Part shown: positions 1-42,714 of the stretch, piece by piece
How positions within the stretch are numbered: the stretch's first letter is position 1
How the letters are laid out: every line of letters starts with the position of its first letter
NCBI GenBank assembly: GCA_007115975.1
Contig: SKJJ01000022.1
Location: forward strand, 1-42,714
DNA from: Chitinispirillum sp.
GTDB taxonomy: Bacteria; Fibrobacterota; Chitinivibrionia; Chitinivibrionales; Chitinispirillaceae
Direction: 5' to 3'
Length of the DNA stretch: 42,714 nucleotides
Program-made: the position numbers and the translations under genes
Notes under the pieces: generated by a model
The model's input: the letters and a program-made list of their open reading frames with translations, nothing else
The model's database searches: none
Told to the model about the DNA's origin: nothing

Positions 1-205
1 AATTAAATGAGATTGGGTGGTCAAATTAAATGAGATTGGGTGGTCAAATTAAATGAGATTGGGTGGTCAAATTAAATGAGATTGCCTGGTCAAATTAAAT
101 GAGATTGCCTGGTCAAATTAAATGAGATTGCCTGGTCAAATTGTGTGAGACAGGGGGGGGCAAATTAAATGAGATTCAGGGGTCAAATTGTGTGAGATCG
201 GCCAA
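1..205. repeat. 23-bp tandem repeat array, cut by the left window edge
   Basis: About nine head-to-tail copies of a 23-bp unit begin with AATTAAATGAGATT. Three copies end in GGGTGGTCA (1-69) and three in GCCTGGTCA (70-138). Then come a 24-bp variant with a G run (139-162), one CAGGGGTCA copy (163-185) and a partial copy fading at about 205. Copies on the left are identical and those on the right are degenerate, as in an array growing or homogenised from the left. There are no unique spacers, so it is not CRISPR. The GGTCAA...TGAGA core resembles repeats I recall at the ends of IS21-family elements, but no istA/istB is inside the window. That origin is inference. Confidence 0.85.
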
Positions 206-211
206 AAAATC

Positions 212-916
212 TCAGACCTTCCCCAAATGCCATCCCCCATCAACCCTGATAATCTCTCCGGTCACATACTCATTTTCCACCAAAAACCGTAGTGTCCTTC
301 GTAGGTCATCAACACTACCGCTTCTCTTTAACGGAATCTTCTCTGTGAGTGCCTGAAATTCTGAGTGAGTCTCCTGAGCTGCGGGAAGAATTGCTCCGGG
401 TGCAATGGCATTGACCCGTATTGCGGGAGCAAAAAGATGTGCCATTTGCAAGGTGATATCGTTGAGCAGTTTCTTACTGATTCTGTAATTCTGGTACCGT
501 CTGTTTATCCCCTCAATGTGGGCATCGGTGATGTTTACGATCCATCCCTCAGTAACTTTTTGTGCAAAACAACCTGCCAGCTTTACCGGAACGGTTACAT
601 TGGTAGAGATAATCTGCTCGAAGTGGTCCGAATCCGCAAGGTTACCTTCTGTAAAAACTGATGCGTTGTTTATCAGGCCCCTGAGTGTAACGGGAAGTTC
701 ACCGGCGCGCTCGATAAGTCGTTGGGGTAATTCACATAGCTCCTGCTGTAAAAAGAAGACATCCTCTCTCTCTTTAAATTCCGTTTGGGCTGGCTCGGCG
801 CTTGTTCGGTAATGGATAACCGCACTGAAGCCCATTGCGAGACACTCTGTGGCAAGGGCAAGTCCAATACGTTTTGATGCTCCGGTGATAAGAACTGCTT
901 CTCTGTTTTGATTCAT
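212..916 (-). CDS. SDR oxidoreductase, pteridine reductase / FolM-like
   Basis: This 234-residue protein is a short-chain dehydrogenase with a single Rossmann domain, probably NADPH-dependent. The nucleotide motif is TGASKRIG at residues 11-18. It has Arg where classical SDRs have Gly, as in pteridine reductases. NNAS lies at 83-86. The usual catalytic Ser is replaced by Asp131 (in NITDA), with Tyr144 and Lys148 forming YxxxK. This Asp-Tyr-Lys arrangement is the PTR1/FolM signature, so reduction of a pterin (dihydromonapterin or dihydrofolate) is a reasonable guess. The end ...VDGGW is complete, and the stop lies only seven bases from the repeat array. The start is the ATG at 916, with no clear Shine-Dalgarno. 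Substrate is inferred, and another SDR activity is possible. Confidence 0.8.
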   Translation of the reverse strand: MNQNREAVLITGASKRIGLALATECLAMGFSAVIHYRTSAEPAQTEFKEREDVFFLQQELCELPQRLIERAGELPVTLRGLINNASVFTEGNLADSDHFEQIISTNVTVPVKLAGCFAQKVTEGWIVNITDAHIEGINRRYQNYRISKKLLNDITLQMAHLFAPAIRVNAIAPGAILPAAQETHSEFQALTEKIPLKRSGSVDDLRRTLRFLVENEYVTGEIIRVDGGWHLGKV

Positions 917-1034
917 AATCTGAAATTAGGTAATTTACTGGTATCATTCAACTGGTTTTGAAAAAAGAGTCCACCATGACAGTACTGCGTTTTAATAGCT
1001 GTTTACTATAACTCTATGAAAGTGACAAATTACA

Positions 1035-1670
1035 GTGATAATTAATGATTGTTTTTTGGATCAACATAATTCCATAATTACGGGTGAAACCACCCTGGGG
1101 CAGAAAATCCGCTCTGCAGGTAAGAGGCACTTATGGGATGAAAGGGCTGGTGGTGCTTTTGATACAGTGGTTATTCACTACATAAGTGCTGTGAACAAAG
1201 GGGTTAAAAACAGGTTTGGGTTCGGTGCGGTAATGAGTGTTTTTTGTGAATATGGGGTAAGCAGTCATTTTCTGATAAACCGAAGGGGTAAGGTGTTTGG
1301 ACTGGTTCCTGTGGAGAAAAAAGCTTGGCATTGCGGAGGAAGCATCATGCCTGCGCCCGACAGACGAACCGGGGTAAACGATTTCTCGGTGGGAATTGAG
1401 CTTCTGGCCACGCACGACTCGGGATATACCGGGGCACAGTACAGAGCACTTACTGCACTATGCGGCTGTCTTGAATCAGCAGCAGGAAAAAAAATGAACT
1501 ACCTTGGCCATAGTGATGTAGCAGGTGAAGAGGCGGTGAGGATGGGGTTAAGAAAAGAGGTGAAAACTGATCCAGGGCCCCTTTTTGACTGGGGCGCATT
1601 CAATCTTGAAATGGGGCGCCAGCGCAGCGACTCAACAGCGGGAAAAATGGTGAGAAAAAGGATGGTGTAA
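1035..1670 (+). CDS. N-acetylmuramoyl-L-alanine amidase, Amidase_2 (AmpD-like)
   Basis: This 211-residue protein belongs to the zinc amidase family that cuts the bond between N-acetylmuramic acid and L-alanine in peptidoglycan or its fragments. The expected zinc ligands are visible: His48 (VIHYIS), His159 (LGHSD) and Asp179 (KTDPGP). Glu122 in GIELL is in the position of the conserved family glutamate. There is no signal peptide, which fits a cytoplasmic recycling enzyme like AmpD better than a secreted autolysin. The start is a GTG with no convincing ribosome site, so the first 15-25 residues are uncertain. It is divergent from the SDR gene and separated from the next gene by 183 bases, so it is probably transcribed alone. 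The family is secure; the exact substrate is not. Confidence 0.85.
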   Translation: MIINDCFLDQHNSIITGETTLGQKIRSAGKRHLWDERAGGAFDTVVIHYISAVNKGVKNRFGFGAVMSVFCEYGVSSHFLINRRGKVFGLVPVEKKAWHCGGSIMPAPDRRTGVNDFSVGIELLATHDSGYTGAQYRALTALCGCLESAAGKKMNYLGHSDVAGEEAVRMGLRKEVKTDPGPLFDWGAFNLEMGRQRSDSTAGKMVRKRMV

Positions 1671-1837
1671 GTTGTTGAATGTAAATGTTTATATCAAAAG
1701 AGGAGGTGTACTATTACCCTTCTCTTGCAGTTTGCAGGGGTGAATAAGCATATTAAAAGAATATCTCGTATTTGAAACGCTTAAATAACCGGAACATTTC
1801 AACCAGATCACCTTATGTAATAGGATTCTGACTCTTA

Positions 1838-1846
1838 AAGGAGGTA
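1838..1846 (+). promoter_or_regulatory. strong Shine-Dalgarno of the giant TPR gene
   Basis: AAAGGAGGT is a near-perfect anti-16S match seven bases before the ATG at 1854. It fixes that start and suggests high translation. Confidence 0.85.
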
Positions 1847-1853
1847 AACAGCT

Positions 1854-4800
1854 ATGTTTTTCAAAGACAATACAATCATTACAAGGACCCTGGTTCTTTT
1901 ATTGATGGTGATTATGCCTGCTATGCTTTTTGCGGACGCCGCATTTGAGCAGCTTATGGCTGAGGCCAAGTATGAAGAGGCGCTCAATTATGTCGATAGC
2001 AATATTCCTCCACCACAGCGAACACCCGAAATTTGGGTTCAGATTGCACAGGCCAATGATCAACTTGGTATGGTTGAGAAGGCGCTGGCAAGTTATCTTG
2101 TCTCATGGCGTATCAACCCAAATGATTACCACTCGTTAATGGGTGCTGCTACAATTTATAACAGGCTCAATCAGTTTCAAAATGCGTTCAATATGTCCCA
2201 GAGTGCACTCCAACAGCAAGTCACTTATGAGGCAAGCAGGATATTGGTAACCGCTGCAATAGAGCTCAACAAAGTTTCGGAAGTAAAAAGTGCTCTTGAG
2301 CAGGTGATTGCAAGGGAGCCCGATGATGTTGTTGTAAACAGGGAACTTGGAAATCTCTACTACAAAGAAGGTGATTACGTGAGGGCTGTTCCGCTTCTTA
2401 AAGTCGCCCTGCAGCAGCAAAAGAGCGGTGAGATGAATTTCAGGGTGGGTAAATCCTATCTGCAAACGGGTGTCCCGGACAGTGCTCTTGTCTATCTGTA
2501 TAAAGCGCTGGAGAGTGCAACGAATGTTTCGGAAGCTGCGTTGCTTAGTGCTCATGCACATTTGAGCTTGGGTGATTTCAAGGCTGCGGCTGAAAACTTT
2601 GAAAAAGTAGACGAATCCATGATGACCGCTTCTGATCACTACCACTGGGCTGTAGCAAAAAAGAGAATCGGTGATGCCGGGGGAGCAGAAGCAGCCTACA
2701 GGACTGCAGTGAGCAGTTTCGGTCAGGATACCTCAAAAAAGGCTCTCCTGGCGCGGGAAAAAGTGGGCTTGGCTGATTTTCAAAATAAGGAGCATGATGC
2801 TGCGCTCGCTCACTTTACATTCATTGTGCAGGCAGATAAAGACGGAGCTGTTGTACCTGCAATCTATTTCCATCTTGCAGATGTAAGTCAGGCCATGGGC
2901 AATAGCGTTGACGCAATATGGTTTCTTGTAGATGCAATTGAACGTGATGACAGAAATATTGAGGCCTATGCCCGTCTTGCAGACCTGTATGAGAAAAACA
3001 ATATGTCTGAAAAGGCAAAAGAGACCTATGAGACCATGATTGCTCTGGATCCAAATGACCCGTCAGTTTTCCTTGCCCTTGGACAGTATAATCTGGAATC
3101 AGGGCGTTACCACGAGGCGATGGAGCATTTCCAAACGAGCAATACACTCACCCCAAGCGCAGCTGCCTCTGAGGGCTTGGCCATCGCTGCTTTTAGAGCT
3201 GCAAATCTTGCCACGGCTGCTGCTGCTGCTGAAATGGCGCTCAGTCTTAATGAAGATGCCTGGCAAGCAAGAAAAATCATAGCTGAGGTTCTTTATCGAA
3301 AAGACAACTTCTCTGCTGCCCTGCCCCATTTTAAGGTTATGGTTGAAAGGGAGCCAGGCAATATTGAGTTTCTTCAAAATCTAGCCAACTGTTATAGACA
3401 TAATAATCTCAGAGACAAACTGGCCAAGGTGGACAGAAAAATCACTCAAGTCGATCAGTCTGATGCGCACAGTCGCCTTCGTCTGGCATTGTATGCAGAT
3501 TCAAAAAATGACTTCGAAACTGCACTGGAAATGTACAATGATCTTGCTTTACTTACACCAAATAACCAACATGTTTTTAAAAGGATTTTCGAGATCTCAC
3601 ATGCCAGGCAGATGTATAAAGAGGCAATCGAAGCGATGAGAAAGTATATCGCCATTGCGCCCCAGGAGGCTGAGGCGCACAGGGATCTTGGTGATGCGCT
3701 CTATGAGGTGGGGGCCTACGACTGCGCTCTTGAGGCATACAGAGAAGCAATCGCCATAGATCCTAACATTAGGGGGTTCTACCAAAGGTATGCGGAAATT
3801 GTCATCGCACGGGGCGAGCATGGTGAAGTGATCAAGGCCCTTACTCTGGTGATTAATTCCGGTGATGCTGATTTTGGAACCTATACTACTCTTGGTATGA
3901 TCTATCAGAGAAGAGGCGAGCATCAGGATGCTATAAAAATGTACAGCCAGGCTCTCACAATGGACCCTACAAACACCGATGCCCTCACCGCTCTTGGGGA
4001 AAGCCAGGTTGCAAGTGGCGATCTGGGAGGTGCCATTATCTCTTATGAACAGGCTGTTATGATGAATCCTGATGCGCAGCAGGAGTATCGAAAGTTGGGC
4101 GACATCTACGCCAAACAGCAACGAGCAGAGGATGCCATGAGGGCATACAAAAGATATCTGGACAGAAAACCGGATGACCAGGAGATCGCCCGCAAAGTGG
4201 GGAAATTTGCCCATGAGAGCAGTGAGTATGAGGAGGTGATAACCTATCTTGGGCCAATTGTTCAACAGGCCGACAATACAAACCTCTTTGTTATCTATGC
4301 AAATGCACTCTTTAAATCAGGGGATTATGTCAGAAGTGTGGAGATAGTGGAGAGCATAAAGGGTAGAAAAGAGCTCAAAGCGCCTGAAAAAAGAGACGTT
4401 CTTAGAATGCTGGCCCTATCCTACGAACAGAAAAATGATCAAAAGGGTGCCGCACAGGCCTACCTTCAGTATATTGCTGTCGCCGGCACAGATGATCCTG
4501 ATGCTGCCTATAGAGCTGCATATCTTCTTGAGCAATCAGATAAAAAAGCTGCTGTCGTACAGTATGAAAAAAACATGAAGAGTTATCCTGACGATATCAG
4601 AAACGTTCTGCGTTTAGGGCTTCTCTATTCAGATAATCAAGAGACTGCTTCCAAGGCGTTGCCGCTGCTCCAGCGTAGTATCGCTGTGGCCGATTCCTTG
4701 CCACAAGTGTGGCTTGAGATGGCGCGTATACACGGAAGCCTTGGGGATACCGACAAAGAACTGGAGGCGTACAACAGATATGTGCAGTTTGATCCACAGA

Positions 4801-5558
4801 GTATTGAGGCCAACAGAAGAATCGGTATTGTACTTATGGGCATGGGAGAGGTAAATGAGGCGCTGATAAGTCTTGAAATAGCAAACGCCTTCTCACCCGA
4901 TGATCCCGGAATCATGACACTGCTGGCCGAGGGGTATGTTAAGACCAAACGCCTCGGGGAGGCTACAGAGTTGCTGGTACGGGCAAAAGCGGTGGACCAA
5001 ACCAACACCGATATACGATTCAGGCTTTTTGAGCTTTATGATCAGGCCGGAAAAATAGATCTGGCACACCAGGAAATCGAGCAGTTGGTTGAGTTGGAGC
5101 AGGACAATACCTATCTGCTGATGTATGCAAAAATGCTTGTTAATGATGAAAATCTGAGCAAGGCACAGGAGATCCTGATGAATATTCTGGAGGTGGAATT
5201 TGATAATATCGATGCCTTAATGCTTAAGGCACAGGTTCAAAGGCTTCAGGGCTACCATGAAGAAGCTCTTGATACCTACGAAGAGATTGACATGATATAT
5301 CCTCAGTATGCACCATCGTTGTATCAGCGGGGAGAAACTCACCTGGAGCTGCAGAGGCCACGGTGGGCTGATACCTTCTTCAACAGGGCAATCAGGGCCG
5401 ATCCAGACTATGTCCCTGCATATATTGGACTTGCACGCTATTACAAATCCCGAAATGATGACAAAAAGTATCGTGAGTTTCTCAAGAAGGCAGGGGAGAT
5501 CGACCCTGGAAATGAGGCGCTTGTGGAGGAGTTGAGCAACGCTGCCGACGCAGGATAA
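1854..5558 (+). CDS. giant exported tetratricopeptide-repeat protein
   Basis: This 1234-residue protein has an N-terminal signal peptide (hydrophobic core about residues 11-26, likely cleavage after A-D-A near 29). Almost the whole remainder is TPR units, roughly 30 by eye. Repeated signatures such as A-x-x-x-Y-x-x-A-I-x-x-x-P-x are seen throughout, for example around residues 600-780 and 960-1230. TPR superhelices bind other proteins, so a periplasmic or cell-surface scaffold is the likely role. No catalytic motif, barrel or C-terminal sorting signal is visible. It has its own strong ribosome site and a terminator directly after it, so it is probably monocistronic. The ECF sigma/anti-sigma pair follows. 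The specific partner cannot be told from sequence. Confidence 0.85.
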   Translation: MFFKDNTIITRTLVLLLMVIMPAMLFADAAFEQLMAEAKYEEALNYVDSNIPPPQRTPEIWVQIAQANDQLGMVEKALASYLVSWRINPNDYHSLMGAATIYNRLNQFQNAFNMSQSALQQQVTYEASRILVTAAIELNKVSEVKSALEQVIAREPDDVVVNRELGNLYYKEGDYVRAVPLLKVALQQQKSGEMNFRVGKSYLQTGVPDSALVYLYKALESATNVSEAALLSAHAHLSLGDFKAAAENFEKVDESMMTASDHYHWAVAKKRIGDAGGAEAAYRTAVSSFGQDTSKKALLAREKVGLADFQNKEHDAALAHFTFIVQADKDGAVVPAIYFHLADVSQAMGNSVDAIWFLVDAIERDDRNIEAYARLADLYEKNNMSEKAKETYETMIALDPNDPSVFLALGQYNLESGRYHEAMEHFQTSNTLTPSAAASEGLAIAAFRAANLATAAAAAEMALSLNEDAWQARKIIAEVLYRKDNFSAALPHFKVMVEREPGNIEFLQNLANCYRHNNLRDKLAKVDRKITQVDQSDAHSRLRLALYADSKNDFETALEMYNDLALLTPNNQHVFKRIFEISHARQMYKEAIEAMRKYIAIAPQEAEAHRDLGDALYEVGAYDCALEAYREAIAIDPNIRGFYQRYAEIVIARGEHGEVIKALTLVINSGDADFGTYTTLGMIYQRRGEHQDAIKMYSQALTMDPTNTDALTALGESQVASGDLGGAIISYEQAVMMNPDAQQEYRKLGDIYAKQQRAEDAMRAYKRYLDRKPDDQEIARKVGKFAHESSEYEEVITYLGPIVQQADNTNLFVIYANALFKSGDYVRSVEIVESIKGRKELKAPEKRDVLRMLALSYEQKNDQKGAAQAYLQYIAVAGTDDPDAAYRAAYLLEQSDKKAAVVQYEKNMKSYPDDIRNVLRLGLLYSDNQETASKALPLLQRSIAVADSLPQVWLEMARIHGSLGDTDKELEAYNRYVQFDPQSIEANRRIGIVLMGMGEVNEALISLEIANAFSPDDPGIMTLLAEGYVKTKRLGEATELLVRAKAVDQTNTDIRFRLFELYDQAGKIDLAHQEIEQLVELEQDNTYLLMYAKMLVNDENLSKAQEILMNILEVEFDNIDALMLKAQVQRLQGYHEEALDTYEEIDMIYPQYAPSLYQRGETHLELQRPRWADTFFNRAIRADPDYVPAYIGLARYYKSRNDDKKYREFLKKAGEIDPGNEALVEELSNAADAG

Positions 5559-5584
5559 AGCGGGCTGTAAGGTCCACCAATCAG

Positions 5585-5622
5585 GAGTGCGGGGAGGGGT
5601 ATCTCTCTGCTCTCTTTTTTTT
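5585..5622 (+). terminator. rho-independent terminator after the giant TPR gene
   Basis: The left arm GAGTGCGGGGAG (5585-5596) pairs with CTCTCTGCTCTC (5603-5614). There are two G-U pairs and one T/T mismatch, with a six-base loop. A run of eight T follows (5615-5622), 27 bases past the stop codon. This is a textbook arrangement. Confidence 0.8.
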
Positions 5623-5781
5623 AACTGTGAAGAGGTTATAAACAGATGTATTTTAAAAGGCCCGGCATTTGCGTTTAAATAAATGCAGGCCCTATTTTTC
5701 AGGAAAAGCGTTTTTTCGGTGAAAAAAAAAGAGAAGAAATTAAACTTAAAACAATATCGGATTCGGGAACTCGTATTACTT

Positions 5782-6348
5782 ATGCAGCAACAAACAAGTG
5801 ATGACCAGAAACTGTTTGATCTTTGGTTGGGGGGCGATCCAAGAGGGTTCGCTCAGCTCTATGACAAGTACAAAAACCGGGTGTTCGGTTTTTTGGTTCG
5901 TATGACCGGCGATCGCGAGATTGCAGAGGACCTCCTTCAGGAGACCTTCTTTGCTGCTCTGAGAAATGCCGGGCAATTCGATCGTAACAGAAGTTTCTTG
6001 AGCTGGCTTTTTGGTATCGCTCATAAAAGAACAATCGATTACTTTCGCCATGCAAAAGTGGAAACAGACCACAAAGAGGACACCGGCGGGTCGGTTGGAT
6101 CTAAACTTGAACCTCCCGATCAACAGCTCTCCAATCAGGGCTTGCGTGATATTATAAACCAGGCGGTGGAGACTCTGGATCCATTGCAAAGAGAGGTCTT
6201 TCTGCTTAGAGAACTTGGCGGGGTGCCATTCAAGGAGATTGCAGAGATCATGGATTGTCCGATTAACACAGCCTTGGGGCGAATGCGCCTGGCTTTGAAG
6301 AATATCAGGAAAGAATTGAAAAAAAGGGGGATCGATGGTGTGCAGTAA
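5782..6348 (+). CDS. ECF-type RNA polymerase sigma factor
   Basis: From the ATG at 5782 this is a 188-residue sigma-70 family protein of ECF size. Region 2 has the Y-D-K-Y...A-E-D-L-L-Q-E-T-F motif and the W-L-F-G-I-A segment. Region 4 has the helix-turn-helix P-F-K-E-I-A-E-I-M-D followed by A-L-G-R-M-R-L-A-L. The frame stays open upstream to an ATG at 5683, but the extra 33 residues are lysine-rich and unlike the family, so I prefer 5782. Neither start has a strong ribosome site. The gene overlaps the following anti-sigma gene by 14 bases, the usual sign of a coupled sigma/anti-sigma pair. It would be held inactive at the membrane until an envelope signal releases it; the regulon is unknown. 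Confidence 0.85.
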   Translation: MQQQTSDDQKLFDLWLGGDPRGFAQLYDKYKNRVFGFLVRMTGDREIAEDLLQETFFAALRNAGQFDRNRSFLSWLFGIAHKRTIDYFRHAKVETDHKEDTGGSVGSKLEPPDQQLSNQGLRDIINQAVETLDPLQREVFLLRELGGVPFKEIAEIMDCPINTALGRMRLALKNIRKELKKRGIDGVQ

Positions 6349-6862
6349 ATGGCAAGAGTTAGGACTGTTGTATGCTTCAGAAGAACTGGATAACTTGAAT
6401 CGTGCAGAGTTTGAGTCGCATCTCAATGAGTGCAAAGAGTGTGTAACTGAACTGGACAGCTACCTGAGCGATAAAAAAAACCTCTTCACCCCAGAACTCC
6501 TTGGTGAAATCCCCTCAGACGCTATCAGTTCAGAGATCAAAAGAGTATGCGCCAGCAGCAAAAAACAGTACACCACAACTCCTCTTTTCTCACTGGTTGC
6601 AAAAAAGGCTGCTGTATCAATGTTACTCCTTGTCATTGGATTTGCAACCATTACCTATGTCAGGCTAAATAGTGATCAGGCCCTCTCTATCAGAGCCCGT
6701 ATGGCAGTAAACGACCACACAACCGATTCTGTAACTGCTGCTCTGTCGCAACAAGACAGTGCAATGTTCGACTCTCTCAAAAGGAACCCCGATGTAAACT
6801 TCTCCAAAACCAGGGGTAACATGAATTTGCAGGGGGTTGTTCCGGTTGATCTGCAGGAGTGA
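6335..6862 (+). CDS. membrane anti-sigma factor with ZAS zinc finger
   Basis: This 175-residue protein begins inside the end of the sigma gene, with a ribosome site AAAAAGGGGG just upstream. The N-terminal domain carries His29-x3-Cys33-x2-Cys36 (HLNECKEC), the anti-sigma zinc motif, with a further Cys at position 3. One transmembrane helix lies at about residues 89-108. The short outer part (about 110-175) is polar and has no recognisable domain. The cytoplasmic finger should bind the preceding sigma factor. The outer segment is the probable sensor or cleavage site. The overlap and motif make the pairing firm; the signal is unknown. Confidence 0.8.
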   Translation: MVCSKWQELGLLYASEELDNLNRAEFESHLNECKECVTELDSYLSDKKNLFTPELLGEIPSDAISSEIKRVCASSKKQYTTTPLFSLVAKKAAVSMLLLVIGFATITYVRLNSDQALSIRARMAVNDHTTDSVTAALSQQDSAMFDSLKRNPDVNFSKTRGNMNLQGVVPVDLQE

Positions 6863-7117
6863 TTCCTCAATCTAAACTCATCTCATACAGTTTTACCGCA
6901 GTTTTGCCTTTTTATTGTGTAATTCTGCAATACTGATTGTATTTTCCATTGTTGCTCCGGGGGCCGGATACACTGCCTGTAAAAACCGGAAACAAACAGT
7001 GTGGAATACGTTCCCATCTCTGGTTTTTTTAAGGGTAACTCTTTTCTGAAATTATTCGATTAGCCTGGCCTCAATACCGGCAAAACCTTATGGATCTTTA
7101 ATCCTGAATGAAATCTT
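6863..7117. other. non-coding stretch after the anti-sigma gene
   Basis: These 255 bases hold no convincing coding frame, no terminator with a T run and no repeat that I can see. It probably contains the promoter for the 7118-15223 gene run, but no clear -35/-10 pair stands out. Confidence 0.4.
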
Positions 7118-7249
7118 ATGCAAAATACCAGGTTATTGCTCAGGTTTTTGAAAATCGCACAAATTGTCGCAAGCGTTGTTATGACCGGATTGATGATACG
7201 GGCAATGACTTATCTGTACCAGTTGCTAAGAGTTGAGGGGGCGTTGTGA
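7118..7249 (+). CDS. possible 43-residue membrane peptide coupled to the PfkB kinase
   Basis: A short frame from ATG 7118 encodes a basic N-terminus followed by one hydrophobic segment (about residues 13-36) and a short tail. Its stop TGA at 7247-7249 overlaps the GTG start of the kinase gene (GTGA at 7246-7249). Such a four-base overlap is typical of translationally coupled genes. Against it, there is no clear Shine-Dalgarno, and an overlapping frame from ATG 7108 is also open for about 42 codons. I do not recognise the peptide. It could be a real small protein, a leader peptide or chance. Confidence 0.3.
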   Translation: MQNTRLLLRFLKIAQIVASVVMTGLMIRAMTYLYQLLRVEGAL

Positions 7250-8175
7250 TTTTTTGCAGTTTGCTTAATCCTGCTGTTGATCTGTGCTTGAAATTTGATC
7301 ATTTTGAGATGGGGGATACACTGCTTGACCTCCCTTCCAGAACTATTCCGGCCGGAAAAGGCATTAATGTCGCACGGGTTATAAAGGCACTTGGGGAGGA
7401 GGTCTGTGTGGCTGCATTGATGCCGCACAATGATACTCGCCGCTTTAAATCATTTCTCTCTAATCTGGGCATTGAACCACTCTTTATGGAGATACCCGGA
7501 AGTGCAAGGATCAATGTTTCGTTGACAGAAAAGAGGAGCTCCTGTGTCTCACATCTCAACTGTTCTGCGGAGCCACTGCCGGTGCGTATTCAGGAGGAGT
7601 TTGTTCAGTTTGTCTCCGGCTATGTTAAAAGCGATGATGTATGGTGTTTTTCCGGAAGTATACCTCCGGGATTTGATGCCGATATCTACGCAAGAATGGT
7701 TAATATTTGCCACAGTAAAAAAGCCCGCGCCCTTGTCGATACCAGGGGTAATGCCCTTAAGATTGGCCTCAGAGCACGGCCCCTTATTATTAAACCAAAC
7801 ATCTCCGAATTGGAGGAGTTTTTTGAGGAGCCGGTTCAGGGTGTTCATCACATGGCTCTTAAAGGGAAAAGATTTATTGATATGGGGATCTCATATGTAT
7901 TTATCTCTCTTGGAGCAGATGGAGTAATTGCTTTACATAAGAACGATTGTCTGCTCTGCTCGCCACCGCTGGTTAAGGCGGTTAATACGGTGGGATGTGG
8001 AGATGCGCTGGTGGCCGGGGTGCTGGTCGCTTTGGAGCGCAACTTCTCCTTTCCGGAGTTGTGCAGGATGGCTGTTGCTTGTGGCGCTTCCAATGCCATG
8101 CATGAGCAGCCTGGTGTTGTTACCAGAGATGAAATATGGCATCTCATGGAGGATGTACAGATAAACGCTGTCTAA
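7246..8175 (+). CDS. PfkB-family sugar kinase, 1-phosphofructokinase / tagatose-6-P kinase type
   Basis: This 309-residue carbohydrate kinase starts at GTG with GAGGGGG at 7235-7241. It shows the PfkB signatures: GKGINVAR near residue 38-45, S-I-P-P-G, D-T-R-G-N-A-L and the anion-hole motif N-T-V-G-C-G-D with catalytic Asp253. The pattern and the NPAVD-like N-terminus fit the FruK/LacC branch, which phosphorylates fructose-1-phosphate, fructose-6-phosphate or tagatose-6-phosphate with ATP. The usual G-A-G-D is G-C-G-D here, a mild variation. The next gene, encoding a nucleotide-sugar enzyme, follows after 19 bases, so the two are probably co-transcribed. There is no phosphotransferase gene nearby, so the exact substrate is open. 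Confidence 0.8.
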   Translation: MIFCSLLNPAVDLCLKFDHFEMGDTLLDLPSRTIPAGKGINVARVIKALGEEVCVAALMPHNDTRRFKSFLSNLGIEPLFMEIPGSARINVSLTEKRSSCVSHLNCSAEPLPVRIQEEFVQFVSGYVKSDDVWCFSGSIPPGFDADIYARMVNICHSKKARALVDTRGNALKIGLRARPLIIKPNISELEEFFEEPVQGVHHMALKGKRFIDMGISYVFISLGADGVIALHKNDCLLCSPPLVKAVNTVGCGDALVAGVLVALERNFSFPELCRMAVACGASNAMHEQPGVVTRDEIWHLMEDVQINAV

Positions 8176-8194
8176 ATGAAAGGGTTTTACTATT

Positions 8195-9136
8195 GTGATA
8201 ATCAAACGTGTGCTGGTTACCGGTGGTGCCGGATTTCTCGGTTCCCATCTCTGTGATGTTCTCGTAAAGCAGGGGCATGATGTTATCTGTCTGGATAATT
8301 TTTTCACCGGAAGAAAGAAAAATGTGGAGCATCTGATTGACTCTCATAATTTCGAACTCATGCGCCATGATATTACCATGCCGGTTTTTCTGGAGGTCGA
8401 CCAGATATACAATCTTGCCTGTCCCGCCTCACCGATTCACTACCAGTACAATGCTGTTAAGACAATTAAAACCTCTGTTATGGGAGCCATCAATGTTTTG
8501 GGCCTGGCGAAAAGAGTTAAGGCAAGAGTGTTACAGGCATCAACATCTGAAGTCTATGGTGACCCCACCATCCATCCACAGAATGAGGCGTATTGGGGAA
8601 ATGTAAACCCCATAGGCATACGCTCTTGTTACGATGAGGGTAAGAGAGTGGCAGAAACCCTCTTTTTTGATTACCACAGAATGAATAATGTGGATATCCG
8701 TATTATGAGGATATTCAATACCTATGGACCAAGAATGCATCCCGATGACGGCAGGGTGGTATCAAATTTCATCGTTCAGGCACTTGGCAAAAAAGATATT
8801 ACTATCTATGGTGATGGTTCACAGACGAGGTCCTTCTGTTACGTGGATGACTTGATTGACGGCATGATGCGGCTTATGAATGCAGAGGGTGTTCAGGGAC
8901 CCATTAACATGGGTAATCCACGGGAGTTTACAATTAAGGAACTGGCTGAAAAAGTTATTGAACTTACCGCAAGCCCTTCGAAAATTGTGTACAAATCTCT
9001 CCCTTCTGATGATCCCAAGCAGCGTCGGCCAGACATCACTCTTGCCACTGAGAAACTGGGGTGGAATCCTGAGGTGATGCTTGAGCAGGGGTTGAAAAAA
9101 ACCATAGAATATTTCAGCAAATTGATTGATTGTTAA
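8195..9136 (+). CDS. uxs: UDP-glucuronate decarboxylase (UDP-xylose synthase)
   Basis: This 313-residue extended-SDR enzyme converts UDP-glucuronate to UDP-xylose, a donor for cell-surface polysaccharide. The NAD-binding motif is G-G-A-G-F-L-G at residues 10-16. The segment [12 protein letters not shown] and the catalytic block [11 protein letters not shown] (with YxxxK) are characteristic of UXS rather than UDP-glucose 4-epimerase. The length matches the single-domain bacterial and plant soluble forms. The start is GTG 8195 with GAAAGGG at 8179-8185. It lies between a sugar kinase and leuS in an apparent operon. UDP-glucuronate must be supplied by a dehydrogenase encoded elsewhere. Confidence 0.9.
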
Positions 9137-9160
9137 ATTTTTCATATACAGATTTCACTT

Positions 9161-11692
9161 ATGGAGGGGTTTGTGGCAGCATATAATGCTTCTGAAACAG
9201 AACCAAAATGGCAGCAGCGGTGGCGTAACGAAAAACTGCATAAAACAGTTTTTGACAAGAACAAACCTAAATTTTACGCCCTTGATATGTTCCCCTATCC
9301 TTCTGGATCAGGGCTTCATGTCGGCCATTGTGAAGGGTACACCGCAACCGATATCATCACCCGCTACAAAAGAATGCAGGGCTTCAACGTACTCCATCCC
9401 ATGGGATGGGATGCCTTCGGTTTGCCGGCAGAAAATTTTGCCATTAAAACCGGTACGCACCCCAGTGTCATTACCGAGCAGTCCATAGAAAATTTCAAAC
9501 GCCAGATAGACTCCATCGGTTTTGCTTACGACTGGGACCGGGAGATAAACACTACCGATCCGGCCTATTATAAATGGACACAGTGGATATTTGTTCAGTT
9601 GTTCAAAAAGGGACTTGCGTATGAAGGGACGATACCTATCAACTGGTGTACCTCATGTAAAACCGGATTGGCAAATGAGGAGGTGATTCAGGGTAAATGT
9701 GAGCGCTGTGGTTCGCTGGTCGAAAAAAAAGATTTGCGTCAGTGGATTCTCAAAATCACCCAATACGCAGACCGTCTCCTTGAAGATCTGCCGTTGGTGG
9801 ATTGGCCTGAATCCACCCTGCAGATGCAGCGTAACTGGATAGGGCGCTCTGAAGGCGCTGAGGTGATTTTCCAGATTTCTGAGGGTAACGCCAGGGGAGA
9901 GCAAATCACTGTTTTTACTACCCGTCCGGATACGCTCTACGGAGCAACGTATATGGTCCTCTCTCCTGAACATCCCCTGGTGGATAAGATCACCGTCGCT
10001 GAGCAGGCTGAGGCGCTCAGGAATTATCAGGAAGCTGCACGTAAAAAGAGTGACCTTGAAAGAACTGAATTGTCAAAGGAAAAAACCGGTGTCTTTACCG
10101 GAGGGTATGCGCTCAATCCTGTAAATGGTGAGCGTGTTCCTGTTTGGATTGCTGACTATGTGCTTGCAGGCTATGGGACCGGCGCTATAATGGCGGTACC
10201 GGCTCACGATCAGAGAGATTATGAGTTCGCACAAAAATTCGGCCTGCAGATAAAGCAGGTTGTCGCTCCCGCTGACGGTTCTGCAATAGAGCCGGGGGTC
10301 GCTTTCACTGAAAACGGTGTCAGTGTAAACTCAGGTAATCTTGATGGTTTGACTACAGAACAAGCAAAAAAAAGCGTTACTGAACAGCTTCAAAAAAACG
10401 GCCAGGGGCGCCAGGCCATAAGCTACCGGCTCCGGGACTGGATCTTCTCTCGTCAGAGATATTGGGGAGAGCCTATTCCCATTATTCACTGTAACGATTG
10501 TGGCGCGGTACCTGTACCCGAAAAGGATCTGCCAGTAAAACTACCGGATGTTGACAGGTACGAGCCCAGTGGTACCGGGGAATCACCCCTTGCCAATATC
10601 CCCGAGTGGCTTAGTACTACCTGTCCGGAGTGTGGGGGTCAAGCCAGAAGAGAGACTAACACCATGCCTCAGTGGGCCGGATCGTGCTGGTACTATCTTA
10701 GATATCTGGACCCCGATAATCACAATGAACCATGGTCTAAAGAGGCTGAGCAACAATGGATGAACGTGGATCTGTATGTCGGCGGAGCAGAGCATGCCGT
10801 GCTCCATCTCCTCTACTCAAGATTCTGGCACAAAGTCCTCTATGACCTGGGGTATGTCTCTACAAAAGAACCCTTTAAAAAGCTGCGTCACCAGGGGATT
10901 GTTCTGGCTCCAACCTACAAAGATTCTAAAGGCAGATATCATGAATGGTCCGACATTGAGTTTTCAGGCAGTCAACCGCACCTGAAGTCTACCGGAGAAA
11001 AACTCGTTGCTGAAGTTGAAAAAATGGCAAAATCCAAGCTCAATGGGGTGAATCCCGATGAAGTTGTCAACAAGTACGGAGCCGATGTGTTGCGACTGTA
11101 CGAAATGTTCATGGGTGAATTTGAACTGCCAAAACCGTGGGATTCACGTGCAATTGAGGGCTGCAGCCGCCTGCTTCGAAGAGTGTGGAGAATGGTTGAT
11201 GAGTTTGATGAAAAGAGCGCACCGCCGGATGAAAAAAATATCCGTATACGTCATAAGACCATTAAGAAAGTGACTTGTGATATTGAGTCGATGAAGTTCA
11301 ATACTGCTATTGCTGCTATTATGGAGTATGTAAACCATTTGACTTCAGGTGGAGCATCCTTTGAGGATCTGTCCGTAATTGTGCGTCTTATCGGCCCGTA
11401 CGCGCCCCATCTGGGGGATGAAGCATGGGAGAGGCTGGGCAACAAAAACTTTCTTATCACTGCCAAATGGCCACCGTATGATGAGCAGTTTGTACTAGAC
11501 ACAACGGTTACCGTTGTTGTACAGGTCAATGGTAAACTCAGAGGGGAATTCTCATCACCAAGGGATGCCTCAAAAGAGGAGTTACAGCAGAAAGCTCTTT
11601 CACATGAAAAAATCCAGTCTTATATCGATGGCAAGGAGATTAGAAAAGTGATTGTTGTCCCCGGCAAACTGGTAAATATTGTGGCTTCATGA
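9161..11692 (+). CDS. leuS: leucyl-tRNA synthetase
   Basis: This 843-residue class I synthetase charges tRNA-Leu. The HIGH motif is H-V-G-H at residues 53-56 and the KMSKS motif is K-M-A-K-S at 621-625. A zinc knuckle has Cys163, Cys166, Cys180 and Cys183. A second C-x2-C ... C-x2-C ribbon sits in the middle of the protein. The CP1 editing domain is present, with T-T-R-P-D-T-L-Y-G and G-T-G-A-I-M-A-V-P-A-H-D-Q-R-D. Length is within the bacterial range. The start is ambiguous. ATG 9161 lacks a ribosome site, while GTG 9173 lies three bases after GGAGGGG (9163-9169) and leaves a more typical N-terminus. It appears co-transcribed with the genes on both sides. Confidence 0.95.
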   Translation: MEGFVAAYNASETEPKWQQRWRNEKLHKTVFDKNKPKFYALDMFPYPSGSGLHVGHCEGYTATDIITRYKRMQGFNVLHPMGWDAFGLPAENFAIKTGTHPSVITEQSIENFKRQIDSIGFAYDWDREINTTDPAYYKWTQWIFVQLFKKGLAYEGTIPINWCTSCKTGLANEEVIQGKCERCGSLVEKKDLRQWILKITQYADRLLEDLPLVDWPESTLQMQRNWIGRSEGAEVIFQISEGNARGEQITVFTTRPDTLYGATYMVLSPEHPLVDKITVAEQAEALRNYQEAARKKSDLERTELSKEKTGVFTGGYALNPVNGERVPVWIADYVLAGYGTGAIMAVPAHDQRDYEFAQKFGLQIKQVVAPADGSAIEPGVAFTENGVSVNSGNLDGLTTEQAKKSVTEQLQKNGQGRQAISYRLRDWIFSRQRYWGEPIPIIHCNDCGAVPVPEKDLPVKLPDVDRYEPSGTGESPLANIPEWLSTTCPECGGQARRETNTMPQWAGSCWYYLRYLDPDNHNEPWSKEAEQQWMNVDLYVGGAEHAVLHLLYSRFWHKVLYDLGYVSTKEPFKKLRHQGIVLAPTYKDSKGRYHEWSDIEFSGSQPHLKSTGEKLVAEVEKMAKSKLNGVNPDEVVNKYGADVLRLYEMFMGEFELPKPWDSRAIEGCSRLLRRVWRMVDEFDEKSAPPDEKNIRIRHKTIKKVTCDIESMKFNTAIAAIMEYVNHLTSGGASFEDLSVIVRLIGPYAPHLGDEAWERLGNKNFLITAKWPPYDEQFVLDTTVTVVVQVNGKLRGEFSSPRDASKEELQQKALSHEKIQSYIDGKEIRKVIVVPGKLVNIVAS

Positions 11693-11731
11693 TGATCGAT
11701 AAAATCTCTACGAAAGGGGAAGGGTGCATTC

Positions 11732-12343
11732 ATGCAGCAGATAATACTTGCAACTGCAAATGAGGGAAAAGTCAGGGAATTCGGGGAGATGTTCTCATCT
11801 CTGCCGGTAAAATTGTCCTCGATTAAAGACCACTGGGATCCTGTTCCTCTAATCGAGGAAACGGGGGATACGTTCTATGCCAATGCCAAACTCAAAGCCG
11901 ATTGGGTTTTTGGGGAGAGTTCGGGTATATGGGCGCTTGCTGATGATTCGGGCCTTGAGGTTGATGCTTTGGGAGGAGCACCCGGGGTGCACAGTGCTCG
12001 ATTTGCTGGTGATAATGCCGGGGGGCAGGATAATATCACCAAACTACTCACTTTGCTTAACGGTACTCCCCGGGAAAAAAGAGGTGCACGCTTCAGATGT
12101 ACGCTGGTGCTTAAAATCGCTCCCCAGAGGTATATCACCACCGAGGGCACCTGTGAGGGGGAGATCGCCTACGCTCAAAGGGGTGGTGGGGGGTTTGGGT
12201 ATGATCCGGTATTTATTCCCCGGGGGATGGATACCACATTTGCTTCAATTGATCCGATGGTCAAACATGGAATCAGTCACAGGGGCAGGGCATTAAAAGA
12301 ACTGGTCAGGGAGCTGCATGAACTTCTCAAATCAGCAGGGTAA
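11732..12343 (+). CDS. rdgB: non-canonical purine NTP pyrophosphatase (RdgB/HAM1)
   Basis: This 203-residue protein cleans the nucleotide pool by hydrolysing dITP, ITP and XTP to monophosphates and pyrophosphate. Family motifs in order are A-T-A-N-E-G-K-V-R-E-F near the N-terminus, A-D-D-S-G-L-E-V-D-A-L with G-V-H-S-A-R-F-A-G, then G-F-G-Y-D-P-V-F and S-H-R-G-R-A-L near the end. Length equals the family norm. It lies 39 bases after leuS, and its last 26 bases overlap the start of the histidine kinase gene, so translation of the two is probably coupled. That link need not mean a shared function. Confidence 0.92.
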   Translation: MQQIILATANEGKVREFGEMFSSLPVKLSSIKDHWDPVPLIEETGDTFYANAKLKADWVFGESSGIWALADDSGLEVDALGGAPGVHSARFAGDNAGGQDNITKLLTLLNGTPREKRGARFRCTLVLKIAPQRYITTEGTCEGEIAYAQRGGGGFGYDPVFIPRGMDTTFASIDPMVKHGISHRGRALKELVRELHELLKSAG

Positions 12344-13862
12344 AAACCCTGCAGAAAATGAAACAATACTGGTTGTGGATGACTGTAATGAAGCGCTCGC
12401 TATCATGGAGCACTGTCTCAATGATGCCGGTTATGAGCCTATTACATGCAATAGTGGCCAACAGGCCCTTAGTATTATCAAAAGAGAATCGGTTGATGTG
12501 GTCCTTATGGATATGGCAATGCCGGGTATGGATGGTGTTACGGCTGCAGAAAAGATAAAGAAGTTTGTTGGAAATGGCCTGTTTCTTCCAATAATTATGG
12601 TCTCGGCGCTCAATGATGAGCATGAAAAGGTAACAAGTCTGCAATATGCCGATGATTATGTCACCAAACCATTTTCGCCAGATGAGCTGATTGCCAGAAT
12701 AAGAACTCTTTTGAGGATACGTATTCTTCACAGGGATTTAATCCGGTCCAGGGAGAATTACCGTCACCTCTATGAATATTTCCCTCACCTTGTCGTTACA
12801 CTTAATACCAAAATGCAGATTGTTGATTGCAATCAAACCTTCTGCTCATGTTTGGGGGTAGATAAAGCGACTGTTATAGCACAAGAGATGACTGCTTATA
12901 TCTGTAATCAGGATCGTCCTCATTTCCAGCGTTTTATAGCACAGCTCACAGAGGACAGGTGCTCTGATTGTAGTCAGGTATTTGAAATGATTGTCCCCGA
13001 CGGTCAGTATCTTGTGGTGGAAATTAAAGCAGCTTTAATAGAAAATGATGAGGGTGTGGAGCAACTGCTTCTTTCGATGGTTAATATTACAGAAAAAAAA
13101 CGTCTCGAGGAAGAGAGGAGAATTGCCAGAAGGCAGCTCTATCGTTCTGCAAAGCTTGCCTCAATCGGAAGCCTCGCCTCAGGGGTTGCTCATGAAGTGA
13201 ATAATCCGCTTACTGCCATTCTGGGCTTCTCGAGTTCTATTCTCGAACGCATTGAGCAAAATGAGAAGGTCGATCCTGATGAGTTGCAAAGATATCTTCA
13301 GATTATTGCAAAAGAGACTCTCAGATGCAGGGATATTGTTGAAAACCTCTCGCGCTTTGCGAAAAGAGATGAAAGTGTTATCGCTGAAGTCTCTTTGTCA
13401 AACTGTGTGGAAAACACCGTAAAACTAATCAACAATCGTGCTTCAAAAAGAGGTATCACATTCAATAATTCACTCAGGCATAATCTGACGGTAAAGACGG
13501 ATCCAAATAAGCTTGAGCAGGTGCTGCTCAATATATTCTCCAACTGTATCGATTTTTGTATACCAAATTCCAAAGTCACCATTTCAGCATCCGCAGAATA
13601 TGCACAGAACGGAATGGTGCGTATGAAAATTGCAGACCAGGGACCCGGTATCCCGTCGGATATTATTTCAAGAGTATTCGATCCCTTTTTTACAACCAAA
13701 GATTCTGTGTATGGAGCAGGGATGGGGTTGGCGGTTTGTCACCGAATGATGGAAGATTGTTCTGGAAAGATTGATGTATTTAATGATTTTCAAACCGGGG
13801 GAACTATTGTCGCACTGGAAATCCCTTCTTCACCTGAAAGTTCATCACAGGATCTGCTATGA
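12318..13862 (+). CDS. receiver-PAS-histidine kinase (cytoplasmic hybrid sensor)
   Basis: This 514-residue protein combines an N-terminal receiver domain, a PAS domain and a kinase core. The receiver has acidic V-V-D-D, phospho-acceptor Asp65 in L-M-D-M-A-M-P-G-M-D-G and Lys in V-T-K-P-F (about residues 1-130). PAS spans about 145-250. The HisKA motif has phospho-His292 in G-V-A-H-E-V-N-N-P-L-T, and the ATPase domain has N-I-F-S-N-C, D-Q-G-P-G-I-P, D-P-F-F-T-T-K and G-A-G-M-G-L. There is no transmembrane segment, so it senses inside the cell or is driven by another phospho-donor through its receiver. The start ATG 12318 has AGGGAG in front and lies inside rdgB. The stop overlaps the next start (ATGA), marking the regulator as its partner. 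Confidence 0.92.
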   Translation: MNFSNQQGKNPAENETILVVDDCNEALAIMEHCLNDAGYEPITCNSGQQALSIIKRESVDVVLMDMAMPGMDGVTAAEKIKKFVGNGLFLPIIMVSALNDEHEKVTSLQYADDYVTKPFSPDELIARIRTLLRIRILHRDLIRSRENYRHLYEYFPHLVVTLNTKMQIVDCNQTFCSCLGVDKATVIAQEMTAYICNQDRPHFQRFIAQLTEDRCSDCSQVFEMIVPDGQYLVVEIKAALIENDEGVEQLLLSMVNITEKKRLEEERRIARRQLYRSAKLASIGSLASGVAHEVNNPLTAILGFSSSILERIEQNEKVDPDELQRYLQIIAKETLRCRDIVENLSRFAKRDESVIAEVSLSNCVENTVKLINNRASKRGITFNNSLRHNLTVKTDPNKLEQVLLNIFSNCIDFCIPNSKVTISASAEYAQNGMVRMKIADQGPGIPSDIISRVFDPFFTTKDSVYGAGMGLAVCHRMMEDCSGKIDVFNDFQTGGTIVALEIPSSPESSSQDLL

Positions 13863-15223
13863 GCAAAGGAAGAATACTCGTTGTAGATGATGAAGAATCG
13901 CTGCGTCTGTTGCTTAAAAATGAACTGGCAAGGGCGGGCTATACCGTAGAGACTGTTGCTGATGGCAGCCTTGCATTTGATAAAATGAGAGATGACTTTT
14001 ATCACGTTGTTCTCCTTGACATCGTTATGCCAAAAGTCGATGGTATGGAGGTACTTAGAGCTCTTAAACAGGAGAACTCAGCTTCCGAAATAATTATCCT
14101 TACTGGTAATGCAACATTGGAAACTGCAATTGAAAGTATGAAACTGGGAGCGTACGAATACATTAAGAAACCCTACATACTCAAAGAACTGATTATTCAG
14201 ATTGAAAGAGCCATAAAGCATCAGAGCTCTCTTTTGGACCTTAAGATTCTACGGGACGAGCTGAAAAAAAGCGGACATGGCGGCAATCTGATAGGGAAAA
14301 GTCAGGCAATGCTTGATCTTGAGCTAATGATAAAAAAGATCGCCCCAACTCTCTCCACGGTCCTGATTCTTGGAGAAAGTGGGGCTGGAAAAGAGGTCGT
14401 GGCAAGAAGTATACATGAGAACAGTACCAGAAGTGATAAACCCTTTATTGCCATAAACTGCGCTTCATTATCAGGAACTCTTCTTGAAAGTGAACTGTTC
14501 GGCTATGAAAAGGGTGCTTTTACAGATGCAAAAGCACAGAAGCGTGGATTGGCGGAAATCTCCGATGGGGGAACACTGTTTCTGGACGAAATCGGAGAGA
14601 TTCCCATCAACTTTCAGGCAAAGCTGTTACGTTTTCTCGAAAAAGGAGAAATCAGAAGAGTCGGGGGGACAAAAGATATTCCTCTTGACTTGAGAATAAT
14701 CTGTGCTACCAATCAACCGCTTGAAAAACTGGTCGAGGAGAAAACATTCAGAGCAGATCTCTATTACCGGCTCAACGTACTTTCTATTACCGTTCCACCA
14801 CTTAAAAACAGGGTCGAAGATATCCCTTTACTGGTAGAGAGTTTTCTGGGAGTTCTGGGATCACAGAAAGAGTTCGATAAAAGTGCAATTGAAATTCTTC
14901 AAGTGTATGACTGGAAGGGAAATGTCAGGGAACTGAAAAATGTTGTTGAAAGAACCTGTATTCTCTGTCAGGAAAAACGAATCACTGCCAAAGACCTCTC
15001 CTTTCTGCAAATTCCGGATAAAACCCCAGAACGTATGGTGGTCGTTGACGAGAAAGAAAACAGACCACTCTGTTCGATCAAGGATATGGAAAGAGAGCAT
15101 ATTGTAAATGTGTTAAAACATGTAAACGGGCAGAGGAATAAGGCTGCAAATATTCTTGGTATATCCCCCAAAACCTTGTACCTCAAGATGAAATCCTTCA
15201 AAATCGTCTCTGTGTTTGAATAG
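13859..15223 (+). CDS. NtrC-family sigma-54 response regulator
   Basis: This 454-residue regulator has a receiver domain with Asp54, then a sigma-54 AAA+ domain and a Fis-type helix-turn-helix. Walker A is GESGAGKE at 172-179 and Walker B is G-G-T-L-F-L-D-E-I-G-E. The HTH is N-K-A-A-N-I-L-G-I-S-P-K-T-L-Y near the end. The sigma-54 contact loop reads GAFTDA (219-224) instead of GAFTGA. The essential Phe and Thr are kept, and I recall this variant in other such regulators, so it is probably active. ATGA overlap with the upstream kinase indicates a cognate pair. No sigma-54 promoter (GG-N10-GC) was identified nearby, so its targets are probably elsewhere. Confidence 0.92.
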   Translation: MSKGRILVVDDEESLRLLLKNELARAGYTVETVADGSLAFDKMRDDFYHVVLLDIVMPKVDGMEVLRALKQENSASEIIILTGNATLETAIESMKLGAYEYIKKPYILKELIIQIERAIKHQSSLLDLKILRDELKKSGHGGNLIGKSQAMLDLELMIKKIAPTLSTVLILGESGAGKEVVARSIHENSTRSDKPFIAINCASLSGTLLESELFGYEKGAFTDAKAQKRGLAEISDGGTLFLDEIGEIPINFQAKLLRFLEKGEIRRVGGTKDIPLDLRIICATNQPLEKLVEEKTFRADLYYRLNVLSITVPPLKNRVEDIPLLVESFLGVLGSQKEFDKSAIEILQVYDWKGNVRELKNVVERTCILCQEKRITAKDLSFLQIPDKTPERMVVVDEKENRPLCSIKDMEREHIVNVLKHVNGQRNKAANILGISPKTLYLKMKSFKIVSVFE

Positions 15224-15289
15224 AGGCGTACTGCACAGAAGTTGTGTGAAAGTCAATAATGCGTAAGACACCATCTGTTGTACCACAAC

Positions 15290-15376
15290 AAATAATGACG
15301 GCTGTGTTTTTTACAAGTCCCGGCTCCCGATACATCTTCGCAGGGACGGCCGCTAAGAAAATCAGGAATGACGCTG
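15290..15376. repeat. possible degraded intergenic repeat
   Basis: The gap between two converging genes contains AATGACG near 15294 and again near 15368, and a GTCCC...GGGAC pair around 15317-15347. Read on the minus strand it contains CGTCATTCCTG, reminiscent of widespread small intergenic repeats. No second full copy was found here, so this is only a suggestion. Confidence 0.25.
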
Positions 15377-15409
15377 GTGTTAACTAATTATATCCATAGC
15401 TGCATTTCA

Positions 15410-17332
15410 TCAGTCTAATTGAAATTTCCTTCTTAGAACCCACTCAACAGCCATAGAAATAAATATCAACAAAAGTAACGGCCATTTTTTGTCTATGGTC
15501 AACGTCTCGGTAACCGTTGCTCCGCGTGGCTTGTAATCGGTCAGTAAATCAGCAAGAATCGCTCTATCCTGTGGTAGTGCTGTGGCAAATTGTTTGAGAA
15601 AAGAGGTGTTTTGCGATGTTATACTGCGTTCTGAATTGTCCTGGAATACTACAAACTTTTTGGTTGAATAATGCTGCCTCGATTCAAGATGAAGAGTGCA
15701 GCTCATCATATACTCTGATGAGGCAAGTGCTGGTAATGAGAACTCCTTTCTGATCAATCCCGGTGATGAAAAGGTAAATGAAGTATCGTGAGATGTGTCA
15801 TCCGACAAAAATGAAAAGCTGATTTTTACAGGGGTGAAAAAGGGCATGTCTGATGGTAAAAGTGCACTAAGCCTCAAGGAATCTGTTTCAATAGGCGGGT
15901 GAGTGGGATAGATGAAAAATGAATCGGACAGGTTGTTAAGCAGCAGCTCCTTTGCATTACTGACAATAAGATCAATGAACAGAAACGCTTCGTTTTCATC
16001 TCGTTTTAGGGCCATCGGTAAAAAATCCCATCGCCAGATACCGGTAACTGCACAAAACAGTGAACGTCTGTTATGATAGGTTCCGCTATACAATACCCCA
16101 ATAGTATCGGTTGAAGCCCTGGCGCTGTGTGCCAAAAACAGGTCGCGCTTTGATGCTATCTCCCGTGCAGAACATCTGATAAATTCTTGGGCCGGGGGAA
16201 GATTGTCGGGTATAGCTGTTGGCTGCCTCTGGTTTGGTGCATACGAATATGAGAAATGGTTGGTACCGGGTACTGTTTCATAATCGCACGGAAGAGTACC
16301 AAAAAATACGGCCACTCCATAGTTCTTTAGTGATGAAAATTTTTCCCGGCCAGCACGGTCCCACACATTCAAAAAAAGTATGTCCGGATTTTTTGCACTC
16401 ACAAAGTCGTTGTCCCGGCTTAATGCCTGTTTGATAAATCGCTGGTCAAGTGATGGCGTTGATGAGTGTATCGAATAGTGTATCTGTTCAGGAAGGTTCT
16501 GGTGGGCAAAAAAACGGCTCGTTTGCTCTGAGCTGGCTGAATGTAGTGCATCTACTGTGTACAGTGATCTTCCCCGGTTACGATGGCGATGTACAAATTC
16601 AACTGACTTGCGGTAATAGCCACTGTCAGTTTTAACCGACTGTTGCTTGATAATGTTATCGGATTCTCTCAGAGTTAAAACAACCTCTGATTCGGTTGCT
16701 CCAAAACCACTCACGTCTACTCCTACGGTGAGTGGATGCCCTGCTTCGGTCTGTTCTGGGACCTCAAGCTTCAACTCAATAAAGGGCTGCGGGGTAGGGG
16801 GGGGGAGTTGTTTAAAGTACACTGAGGGAAACGAAAGTGCATCTGCAGGAATTCGGGGGTTTGTCCAGTGGCCATCAGATACAATTACCAGCTTTTCGGC
16901 ACCGCCAGTCCTTGCTCTAAGTGACAAAGGAAAATCACTCCTGGTGTCATTATACTGTGCAGTATCCGCTTTGTTCATCTCTCTGAGAGAATCGCCGAAA
17001 AGAAAATAGGTAAACGAAAGATACTCGTTGTGTTGCTTTTTTATCTCTTTAAACATTTCCAACAGTGGATTAACAGATGAATCAGGTGAAAATAGACCCA
17101 TGCTTTTGGAAGCATCAATCAGTACTGGAATAGTTGTCTTTGTTGTTAAAAACCGTTCAAAGAAAAACCTTGGTTCAAAAAAAGCCAGCGTTATAAACAA
17201 CAGCCAGCTTAAGCGGAGTGTCACCAGTATAAGACGATTACCAATGGAGATGTTGGATAATAAATACTTCACAACAGAAAAGAACGCTGCAATGAGCAGA
17301 AAAATTGCGATGAGTATAGCTGTTATGTCCAT
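15410..17332 (-). CDS. membrane protein with VWA-like domain, function unknown
   Basis: This 640-residue protein has two N-terminal membrane segments (about 4-24 and 33-51), a large outer region and one C-terminal segment (about 613-633). After the second segment comes a von Willebrand A-like fold with a D-A-S-K-S metal-site motif at 73-77, and later V-I-V-S-D-G-H-W. The middle looks rich in beta structure and may hold a second Rossmann-like domain (around 290-400). The layout resembles large BatA-related or glutamine-amidotransferase-like membrane proteins, but the usual neighbours (MoxR ATPase, DUF58) are absent. It converges with the NtrC regulator gene and lies 192 bases after nadB on the same strand. 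Its role is unknown; binding of a partner or ligand at the VWA site is inferred. Confidence 0.7.
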   Translation of the reverse strand: MDITAILIAIFLLIAAFFSVVKYLLSNISIGNRLILVTLRLSWLLFITLAFFEPRFFFERFLTTKTTIPVLIDASKSMGLFSPDSSVNPLLEMFKEIKKQHNEYLSFTYFLFGDSLREMNKADTAQYNDTRSDFPLSLRARTGGAEKLVIVSDGHWTNPRIPADALSFPSVYFKQLPPPTPQPFIELKLEVPEQTEAGHPLTVGVDVSGFGATESEVVLTLRESDNIIKQQSVKTDSGYYRKSVEFVHRHRNRGRSLYTVDALHSASSEQTSRFFAHQNLPEQIHYSIHSSTPSLDQRFIKQALSRDNDFVSAKNPDILFLNVWDRAGREKFSSLKNYGVAVFFGTLPCDYETVPGTNHFSYSYAPNQRQPTAIPDNLPPAQEFIRCSAREIASKRDLFLAHSARASTDTIGVLYSGTYHNRRSLFCAVTGIWRWDFLPMALKRDENEAFLFIDLIVSNAKELLLNNLSDSFFIYPTHPPIETDSLRLSALLPSDMPFFTPVKISFSFLSDDTSHDTSFTFSSPGLIRKEFSLPALASSEYMMSCTLHLESRQHYSTKKFVVFQDNSERSITSQNTSFLKQFATALPQDRAILADLLTDYKPRGATVTETLTIDKKWPLLLLIFISMAVEWVLRRKFQLD

Positions 17333-17524
17333 GTTTTATCTGTATCTCTTCACGGTGCTGTTTTGAGATGATTTACAAAGTATACCAAGGAATATAATTG
17401 GTTTCAAAATACGCAAAGTCACAACATGTGCAAATATATTTGATTCACTCCGGCAACATAAAATGTAAGAGTGTGAAAAAAAGGGCCCTCAGAATAGATG
17501 TTCAGATCACGGCTGTAAAAAGCG

Positions 17525-19141
17525 CTATTCTGATTTTTTCCTCAGCACGGTATCTTTCCTCCAGTATCTGTTGTTAAGCTTTGAGTGGTCGGTTGTGTAG
17601 TGAAGTCCTCTGCTCTCTTTTCTCCTCAGAGCTGATGTTATTATGAGTCGTGAAATGGTAACGATGTTTCTGAGTTCAAGGAGCTGTGGGGTAATTCTGG
17701 TTTTTTTGTAGAAATTTTCTATCTCTTTCTCAAGAAGGTCTATCCGCCGTAGTGCTCGGTGAAGGCGCAGATCTGAGCGTACGATTCCTACATAGTCCCA
17801 CATTACAGATCGTATCTCATTAAAATTGTGTGAAAGAAGAATCCACTCTTCAAAATCATGGGTGCCGCTGTCGTCCCAGTCCGGTATCTGGCACGCCTTT
17901 GGGACGGTGTTTGTTGTAACCTTAATAGCCGCATCATGCACCGCTCTGTATGAAAACACCAGCGCTTCGAGCAGTGAATTGGATGCCAGGCGGTTGGCTC
18001 CGTGAACACCGGTGTATGCGGTTTCCCCACAGGCGTAAAGATTCGCAATGTCGGTATTCCCTGTGTGGTTTACCACAATCCCACCACATATATAGTGAGC
18101 AGCAGGAACAACGGGGATAAGCTCCTTGGTGATGTCTATACCATGTTTAAGGCATCTCTTAAAGATATTGGGGAACTGTTGTTTTGTCTCCTGCTCGGGC
18201 TTGTCTCTAATGTCGAGAAATACGCATGGCTCACCGCTGATTTTCATCTCGTTGTCTATAGCTCGTGCAACGATATCTCGTGGAGCCAGTGAGCCGGATT
18301 TGTGGTATTTGTCCATAAATGCATTACCGGATCTATCCCGAAGCACTGCCCCATATCCCCGTAATGCTTCGCTAATCAAAAAAGAGTCTGCGTCTGGATG
18401 ATACAGGGTTGTGGGGTGAAACTGAATAAACTCCATATTGGCCACTCTGGCTCCGGCCCTGTAGGCCATCGCGACGCCATCTCCGGTGGCAATTGCCGGA
18501 TTGGTGGTGTGAAGATAGACTCGTCCTGCCCCTCCTGTTGAGACACAGGTCGTTTTAGCACGTACCTTGAAAACAGATCTCTCTACACAGTCAAGAACAT
18601 AGGCGCCGTAACAGGTGCCCGGAAGAGACTCTTTTTTTAGATGATGATCGGTGATGAGTTCCACGGCAAAGTGATTTTCGTAAATAGCAACATTGTTAAG
18701 ACTGCGCACTCTTCTCAGTAGCGTGTCCTCAAGTTCCTTGCCGGTGAGATCCTTTGCATGCACTATTCTGTTCTCAGAGTGCCCGCCCTCCTTTCCCAGG
18801 TGAAAATCGTAGGGGTTGTCGGTGCTGCGGGATTTCGAAAAGGATACGCCCCACTGCAAAAGCTCCTTGAGGCGCGCCGGCCCCTCTTCAACAACAATCC
18901 TAACCGATTCAGGATTACACAATTCGCTTCCGGCAGTGATGGTATCTTCTATGTGTTTTTCGAAACTGTCATTTTCACTCAGAACACAGGCGATACCCCC
19001 CTGGGCATAGTTGGTGTTCGAATCGCTATCCTGTTTTTTAGTTATCATGATAACTGAACCAAACTCAGCTGCATGAATTGCATAGCAAAGCCCTGCGATG
19101 CCGCTTCCAATGACCAGAAAATCACAGTGGTTATCATTCAT
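17525..19141 (-). CDS. nadB: L-aspartate oxidase
   Basis: This 538-residue flavoprotein oxidises L-aspartate to iminoaspartate, the first step of de novo NAD synthesis. The FAD site is G-S-G-I-A-G-L near residue 12. The family motifs N-Y-A-Q-G-G-I-A, K-E-G-G-H-S with its arginine-containing continuation, and H-P-T-T-L-Y / G-V-H-G-A-N-R-L-A-S-N-S-L-L-E-A are all present. The length is almost the same as the E. coli enzyme. The C-terminal helical domain is intact. Confusion with succinate dehydrogenase subunit A is unlikely, because no SdhB/C genes are adjacent and the length is NadB-like. nadA and nadC are not in the window. The start ATG is at 19141, with only a weak ribosome site. Confidence 0.93.
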   Translation of the reverse strand: MNDNHCDFLVIGSGIAGLCYAIHAAEFGSVIMITKKQDSDSNTNYAQGGIACVLSENDSFEKHIEDTITAGSELCNPESVRIVVEEGPARLKELLQWGVSFSKSRSTDNPYDFHLGKEGGHSENRIVHAKDLTGKELEDTLLRRVRSLNNVAIYENHFAVELITDHHLKKESLPGTCYGAYVLDCVERSVFKVRAKTTCVSTGGAGRVYLHTTNPAIATGDGVAMAYRAGARVANMEFIQFHPTTLYHPDADSFLISEALRGYGAVLRDRSGNAFMDKYHKSGSLAPRDIVARAIDNEMKISGEPCVFLDIRDKPEQETKQQFPNIFKRCLKHGIDITKELIPVVPAAHYICGGIVVNHTGNTDIANLYACGETAYTGVHGANRLASNSLLEALVFSYRAVHDAAIKVTTNTVPKACQIPDWDDSGTHDFEEWILLSHNFNEIRSVMWDYVGIVRSDLRLHRALRRIDLLEKEIENFYKKTRITPQLLELRNIVTISRLIITSALRRKESRGLHYTTDHSKLNNRYWRKDTVLRKKSE

Positions 19142-19539
19142 CAGTGTATGCTATCCTTTTTTTAGGAATCACCATTTTCTTGGGGTATAAAAATAAATTG
19201 ATCTCTGGTTGATAAAACAATCCACTATTTAAGACCAAAGGCAGGGTATAAATATACATTTTTGCAGTAAATACACCATTCACTCTTGAAGTTTCCTTTT
19301 TTATCCTTATCATTTTGGGGATACTCTTCTCAGGCCAATCATAGTTTTTAGTGCATGATTATGCCGCTTACGCAACCAAACCTTTCTTGGTGTCCAAACA
19401 AGGGGCAATTATGTGTCTGGTTATCAGATGAGAAATAATTATATTCAGAATCACAGGTTTTTTTTAAGATCGATGTGAAAAACAGAAGAATTAGCTGTTT
19501 CGGGGTAAAGATAATGATAACCGTTAAGAGGTTTCAGGC
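19142..19539. other. AT-rich divergent intergenic region
   Basis: This 398-base gap separates nadB (minus) from the motor cluster (plus). It should contain promoters for both directions. It is AT-rich with several T runs, but I found no convincing -35/-10 pair, operator palindrome or gene. Confidence 0.4.
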
Positions 19540-19869
19540 GTGTTTTTAAAATGCATTTCTTGGCGTAACAACTCTACTCTGCTCGCTCTGCTAAGCAGCA
19601 TACTCCTGCTTGTATCTCTATGCGGTGCAGATTCTCCTCTGGATGAGCCTGTTCAGATAATTTTTGAGCAACAGGTGATTGAAGGGCAAATTAGACGGCC
19701 GCAACTGGTACTTATAAGTGTGGATCAGCGTCCGGAATTTCCTTCACTGAAGCTCTTTGCACATGGGGAGTCGGGGAGTGTGAGTCTGGGTGAGGATGTT
19801 TTCGGGGAACTACCGAACAGATCGCCCTTTATTTTTAGCAGAACCGACCTGCTGTATCCGTCTCCGTAA
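19540..19869 (+). CDS. small exported protein at the head of the motor cluster
   Basis: This 109-residue protein has a basic start, a hydrophobic stretch (about residues 13-29) and probable signal-peptidase cleavage after C-G-A near 30. The start is GTG with AAGAGG eight bases upstream (19526-19531). The mature part includes I-I-F-E-Q-Q-V-I-E-G-Q-I-R-R-P-Q-L-V-L-I. I recall similar E-G-x-I-x-x-P segments in small proteins next to TolQ/TolR genes of gliding-type clusters, but cannot verify this here. It lies 266 bases before the first TolQ gene in the same direction. A periplasmic accessory role is inferred. Confidence 0.6.
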   Translation: MFLKCISWRNNSTLLALLSSILLLVSLCGADSPLDEPVQIIFEQQVIEGQIRRPQLVLISVDQRPEFPSLKLFAHGESGSVSLGEDVFGELPNRSPFIFSRTDLLYPSP

Positions 19870-20135
19870 AGTGCAGGGGGGGGCAAGTTTAGCTCCTGTC
19901 ATAATCCCCAACCCCTGCGAATAGTTCCTGCTTTTTAATCGAAGAACACTGGGGAATAGTGGTACTGCTCCCGAAGGCGGAAGCGCTCAGTGTAACCGCA
20001 GCATCAAGGATTACTTTTTAGATCATAGTTTTCAAACTATACTATACAATGCAAATAATATATCTTTAATGAAATCATGTTTTGACATCTATAGCACCAC
20101 AGAAATGCAAGTGACAACTTTTTCGGAGGCTTACC

Positions 20136-20903
20136 ATGAGTTTTCTTGAGATGTTTTTCTTTTCATTCAATCGTTCGCAACCGGGCTGGATGTTCATGTG
20201 GGTGATTCTTACCACTGCAGTATTTGCCCTTGCAGTTGCGATTGAGCGGTTTATCGCTCTTTCATCAAAGAGTCTGTTCCGACCAGATCAGTTTATGAAA
20301 AATCTTACCGATTGTATAAAAAAAGATGATCTGCCTTCTGCTAACAATCTTATCAAAAAATATCAAAAGAGTGCTTTGGGGCTGGTCCTCAGACCGGTAG
20401 TTGATGAAGCTTCTAATGGGGCAGACAGGATCCGTAACTCTTCGGATGAGGCGGTGTTGCGTGTGATTCCCGCTCTTGAAAAACGTACCGCTTTTCTTGG
20501 AACCATTGGTAATGTTGCTACTCTTCTAGGATTGATGGGTACAATCTATGGGCTGATTATTTCCTTTGCCGCAGTGGGAAGACCCGGAATCGATCCGGCT
20601 GAAAAATCAGCACTTTTGGCGCAGGGTATTGCTGCTGCAATGAACACCACCTACATGGGGCTTCTTGTTGCAATTCCCTGTATTGCATTGTACACCTTTC
20701 TTAAAGGCAAAACACAGAAGATAATAGATCAGATAGACGAGTGTTCGCTCAGAGTTGTAAATATGCTTGTTGAGCGCTCCTTTAAAACGCACAAGTACCA
20801 TATCAATGTCTCTCAGCTCAAGGAGGGTGTTGGGGTACACGTGACTCATAATAACATCAAACTGTTTGCCGATAACAAACTGATAAAAGAGATCAGTATC
20901 TGA
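20136..20903 (+). CDS. MotA/TolQ/ExbB-family motor protein
   Basis: This 255-residue protein has the three-helix TolQ/ExbB fold: membrane segments about 17-38, 122-147 and 165-188, with a cytoplasmic domain between the first two. The conserved ion-path threonines are present as Thr136 in G-L-M-G-T-I and Thr171/172 in A-M-N-T-T. The start has CGGAGG nine bases upstream. A second TolQ-like gene follows after seven bases. With the TolR and TonB-like genes downstream it should form a proton- or sodium-driven motor like Tol-Pal, Exb-TonB or the Agl gliding motor. The presence of two Q proteins, G-L-M-G-T-I-Y-G-L motifs and the AgmX-like partner favour the Agl-type group, by inference. Confidence 0.88.
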   Translation: MSFLEMFFFSFNRSQPGWMFMWVILTTAVFALAVAIERFIALSSKSLFRPDQFMKNLTDCIKKDDLPSANNLIKKYQKSALGLVLRPVVDEASNGADRIRNSSDEAVLRVIPALEKRTAFLGTIGNVATLLGLMGTIYGLIISFAAVGRPGIDPAEKSALLAQGIAAAMNTTYMGLLVAIPCIALYTFLKGKTQKIIDQIDECSLRVVNMLVERSFKTHKYHINVSQLKEGVGVHVTHNNIKLFADNKLIKEISI

Positions 20904-20910
20904 GAATGCC

Positions 20911-22188
20911 ATGCACTTTCTGAATGAATTCCTGCAATCCTTTTCTCCTGCTCAAACCGGTCACCTCTTCATGTGGGTGCTTTCGGCTCTGGCTGTAGTG
21001 CTTCTGGTGCTTATCGTGGAACGGTATTGGGATATCACCTCAAAAGTATCCCTGAATGCACCTCTTTTTATACAGGATATTACTGCTCTTCTAAGGGAGG
21101 GGAACTTTGAGGAAGCCCAAAGAATCTGTCGGTTCGGGGGACAACGGCCTCTGCCAAAGATTCTTGGTGCTGCAATCGAGAAACTGGGGACTTTTCCCGA
21201 ACTGGTTGTAGCATCGATGGAGGAGGCCGCTCTGTCCGTTTTGCCCGGTTTGGAAAAGAGGCTCAACGCAGTAGCAGTGTGTGGTAATCTGGCAACACTT
21301 CTTGGGTTGATGGGCACAATTTACGGACTTATCCTCTCATTTGCTGCTGTTGCACAGGACGGGATCCCAGCTTCCGAGAAAGCATCCATGCTTGCAACCG
21401 GCATATCAACAGCTATGAATACCACGTTGCTTGGACTGGTCATAGCAATTCCATCGGTCTTGGCATATGCATTTCTCAGGGGCAGGGTGGATGAGGCTCA
21501 CCAGGAAATTGACCGGTACACCCTTTCACTTCTTAAAAACCTCAACATCCCCAATGTAACAAAAAGTTACAGCCTCTCTTCCCGTCGTATAAAAGAGGAG
21601 ATAGACACAGAGCCCAATATGGTTCCGTTCATGAATCTTATGGTGGTGTTAATACCGCTTCTACTCTCATCATCGGAATTTGTAAAACTGGGAATGATAG
21701 AGATCAAGTTGCCCGAATCCATTGCAGAGCAAGCTGGGGAGGCTCTTGGAGAGGGGAGCCAAAAGGACAAAACTCTTGACCTCACAATAGTTGTCACCGC
21801 TCAAGGTTTCAGGCTCAGACACAGCTTTGGCGACAGCGACAACGCGGGTGATTCAATTGCTCTTGTTGGGGGAGAATATGACTTTGATGCCCTGAATATC
21901 TCCTTACAGGAGATTAAACGCAAGGCCCTGCTTGAAATTCTTGGCCTTGTAAGTTCGGATATCCCACAGTCCGCTGCTCTTCATGAGCTTTACCGGGCAT
22001 ATATTTCACGCGATTTTTCATCCGTTAAACATCTGTCCGACCATGAAAATCTCAGCATTGCAGCGGAGGAGACGGTCAACTATCAGACGGTTATCTCTGT
22101 TATGGATGCTGCACGGGGAATTAATGTTCAGGGGATTGGCGTTACGATGTTTCCTAATGTCTCTATTGCAGGAGGAGTTGCTCAGTAA
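20911..22188 (+). CDS. TolQ/ExbB-TolR/ExbD fusion protein
   Basis: This 425-residue protein joins two normally separate motor parts. Residues 1-210 form a TolQ/ExbB domain (helices about 18-37, 122-147, 165-188) with Thr136 and Thr171/172 kept. Residues 232-425 look like TolR/ExbD: a single helix with V-P-F-M-N-L-M-V-V-L (about 238-253), then the L-P-E-S segment and a periplasmic domain ending in a Y-Q-T-V-I-S-V-M-D-A-A motif. The helix aligns with P-F-I-D-V-M-L-V-L-L of ExbD, but the ion-carrying Asp is Asn242. This half may therefore be structural, with proton transfer left to the separate TolR. The stop overlaps the next start by one base (TAATG). Confidence 0.85.
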   Translation: MHFLNEFLQSFSPAQTGHLFMWVLSALAVVLLVLIVERYWDITSKVSLNAPLFIQDITALLREGNFEEAQRICRFGGQRPLPKILGAAIEKLGTFPELVVASMEEAALSVLPGLEKRLNAVAVCGNLATLLGLMGTIYGLILSFAAVAQDGIPASEKASMLATGISTAMNTTLLGLVIAIPSVLAYAFLRGRVDEAHQEIDRYTLSLLKNLNIPNVTKSYSLSSRRIKEEIDTEPNMVPFMNLMVVLIPLLLSSSEFVKLGMIEIKLPESIAEQAGEALGEGSQKDKTLDLTIVVTAQGFRLRHSFGDSDNAGDSIALVGGEYDFDALNISLQEIKRKALLEILGLVSSDIPQSAALHELYRAYISRDFSSVKHLSDHENLSIAAEETVNYQTVISVMDAARGINVQGIGVTMFPNVSIAGGVAQ

Positions 22189-22691
22189 TGGCTATCGCGC
22201 GTGTAAAAAGAGCTGCGAGAAAGAAAAGAGGCGCTTCGGAATCAAAGCTCAATATTACCTCCATGATGGATATGTTTACCATTATCCTGGTCTTTCTTAT
22301 CAAAAATTACTCCAGCGGAGGGGCTATAGTGACCCCTGCTGACAACCTGACCCTTCCAAGTTCAATTGTTGAACAGTCTGCAAAAGAAGCGCTTAATGTG
22401 AAAATTGCCCGTAACACGGTTATGGTTGAAAATAATCTGGTCATTGACTCTGATCAATACCCGAAAATTGCAGATCAGCAGGAGTTTATGATTGAGCCTC
22501 TCTATGAAGAGCTCAGTGAGTTTGCCCGCAGGGCTCAGCAGTTGGCTCAGTCCACAGGGCAGGAATTTTCTGGTATGATTACGATTCAGGGTGATGCCGA
22601 AATTCCTTACAGTATTCTGACACGGATAATGTACACCTGTGGTCAGGCAGGGTATCCAAATATGAACCTTTTCGTTTACAGGCAGGACTGA
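22188..22691 (+). CDS. TolR/ExbD-family motor protein
   Basis: This 167-residue protein has a basic cytoplasmic start, one membrane helix (about 23-43) and a periplasmic domain. The helix contains N-I-T-S-M-M-D-M-F-T-I-I-L, with Asp28 at the position of the essential proton-binding Asp of ExbD/TolR. The remainder ends with a P-Y-S-I-L-T-R-I-M-Y-T-C segment typical of the family. It starts at the last base of the preceding fusion gene, indicating tight co-translation. In the complex it is probably the only TolR copy with a functional ion-binding residue. The TonB/AgmX-type gene follows after 13 bases. Confidence 0.85.
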   Translation: MAIARVKRAARKKRGASESKLNITSMMDMFTIILVFLIKNYSSGGAIVTPADNLTLPSSIVEQSAKEALNVKIARNTVMVENNLVIDSDQYPKIADQQEFMIEPLYEELSEFARRAQQLAQSTGQEFSGMITIQGDAEIPYSILTRIMYTCGQAGYPNMNLFVYRQD

Positions 22692-22704
22692 TGGCTGGGG
22701 TGCT

Positions 22705-23736
22705 ATGTCTCTGAGAGCTTCAGAAACAGCAAATATGAGAACTTCTGCATTTCCGTCACGGTTCAGACGGCGCCTGCTCAGTGGGTTTGATCGCAGGTTT
22801 ACCCTCATCCTGGCGGTCTGTGCTCTGCTGTTATATACAGCGGTGACTCTGTTGTCCTTACGTGAACCATCCCAGGTCTTAACCGAGCAGCAGATCATTC
22901 AGGTGCAACAGCGGTATGCACGCCTTGTGCTCAATCAGCCGGTGGAGCAAAAAACCGCGGATCCGCAGATCACCAAAACCGTCCAAGAGGTTGTTGATAC
23001 CAAGGGTGCGGCGACTCAGGATGAGCCGCGCCGGGAAGCGGCCTCGTTCGAACAGCTCGAGCACAGACGTGCTGCAACTCAGCAGGACCGTGCCGCTCAA
23101 AGGGAAGTTGTAGCACGGGAGGTGCAGTCCAAGGGGATATTTGCAGCTATCACTTCCAGAAGTTCTTCCGGTACTGCCCGTTCTGCAGCGGTTGATCTTA
23201 TCGGCTCTGCGGCGCTGAGGCCTATTGAGGGGGCCACTCCTGGTGTTACAGGGGTGTTTGGGCAAAGAGCCCCTTCATCATCTGAGGTACTGACCAGAAG
23301 AGAGAGCAGGTCTGAGGCGGCAGTGATTACACGGGATGAGCCGCAAAGGGCAGACATAGGGCAGTTACAGATCTCCGGCGAGGTAAAGGTCACTTCCACC
23401 CCGCTTTCCATGCCATCAGCTCAGGCCGATGTGGAAACTGAAAGAACCCAGGCTTCAATACAACGGGTTGTTAATACTGAAATCCGCCGGCTCAGAAGGG
23501 TGTACGAGGATTGGTTAAAGAGGGATCCGGAAATTTCAGGAACACTTACCATACAGTTTTCTATTTTGCCCTCCGGTGAAGTTACCGGGCTTTCGGTGCT
23601 CAGCTCCACAACGGGAAATGATGAATTTGACAACCATATTCTGCGATATGTAGTGCGGTGGAAATTTCCTCCTGTACCCGCAAGTGAAACGGTCGAAATA
23701 CAATATCCGTTTGTTTTTGAGGGTTTTCGTGGGTAG
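22705..23736 (+). CDS. TonB/AgmX-type energy transducer
   Basis: This 343-residue protein has a basic N-terminus, one membrane helix (about 32-51), a long Q/A/R/E-rich periplasmic stretch (about 55-250) and a C-terminal domain (about 255-343). The C-terminal domain has L-R-R-V-Y-E-D-W-L-K-R-D-P, S-G-T-L-T-I-Q-F and R-W-K-F-P-P-V-P followed by Y-P-F-V-F. That pattern is the TonB_C/AgmX_C type: it reaches through the periplasm and transmits motion of the TolQR complex to an outer-membrane partner. The start ATG has GGGGTG close in front. It ends the tightly packed part of the cluster; 134 bases follow before the FliL-like gene. Confidence 0.85.
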   Translation: MSLRASETANMRTSAFPSRFRRRLLSGFDRRFTLILAVCALLLYTAVTLLSLREPSQVLTEQQIIQVQQRYARLVLNQPVEQKTADPQITKTVQEVVDTKGAATQDEPRREAASFEQLEHRRAATQQDRAAQREVVAREVQSKGIFAAITSRSSSGTARSAAVDLIGSAALRPIEGATPGVTGVFGQRAPSSSEVLTRRESRSEAAVITRDEPQRADIGQLQISGEVKVTSTPLSMPSAQADVETERTQASIQRVVNTEIRRLRRVYEDWLKRDPEISGTLTIQFSILPSGEVTGLSVLSSTTGNDEFDNHILRYVVRWKFPPVPASETVEIQYPFVFEGFRG

Positions 23737-23767
23737 GGGTTGAACACGGTTTTTTTGCTCTTAAATG

Positions 23768-23795
23768 TTGAAAAAACTATTATTAATGGTATCCT
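23768..23795 (+). promoter_or_regulatory. possible sigma-70 promoter for the fliL-like/secA/tmk genes
   Basis: TTGAAA (23768-23773) and TATCCT (23790-23795) are separated by 16 bases, within an AT-rich gap. The position fits transcription of the following three genes. It is a pattern match only. Confidence 0.35.
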
Positions 23796-23870
23796 GAATT
23801 TGTTTTTTCACTAAAGGGGCTGTTTTAACGTACTTTTACACTAACTATTCCTGAAAACCGTGAATGAGTT

Positions 23871-24491
23871 GTGGACCCAAAACAATTTAAAAAAGAGACT
23901 GAACGGGAAATACAGCGAAGACGCAGGAATTCCTTCAGGCGATTTTTGCTTCTTTTTGTCTGTATTGTCGTTTTGAGTATAGTATTTTACAATAACAGGG
24001 ATATCTTTGGGTGGTCCTATTTAACCCAATCCTCCCCAAATGAGATGGAACAATCGATCCCACTTGGAGAGGTGCTTGAGTTATCGTTACCCCAGGAGAT
24101 GGCGCAGGACAGTGTGCGTGAACCTGTAGTTGAAGAGGTGGTTGTAGTCGACTCGATTGGCAGGTCTGCGACCACTGCGACCGATTCTGTTATCCCGGAT
24201 AAAAGCCGCTTTTCGCTATATCTTCCCGGTATACGATGCTCTCTTTTAGGCAGAGATGACCTGACGCTTCATCTTTCGGTGGAGTTGTTCTCTGAAAACC
24301 GCGATCTGTATGAGGAACTGCTCTTTAAAAGAGATCAATTGAGAGTTATGGTTACAAAAGTAATGAGTAGAACGGAATACGGTGATGTGCATGTTTCGTT
24401 ACTTAAACCCAAAGTCATCGGTGCCATTAATGCCGTTCTTGAAAACGGGGCACTCGATGATTTGCAATTTAGAACTTTTCGAATAGAATAG
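23871..24491 (+). CDS. FliL-like membrane protein
   Basis: This 206-residue protein begins at GTG. It has a very basic N-terminus (R-R-R-R near 16-19), one membrane helix (about 23-41), an acidic linker (about 45-110) and a C-terminal domain (about 112-206). The domain pattern is L-T-L-H-L-S-V-E-L, then a helix with R-D-Q-L-R-V-M-V-T-K-V-M-S-R, then A-I-N-A-V-L-x-x-G-x-L-x-x-L-x-F-x-x-F. This is very like FliL, the protein that surrounds flagellar stator units. No flagellar genes are present. Its position right after TolQ/TolR genes suggests a stator-associated role in the same motor. The resemblance is by eye and needs profile confirmation. It lies 12 bases before secA. Confidence 0.55.
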   Translation: MDPKQFKKETEREIQRRRRNSFRRFLLLFVCIVVLSIVFYNNRDIFGWSYLTQSSPNEMEQSIPLGEVLELSLPQEMAQDSVREPVVEEVVVVDSIGRSATTATDSVIPDKSRFSLYLPGIRCSLLGRDDLTLHLSVELFSENRDLYEELLFKRDQLRVMVTKVMSRTEYGDVHVSLLKPKVIGAINAVLENGALDDLQFRTFRIE

Positions 24492-24503
24492 AGGTACTGA
24501 GTT

Positions 24504-27500
24504 ATGGATTTACTGAGCGTTCTCGGTAAAGTATTTGGATCGAAGCAGGACAAGGACATGAAAAAGGTCCTCCCCGTACTTGAGATGGTTAATAGTTTCA
24601 GAGATCGTATCAGTGCTCTTAATGATGAGCAGCTTAAGGCGAAAACTGCTGAGTTTAAAAAACGTCTCGAACAGGGAGAAACTCTCGATGATATCCTGCC
24701 CGAAGCGTTTGCCGTTGTAAGGGAAGCCACTCATAGGGTCCTTGGTGAGGGGAAAACGGTGTACGACCCCTATCTCAAAAAAGAGATTCCGTTTATGGCT
24801 CATTTCGATGTGCAGGTTATCGGTGCTGCTGTTTTGCACCAGGGTAAGATCGCCGAGATGAAAACCGGAGAGGGAAAAACCCAGGTTGCTGCAATGGCTG
24901 CATATCTCAATGCTCTTAGCGGTAAGGGCGTCCATGTTATTACGGTCAACGATTATCTGGCCCGGCGTGACAGTCAGTGGATGGGAAAAATCTTCAATTT
25001 CCTTGACCTGACCGTTGGGTGCCTCGACATTACAGAGCCCCACAGCCCCGAGCGCAAGAGCGCCTATGACAGCGATATCGTTTTTGGTACAAACAACGAG
25101 TTCGGGTTTGACTATTTAAGAGATAACATGGCCACATCTCCAGAGCAATGCGTTCTGCGGGAACTCAATTTCGCCATTGTTGATGAGGTGGATAACATCC
25201 TTATCGATGAAGCAAGAACTCCTCTTATTATTTCGGGGCCGGTGACAAAATCCAACCAGGAGTATGATGAACTCAAGCCCCGGGTGGTAAAGCTGGTAAG
25301 CGCCCAGAATCAACTCGTTCAGCGTGTGATGGCTGAAGTTGAGGAGCTGCTCAAGCAAGAGGGAAAAGAGTATGAGATTGGCTATAAGTTACTTATTGTC
25401 AAAAGAGGCGGTCCAAAAAACAAACGGTATCTGAAAGTTACAAAGGAGCCCGGTGTTGCAAAATTCATGAAGACTGTTGAGACCGACTATCTTCGGGAAA
25501 AGAAACTTTATGAAATTGATGAGGAGCTGTTTTTCGTTCTTGATGAATCGGGGCACAGTGCTGAGCTTACCGAAAAGGGGCGAAACTTTATCGGTGGCGC
25601 AAACAACGACTTCTTTGTCGTTCCGGATCTCTCTGTTATGCTTGGCGAAATTGATAGCAACGAATCCATCGATGCCCCAGAGAAAGCAAAGAGGCGCGAA
25701 GAGGCCCATCGCACCTATGCAGAACACTCAGAGCGAATTCACAGTATAAGCCAACTGCTCAGAGCATATGCCCTTTTTGAAATAGATGTCAACTATGTGG
25801 TGCAGGATGGACAGATATTGATCGTGGATGAGTTCACCGGCCGTATTCTTCACGGGCGACGCTACAGCGAAGGCCTTCACCAGGCCCTTGAAGCCAAGGA
25901 GGGGGTAAAGGTCGCCGGTGAGAACCAGACACTTGCAACTATCACCTTTCAGAACTTTTTCAAGATGTACAATAAACTTGCCGGTATGACCGGTACTGCG
26001 GTAACCGAGGCTGGTGAGTTTCATGAAATCTACAAACTTGATGTGGTTACGGTGCCAACCAACCGTCCTTTACAGAGAAAAGATTATAACGATGAGATCT
26101 ATAAGACTTATCGTGAAAAATATAATGCCATTGTAAAAGATATTGAACAGATGAGCTCGCAGGGCAGACCCACTCTTGTGGGTACTACATCCATTGAAAA
26201 ATCGGAGCTTTTAAGCAAATTGCTCACCCGTTCGGGTATTAAACATGAGGTGCTTAATGCCAAACATCACGCCAAAGAGGCCTCTATTGTAGCGCAGGCC
26301 GGAAGATCGGGGGCGGTGACCATTGCAACAAACATGGCTGGACGCGGAACCGATATTGTACTTGGCGGTAATTTTGAACACCTTGCCAATACTGAGCTTT
26401 TTAAAGAGGGTATCGAGCCCGAAGAGCTTACACTCGAAGAAAAACGCCAGAAATTCAGTAAACTATTCCAGAGTATAAAAGAGGAGAGCAATAGGGTTCG
26501 TCAACAGGGTGGTTTACACATTATTGGAACTGAGAGGCATGAGAGTCGACGAATCGACAATCAGCTCCGCGGTCGTGCCGGAAGACAGGGAGACCCGGGG
26601 TCCACTAAATTCTTTCTCTCCCTCGATGACGACCTTATGAGAATATTTGGTTCTGAAAGAATCGCCGGGATCATGGACCGGCTTGGGTCGGATGACGGCG
26701 AGGTGATCTCTCATCCCCTTGTTTCAAAGGCTATCGGTAATGCCCAGAAACGGGTCGAAGGGAGAAACTTTGACATCAGAAAGCACCTCAAGGAGTACGA
26801 TGATGTGATGAATCTCCAGCGTTCCGAAATTTATGGTTTGCGTCAGAGAATTTTAAGGGGAGAGAATCTAAAGGACGATATTCTTGATCAGATCGCAGGC
26901 CACCTGGAAGAGGTTGTTTTCAGGCACACCACAGCAGGAAAACACCCTGAGGAGTGGGATCTTCCGGCGCTTTATGCCGATATCCAGACTGCTTTCGGTA
27001 TCGTTTACCAAATCACTGATGAACAGCTTGTAAACATGACTCAGGATGAGTTGTTCGATACTATTTGGGAGAAGGTACGGGAGAGGTACGAGGAGAAGGA
27101 ACAGCGTTTCGGGGAACCAATCATGCGTCAGTTTGAGCGCAGTGTGTTTCTGATGGTTATCGACTCGCTATGGAAGGATCACCTTTATGAGATGGATCAT
27201 CTGAAGGGTGGTGTTCAGTTCAGAGCGTTCGGGCAGAAAAATCCTCTCTTTGAATATCAAAGAGAGGGGCTTAAAATGTTCGAGGAGCTCAGGGGCGCCA
27301 TCTCTGCAGAAGTCTCCAACTATGCCTTCAGGCTCGAGCGGGTAGAACCCAAAAGAAGAGCCCAGCCGTTGAGTAATGCAAAAGAGATCCATGGCGAATT
27401 TGACCCGTTGGCATCGATTCAGTCTCCTCGGGGCGCTGCACCTCAGCGGCCTCGTCAAACCGTAACAAATCGTGGCCCATCAGGATCTGCGGTCACAACA

Positions 27501-27590
27501 CCGGTAAGAGCAGCGGTCCAGGTTGGCAGAAATGATCCCTGTCCGTGCGGCAGTGGTAAAAAGTATAAAAAATGTTGTGGTAATACATGA
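24504..27590 (+). CDS. secA: preprotein translocase ATPase
   Basis: This 1028-residue motor drives protein export through SecYEG. Walker A is G-E-G-K-T at residues 122-126, and the second helicase domain has G-R-G-T-D-I-V and R-G-R-A-G-R-Q-G. The C-terminal zinc tail has C-P-C-G-S-G-K-K-Y-K-K-C-C. The protein is over 100 residues longer than E. coli SecA (901). The extra sequence is mainly an insertion in the preprotein-binding region (about 255-365), as in SecA of Bacteroidota and relatives. The start has AGAGGT seven bases upstream. The stop overlaps the tmk start (ATGA). Confidence 0.97.
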   Translation: MDLLSVLGKVFGSKQDKDMKKVLPVLEMVNSFRDRISALNDEQLKAKTAEFKKRLEQGETLDDILPEAFAVVREATHRVLGEGKTVYDPYLKKEIPFMAHFDVQVIGAAVLHQGKIAEMKTGEGKTQVAAMAAYLNALSGKGVHVITVNDYLARRDSQWMGKIFNFLDLTVGCLDITEPHSPERKSAYDSDIVFGTNNEFGFDYLRDNMATSPEQCVLRELNFAIVDEVDNILIDEARTPLIISGPVTKSNQEYDELKPRVVKLVSAQNQLVQRVMAEVEELLKQEGKEYEIGYKLLIVKRGGPKNKRYLKVTKEPGVAKFMKTVETDYLREKKLYEIDEELFFVLDESGHSAELTEKGRNFIGGANNDFFVVPDLSVMLGEIDSNESIDAPEKAKRREEAHRTYAEHSERIHSISQLLRAYALFEIDVNYVVQDGQILIVDEFTGRILHGRRYSEGLHQALEAKEGVKVAGENQTLATITFQNFFKMYNKLAGMTGTAVTEAGEFHEIYKLDVVTVPTNRPLQRKDYNDEIYKTYREKYNAIVKDIEQMSSQGRPTLVGTTSIEKSELLSKLLTRSGIKHEVLNAKHHAKEASIVAQAGRSGAVTIATNMAGRGTDIVLGGNFEHLANTELFKEGIEPEELTLEEKRQKFSKLFQSIKEESNRVRQQGGLHIIGTERHESRRIDNQLRGRAGRQGDPGSTKFFLSLDDDLMRIFGSERIAGIMDRLGSDDGEVISHPLVSKAIGNAQKRVEGRNFDIRKHLKEYDDVMNLQRSEIYGLRQRILRGENLKDDILDQIAGHLEEVVFRHTTAGKHPEEWDLPALYADIQTAFGIVYQITDEQLVNMTQDELFDTIWEKVRERYEEKEQRFGEPIMRQFERSVFLMVIDSLWKDHLYEMDHLKGGVQFRAFGQKNPLFEYQREGLKMFEELRGAISAEVSNYAFRLERVEPKRRAQPLSNAKEIHGEFDPLASIQSPRGAAPQRPRQTVTNRGPSGSAVTTPVRAAVQVGRNDPCPCGSGKKYKKCCGNT

Positions 27591-28225
27591 ACAGGGGACT
27601 TTTTATCACCTTTGAGGGTATTGATGGGTGTGGTAAAAGTACTCAGATAGATCGTGTTGCCAGGCTTCTGGAGCAACGATCTGGAGTGCAGCCGGTTGTA
27701 ACCAGAGAGCCGGGGGGGACTGTTATCGGCGAGGCGATCCGCAAAGTGCTGATCGATCCTAACTATCTGGAGATGGGTACTGAAACGGAGCTGCTTTTGT
27801 ATCTGGCCTCGCGGGCTCAGCATGTTAAGGAGAAAATCGTTCCTGCACTGGAATCGGGTAAAGTGGTTCTTTGTGATCGTTTTCAGGCAGCCACTTTTGC
27901 CTACCAGGGGTATGGAAGGGGTTTGTCTTTTGAGCAACTTGCTACGCTCAACCGTTTTGCCACAAAGGGGACTGTTCCTGACTGTACTTTGGTGCTGGAT
28001 ATATCTGTTGAGTGCTCTTTAAGACGACTTGCAGCAATGAATAAAAGTAAAGACCGGCTTGAGAACAGTTCCGCAGAGTTTTTTGAGAAGATCAGGGAGG
28101 GCTACCGGGCACAGGCTTCAGATGATCCCCGGGTTGTTCTGCTCGACGGAGAATTGGGGCTCGATGAGCTTACAGAAGAGATCTATGGCAGGATAAATGA
28201 GTTAATGGAAAAGTCCTTCTCCTAA
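27587..28225 (+). CDS. tmk: thymidylate kinase
   Basis: This 212-residue kinase makes dTDP from dTMP. The P-loop is F-E-G-I-D-G-C-G-K-S-T near the N-terminus. The family motifs T-R-E-P-G-G-T, L-A-S-R-A-Q-H and V-L-C-D-R-F are all present, and the length is normal. It begins inside the secA stop codon region (four-base overlap), so translation is coupled to secA. The lid region near residue 145 reads K-S-K-D-R-L. No holB-like gene follows, unlike the common tmk-holB arrangement. Confidence 0.95.
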   Translation: MNRGLFITFEGIDGCGKSTQIDRVARLLEQRSGVQPVVTREPGGTVIGEAIRKVLIDPNYLEMGTETELLLYLASRAQHVKEKIVPALESGKVVLCDRFQAATFAYQGYGRGLSFEQLATLNRFATKGTVPDCTLVLDISVECSLRRLAAMNKSKDRLENSSAEFFEKIREGYRAQASDDPRVVLLDGELGLDELTEEIYGRINELMEKSFS

Positions 28226-28313
28226 AAATGGAATTAAACTTGCTTCCTGATGTATTTTTCAACACCGGACTGTTTGTTATGCACTTCATATATGATAACT
28301 GTGGGAGAAATTA

Positions 28314-30077
28314 ATGGAAAAGAGAACCAACGGATCATCACACAACACACTCGGTAAAACTCCTTTCTTGGGAATTGTGGTTTTAATCGTAGTGCTAACC
28401 GGATTGGTTATTGACTCCACCAGAGCTGATGGGGATAACTTCTATGCCGATATCATACGGCTCGATAATGTAACTGCAAAGATTCATCAGAGCTATGTCG
28501 AAGAACTCTCTTCAAAAGAGCTCATTGATAATGCTATTCAGGGAATGATGAAATCTCTGGATCCCTACACCACCTATTTTGAAACCAAGGAGTACGAGGA
28601 GTTACGAATTCACACTGAGGGGAAATTCGGCGGGTTGGGAATTCAGATCTCAATCAGAGATGACGTTCTCACCGTCATGACTCCCATTAGCGGTACCCCT
28701 GCTTCCCGGGCTGGCGTTCAATCCGGCGATCAAATTATAGAAATTGATGGTGAATCCACCAAAGGAATTACCGTTGAAGGGGCTGTCAACATTCTCAGGG
28801 GGGCTCCCGGATCCAGGGTGGCTATTCTTATCCGAAGAAAGGGTGCACCAAAAGATATTGAATATACAATCACACGTGAAATTATACAGATCAAGGCCGT
28901 TCCCTTTTACGGTATTGTCGGTGACAGCATTGGCTACATTCAACTTCAGGCTTTCAGTAAAGAAGCCGCTTCAGAGGTGGAACGTGCCATAAAAAGCCTT
29001 CTTAAGCAGGGTATAAACGGGCTTGTCTTTGATTTGAGAAATAACCCCGGTGGGTTGCTTCCTCAGGCTATAGAGGTGGCTGATAAGTTCCTTTCAAGAA
29101 AAAATCTTGTTGTTTCAACCCGCGGCAGGGTACGAAACCAAAATAATGAGTTTTTTGCCGCTGGACCTTCTGTTGTTCCTGAAGATCTTCCGCTGGGTGT
29201 ACTTGTTGATTACTCCTCTGCAAGTGCTTCAGAAATTGTGGCTGGTGCCATACAGGATTGGGACAGAGGACTGGTCATTGGAGACACAACGTTTGGTAAA
29301 GGTTCAGTACAGAGCGTGCTTCCTCTGGATAAAAATCATCACCTCAAGATCACTACCGCCCTTTACTATACCCCTTCGGGAAGATGTATCAACAGGCCGC
29401 ATCTTTCCCGCAATGATACCACTGAAAACGGTGATGATATAGAGGAACAGGAGCCAGATACCATAGAGTATCAGACACAAAATGGCAGAATTGTCTATGG
29501 TGGTGGTGGTATTGTTCCGGATACGGTAGTGAAGATGGATATCCCGCAACTGCCCATCAGAGCCCTTTACGGAAAGGATGCCTTTTTCCAGTTTGCAAAC
29601 ATGGAATACCCGCGGTTGGAAAAAGAAAATAGAACTGTCGGTCCTGACTTCACTATAGATGATGCCATGATGGAGAGGTTTTACTCCTATCTGGATTCAA
29701 TCGATTTCTCCTATACCAGTATTGCTCAGCATCAGTTTGAAGAGTTCAAGAAAAAAAGCGGCCTTGTGCCCGATACCAGTATCGATTCTGCCACAGCCCA
29801 ATTTATGGAGATGCCTCAGTGGAGTGACACCGATCTTACCACTGTTAAAGCTGCGGTTGCACAGATGGATTCAATTCTGAAAAAGGACAGCATGCGGGCG
29901 TTGGAACAGAATGAATCGGAAATCAGGCGTCTTTTAACCAATGCGTTTCTGGTCAGAGAGTTTGGCCAGGATAATGAAATTGTTTTCAGAAAAAGATTAG
30001 GTGAGGATACGCAGCTTAAGGCTGCTCTGGAGATTTTGGCAGACAGGGCTATTTATGAGCGCCTCTTAAGGCCATGA
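28314..30077 (+). CDS. S41 carboxy-terminal processing protease (CtpA/Prc type)
   Basis: This 587-residue periplasmic protease has an N-terminal membrane or signal segment (about 18-37), a PDZ domain (about 105-175) and a peptidase S41 domain. The catalytic pair is Ser304 in S-A-S-A-S-E-I and Lys329 in T-F-G-K-G-S, spaced 25 residues as in E. coli Prc. A further 150-200 residues at the C-terminus are helical and charged. Such enzymes trim or degrade envelope proteins from their C-terminal ends. The start ATG has GGGAGA upstream. A PpiD-like chaperone and an FKBP lipoprotein follow in the same direction, forming a folding and quality-control group. Confidence 0.9.
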   Translation: MEKRTNGSSHNTLGKTPFLGIVVLIVVLTGLVIDSTRADGDNFYADIIRLDNVTAKIHQSYVEELSSKELIDNAIQGMMKSLDPYTTYFETKEYEELRIHTEGKFGGLGIQISIRDDVLTVMTPISGTPASRAGVQSGDQIIEIDGESTKGITVEGAVNILRGAPGSRVAILIRRKGAPKDIEYTITREIIQIKAVPFYGIVGDSIGYIQLQAFSKEAASEVERAIKSLLKQGINGLVFDLRNNPGGLLPQAIEVADKFLSRKNLVVSTRGRVRNQNNEFFAAGPSVVPEDLPLGVLVDYSSASASEIVAGAIQDWDRGLVIGDTTFGKGSVQSVLPLDKNHHLKITTALYYTPSGRCINRPHLSRNDTTENGDDIEEQEPDTIEYQTQNGRIVYGGGGIVPDTVVKMDIPQLPIRALYGKDAFFQFANMEYPRLEKENRTVGPDFTIDDAMMERFYSYLDSIDFSYTSIAQHQFEEFKKKSGLVPDTSIDSATAQFMEMPQWSDTDLTTVKAAVAQMDSILKKDSMRALEQNESEIRRLLTNAFLVREFGQDNEIVFRKRLGEDTQLKAALEILADRAIYERLLRP

Positions 30078-30188
30078 GATACTTTTGGAGCAGTTAGATT
30101 CAGCCAGTAAAACCGGTAAAAGAGTTCAAGATTTATCACTGTTAACAGTCGGTCCGTTTAATTTATAAATTTTCGGGAGAGAGTAGTT

Positions 30189-32015
30189 ATGATCAATAGT
30201 ATGCGAAAAATGGCTCCAGCCATTATGTTAGTTATTCTCGTTGCCTTTGTGGGAGGAACCATATTTTTGGATTGGGGGATGAATGCCGCTGGTATGGGCA
30301 GGCCTACAATCGCCGGAAAAATCAATGATACCGAAATTTCTCTTCAGCAGTTTGACCACATGGTCAATCAGGAACGACAGAGAATTCAACAGCAACAGGG
30401 CACGGTGCCACCTGCTATGTATCAGCAAATACCCGCTCAGGTGTGGGAGCAGGAGGTGCAGAGGGTTTTAATGAGAGAGGCCTTTAGGCAGATGAGGCTG
30501 GAATCTACTGCTGAGGAACTCTTTCATTACATTAAAAACAACCCTTTCCCCGGCATCGAACAGGAACCTCATTTTCAAACGGAAGATGGTGTGTTTGATA
30601 CCTCTAAATATATCGATTTTCTCAGTGATCCCAGAAGCTATGATCAGTTCCCCTTTCTGCGGGATATGGAAAGGCATACTGCGGAGTTTGTAATTCCCGC
30701 TCAGAAGTTTGAAACACTCCTCCAGGCAAGTGTTCTCCCTTCGCCCTCAGAAATAGAACAACAGTATCGTTTGCAAAACGAAAAAGCCGTCTTTGAATAT
30801 GTAAAGGTGAGAAAAAGCATGTTCGATGTCGATCAGTCCGATATTACTGAGGAGATGATACAGCAGTATTACCGTGCAAACAGAAGAAACATGACACAGG
30901 ATGAAAAAGTAAACTTGCGCTTTGCCCGTATTCCAATTGAAGTCACTGAATATGATGAGGCGGTGTATCGCAATGAAATGGAAGATCTCAGAGAGAGGAT
31001 ACTCTCTGATGAATTCACCTTTGAAAAAGAGGCTGAGTTTGAATCTGACGACGAGCAGACTGCTCCAATGGGCGGATATTTAGGGTGGTTTGCGTTTGAA
31101 CAAATGGTTTCGGAGTTTAGCGAAGCCGCTTTCTCTTTGGAGGTCGGTGAAATCTCTGAGCCGGTAAGAACTGCCTATGGCTATCATCTCATTCAAGTCG
31201 AAGGCAAAGAGGAGCGTGACGGAGAGTTAATGGTAAATGCCCGTCATATACTGAGAAATGTCGAGCCTACCATTGAAACCATTGACCGTGCTTCTGATCT
31301 GGCTGAAAGCTTAAGGGAAGAGATTATCCGAGATGGCTTCGATAAAGTGGTCGAAAATTTTGAATCAGTTCAGGTCGGTTCCACCGGGCTTTTTGCAAGG
31401 GGAGATAACGTACCGGAAATCGGATTTCTCTCTGGATTAATGGCTTTTGCTTTTGATGCTGATATTGGGGGTATCTCTGATATTTTGGAAAATCCCGATG
31501 CTGTATATGTCCTCAGTGTCAAGGAAAAAGTCCCCAGCGGAATCATTCCCTTAGAGGTTGCCCGTCAGGATATCGTTATAACTCTTAAAGACTCGTTGCA
31601 GAATCAGCAGGCAAGAAACCATGCTGCAGCAGTACTTGCAACCGTTGCTGATACTGAGCACTCCCTGGTGGACTTGCAACAGGAGGATCCGCTGCTCGTT
31701 TCGGGAGCAACTGATACGGTGGGCCGTCTGGAGTTTATCCCGGTACTTGGTTTTAATTCCAAGGCTGCTGCCGTTGCATTCTCTCTTGATGAGGGTCAGA
31801 TGTCTGGTTTGGTTGAGGATGAAGAGGGCTTTTACTTTGTAAAAACAAAATGGATTTCACGGATAGATACTGATCAGATACCTTCTCAAAATCTGGAATC
31901 GGTAAAAAACACCCTGAAGCAGCAGAGAATGCAAATGACCTTCTCTGAGTGGATGACTGATCTGAAAGAAAATGCAAAAATTGTCAACAATGTAGATAGA
32001 ATCTATATGCAATAA
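30189..32015 (+). CDS. membrane-anchored PpiC/SurA/PpiD-type chaperone
   Basis: This 608-residue protein has one N-terminal membrane helix (about 12-29), a SurA_N-like helical region (about 38-220) with Q-F-D-H-M-V-N-Q-E-R, and a parvulin-type prolyl isomerase domain (about 235-335) with G-Y-L-G-W-F and G-Y-H-L-I-Q-V. A second, weaker parvulin-like module may lie at about 345-460. The layout is that of PpiD, a periplasmic chaperone tethered near the translocon that helps exported proteins fold. The ribosome site GGGAGAGAG precedes the ATG. It sits between the S41 protease and FKBP genes, close to secA. Confidence 0.88.
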   Translation: MINSMRKMAPAIMLVILVAFVGGTIFLDWGMNAAGMGRPTIAGKINDTEISLQQFDHMVNQERQRIQQQQGTVPPAMYQQIPAQVWEQEVQRVLMREAFRQMRLESTAEELFHYIKNNPFPGIEQEPHFQTEDGVFDTSKYIDFLSDPRSYDQFPFLRDMERHTAEFVIPAQKFETLLQASVLPSPSEIEQQYRLQNEKAVFEYVKVRKSMFDVDQSDITEEMIQQYYRANRRNMTQDEKVNLRFARIPIEVTEYDEAVYRNEMEDLRERILSDEFTFEKEAEFESDDEQTAPMGGYLGWFAFEQMVSEFSEAAFSLEVGEISEPVRTAYGYHLIQVEGKEERDGELMVNARHILRNVEPTIETIDRASDLAESLREEIIRDGFDKVVENFESVQVGSTGLFARGDNVPEIGFLSGLMAFAFDADIGGISDILENPDAVYVLSVKEKVPSGIIPLEVARQDIVITLKDSLQNQQARNHAAAVLATVADTEHSLVDLQQEDPLLVSGATDTVGRLEFIPVLGFNSKAAAVAFSLDEGQMSGLVEDEEGFYFVKTKWISRIDTDQIPSQNLESVKNTLKQQRMQMTFSEWMTDLKENAKIVNNVDRIYMQ

Positions 32016-32021
32016 TATCAG

Positions 32022-32054
32022 CTGCAGGGGTGTGTGTAGATACCACCCCTGCAG
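32022..32054 (+). other. 11-bp perfect intercistronic hairpin
   Basis: CTGCAGGGGTG (32022-32032) pairs exactly with CACCCCTGCAG (32044-32054) around an 11-base loop, seven bases after the chaperone gene. No T run follows, so it is more likely an RNA-stability or processing hairpin than an intrinsic terminator. Confidence 0.6.
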
Positions 32055-32288
32055 GGTATCTTCGATAATCAATCCGATCTGTGCCCTTTTGAGTTGGGTC
32101 GGTATATCTTCTGTTAAAAACCCCTCATTTCTGTCATGTCGTTTTGGCTTTTTGGGGAGTAGTAATTACCTGTAAAGAGTAAGGCTTGTTTTCATGGAAA
32201 CCCAATTCTGCATGGAGAGAGGCCAATGGTGTATATTTCATGTTTCAGATAACTTTTTACCACCTTTTAACTTGTTGAGGAGATTTGT

Positions 32289-32984
32289 GTGAGAAAAATA
32301 CTCGTTTTGGGAATGGCTGCATCATTGATGGTTTCATGTGCGTCACAGAAAAGTAAGGCAGATGTAAAATTGGAAGATTTTGAAAGTAAAGTAAGTTACA
32401 TGGTCGGGCAGGATATCGGGAATACTTTGAAATCAATGGGATCTGATTTTGATCTGGAAATACTGGCCCGTGCCATAGAAGATGTCATGAACGACCGTCC
32501 AAGCCGTTTGTCTGATGAAGAGCTTAAAGAAGTAGGTGCGCAATTCCAACAACAACTCCAGCAAAAACAGATGGCTATGCAAGAAGAGATGTCGGAGAAA
32601 AATAAGGAAGCTGGTGATGCTTTCCTTGAAGAAAATAAGACCAATCCCGATGTCGTTGTCACAGAAAGTGGGTTACAGTACAAAGTGATCACACAAGGGG
32701 AAGGACCATCTCCCAGTGAAGAGGACATTGTAACCGTTCACTATACCGGAAGACTTCTGGACGGTACAGTTTTTGACAGTTCGCATGAGCGTGGCACTCC
32801 TGCTACTTTCAATCTCTCACAGGTTATTCCTGGTTGGACCGAGGGAGTACAGTTAATGAATGTAGGTAGTAAATTTGAACTGTATTTACCATCAGATCTC
32901 GCTTATGGCCCACGAGGAGCAGGGCAAGATATCGAACCTAATTCTACGTTGGTTTTTGAAATCGAACTGCTTGATATTGAATAG
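32289..32984 (+). CDS. FKBP-type peptidyl-prolyl isomerase lipoprotein
   Basis: This 231-residue protein starts at GTG with GAGGAG six bases upstream. A lipobox L-M-V-S-C puts the lipidated Cys at residue 17. Residues about 28-130 form the helical FKBP_N dimerisation-type domain. Residues about 140-231 form the FKBP catalytic domain, with V-H-Y-T-G-R-L-L-D-G-T-V-F-D-S and P-S-D-L-A-Y-G. This is the Mip/FkpA architecture: a periplasmic, lipid-anchored folding helper. Ser18 is not Asp at the +2 position, so outer-membrane sorting is expected if the Lol rule holds here. A strong terminator follows directly. Confidence 0.92.
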   Translation: MRKILVLGMAASLMVSCASQKSKADVKLEDFESKVSYMVGQDIGNTLKSMGSDFDLEILARAIEDVMNDRPSRLSDEELKEVGAQFQQQLQQKQMAMQEEMSEKNKEAGDAFLEENKTNPDVVVTESGLQYKVITQGEGPSPSEEDIVTVHYTGRLLDGTVFDSSHERGTPATFNLSQVIPGWTEGVQLMNVGSKFELYLPSDLAYGPRGAGQDIEPNSTLVFEIELLDIE

Positions 32985-33004
32985 GCTTTTTGTACGCAGC
33001 AGGG

Positions 33005-33038
33005 AAAAAAAGAGAGGGCGTTTACCCTCTCTTTTTTT
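33005..33038 (+). terminator. strong rho-independent terminator, possibly bidirectional
   Basis: AAAAAAAGAGAGGG (33005-33018) and CCCTCTCTTTTTTT (33025-33038) form a perfect 14-bp stem with a six-base loop, ending in a T run. The A run on the left arm would give a T run on the other strand. It could therefore also stop transcription coming from the converging barrel gene. Confidence 0.92.
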
Positions 33039-33040
33039 GT

Positions 33041-33506
33041 CGAAACCGACAACAGTAATGATTGCCCTCAATTCCCCGCCCCGTAGTTAAGATTTCGCAC
33101 CATGAGTGAGTCCCTTAGAGACCACATCGTTATAGTACCGCAGTACTATTAGAACATTTTTGTCCAGTCCATCACCCTGAGCCCTCTTCGTGGGCACCTG
33201 AGTTTCGCGGTACATGTTATAAGCCATTGACTTTGATCACTTGATTCCGCTAGGCACAGCACTGCTTTTGCGGATGCAACCGGAATTTCGCTTTTAATGC
33301 CTTGATGGAAATGTTTTCGGCCACACAGCCCCGGCAATCGAATTAGAGAAGATCTCCCTGAGTGCTGAAGTACCTATATGCCCGGTCTTAGAGTGGCGGT
33401 ATTACGGAGGGCGTGTGGATAAGATAGCGATATGAGACCATTAAGATAAAGGCTGCCACCCATTACAACTTACCCTCCAAGTTTTATGTTTTGTACACCG
33501 GAAAAG
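33041..33506. other. unexplained 466-base region between converging genes
   Basis: No convincing gene is visible. A 62-codon frame on the minus strand (33149-33337) and a shorter one near 33390-33470 have no family resemblance that I recognise. The region has a perfect 7-bp hairpin ATAGTAC/GTACTAT with loop CGCA at 33132-33149, and its base composition is mixed rather than AT-rich. It lies beyond the end of both flanking genes, so it needs no promoter role. It may be a non-coding RNA gene or remnant DNA. I could not match RNase P, tmRNA, SRP or 6S RNA by eye. Confidence 0.4.
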
Positions 33507-35399
33507 CTATCGCTGAATAAACCAATTTAGTCCCCAGCGGAAGGTGACTCCCGGAGAAAAATACCCCGGAACCCATGAATGTTTGCGGTTAAGAATGTTG
33601 TCGACTTTGTAAAAAAGTCTGAAAGTGCTAATGTGTGCGCAGAGCGTCAGATTGAGGTTGTAGATGGGATCACTCCAGGTATCAAAACCGGCAAAGATTA
33701 TTGGATCCCGTTGGCTCCAGTAATCAAGAGCAAGTGTTGATTCAAAGAATGCGCTTGTTGCACGTGGGTTAAATACATAAGAAGCTTTACCTGAAAATTT
33801 GAGATTGGGTTTGGTGTCAGAAACCAATGCTCGGGCGGACAGCGAAAAATTGTCGAAATGCAACTTTGGTGCAATGAGGAAAACATGGTTTGGCTGAGTG
33901 TAGGGCGCTCTGTTTTGGGGCCAGGAGCTTGAAACGGTAAAGATGTCAATTCCATAGACGTATTGGTACCCAAGCAGCATACCAAGATTTTTGTGGGAAA
34001 CGTATAGCTCCGTGCCGGTTTGATTATATTGATTGGCATACGGACTTATGTATCCCTCTTGTAACTCAGGATATACAGAAAGGGCATCTCGTTTAAAAAA
34101 AACGCTGATTGTTTGTTCTCTGAAACCGAAATTCAGAGCAGTAGAGATATATGGTGATGAGAAGAGGTCTTCATCAGTGCTCATAAAGCTGTTTCCTGCC
34201 GAACCGGTGAAATAACTTTCAACTGGTCCAAGCATAAATGCTCGGTTGTAAAAAAATTCAGGCCTGTTTTCGTAGGAAAGATCATCATCGTGGCCGGAGA
34301 ATTCCCTGCTTCTGCGCAGCTTTGTATGGCGAACTCCTGCTGTATCGTTTTGCCCGATGGCCACTCCAAGCTCAAAACTTCCCTCGGTGTCGACTCTTTT
34401 TATGGTATTGGTGGTTGCATTTTGCATTGTACCATCAGGGATGTTGTAATAGCTGCTGTTGCGGTTAGTTCTGGCAGCAAAACCAATAATAAACGGTTTG
34501 AGATCATAGATATTCAAACCGCCTTCTATATCATAAATATATCGGTTGAGTTTACCCCAGAAGAGCCGGTCAGATGAGGGGGCGGTGCTGTCGATGGCAA
34601 ATTCATTCCTGAGGTCACCGTAGGCGATAGATGCATAGTACAATCGTTCAGAGGGCAGAGAGTAACGAACCTGAGTCCCTGCGACATGCTCTTTTACCAG
34701 GGGGTTATAACCACTGTTCATCAGAACGGTGGTGTCAGCTGATAAACTTCTGTAAAAGTCAATTACATCGTTTCTTTCGTGATTAAACCGTGTTCCGGAA
34801 AAACTGCGATAGTCCGAAAATACATTTGCCGTCATGTGGCGGCTCAGGGGACGTGAAAATCGTAAATTGAATATGTTTTCATCGAACACTCCGTTCTCCC
34901 ACAGAGCCAGCACTTCAGGTACAACAATTTGCCCTGGTTGCCGAAAAACCGTAGCAAAGGGACCTGGCCCGGTCTTTAAATGAGTGAGCTGAGTGTTGGA
35001 GATCATGTCTGTGCCGTTAAGGCCCCATGTTCTTAGTGGCAACCCCGACTCTGTGGCCAGGCTCGGAAAAGGAGCGGTGTTACCATACAAAAGTGTCCGG
35101 TTAAAAGAGCTTGATAAGGTAAAGGGTATTGATACTGCGGCCGGATGATGGGTCAATATTTCAGATAGTGATGGGGCGTCCGTTTTGAATACACGGTTAC
35201 TGCCAACTGAAAAGATGTCCTGATCAACTGTTTTCTCTAACGGGAAGAGAAAAACGTCCCTTCGATCGTTCTCAATGTCTGCCTGGCAGGTATGGGCTGT
35301 CGAATCAGTGCATTGATTGGTGCCGTTGTGTGCACTGATTGTTATATTCAGCAGTAATACAGTGAGAAGCGATAAGCGGAAATATGAGTTTTCTAACAT
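33507..35399 (-). CDS. outer-membrane beta-barrel protein, TonB-receptor-like
   Basis: This 630-residue protein begins with a signal peptide (hydrophobic part about residues 8-22). Residues about 70-150 read like a receptor plug: S-L-S-E-I-L-T-H-H-P, then R-T-W-G-L-N-G-T-D-M-I, then K-T-G-P-G-P-F. The rest alternates polar and hydrophobic residues with many aromatic strand ends. It ends N-I-L-N-R-K-H-S-W-V-P-G-Y then a final strand, like TonB-dependent receptors. It is shorter than a usual receptor, has no visible TonB box, and ends in Arg rather than Phe. It may therefore be a diverged receptor or a porin-like barrel. It is divergent from the TPR lipoprotein gene. Confidence 0.65.
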   Translation of the reverse strand: MLENSYFRLSLLTVLLLNITISAHNGTNQCTDSTAHTCQADIENDRRDVFLFPLEKTVDQDIFSVGSNRVFKTDAPSLSEILTHHPAAVSIPFTLSSSFNRTLLYGNTAPFPSLATESGLPLRTWGLNGTDMISNTQLTHLKTGPGPFATVFRQPGQIVVPEVLALWENGVFDENIFNLRFSRPLSRHMTANVFSDYRSFSGTRFNHERNDVIDFYRSLSADTTVLMNSGYNPLVKEHVAGTQVRYSLPSERLYYASIAYGDLRNEFAIDSTAPSSDRLFWGKLNRYIYDIEGGLNIYDLKPFIIGFAARTNRNSSYYNIPDGTMQNATTNTIKRVDTEGSFELGVAIGQNDTAGVRHTKLRRSREFSGHDDDLSYENRPEFFYNRAFMLGPVESYFTGSAGNSFMSTDEDLFSSPYISTALNFGFREQTISVFFKRDALSVYPELQEGYISPYANQYNQTGTELYVSHKNLGMLLGYQYVYGIDIFTVSSSWPQNRAPYTQPNHVFLIAPKLHFDNFSLSARALVSDTKPNLKFSGKASYVFNPRATSAFFESTLALDYWSQRDPIIFAGFDTWSDPIYNLNLTLCAHISTFRLFYKVDNILNRKHSWVPGYFSPGVTFRWGLNWFIQR

Positions 35400-35481
35400 T
35401 ATTTAAAAATACTACAGGTCCTTCCAAAATGCAGGACATTTAGCCCATTAATTACTCGATACTCAAATAGTCATCGAATAA

Positions 35482-35511
35482 TTTCCCGTCTATCGCCATA
35501 GGCAAGGGAAA
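35482..35511. other. hairpin in the divergent promoter region
   Basis: TTTCCC (35482-35487) pairs with GGGAAA (35506-35511). An inner CTAT/ATAG stem surrounds a CGCC loop at 35490-35501. It lies between two divergent genes and could be an operator or a transcript hairpin. Nothing links it to a known regulator. Confidence 0.35.
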
Positions 35512-35553
35512 CGACAAAAACACAGCCTCGTTCCCCCTCCATCCCCCCACATT

Positions 35554-35582
35554 TTGGCATCGGCAAGTATTATTGGTATGTT
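35554..35582 (+). promoter_or_regulatory. candidate sigma-70 promoter of the TPR lipoprotein gene
   Basis: TTGGCA (35554-35559) and TATGTT (35577-35582) are separated by 17 bases. This would start transcription near 35589, about 68 bases before the preferred ATG at 35657. Confidence 0.45.
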
Positions 35583-35656
35583 TGTTTATAGGGAAAACGG
35601 GCTGAATGTATTTTTATCATTTCCTAAAATCTTCTATTTTCCAGGGACTTTTGATT

Positions 35657-37384
35657 ATGATATTTGGAAACAGAAAGAATAAGCTGCTGTTAAGTTTAGG
35701 GATTTTTCTTGTAACTGGATGCGCTTACTTTAATGTATTCTACAATGCCAACCAGGCATATGATATGGCGCAACGAGAGCATAAAGAACTTATGGAAGAC
35801 CACCCGGACAGTCTCTATGTACATCCTCCCACAGGGGTCGTTTCAAATTACCAGAGAGCCATAGAGAAGTCGGCAAAGATGATGGATCTGCATGAGGAGA
35901 GCAGGTGGAATGAAGAGGGCGTTTTTCTCATCGCAAAATCATTGTATTACAAGGGTGACCATTTTCTGGCTTTACGACAACTCCGTTCCTTTCAGGAGCT
36001 GTATCCTGAAAGTGAACATATCCCCTTAAGCTATCTCTATAAAGCAAAGGCCAATATTATCACAGGAAATCTGGCAAAAGCAGAGGAACAGCTTGAGTTT
36101 ATTGTCGATAATTTCCCCCATATGGACAGTGATCATCAAATCACAATGCTTTTGGTTGAAGTAGCGCACAGGCGCGGAGGACGCTCTCAGGCGATTAACC
36201 TTCTGGAAAGAATTCTTCAAACCCCTCTTTCTGATATGGAAAGAGCACGGTTGCTGTTAAAAACAGCTGAGCTCTATATTGAAATGGGCCGTTTTGAAAG
36301 GGCTTATGGACTTCTGAACACCGTTCCAAGAAATCGTAGAACCCGGCAGATGCCTTTTATCTACAAAGTTGACCGGGCTCTGCTTGAATGTTATATGCAA
36401 AGAGACACACTCGATGTCGCTCTCGAATTTGTGGGGCAGATGGTTCGTAACAGGACATATTTTACTTATCGTGATGAGCTTTTGCTGGAAATGGGGTACA
36501 TATTACGGGATATGGACAGGACTGATGAAGCAATAGAGGTCTTCAACCGCTTGGCACGTGAGGATGAAACCGATCGTTCCACTATCTCCGGCAAAGCATG
36601 GATAGCCCTCGCAGACATATATCTGAGGCAAATAGGTGATCTTGAGAAGGCCGGGGACGCCTACTCAAATGCAGCAAGAACAACCGATACCTCTGTTTCA
36701 AACTTTGCATCCCGAAGGTTTGATGCCATTAAGCAGTTAGAGCTTCTGCGAAATCCTGATTCAACAGATACAAGAACACAGGAGTTGCGGGATTACAAGG
36801 TCGCTGAACTTTTCAAATTTGAGCTGAAAAATCCCGATTCCGCATTTTTTCAGTTTGTTAAGTTGTCTCAAGGGGACTGGGAAGATACGACTCTTATTCC
36901 CCGGTCTCTCTCTATGGCAGCCATTATTGCCCGATCTGAAATGGGGGATACTCTAACCTCTGACAGTCTCTTCAATGAGGTGATCGGCAACTATCCGGTA
37001 AGTAAGTATGCTCGTAATGCACAGATTATAATGCGTGCACCGGTAACTGTCGAGACCGATGTCGAGCTTGCTGATAAGGAGTACAGAAAAGCAGAAGAGC
37101 TCTACTACAATGAAGGAAATACTACAGAAGCGATACGAGTCTTCTTCAATATACACCGAGATTTTCCGGAGCTGGAAATTGCGCCAAAAAGTCTGTATGC
37201 CGCGGCCTATCTTACCGACAATGAACTGCAGAGAAACAGATCTGCAATGACGCTGTACCAGAGACTATGTGAGTTGTACCCGGAGAGTGAATACTGCACA
37301 CAAATGGCTGAACCACGAATCAATGCCGCACAAAATGCCATTGATTCCACGCAGAGCAGAGCCGTTGAAACCCGCACCGAATAG
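35657..37384 (+). CDS. TPR-containing lipoprotein
   Basis: From ATG 35657, with AGGGA upstream, this is a 575-residue lipoprotein. The signal segment ends in L-V-T-G-C, giving a lipidated Cys22, followed by A-Y-F-N-V-F-Y-N-A. An upstream ATG at 35606 is in frame but would bury the lipobox 17 residues further in, so I reject it. The mature part is a series of TPR-like helical pairs (about 60-330 and 440-560), including Y-Y-K-G-D-H-F-L-A-L-R-Q-L and L-Y-P-E-S-E motifs like those of outer-membrane assembly lipoproteins such as BamD and YbgF. A role in envelope assembly or secretion as a scaffold is inferred. I recall similar C-A-Y-x-N-x-F-Y-N-A proteins in Fibrobacterota. Confidence 0.8.
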   Translation: MIFGNRKNKLLLSLGIFLVTGCAYFNVFYNANQAYDMAQREHKELMEDHPDSLYVHPPTGVVSNYQRAIEKSAKMMDLHEESRWNEEGVFLIAKSLYYKGDHFLALRQLRSFQELYPESEHIPLSYLYKAKANIITGNLAKAEEQLEFIVDNFPHMDSDHQITMLLVEVAHRRGGRSQAINLLERILQTPLSDMERARLLLKTAELYIEMGRFERAYGLLNTVPRNRRTRQMPFIYKVDRALLECYMQRDTLDVALEFVGQMVRNRTYFTYRDELLLEMGYILRDMDRTDEAIEVFNRLAREDETDRSTISGKAWIALADIYLRQIGDLEKAGDAYSNAARTTDTSVSNFASRRFDAIKQLELLRNPDSTDTRTQELRDYKVAELFKFELKNPDSAFFQFVKLSQGDWEDTTLIPRSLSMAAIIARSEMGDTLTSDSLFNEVIGNYPVSKYARNAQIIMRAPVTVETDVELADKEYRKAEELYYNEGNTTEAIRVFFNIHRDFPELEIAPKSLYAAAYLTDNELQRNRSAMTLYQRLCELYPESEYCTQMAEPRINAAQNAIDSTQSRAVETRTE

Positions 37385-37557
37385 GGAAATCTCAATTGTA
37401 ATGAAAAATCTGCCCTGTCAGGAAAAATAGAAGAGGGTACTTCTTCTGACTCAATGAGAGGGTCGGAGAAGTTGTGCTATCAGAGGGAATATCAGCGATG
37501 GGCTGATGAGGTGTAGTTCTGGTGTTTGGGACTCACGATCAAAATAAAAATCATGGA
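37385..37557. other. left part of the long gap before the caspase operon
   Basis: This AT/GC-mixed sequence has no coding frame. GAAGA (37421-) and TTCTTC a few bases on could form a short hairpin after the TPR gene, without a clear T run. Nothing else is recognised here. The remainder of the gap (37558-37763) holds the nested inverted repeat. Confidence 0.35.
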
Positions 37558-37734
37558 TATGCACTTGATTGGTGTTTAGGTAGTTCCGCTCACACTGAGC
37601 GTCCCGATTTCCGAATCGGGACAGGCGAGCTGTTCCCCTTTTCTGGAAAAATGTAGGAACACTTCGATACGGCCGATCGGAATCGTCCTACTCAGTGTGA
37701 GCGGCAAGATGTGCCACCACCAGTCAAGTGCATA
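37558..37734. repeat. nested inverted-repeat element with cloverleaf-like fold
   Basis: The outer arms are TATGCACTTGATTGGTG (37558-37574) and CACCAGTCAAGTGCATA (37718-37734), which pair at 16 of 17 positions, the other being G-T. The next stem is CCGCTCACACTGAG (37586-37599) with CTCAGTGTGAGCGG (37691-37704), 14 of 14. Inside are a hairpin GTCCCGATT/AATCGGGAC (37601-37622), a second TGTTCC/GGAACA with inner TTTTC/GAAAA (37631-37661), and a weaker third CGAT/ATCG around CCGATCGG (37665-37685). It ends 30 bases before the sigma factor frame. It could be a structured leader RNA, an independent RNA or a small mobile repeat. I do not recognise a known family. Confidence 0.85.
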
Positions 37735-37802
37735 ATAGGTAAGAAAGATGTAGCGGTTTATCGGTGTTCAGTCGTCTTAATGATAGAAAAGGGGAGACTG
37801 AT

Positions 37803-38309
37803 TTGGGGTCAGAGTCTTCAGGTGAATTACGGGATTTATACAAACAATATGCCTCAGTGGTTCACTCCCGCTGTGTATCAATTTTGAAGTCTGAAGATGA
37901 TGCATGGGATGCTACTCAGGAGGTTTTTATGAAGCTTAATAGAGCTCTTCCTACAATCAGAAACAAACAGGCCATTTTCTCCTGGCTGATGAGTGCCAGT
38001 ACCAATCACTGCATATCAGTGCTCAGAAGAAGAAAAACCATTGAATTTGATGAGAATATTCATCGGCAGGGTGAGGCGGATATCCCTGTGCAGGAGAAGA
38101 AACTGGCTATGAAAGAGCTGTTCAGGCGTTACTTTCTGCCCTGGAACAAAAAGGTCCAGCAGGTGCTCTTTTACACCTATATAGATGGATATAAGCAGCA
38201 GGAGATAGCAAAACTCACCGGGCTGGGGGAATCTACAATCAGAAAATATCTTACCAATTTTCGCCGGGCCTGTGGTGCTGGGGAAGTTAAGCCTGAGGAG
38301 GTATTATGA
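37803..38309 (+). CDS. ECF-like sigma factor of the caspase operon
   Basis: This is a sigma-70 family protein of 168 residues from TTG 37803, where GGGGAG (37791-37796) is well placed. An in-frame GTG at 37764 would add 13 residues but lacks a ribosome site. Region 2 has L-Y-K-Q-Y...D-D-A-W-D-A-T-Q-E-V-F-M-K-L and F-S-W-L-M. Region 4 has Y-K-Q-Q-E-I-A-K-L-T-G-L with S-T-I-R-K-Y-L. It is diverged from typical ECF factors, notably in region 2 (S-T-N-H-C-I-S-V-L-R-R-R). The stop overlaps the anti-sigma start by four bases (ATGA). The nested repeat directly upstream may control it. Target promoters are unknown; autoregulation is likely by analogy. Confidence 0.82.
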   Translation: MGSESSGELRDLYKQYASVVHSRCVSILKSEDDAWDATQEVFMKLNRALPTIRNKQAIFSWLMSASTNHCISVLRRRKTIEFDENIHRQGEADIPVQEKKLAMKELFRRYFLPWNKKVQQVLFYTYIDGYKQQEIAKLTGLGESTIRKYLTNFRRACGAGEVKPEEVL

Positions 38310-39106
38310 AACAGGAACCAGGACGGCTTGCACTTCAGAGATATTTCACCGGTGACCTTGAAGATGCCGATGCTCTTGAAATCAGATCTCATTTGGAAAA
38401 CTGTGCTGAGTGCAGCAGATACATAGAAGAGCTTGAAGCTGAGAAAAAACGTTTTTTGAATCTTCATCCGGTTGAAGAGTTTCTGGCTGCCGGTAAAAAG
38501 AAAAAAGTTCTCTTTGGGTTACCTGGTGTTATCCATTCTAAAGGATCTCTGGTGCCTGCATCGGTAGTGGCTCTGCTGTTACTTTTTATAGTTGCTCCTC
38601 TATGGTTTGCAGCTGTAAAAAACAGCAATGTACAGGAGTTTAGATATAAAGGATCGCAACAAATTCAGTTTCTGCTTAAAAGAGATGGAGTAATAGAGAA
38701 GGGGAATCTGTCTGAAACTTTCAGAGATGGTGACCAGATACAGGTTATGTATGAATCCTCAGGTTACCCTTATGTGGCTCTTTTCAGTGTTGACAATAAG
38801 GGTAATATTCATTTCTATCATCCGGATCACAGCTCTCTGTTCTGTACAGTTGATTCAGATTCCGGCACCGGTGCCTATTTCCCTTCGAGTATCATTGTCG
38901 ATGATCAGGGTGAGAATGAGCTCATAGTACTCATGCTCTCCAATGATGCAGTGAAAACAGTTGATGTAAAAAGTTGGATAGAAAATCAGCCTAAATTTGG
39001 TGGTCGTGATCTTGTTGGTCTGGAAAGTCAGCTGCAGTCAAATGTCCTTGGAGATGATTCTGAAATACACACTCTTTTAATAAGAAAACAGCAGGGAAAA
39101 CAGTGA
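38306..39106 (+). CDS. anti-sigma factor with outer DUF4384-like domain
   Basis: This 266-residue membrane protein has a ZAS motif His29-x3-Cys33-x2-Cys36 in its cytoplasmic part, which should hold the preceding sigma factor. One transmembrane helix lies at about residues 83-103. The outer part (about 110-255) has G-D-Q-I-Q-V-M-Y-E-S, Y-V-A-L-F-S-V-D-N-K-G-N-I-H-F-Y-H-P and a Y-F-P-S-S segment. This resembles DUF4384, a beta-rich domain I know from bacterial proteins that also carry caspase domains. Here it is on the anti-sigma factor while the caspase is the next gene. The start has GAGGAGG upstream, and the stop overlaps the next start (GTGA). The domain call is by eye. Confidence 0.8.
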   Translation: MKQEPGRLALQRYFTGDLEDADALEIRSHLENCAECSRYIEELEAEKKRFLNLHPVEEFLAAGKKKKVLFGLPGVIHSKGSLVPASVVALLLLFIVAPLWFAAVKNSNVQEFRYKGSQQIQFLLKRDGVIEKGNLSETFRDGDQIQVMYESSGYPYVALFSVDNKGNIHFYHPDHSSLFCTVDSDSGTGAYFPSSIIVDDQGENELIVLMLSNDAVKTVDVKSWIENQPKFGGRDLVGLESQLQSNVLGDDSEIHTLLIRKQQGKQ

Positions 39107-40620
39107 GAACGACAGCTTTTTCCCTTTGGGTTTTCTGTGTTGTCTCGCTCTGCGCTGCAAATCAGCGGTATGCCCTTCTTGTTGGGGCAGACCGGGGTGG
39201 TGATGAGCTTGCGGTATTAAAGTATGCCCAGTCGGATGCACAGCGGTTTGCAAATGTACTCAAAGGCCCGGGAGAGTTTTCTGATGGAACTATTACTACT
39301 CTTCTTGCCCCGGACAGCGCAGCGATTCACAAAGCACTCAATAAAATCAACGATGTTATACAGAGTAAACCTGATAAGAATACACTTCTGCTGTTCTATT
39401 ACTCCGGACATTCTGATGGGGAGTATCTGTTATTCGAAAATGACAGGTATCCACTTGGGAGTGTGAAAACCTTTCTGGACTCTTCGGGTGCAGATATCAG
39501 AATTGGAATATTTGATGCTTGTTATAGTGGTGCGGTTGTTGCATTCAGGGGTGGGAGGCGCGGTGATCCCTTCTTCATGGCCAGCGAAGAGAAAGTAAAG
39601 GGACAGGTGATAATATCCTCTTCTGCTGCTCACGAACGTGCCCAGGAGTCAGAGACTCTTCAGGGGTCAATATTTACCCACCATTGGCTTAACGGACTTA
39701 AAGGCAGCGCAGATCTTGATGGGGACCGGTATGTTACCCTGAACGAAGCCTATCGGTATGCCTATCATAAAACCATAGAGACATCAGCTTTAACCGGTGG
39801 TGGTCTGCAGCATCCTTCGTATCATTTCAATATTCAGGGGGAAGGTGAAATCCGCCTTACCAACCTGAACCGCTCAGTTTTAAGCGGTGTACTGTTTGAT
39901 AAAAGCTGTCATGGTGCATTTCTGGTTCTAAGCCCCACATTTGCAAATGTGTATGCTGATTTTAACAAGAAGAGCGGTAAAGAGACCTTTATCGCTCTTG
40001 CTCCCGGTGAATACAGTGCAATTAACGGCAGGGAAAGTGATGTTTATATAAAGCACTTTTCGGTCAGTGAAAGTGAGACGGTATATCTGACCAATAGCAT
40101 GCTGGTAAACAGACCTCTGGTTGATGTGACAAGAGTAAAAGGGCCTGAGCAGGCAGAATATGCACCTGCAACTCCGATTAATTACGATGATGCAAAGCTA
40201 AGTAAGTCAATTCAGTGGGGGCTTGGTACAGGTGTAATCTCTGGTTTCTGGAGCAACAGAGGTGCAGATATTTTACTTTCTGCTGTGGGGGTTTTCCCTC
40301 TGGAGGAGGAGAGAAGTCTGTATGGTGATCTGCAGGTTTTGCCCCTTAGAAAAAAGGTAGCTATTGGTGCCGGGGCCAATGTGTATAATCCCGTACTTGA
40401 CTTTGATATGTTTGCCGGAATGGGGGCTGCGCTGTGGTATGACCATCTCGGAGCCGACAGATTTGCACTTGCAGTACGGGCACAAACCGGTTTCAGCAGA
40501 AAAATCAGTGAGAGTATGGAGATTCAGGCACAAATTCCTTTTCTGTTTGTTTTTTCACGGGATATAGGGTTCAGGACCGGGATCGAAATGAGGGTGCTCT
40601 TTTCGGGAAATCGTTTGTAG
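39103..40620 (+). CDS. exported caspase-family (C14) protease with C-terminal beta-barrel-like domain
   Basis: This 505-residue protein starts at GTG, coupled to the anti-sigma gene. A signal peptide (about residues 1-19) is followed by a caspase-like domain (about 22-245). The catalytic His103 lies in Y-Y-S-G-H-S-D-G and Cys140 in D-A-C-Y-S-G. Prokaryotic caspases cut after specific residues, often Arg or Lys, in target proteins. A middle beta-rich part (about 250-360) follows. Residues about 370-505 look like outer-membrane strands, ending I-S-E-S-M-E-I-Q-A-Q-I-P then G-I-E-M-R-V-L-F. That tail resembles the end of the next protein, so the protease may be anchored in the outer membrane facing the periplasm. 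Its substrate is unknown; the anti-sigma outer domain is one candidate. Confidence 0.85.
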   Translation: MRTTAFSLWVFCVVSLCAANQRYALLVGADRGGDELAVLKYAQSDAQRFANVLKGPGEFSDGTITTLLAPDSAAIHKALNKINDVIQSKPDKNTLLLFYYSGHSDGEYLLFENDRYPLGSVKTFLDSSGADIRIGIFDACYSGAVVAFRGGRRGDPFFMASEEKVKGQVIISSSAAHERAQESETLQGSIFTHHWLNGLKGSADLDGDRYVTLNEAYRYAYHKTIETSALTGGGLQHPSYHFNIQGEGEIRLTNLNRSVLSGVLFDKSCHGAFLVLSPTFANVYADFNKKSGKETFIALAPGEYSAINGRESDVYIKHFSVSESETVYLTNSMLVNRPLVDVTRVKGPEQAEYAPATPINYDDAKLSKSIQWGLGTGVISGFWSNRGADILLSAVGVFPLEEERSLYGDLQVLPLRKKVAIGAGANVYNPVLDFDMFAGMGAALWYDHLGADRFALAVRAQTGFSRKISESMEIQAQIPFLFVFSRDIGFRTGIEMRVLFSGNRL

Positions 40621-40716
40621 CTGCAAAATCCCAAAAAAAATGTAGCTGTTTTGGTCCGGTTAGCTGTCTTATATACAGAAACAAGAATAGTGGGACCTTT
40701 TCAAAGTGAGGGTTAG

Positions 40717-41256
40717 ATGAAAAAAGTGATGCTTTTTGTGATTGTGTCGGGGGTTTTGGTCTGTTCGGCTATGGCTCAGAATACTACACCGCTGAAAATC
40801 TACAGTGGTGGTATCGGCGCAGGCGCCATGGTTGGTCTGGAGCCCGAAGATGATGCTTCATCCGGGCAGTTTTTAAAGTTGTCTTTCGTAAACATGTGGC
40901 AGTTCAGGGAGCAGGTTGCACTCTATGCTGATGTGAACTGGTTTGCACCGGGAAGAAATTTTGGTGCAGAGGGTGGTTTCAGTTTTATGTTCTCTACATC
41001 ATACTTCAGGCCCTTTTTCGGCTTTGGGGTAGGTGGCCACTCCTTTGAGAGTGAAGATGGTGATTTCAGCACCGATTTTGGCCCCTCAGCTACTGCGCAT
41101 ATCGGCTTTATGCTTGAAATCACAGAAACGGTACAAATCAGAGCGCGTGTTCCATATTATGTCGTTCTCAATGAGGCGCGCAATCAGGGTGCCGGGTTTG
41201 ATGTCGGTATAATGTTTAAAAGCCCGCTGAGCGGGGTAAAGAGGATCCATCCCTAA
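40717..41256 (+). CDS. small outer-membrane beta-barrel protein
   Basis: This 179-residue protein has a signal peptide with cleavage after A-M-A near residue 20. The mature part alternates hydrophobic and polar residues with many glycines and aromatics, as in eight-stranded OmpA/OmpX-like barrels. Its C-terminal part (I-T-E-T-V-Q-I-R-A-R-V-P ... G-F-D-V-G-I-M-F) matches the end of the upstream caspase in pattern and spacing, suggesting a shared barrel family. It lies 96 bases after the caspase gene in the same direction, with GTGAGGG some bases before the ATG. It is probably part of the same system or a duplicate of its barrel. Confidence 0.72.
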   Translation: MKKVMLFVIVSGVLVCSAMAQNTTPLKIYSGGIGAGAMVGLEPEDDASSGQFLKLSFVNMWQFREQVALYADVNWFAPGRNFGAEGGFSFMFSTSYFRPFFGFGVGGHSFESEDGDFSTDFGPSATAHIGFMLEITETVQIRARVPYYVVLNEARNQGAGFDVGIMFKSPLSGVKRIHP

Positions 41257-41301
41257 ATGTGGTTATTAGTGAATAAAACAGGTACTTCACAGGAGATAGG
41301 T

Positions 41302-41859
41302 ATGAAAAAATTATTAATCATCTCAGTTTCGGCAGTGGCTGTAGTGGTGTCCGGTTCTTTTGCCGGGGAACAGAACGTCTCGACCCAAAACAGAAACATA
41401 ACGGTTATTCAGGGACATTCGACTGCAGATGGCAGCTCGGATATAACTGAACGGGTATTGGAAGAGTGTATTGTTTCTCTTCCGGCCCTTGGGAGCCTTG
41501 ATGCCCTGGTTGATGCTCAAACAGAGTTTCTTCGGGAGATAAACGGCGAACCGGGAAACAACGATTTCAGAAAATTCTATTCGGCTGCTATCGATATCAA
41601 CTACATGCTTCATCAGAAAGTACTGGTAATCGTAACAAGCAGTACTGTTCAGGCGCAGGATCCGGTGATGAAGGTGGTGGAGAGAAATGTTAAGCAATCG
41701 GTGCGGTTTGAATCAAATCCTGCCAATGGTGATATGTATGCCGGCAGATCCAACAGACAGTATTATTTCAGTACAAGGGAAGGTGCTGTTGAAGATGCAA
41801 AGGCCAGAGCTGCAGTATGGTTAAAGCAGCAGAGTGCTGTTGTTTGCACTGGTGATTAG
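41302..41859 (+). CDS. secreted protein of unknown function
   Basis: ATG 41302 is preferred, because AGGAGATAGG lies just upstream and a clean signal peptide follows (M-K-K-L-L..., cleavage after S-F-A near residue 21). An earlier in-frame ATG at 41257 lacks both. The 185-residue product has a mature domain with D-I-N-Y-M-L-H-Q-K-V-L-V-I-V and a C-terminal A-V-E-D-A-K-A-R-A-A-V-W-L. The latter is a helix type seen in lipoprotein or LPP20-like domains, though I cannot name the family. The LpoB gene follows after 91 bases, and such small exported proteins are often grouped with LpoB homologues. It is probably periplasmic. Confidence 0.65.
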   Translation: MKKLLIISVSAVAVVVSGSFAGEQNVSTQNRNITVIQGHSTADGSSDITERVLEECIVSLPALGSLDALVDAQTEFLREINGEPGNNDFRKFYSAAIDINYMLHQKVLVIVTSSTVQAQDPVMKVVERNVKQSVRFESNPANGDMYAGRSNRQYYFSTREGAVEDAKARAAVWLKQQSAVVCTGD

Positions 41860-41950
41860 AAAGATTGTAGAAACTGTTGAAAACAGCTATTTTAAATGGT
41901 ACATTCATTAACAATTAAGTTATTGGTCTATTCGTTTCTAAGGAGGATTT

Positions 41951-42544
41951 ATGTTCAGCTTTAAATCGGTTGCTTCAATCTTGCTGCTGGTGCTGATTGC
42001 TGGTTGTTCAACAAAAGTGGCACGTGTGGATACCGCTTCAACAATTGACCTTACAGGCAGATGGAATGATACAGATTCCAGACTTGTTGCTGAGGAGATG
42101 ATCAATGATGCTCTCAATCAGCGCTGGCTGTACAGTTGGGAAGCAAAAAATCAGCGCCCAACGGTAATTGTCGGAAATATTAGCAACAGAAGTCACGAGC
42201 ATATCAATACCCAGACCTTTACGCGGAACATCGAGCGGGCACTGCTCAACAGTGGAAGGGTCGATTTTGTAGCAACACGGGATGACCGTGAACAGATCCG
42301 TGAGGAGAGGTTGGATCAGGGTGAACATGCTTCCGTTTATACCCAAAAGCAGATGGGAGAAGAGTACGGAGCAGATCTGATGATGATGGGTACCATCAAT
42401 TCCATAACCGATCAGGAAGGGCGCCGGGCTGTTATCTACTACCAGGTGAATATGGAGCTTGTGGAAATAGAGTCCAACAGGAAAGTCTGGATTGGTGAGA
42501 AGCAGATCAAGAAATATGTTGAGCGTGCAACAACAAAGTTTTGA
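41951..42544 (+). CDS. LpoB-family outer-membrane lipoprotein
   Basis: This 197-residue lipoprotein has a lipobox L-I-A-G-C with Cys19 and a very good ribosome site (AAGGAGG) before the ATG. Family motifs are visible: D-L-T-G-R-W-N-D-T-D-S-R near residue 33, V-G-N-I-S-N-R-S-H-E-H-I, D-D-R-E-Q-I-R-E-E-R, G-A-D-L-M-M-M-G-T-I and a final Y-Q-V-N-M-E-L-V-E-I. In E. coli, LpoB activates the peptidoglycan synthase PBP1B from the outer membrane. This version is the broader family form, which also occurs in bacteria where no such partner is proven. A partially seen lipoprotein gene follows after 36 bases. Confidence 0.85.
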   Translation: MFSFKSVASILLLVLIAGCSTKVARVDTASTIDLTGRWNDTDSRLVAEEMINDALNQRWLYSWEAKNQRPTVIVGNISNRSHEHINTQTFTRNIERALLNSGRVDFVATRDDREQIREERLDQGEHASVYTQKQMGEEYGADLMMMGTINSITDQEGRRAVIYYQVNMELVEIESNRKVWIGEKQIKKYVERATTKF

Positions 42545-42580
42545 TCAGTCAATTATTTTAAACAGGGATTATAATAACTG

Positions 42581-42714
42581 ATGTTTCATCGGTTTTGCCG
42601 AAATAAATACATAAAAGTATTGTTGCTGAGCGCAGCTGTTACGACACTCTCATCGTGTGCCGGACGAAGTGTTTTACGGCAGCAAAAACTTGCTGAATCC
42701 GTTGCTAAGGGAGA
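42581..42714 (+). CDS. lipoprotein, N-terminal part only (runs off the window)
   Basis: An open frame from ATG 42581 continues to the window edge (44 codons plus two bases). It encodes a basic start, a hydrophobic segment (about residues 13-23) and lipobox L-S-S-C, with Cys26 as the probable lipidation site. The mature part begins A-G-R-S-V-L-R-Q-Q-K-L-A. The spacing after LpoB suggests one operon. LpoB homologues are often followed by a larger lipoprotein with helical repeats, but this fragment is too short to classify. Confidence 0.6.
   Translation, partial: MFHRFCRNKYIKVLLLSAAVTTLSSCAGRSVLRQQKLAESVAKG

Follow-up and report, generated by a model that had tools for sequence, protein, structure and literature searches.

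The window analysed here spans 42,714 nucleotides of a Chitinispirillum sp. contig (G000:C110); the draft genome totals 3.89 Mb over 236 contigs. A plus-strand operon with the genes of a putative motor occupies the interval from nadB (17525-19141, minus strand) to secA (24504). The first gene encodes a small exported-looking protein of 109 aa (19540-19869); in unfused relatives, Q is preceded by a short protein bearing a similar EKP/RPQ...LP motif. The next is Q1, a separate TolQ/ExbB protein of 255 aa (20136-20903; Pfam MotA_ExbB, E 3.9e-25, above the cut-off), which shares 57-70% identity with its counterparts in 15 other genomes. It is followed by QR' (20911-22188), a 425-aa fusion of a TolQ/ExbB domain with an Asp-less TolR/ExbD domain, by R2 (22188-22691), a TolR/ExbD protein of 167 aa, and by T (22705-23736), a TonB/GltG-like force transducer of 343 aa with its own membrane helix and an AgmX/PglI C-terminal domain. 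T was assigned by NCBIfam NF033768 (E 5.8e-23, above cut-off) and a Pfam TonB_C match; the GltG equivalog model scored below its cut-off. The stop codon of QR' and the start codon of R2 share one base (TAATG), and a one-base overlap was found in most fusion genomes. A 206-aa protein (23871) lies 3' of T and remains beside secA in genomes without the motor. Elsewhere in the window (37764-40620), three consecutive genes were judged by eye to encode an ECF-type sigma factor, a membrane protein resembling an anti-sigma factor, and a caspase-like protein (C14 style).

QR' is a single uninterrupted frame from an ATG at 20911 to a TAA ending at 22188. A sequence-only reading had described it as a TolQ-TolR fusion, and this was borne out by Pfam, which placed MotA_ExbB at residues 81-201 (E 2.8e-24) and, in the C-terminal half, ExbD at residues 232-413 (E 1.3e-12), both above the gathering score. 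An AlphaFold2 model built from three input sequences (pLDDT 61, R' helix poorly resolved) was used for topology and the Q fold only. It comprised three Q helices (residues 17-46, 96-148 and 154-210), a linker, one more helix and a beta-alpha periplasmic domain, and its top PDB match in Foldseek was E. coli TolQ (9ddm_B, E 5.3e-6). The Q half (approximately residues 1-210; 20911-21540) is about 37% identical to Q1 of the same operon. It is joined by a cytoplasmic linker, placed from the model and the alignment (approximately residues 211-231; 21541-21603), to the R' half (21604-22185), which consists of a pore-type helix and a periplasmic ExbD domain and groups with the Asp-less clade described below. 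In TolQ/TolR-type proteins the Q C-terminus and the R N-terminus are both cytoplasmic, so a Q-R' fusion is topologically simple.

The ion-path residues were located by alignment. Both path threonines reported earlier for the Q half, Thr136 and Thr171/172, are present: Thr136 (codon 21316-21318), the T of a GT pair, is the same in every Q aligned, and Thr172 (21424-21426), the second ion-path Thr, is invariant across Qs of paired-ExbD systems. Asn242 (21634-21636) aligns with the ion-carrying Asp of ExbD/TolR, as had been proposed, and R2 (Pfam ExbD, E 6.2e-14) keeps that residue as Asp28 (22269-22271). Domains and residues together supported the operon anatomy put forward in the earlier reading, namely two Q proteins together with an Asp-bearing and an Asp-less R.

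The fusion is present in 20 of 167 Fibrobacterota genomes, in the window's order and two more families. The residue at position 242 is Asn in 18 of these fusions, Gly in two (G041, G157) and Asp in none, and a mutation or error restricted to this genome was thereby excluded. The fragmented state of the draft genome, with its 236 contigs, is the point in favour of a local mutation, a pseudogene or an assembly error, but frame and junction are the same, and the Asp is absent, in 20 genomes of different species, and the probability left to such an artefact is negligible. Wherever the contig extends far enough, an Asp-bearing R comes next after the fusion, and its Asp28 is invariant (17 of 17 aligned partners, and also G157). 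The R' halves of the fusions form one clade (SH-aLRT 99), as do their Q halves (SH-aLRT 98). The motor operon has also been lost on occasion, since it is absent with intact flanks from a genome of the same genus (G001) and is represented in G011 by a truncated Q1 remnant of 181 aa (L114 1733-1188) upstream of secA at the operon's site.

The loss of the Asp extends beyond the fusion. In the window's own genome, all four paired-ExbD operons (including those on contigs C91, C23 and C56) have Asn in the first ExbD and Asp in the second, and all three single-ExbD operons keep Asp. Loci were then read across Fibrobacterota, with all PF02472 matches of ten additional genomes among them. The first ExbD of the pair lacks Asp at 75 of 76 loci (61 Asn, 7 Gly, 4 Ser, 2 Ala, 1 Cys), the sole exception (L204) belonging to another subfamily; the second carries Asp at 77 of 77, and single-system ExbDs all carry it. 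Some first members have no second in the piece read, either at contig ends or as Asp-less R' genes with no adjoining R (L125 2317-1541, L128 2757-1972, L211 3234-2395). These three lone genes may be remnants, and a transducer-like gene is still found downstream of the one at L128. At one locus of the window's own genome (C23; L088 1996-2373), a small STAS-like (anti-sigma-factor-antagonist-like) frame was called by eye between the Asp-less R' and the Asp-bearing R, and the same call was made in G001 (L094 1897-2223).

G025 (L174 847-1881) and G031 (L183 841-1878) carry another Q-R fusion, of independent origin, in which the Asp is retained. It falls in the branch of single-ExbD systems, with another Q upstream and no separate R adjoining. 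Fusion as the cause of Asp loss was ruled out by this Asp-keeping fusion and by the unfused Asp-less R' proteins. On the loci read here, Asp loss is not a property of the fusion and is typical of the first member in nearly every paired-ExbD operon of the phylum and in many beyond it. The earlier interpretation stands in part: an asymmetric motor is favoured by the long conservation of the arrangement, but the loss of the Asp is not tied to the fusion, and the roles suggested for the dead R, fixing geometry or lowering ion flux, would be hypothetical.

The R' profile (A3) was also run on approximately 290 genomes of other phyla, with strong matches in approximately 47. Among the 47 pairs outside the phylum, in the order Q-R'-R, the first member lacks Asp in 39 (35 Asn, 3 Ser, 1 Gly) and has it in 8, while the second has Asp in all 47. 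This tally takes in a locus with Ser on Vibrio alginolyticus plasmid pMBL287 (NZ_CP013487.1; L162 5677-8196), which encodes Q, R' (Ser), R (Asp) and a TonB-like protein. The R' gene there is annotated "hypothetical protein", and the motor genes are preceded by one gene for an outer-membrane barrel and another for a long repeat-like protein. The locus is the same motor class carried by a plasmid. The eight pairs with Asp in both members (L260, L265 of G192, L262, L263, L269, L231, L234 and L243) are likely of the AglQ/AglS type, fitting the published description of these proteins. Such loci are probably under-sampled because the search profile was built from Asp-less proteins. Their existence indicates that two carriers are workable in the paired-ExbD architecture, which weighs against the single-carrier reading proposed below.

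In the closest unfused relatives of the fusion (G207, G337, G453), the genes run small protein, Q, R', R, T. The window's operon therefore looks like this arrangement after duplication of Q and fusion of the second Q to R'.

In a tree of 176 ExbDs, from which five divergent loci were omitted, single-system proteins, R and Asp-less R' form three groups, with 72 sequences in the R' group (SH-aLRT 99) and 71 in the R group (SH-aLRT 97); the inner forks are weak because only about 140 columns were available. The same split was recovered when the membrane helix was removed (R' and R support 98 and 98). Outside the phylum the two members again separate, with one clade for the first (99) and one for the second (95). 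The R' clade on this tree includes members with Asp, and two changes suffice to account for Asp versus non-Asp.

The R' helix has a signature of its own. Pro249 of QR' (21655-21657), at +7 from the lost Asp, marks the Asp-less class: in counts that come from related sequences, with kinship ignored in the statistics, Pro is found at +7 in 115 of 122 Asp-less R' proteins and in none of 9 Asp-bearing first members, 123 second members and 40 single ExbDs. With a signature of this kind, the Asp-less helix is a conserved element and not a decaying one. Conservation at several R' helix positions exceeds that at their R counterparts, and the helix is under strong constraint of its own, with a new conserved proline. 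The constraint at the Asp site itself is "no acid" rather than "Asn", because Asn, Gly, Ser, Ala and Cys all occur there. This diversity bears on the idea that Asn242 is itself an ion ligand, for instance for Na+, in which case R' would carry a different ion and the axle would stay two-sited. Asn is the commonest residue at the site, as that idea would have it, but Gly, Ala, Ser and Cys in relatives, including the two Gly fusions, make it very improbable. A compensating acid elsewhere in the helix was also sought and rejected: acids are common at -8 and -6, at the cytoplasmic end, and a Glu lies near the periplasmic end in about half of the proteins, but no one of them takes the place of the mid-membrane Asp throughout the class.

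A linked change was found in Q. Position 129 (Thr129 of QR', codon 21295-21297), two helical turns from the ion-path Thr136, is Thr in 95 of 99 paired-system Qs, with Met or Ser in the rest, and Pro in 52 of 52 single-system Qs. Thr is also found at this position in most pairs with Asp in both members. A specific partnership of this change with Asp loss was rejected for that reason, and the change is taken to track the presence of two kinds of axle protein.

On this evidence the operon is proposed to encode a proton-driven inner-membrane motor of the AglRQS/Glt type, with an obligate R'-R2 axle that has one ion site and is partly tethered to the wheel; from the sequences and gene order a probability of roughly 60% is given to this reading. 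A Q wheel, made of Q1 and the Q half of QR', would enclose an axle of two different ExbD-like proteins, R' and R2. R2 alone would carry the protonatable Asp. R' would provide the second axle helix and a periplasmic domain and would bind no proton, its helix having gained the conserved proline two turns past the lost Asp. R' would hold the carrier helix off-axis and might set direction or gating. Force would be relayed to the outer membrane by T, which bears the AgmX/PglI domain.

Whether R' and R2 share a pore is the point on which the alternatives divide. They could instead form separate homodimers, which would count against a mixed axle: R2-R2 would be the active axle, and QR' would form inactive or regulatory complexes, or a brake that cuts the number of active motors. 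Contact between R' and R is a prediction, and whether the paired proteins heterodimerise is an open question even for AglQ and AglS (PMC9389320). Against separate pores, R' and R are adjacent and in fixed order in nearly every locus and occur together across phyla, the pore-type helix of R' is strongly conserved, and a device that served purely as a brake should not recur in every paired operon of a genome; the arrangement is considered rather unlikely. A fixed R'-R2 pair is favoured because R' is covalently joined to a wheel subunit and the QR' stop overlaps the R2 start. In a second alternative, the R' helix would lie outside the Q wheel, as the TonB/TolA helix does, and the Asp-bearing R alone would fill the pore. 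A missing Asp and a newly gained proline would suit a relocated helix. Against this, the operon encodes a TonB-like protein in any case, namely T, which brings a membrane helix of its own; the helix pattern and profile match of R' are still those of ExbD; and Asp-bearing members exist in the R' clade. This placement is less probable again and is regarded as doubtful.

With R' and R2 in one pore, the fusion would deliver R' and one wheel subunit as a single chain, with R2 supplied alongside through translational coupling. The simplest composition would be four Q1, one QR' and one R2. With several QR' per wheel, the axle could be R'-R' and dead. Because the cytoplasmic tip of the axle is free, the tether need not block rotation, although R' would be tied to its own wheel. 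In such a single-carrier motor one Asp would pass five wheel threonine sites in each turn, and would therefore move five ions in 72-degree steps, versus ten and 36 for two carriers; at equal proton motive force its torque limit would be half that of a two-carrier motor.

If the same holds for the relatives, there would be a widespread 5:2-type class that runs on a single protonatable axle subunit, with an obligate heterodimer of an Asp-bearing ExbD and an Asp-less, Pro-bearing one, making five ions and 72-degree steps per turn, and in Fibrobacterota the inert half would be joined to a wheel subunit. The odds on this generalisation are put at even. Such a class would challenge the models of MotAB, ExbBD and TolQR, which assume two equivalent, alternating axle carboxylates and ten ions per turn. 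A natural, conserved motor of the one-carboxylate kind would allow the need for both carboxylates and the number of ions per turn to be tested directly, without engineered mutants, and the Q-R' fusion would serve as a natural probe of wheel-axle stoichiometry and of the freedom of the wheel to rotate around the axle. The sequence rule (first ExbD without Asp and with Pro at +7, Thr for Pro in Q) sorts many genes now annotated "hypothetical" or "ExbD".

Among the papers searched, which were largely open-access, none was found to describe paired ExbDs without Asp or a fusion of TolQ with TolR. One review takes the axle to be two equal chains with ten ions per turn, describes tenfold symmetry as almost certainly universal, and states that five ions per turn would call for a new model (PMC9389320). 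Homologous Glt/Agl "core complex" clusters were reported in 2011 in one member of the Fibrobacteres and some Gammaproteobacteria; the passages of that paper on these clusters make no comment on the Asp (PMC3169522).

Two known systems were rejected as identities for the operon. For Tol-Pal, the window proteins scored well below the cut-offs of the NCBIfam TolQ/ExbB/TolR equivalog models (TIGR02796, 58.7 bits against a cut-off of 221; TIGR02801, 22-30 against 127), and the neighbours are T and secA rather than tolA-tolB-pal. For Zorya (ZorAB) defence, PADLOC gave no match to ZorB, and its hits to ZorA were weak and limited to the TolQ core that the families have in common (best E 9.8e-5). In the same searches, NCBIfam NF007722 (PRK10414.1) was seen to match ExbB under the description "tol-pal system-associated acyl-CoA thioesterase", which looks like a labelling error in the library.

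The operon resembles TolQR (Tol-Pal) and ExbBD (Ton) in its Q fold, which matches E. coli TolQ, its ExbD/TolR domain and its ion-path threonines. To our knowledge, known TolQR and ExbBD complexes contain one kind of R, which bears Asp, and no Q-R fusion, whereas the window's operon has two kinds of R, one of them Asp-less, and a Q-R fusion. The independent fusion of G025 and G031, in the same phylum, likewise joins TolQ and ExbD domains, but it retains the Asp and has no adjoining R. With MotAB and the other 5:2 rotary motors the operon shares the wheel-and-axle superfamily and the Asp/Thr ion path: Q1 and QR' match MotA_ExbB above cut-off, with Thr136 and Thr172 invariant in paired-system Qs, and R2 matches ExbD (E 6.2e-14) with Asp28. 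The axle of those motors consists of two identical chains, whereas the window has R' and R2, and an Asp in every axle subunit is not found here, R' having Asn242 and all 20 fusions Asn or Gly. The closest likeness is to AglRQS-Glt of Myxococcus xanthus, in which Q and two adjacent ExbD-like genes form one operon, corresponding to Q1/QR' and R'/R2 here. T is a TonB_C/AgmX-PglI-type transducer (NF033768 above cut-off), as in AglRQS-Glt and Nfs. AglQ and AglS are both described with Asp (PMC9389320), and the AglQ D28N substitution abolishes function in M. xanthus (PMC3858216). Unlike AglRQS, the window's first ExbD lacks the Asp, and this Asp-less axle protein is fused to a second Q.

Follow-up and report, generated by a model that had tools for sequence, protein, structure and literature searches.

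Among the closest described counterparts of the repeat discussed here are the GTAG- and CGTC-tagged REP dimers (Di Nocera et al. 2013, PMC3733652) and the REPINs (PMC3116915). Certain REP types, such as GTAG-15 of A. variabilis and CGTC-1 of H. neapolitanus, are nested in longer palindromes; most REPs are situated downstream of genes, and many of them are plausibly transcribed (PMC3733652). Our locus is a nested palindrome of 177 bp, at positions 37558-37734 of the window (the whole stretch of 42,714 nucleotides that was analysed), upstream of an operon of three genes for which Pfam returned Sigma70_r2/r4, zf-HC2, and Peptidase_C14 (caspase). The initial annotation had offered three readings of it: a structured leader that controls the operon; a stable small RNA; or a palindromic mobile repeat. 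From the evidence below, the palindrome most likely is the remnant of a mobile repeat and not a control RNA. We know of no REP family described in Fibrobacterota.

Position-by-position pairing of the palindrome confirmed the two stacked stems that had been reported: 16 of the 17 positions are matched in the outer arms, and all 14 in the inner ones (37586-37599 and 37691-37704). The three hairpins said to lie inside them also pair, namely the perfect one listed in Table 1, a second at 37653-37691 (12/16), and a weaker one at 37626-37666 (9/11); however, the last two share bases, so that these two exclude each other and the three hairpins cannot form simultaneously. Likewise, the cloverleaf-like plan is a possible inner fold, but one among several of nearly equal stability, the MFE structure representing 0.6% of the ensemble. 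The claim that the pairing exceeds chance held on both strands when 37550-37740 was folded as RNA: the MFE was -87.1 kcal/mol (z -7.69) on the plus strand and -84.0 kcal/mol (z -7.93) on the minus strand, and in neither case did any of 200 shuffled sequences (0 of 200) reach the observed value. Given this near-equal stability, a DNA palindrome fits as well as an RNA. The element is intergenic, ca. 170 nt behind a TPR gene and between co-oriented neighbours. Its end lies 30 nt before the sigma-factor frame, which opens at 37764, and ca. 69 nt before the likely start of that gene, in agreement with the distances first given (30 and about 70). Alignments with the sigma homologues begin near codon 14 of this frame.

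Table 1. Features of the palindrome and of the start of the downstream operon
Feature	Position	Strand	Evidence
Left outer arm, TATGCACTTGATTGGTG	37558..37574	+	16/17 paired with right arm; matches IS1595-family terminal inverted repeat
Right outer arm, inverted IS1595-type end	37718..37734	-	Pairing and sequence match
Left REP-like unit	37586..37638	-	Degenerate GAACAGCTCGC motif, CCCGATTC/GAATCGGG hairpin, CTCAGTGTGAGCGG arm
Right REP-like unit, GGAACACTTCGATACGGCCGATCGGAATCGTCCTACTCAGTGTGAGCGG	37656..37704	+	Unit pattern matched exactly over 37657-37704
Whole inner inverted REP-like dimer, 119 bp	37586..37704	none	Perfect 14-bp ends; z -7.1 when folded alone as DNA
Internal hairpin, GTCCCGATTTCCGAATCGGGAC	37601..37622	none	Perfect 9-bp stem
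Predicted ECF-type promoter	37750..37779	+	-35-like GTAGCGGTTT at 37750-37759; -10-like CGTCTTA at 37773-37779
ECF sigma factor gene	37803..38309	+	Probable TTG start, 37803, preceded by ribosome-binding-site-like AAGGGGAG

The element is highly repeated in its own genome (3.89 Mb in 236 contigs). The BLAST search for further copies that the initial annotation had suggested, run with 37540-37750 at E<=10, returned 88 matching pieces; dozens of copies are scattered over the genome, the outcome that the initial annotation had said would argue for a mobile repeat, and the third reading is thereby supported. Copies gathered by sequence searches and as individual stretches were compared side by side, and gave a unit of ca. 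50-60 nt with the layout GAACXCTTCGA, a variable insert, and CTCAGYGTGAGCGG. The units mostly occur in inverted pairs with a variable spacer between them, and the inner 119 bp of the window palindrome are such an inverted (head-to-head) dimer. The arm CTCAGTGTGAGCGG has 67 matches in the genome with at most one mismatch, versus 0 for the reversed-letter control. The gapped pattern of the full unit is found exactly 35 times in this genome and 22 times in the congener (G001), and 0 times in the other six genomes searched and in the reversed controls. The type of the left unit also occurs elsewhere in both of these genomes, and a 48-nt match on another contig (C197:10991-11038) is identical in sequence to the exact match of the right unit. 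In all, 29 inverted dimers were recovered, with lengths of 66 to 209 bp. The arms avoid long reading frames: only 7 of 71 lie within ORFs of at least 150 aa, which hold 74% of the background bases. When 40 relatives were searched with the element's own DNA, matches came from the congener alone (27, with 0 at its operon locus); G016, a genome from another genus of Chitinispirillaceae, also has the unit in a shortened form, and this suggests a patchy distribution. Searches for the unit sequence in plasmid records and in the literature gave no match.

The initial annotation had held that a lack of compensatory changes would argue against an RNA function. Such changes exist across the dispersed copies, within single units and far less across the two long stems. 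The variable positions X and Y within the unit stay complementary: of 48 units, 23 have the pair A-T, 21 C-G, and 1 T-A, and in the dimers 43 of 50 within-unit pairs are complementary, with 3 G-U pairs in addition. As many copies share ancestry, these figures count sequences, which are not independent events. Both X/Y states are present within one insert class in the congener. When the two long arms of each dimer are compared, on the other hand, the matching position agrees in only 12 of 29 cases, and heterodimers are common. Since changes compensate within units far more than between arms, what this dispersed repeat conserves is the hairpin of the single unit, in line with REP-type repeats; the perfect 14-bp stem of the window copy reflects two units of the same type.

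The outer arms match the ends of an insertion sequence. TATGCACTTGATTGGTG has 16 matches in the genome versus 2 for the control. On two contigs (C77 and C192), at the left end of the insertion sequence, it precedes the frame MEDYPKTLTELENRFSTENACKEY by ca. 35 bp, and this frame is truncated by the end of the contig; on three others (C126, C127, and C170), at the right end, it comes directly after the stop codon that closes a frame with the C-terminus ...KKEEVYNF or ...KKEEIYNF. The C170 frame matches the C-terminus of NF033547 transpos_IS1595 (NCBIfam) with an E value of 4.3e-8, below the curated cut-off. From this match and from the presence of TATGCACTTGATTGGTG on both sides of the transposase frame, we infer that the outer arms represent both ends of an insertion sequence of the IS1595 family, a family recognised here only by decayed remains and by frames that the contig ends truncate. 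A search for the IS1595 DDE domain in four genomes, including our own assembly, gave no intact transposase gene; as the fragments break off at contig borders, the body of the insertion sequence probably failed to assemble. The IS1595 family makes target-site duplications of 8 bp. The flanks of the window copy share no 5-8-mer, and the duplication may have been lost by age; together with the degenerate state of the left unit, its lack makes it likely that this copy is old.

The same inner unit is found within several outer frames, so that the whole is a mosaic. At the strict threshold, these frames are of the AGGTGTTAAGTTAAG type (25 arms), the GACCCAGCCCC type (10), the ACCGGTGTTTTTCAG type (5), and the IS1595 type (3). 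The IS1595-type frame occurs in four copies only (C110, C76, C3, and C48), and the window copy alone has both outer arms within the strict threshold. With so few copies, and a single one with both strict arms, this frame could have survived by chance instead of being a mobile composite. We also observed a second, larger mosaic repeat, CATAGGTGTTAAGTTAAGG...CCTTAACTTAACACCTATG, that frames many inner dimers (C35:52782-52972 of the same genome, and others).

We therefore hold with considerable confidence that the palindrome is one copy of a dispersed non-coding mobile repeat, a REP-like dimer within IS1595-family ends, either MITE-like or a nested composite. The unit most likely spread as non-autonomous DNA, in the form of a single-stranded or cruciform hairpin, with a transposase acting in trans. 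To obtain the IS1595-type frame, the dimer may have inserted between the ends of the insertion sequence or may have been captured by a MITE, and the composite would then have inserted downstream of the TPR gene, ahead of the promoter of the sigma/zf-HC2/caspase operon. Any effects on the neighbours would be incidental; possible ones are the ending of TPR read-through or an altered DNA shape just upstream of the -35 element. RAYT-type genes are the usual candidates for mobilising such repeats. Y1_Tnp (RAYT-type) genes are present in the genome, among them three that encode RAYT-type Y1 transposases of 334-338 aa (contigs C126, C77, and C154), and the one of these three that was checked has a weak DnaA-like C-terminal match. 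A RAYT link of the unit was rejected: no unit adjoins any Y1_Tnp gene among the loci examined in seven genomes (our own and relatives).

Another reading takes the dispersed copies as putative transcribed RNA hairpins, that is, 3'-end stabilisers or terminators such as the enterobacterial BIMEs, the window copy then forming the 3' end of the TPR transcript. Its intergenic place after the TPR gene, flanked by co-oriented neighbours, the within-unit compensatory changes, a weak terminator-like site at 37618-37636, and the general position of REPs behind genes and their plausible transcription (PMC3733652) all agree with such a role; however, the fold is about as stable on one strand as on the other, and recognition of a DNA hairpin by a transposase would keep the same compensatory changes. 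We consider this reading unlikely, albeit compatible with the mobile repeat as a side effect. A more elaborate proposal, to which we give little credence, is that a composite unit with IS1595-type ends carries REP-like dimers as cargo, thus joining two unrelated transposition systems (a DDE transposase for the outer ends and a hairpin-recognising enzyme for the inner units), and that the copy 15 bp upstream of the -35 element alters expression of the caspase operon.

The operon itself is well kept. The genes for the sigma factor, the anti-sigma-like zf-HC2 protein, and the caspase stand side by side in each of the eight Chitinispirillales relatives whose upstream regions were compared, and the TPR gene is upstream of them in six (35606-40620 in the window); this retained grouping points to a stable caspase module. 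Motif scans of the upstream regions in the window and the eight relatives found, shortly before the sigma gene in 9 of 9 sequences, a -35-like motif (GAGC or AGCG, then T-rich) and a -10-like CGTCTA (CATCTA in G016) at near-constant spacing, and from this conservation we predict an ECF-type promoter. Its position directly before the operon suggests that the operon may be driven by the sigma factor that it encodes. In G016, a 14-nt sequence, CTCAATGTGAGCGG (C211, about 3058-3071), has one mismatch to the repeat arm and overlaps the -35 motif; this match is probably fortuitous.

These data bear on the leader reading, in which a structured 5' region of riboswitch-like or attenuator type would control the operon. 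The palindrome does lie upstream of the operon and its fold is very stable, but the predicted promoter is situated outside it, 15 nt downstream of its end, so that the predicted transcript begins beyond the palindrome, which cannot then serve as its leader. Moreover, the palindrome is missing upstream of the orthologous operon in all eight relatives (G001, G006, G008, G016, G003, G009, G005, and G024), dozens of copies lie elsewhere in the genome, and Rfam gave no match in the whole window at the gathering threshold. Very probably, then, the palindrome is not a leader of the caspase operon, and we attach a minimal probability to this reading. That the palindrome encodes a stable small RNA is hardly credible: beyond the stable fold nothing specific speaks for one, the region holds no sigma-70-type promoter-like site, its origin is repetitive, and Rfam returned no family beyond an insignificant snoRNA match (E 1.6, the only one in 37400-37830 at E<=5).

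The mobile-repeat reading thus removes a tempting but, very probably, wrong lead, namely that an RNA controls a bacterial caspase operon, and adds one REP-like family from Fibrobacterota. The better-supported regulatory feature is the conserved ECF-type promoter directly before the sigma/caspase operon, family-wide.

Compared with known systems, the locus differs from a cis-regulatory RNA leader in that the palindrome lies outside the predicted transcript and is not kept in the orthologues. With the IS1595-family MITEs it shares outer arms near-identical to IS1595-family ends of its own genome (decayed copies) and an interior without coding capacity; unlike them, it has no target duplication at the window copy, few copies with the IS1595-type frame, and as its core a REP-like dimer in place of a shortened transposase gene. 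It resembles the mosaic small dispersed repeats, or nested palindromes, in that one unit resides within several unrelated outer repeats, the comparison of the unit sequence covering Fibrobacterota and the plasmid records. It departs from the RAYT-mobilised REPINs and REPtrons, as no RAYT gene is flanked by the unit at the Y1_Tnp loci of the seven genomes, and from the GTAG/CGTC REP super-family, whose units bear one of these tags unpaired at an end, as neither is conserved here: of 71 tetramers at the T-motif end, 29 read CAGG, 19 TAGG, and 6 GGGG, and the tally has no GTAG or CGTC class. The units are also longer than those of REP dimers, BIMEs, and REPINs, at 32-60 nt with a variable insert. 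With these latter repeats it shares a short palindromic unit with compensatory changes, in many copies (67 arms and 35 full units) that are intergenic, and frequent inverted dimers (29), including heterodimers of different stems, with structured spacers.

Follow-up and report, generated by a model that had tools for sequence, protein, structure and literature searches.

To our knowledge, bacterial caspases are common and most of them are without a known substrate. Control of a sigma factor by a caspase-fold protease has been described for the CRISPR-linked Craspase (DiCASP), in which the TPR-CHAT protease Csx29 of the RNA-activated Cas7-11-Csx29 complex cleaves the inhibitor Csx30, freeing the ECF-type CASP-sigma (PMC10028731). 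A protease likewise releases a sigma factor from its anti-sigma factor in the CalpL-CalpT-CalpS system, where CalpL is a Lon-family protease with a SAVED sensor that is activated by cyclic oligoadenylate (PMC11229360). In the DegS-RseA-RseP sigma-E relay, as in other regulated intramembrane proteolysis, an envelope signal leads to a site-1 cut of a transmembrane anti-sigma factor outside the membrane, made by an inner-membrane HtrA-type serine protease. Caspase-superfamily genes that adjoin ECF sigma genes have also been noted, namely caspase genes together with an ECF sigma factor and DUF1822 in the EACC2 systems (PMC8195603) and CHAT genes with ECF54 (PMC8999054); in the accessible parts of these two papers proteolytic activation is proposed, and a DUF4384-type transmembrane anti-sigma factor, a signal peptide or an outer-membrane barrel is not described there.

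The window analysed here, a stretch of 42,714 nucleotides from Chitinispirillum sp. (GCA_007115975.1 SKJJ01000022.1:1-42714), contains overlapping genes for an ECF sigma factor, a membrane anti-sigma factor and an exported caspase (Table 1). As in Craspase, a caspase-fold protease would cleave a sigma inhibitor and thereby allow an ECF-type sigma factor to act, which probably autoregulates its own locus. However, the Craspase inhibitor is not a zf-HC2 transmembrane anti-sigma factor, and the protease in the window is not a cytoplasmic CHAT protease bound to a CRISPR effector but an exported, membrane-tethered C14 protein with a predicted barrel. An RseP-type site-2 cut is expected here as it is in the sigma-E relay, and the genome encodes such a protease (M50 family, E 4.5e-65) with a putative action on this anti-sigma factor; the site-1 enzyme, in contrast, would be a barrel-fused caspase. 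The statement in the original prediction that a caspase-controlled sigma switch would be novel was therefore too strong, since Craspase has been published and the adjacency of caspase and ECF genes is noted in the accessible parts of the EACC2 and ECF54 papers. Release of a sigma factor by the caspase family is already known; new here is the trans-envelope variant, in which a caspase with a predicted outer-membrane anchor is combined with a DUF4384-type anti-sigma factor. A search of openly accessible papers found no description of an exported, outer-membrane-tethered caspase together with a transmembrane DUF4384-type anti-sigma factor.

Table 1. Features of the sigma/anti-sigma/caspase cassette and its surroundings in the window
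Feature	Position	Strand	Basis or remark
Predicted autoregulatory ECF promoter, GTAGCG (37750-37755) - N17 - CGTCTT (37773-37778)	37750..37778	+	
ECF sigma factor (regions 2 and 4)	37803..38309	+	TTG start; Pfam/NCBIfam matches
Membrane anti-sigma factor	38306..39106	+	zf-HC2 domain, TM helix, juxtamembrane linker, DUF4384-like periplasmic domain
Anti-sigma predicted TM helix, aa 84-105	38555..38620	+	AF2 helix; strongly hydrophobic segment
K115-G116, predicted caspase cleavage site in anti-sigma	38648..38653	+	Conservation; end of 107-115 pLDDT<50 segment
Periplasmic beta domain, DUF4384-like, aa 120-261	38663..39088	+	AF2; DUF4384 matches in relatives
Exported C14 caspase with predicted C-terminal outer-membrane barrel fusion	39103..40620	+	
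Caspase signal peptide, aa 1-19	39103..39159	+	Sequence; hydrophobic N-termini in most relatives
Catalytic His103	39409..39411	+	Invariant, 109/109
Catalytic Cys140	39520..39522	+	Invariant, 109/109
R149-G150, predicted autoprocessing site, p20/p10 loop	39547..39552	+	Abuts pLDDT<50 segment 150-159
Beta domain between caspase domain and barrel, aa about 239-337	39817..40113	+	AF2
K346-G347, predicted cleavage site, caspase part/barrel linker	40138..40143	+	Inside pLDDT<50 segment 342-366
8-stranded C-terminal OmpA/NspA-like barrel	40213..40605	+	AF2: eight long strands; Foldseek
Separate exported barrel protein, kin of the caspase's own barrel	40717..41256	+	phmmer cross-hits

Both four-base overlaps claimed for the locus are present, ATGA at 38306-38309 between the sigma and anti-sigma genes and GTGA at 39103-39106 between the anti-sigma and caspase genes. 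The longest ORF for the sigma factor begins at the GTG at 37764, and the TTG at 37803, which has a ribosome binding site, fits better as the start because the longer ORF contains, in its upstream portion, a conserved -10 element of the ECF type (CGTCTT, 37773-37778). Pfam matches above the cut-off were obtained for all three proteins: Sigma70_r2 and Sigma70_r4_2 in the sigma factor, zf-HC2, narrowly, in the anti-sigma factor (23.3 versus 22.2) and Peptidase_C14 in the caspase (37.7 versus 21.4 bits). The NCBIfam model for EACC1-associated caspases (NF047832) gave 71.6 bits with the window caspase, below its curated cut-off of 140 bits.

The cassette is a widely conserved module that is present in at least six phyla. 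A search of the class with the anti-sigma factor alone found matches in 21 of 40 genomes, and in nearly all of the 29 regions around these matches, counted on contigs of sufficient length, the sigma gene lies upstream and the caspase gene downstream in the same order. Some genomes of the class hold two to four diverged copies with this order, and the genome of the window has a single copy of such a caspase. The same 40 genomes contain 42 C14 matches, 28 of which are the caspases of cassettes found through the anti-sigma factor, and several more belong to diverged cassettes. Scanning 85,000 species genomes with the caspase alone yielded 80 loci in Fibrobacterota, Myxococcota, Acidobacteria, Spirochaetes, Gemmatimonadetes, Bdellovibrio-like and other lineages; an anti-sigma gene is located at 73 of them, a recognised sigma gene at 64, and a start codon giving the four-base overlap at 47. 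The survey of three-gene co-occurrence thus bears out a conserved neighbourhood. This pattern is not followed by one group of Fibrimonadales caspases and by a few cases that are orphans or lie at contig edges; caspases without an adjacent anti-sigma gene are those of L081, L084, L099, L102, L107 and L129. A second, remote branch of sigma/anti-sigma/caspase loci was found in Myxococcota (L182, L203, L212-L214, L216-L220, L223), with caspases mostly of the lipobox type. One record titled Comamonas sp. KCTC 72670 (L131) holds a cassette of the myxobacterial type and may be misnamed.

The caspase was expected to be exported and catalytically intact, and this agrees with its signal-peptide-like N-terminus and with a His103/Cys140 dyad that is kept in 29 of 29 relatives from the class and throughout the wider set. 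The AlphaFold2 (AF2) model of the mature protein (56 sequences, pLDDT 90; precursor numbering, used throughout, is mature numbering plus 19) comprises a caspase domain followed by a beta domain and, at the C-terminus, eight long strands, and only two segments, 150-159 and 342-366 of the precursor, have a pLDDT below 50. By Foldseek, the caspase part resembles legumain and caspase-4, and the C-terminus resembles the barrels of OmpA (OmpA-TM), NspA and OprF. Since an eight-stranded OmpA-like barrel is predicted at the C-terminus, the caspase is predicted to be anchored in the outer membrane and to hang into the periplasm. Thus, the term periplasmic caspase holds as far as export is concerned, and has to be amended for a protein that is not simply periplasmic. 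The original prediction mentioned neither this barrel nor the [KR]-Gly sites described below.

With its zf-HC2 domain, TM helix and adjacent sigma gene, the anti-sigma factor belongs to the class I (zf-HC2) membrane anti-sigma factors; some relatives lack the zinc ligands. Its AlphaFold2 model (alignment of 71 sequences) has a pLDDT of 88 and a sole segment below 50, residues 107-115; a Foldseek search of the PDB with this model found nothing significant. The outer domain had been said to resemble DUF4384. Pfam does not place this domain (PF14326) in the window protein itself, where the match stays below the cut-off (18.4 versus 27 bits, E 0.0023) and which we therefore do not count as a DUF4384 protein, and the resemblance stands at the level of the family. 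Matches to DUF4384 were found in 22 of 26 Fibrobacterota anti-sigma relatives (E<0.1; best 2.9e-8), those of the G033, G040, G019 and G045 cassettes score at or above the Pfam cut-off, and 4 of 71 anti-sigma factors reach E<=5e-6. Cassette anti-sigma factors account for most of the DUF4384 matches obtained from eight diverse genomes, and several of them lie above the cut-off. These comparisons support the view that the outer domain of the window protein is a divergent DUF4384 relative, at family level only. At one further locus (L260, G019:C1) an exported caspase without a sigma neighbour adjoins an exported DUF4384 protein. This pairing and the DUF4384 cassettes fit a physical relationship between DUF4384 and caspase, although they are not proof of it.

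The most conserved feature of the anti-sigma factor is a Lys-Gly pair, K115-G116. Among 97 alignable sequences from different phyla, position 115 is K in 96 and R in the other one and position 116 is G in all 97, which makes this the best conserved pair of the protein, ahead of the zinc ligands (consensus R-x-K↓G, with the arrow at the expected cut). The caspase, compared in 109 sequences, has pairs of the same kind at two places. Positions 149-150 are [KR]-G in 109 of 109 sequences (consensus T-R-x-K↓GG), and in the linker to the barrel, otherwise unconserved, position 346 is R in 57 and K in 51 sequences, followed by G in 107 of 108. All three [KR]-Gly pairs lie in or directly at predicted disordered segments. 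In the remote Myxococcota branch the pair is found in the N-terminal tether of the lipoprotein caspases (EKGG, AKGR), and therefore the [KR]-Gly pair follows the tether; the anti-sigma linker in this branch reads GEKG, GVKG or RDKG.

In two controls these pairs were mostly missing outside cassettes. Among C14 caspases without a sigma neighbour, [KR]G after the catalytic Cys was limited to two chance RG matches, and none of those examined had the KG-G loop of the cassette caspases. A [KR]G in the 35 residues that follow the TM helix is present in one of about 20 zf-HC2 membrane anti-sigma factors without a caspase neighbour, in contrast to six of six with one. The agreement between the sites is not complete, since the Arg at P3 is missing from the loop of the type-1 caspases (A-F-[KR]↓G), yet kept in most type-1 anti-sigma factors. 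Covariation at P2 between the anti-sigma and caspase sites looked strong (20 matches versus 7.5 expected; 0 of 5000 shuffles) but failed a sister-pair control, in which 22 own and 16 swapped matches were counted (Fisher p 0.35), and was dropped as evidence of co-specificity. Thus, co-specificity is not established at the level of single residues. The sole anti-sigma factor with R at P1 (L032) is from the same genus as the window, and the caspases of this genus carry R in the loop pair, which is an anecdote only.

A basic residue at P1 is also what the expected specificity of the caspase would call for. D45 and D138 are invariant across the caspase set and correspond, in the alignment, to the aspartates of the GCxND and DSC motifs of metacaspases; in TbMCA2 these positions are Asp95 and Asp211, which line the proposed S1 pocket (PMC4357240). 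Metacaspases have a strict preference for Arg/Lys, and in several type II metacaspases activating cleavage depends on a conserved basic residue (PMC4357240). Because the acidic S1-type residues match those of these Arg/Lys cutters, Lys/Arg at P1 of all three sites is expected to be what the caspase recognises. With its His/Cys dyad, the two proposed S1 aspartates and the expected Lys/Arg preference the enzyme would resemble metacaspases and orthocaspases (MEROPS C14B), from which it differs by its signal peptide, beta domain and outer-membrane barrel.

Nearly all type-1 cassettes are preceded by a bipartite element, TGAGCG-N17-CGTCTA; in the 3.9 Mb genome, the strict pattern matches nowhere but at the predicted promoter in the window. 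In genomes of other phyla, the element upstream of the sigma gene is GGTGACA-N15-GGTGTT; ten such genomes contain 19 matches to it, and a reversed control gave none. Since conserved promoters lie upstream of the sigma gene, the module is probably autoregulated. Matches to GGTGACA-N15-GGTGTT also lie away from cassettes (L276-L293), in several cases upstream of genes for exported or membrane proteins in Fibrobacter and Corallococcus genomes, and form a candidate regulon.

Of the routes proposed originally, cleavage of the anti-sigma factor by the caspase is thus partly supported, with strong comparative evidence in its favour, because K115-G116 is the most conserved anti-sigma feature and lies in a disordered juxtamembrane linker, because it matches the caspase loop motif and a metacaspase-type P1, and because the site is missing from most anti-sigma factors without a caspase neighbour. 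The best explanation of the locus, which we consider likely, is an autoregulated trans-envelope module in which the caspase makes the site-1 cut; its cleavage steps, its signal and the direction of information flow we infer as follows. The membrane anti-sigma factor would sequester the sigma factor through its cytoplasmic domain, and the exported caspase would be kept at the outer membrane by its C-terminal barrel as a tethered precursor, or by an N-terminal lipid in one other branch. An envelope signal, perhaps sensed through the barrel or through docking of the DUF4384-like domain, would activate the caspase, which would then cut its own p20/p10 loop and its own tether at [KR]↓G, and the anti-sigma factor at K115↓G116, some ten residues from the inner membrane on its periplasmic side. 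The RseP-type protease of the genome would finish the anti-sigma factor, and the freed sigma factor would direct transcription of its own operon and of a small number of other genes, most of them for exported proteins. That such a relay, with a barrel-anchored zymogen that cuts itself and the anti-sigma factor at the same motif and without CRISPR, applies broadly is a claim towards which we lean only slightly.

The strongest competing explanation, which we regard as unlikely, is that the caspase is an output only. The sigma factor would induce the operon and the caspase would then act on other envelope proteins or kill the cell, while another protease makes the site-1 cut and the KG pair serves that protease or the fold. 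The location of the caspase gene in an operon that the sigma factor probably transcribes would agree with this, as would the few orphan caspases that keep KG sites without an adjacent anti-sigma gene. However, the anti-sigma KG pair is largely limited to caspase-linked anti-sigma factors and shares the R-x-K↓G form with the caspase loop, and a lone output gene need not stay beside an anti-sigma gene across phyla. Less probable still is a docking or pseudo-substrate role, in which the KG linker is not cut and release without cleavage is the signal, the linker and the DUF4384-like domain keeping the caspase inactive or the caspase capping the anti-sigma factor. Against this speak the catalytic and metacaspase-type S1 residues, invariant in 109 of 109 caspases, and the presence of the same pair at the caspase's own expected processing positions, even if the location of KG pairs in tethers and the co-occurrence of DUF4384 and caspase domains elsewhere, for instance the exported DUF4384 protein beside an exported caspase, would suit such a role. 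Bacterial caspases serve in defence and PADLOC gave a weak caspase match (21 bits), but a role in defence or cell death, with phage or envelope attack activating the caspase, is very improbable for an exported enzyme with ECF/anti-sigma partners and a synteny that is vertically conserved within the family, and PADLOC returned no further defence matches for the three proteins. A chance neighbourhood, or an over-reading of the overlaps, is ruled out by the 73 of 80 loci found from the caspase alone that hold an anti-sigma gene, and by a gene order shared by at least six phyla and by paralogous cassettes within a single genome.

Cleavage of the anti-sigma factor by the caspase, if true, would establish a new class of site-1 protease, a signalling route from the outer to the inner membrane across many phyla, and a non-lethal signalling role for caspase-fold proteases outside CRISPR. 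For this caspase, substrate, cut site, tether and promoter are suggested by sequence alone, and the carriers of the cassette include organisms that can be cultivated in the laboratory (myxobacteria).

The surroundings of the cassette are in part conserved as well. A TPR lipoprotein similar to T9SS PorW/SprE (35606-37384; 143 bits, with the NCBIfam cut-off of 250 not reached) is the upstream neighbour in most type-1 cassettes. Downstream, the separate barrel protein keeps its place beside the cassette in most type-1 loci, and an exported protein of unknown kind (41257-41859) is kept in most of them between this barrel and an LpoB-like lipoprotein (41951-42544; PF13036, 140 bits). Directly upstream of the cassette promoter lies a 177-bp inverted-repeat element (37558-37734) with arms of 17 bp and 14 bp; counting itself it has 32 matches in the genome, mostly partial and dispersed, and it looks like a MITE or a REP-like repeat.
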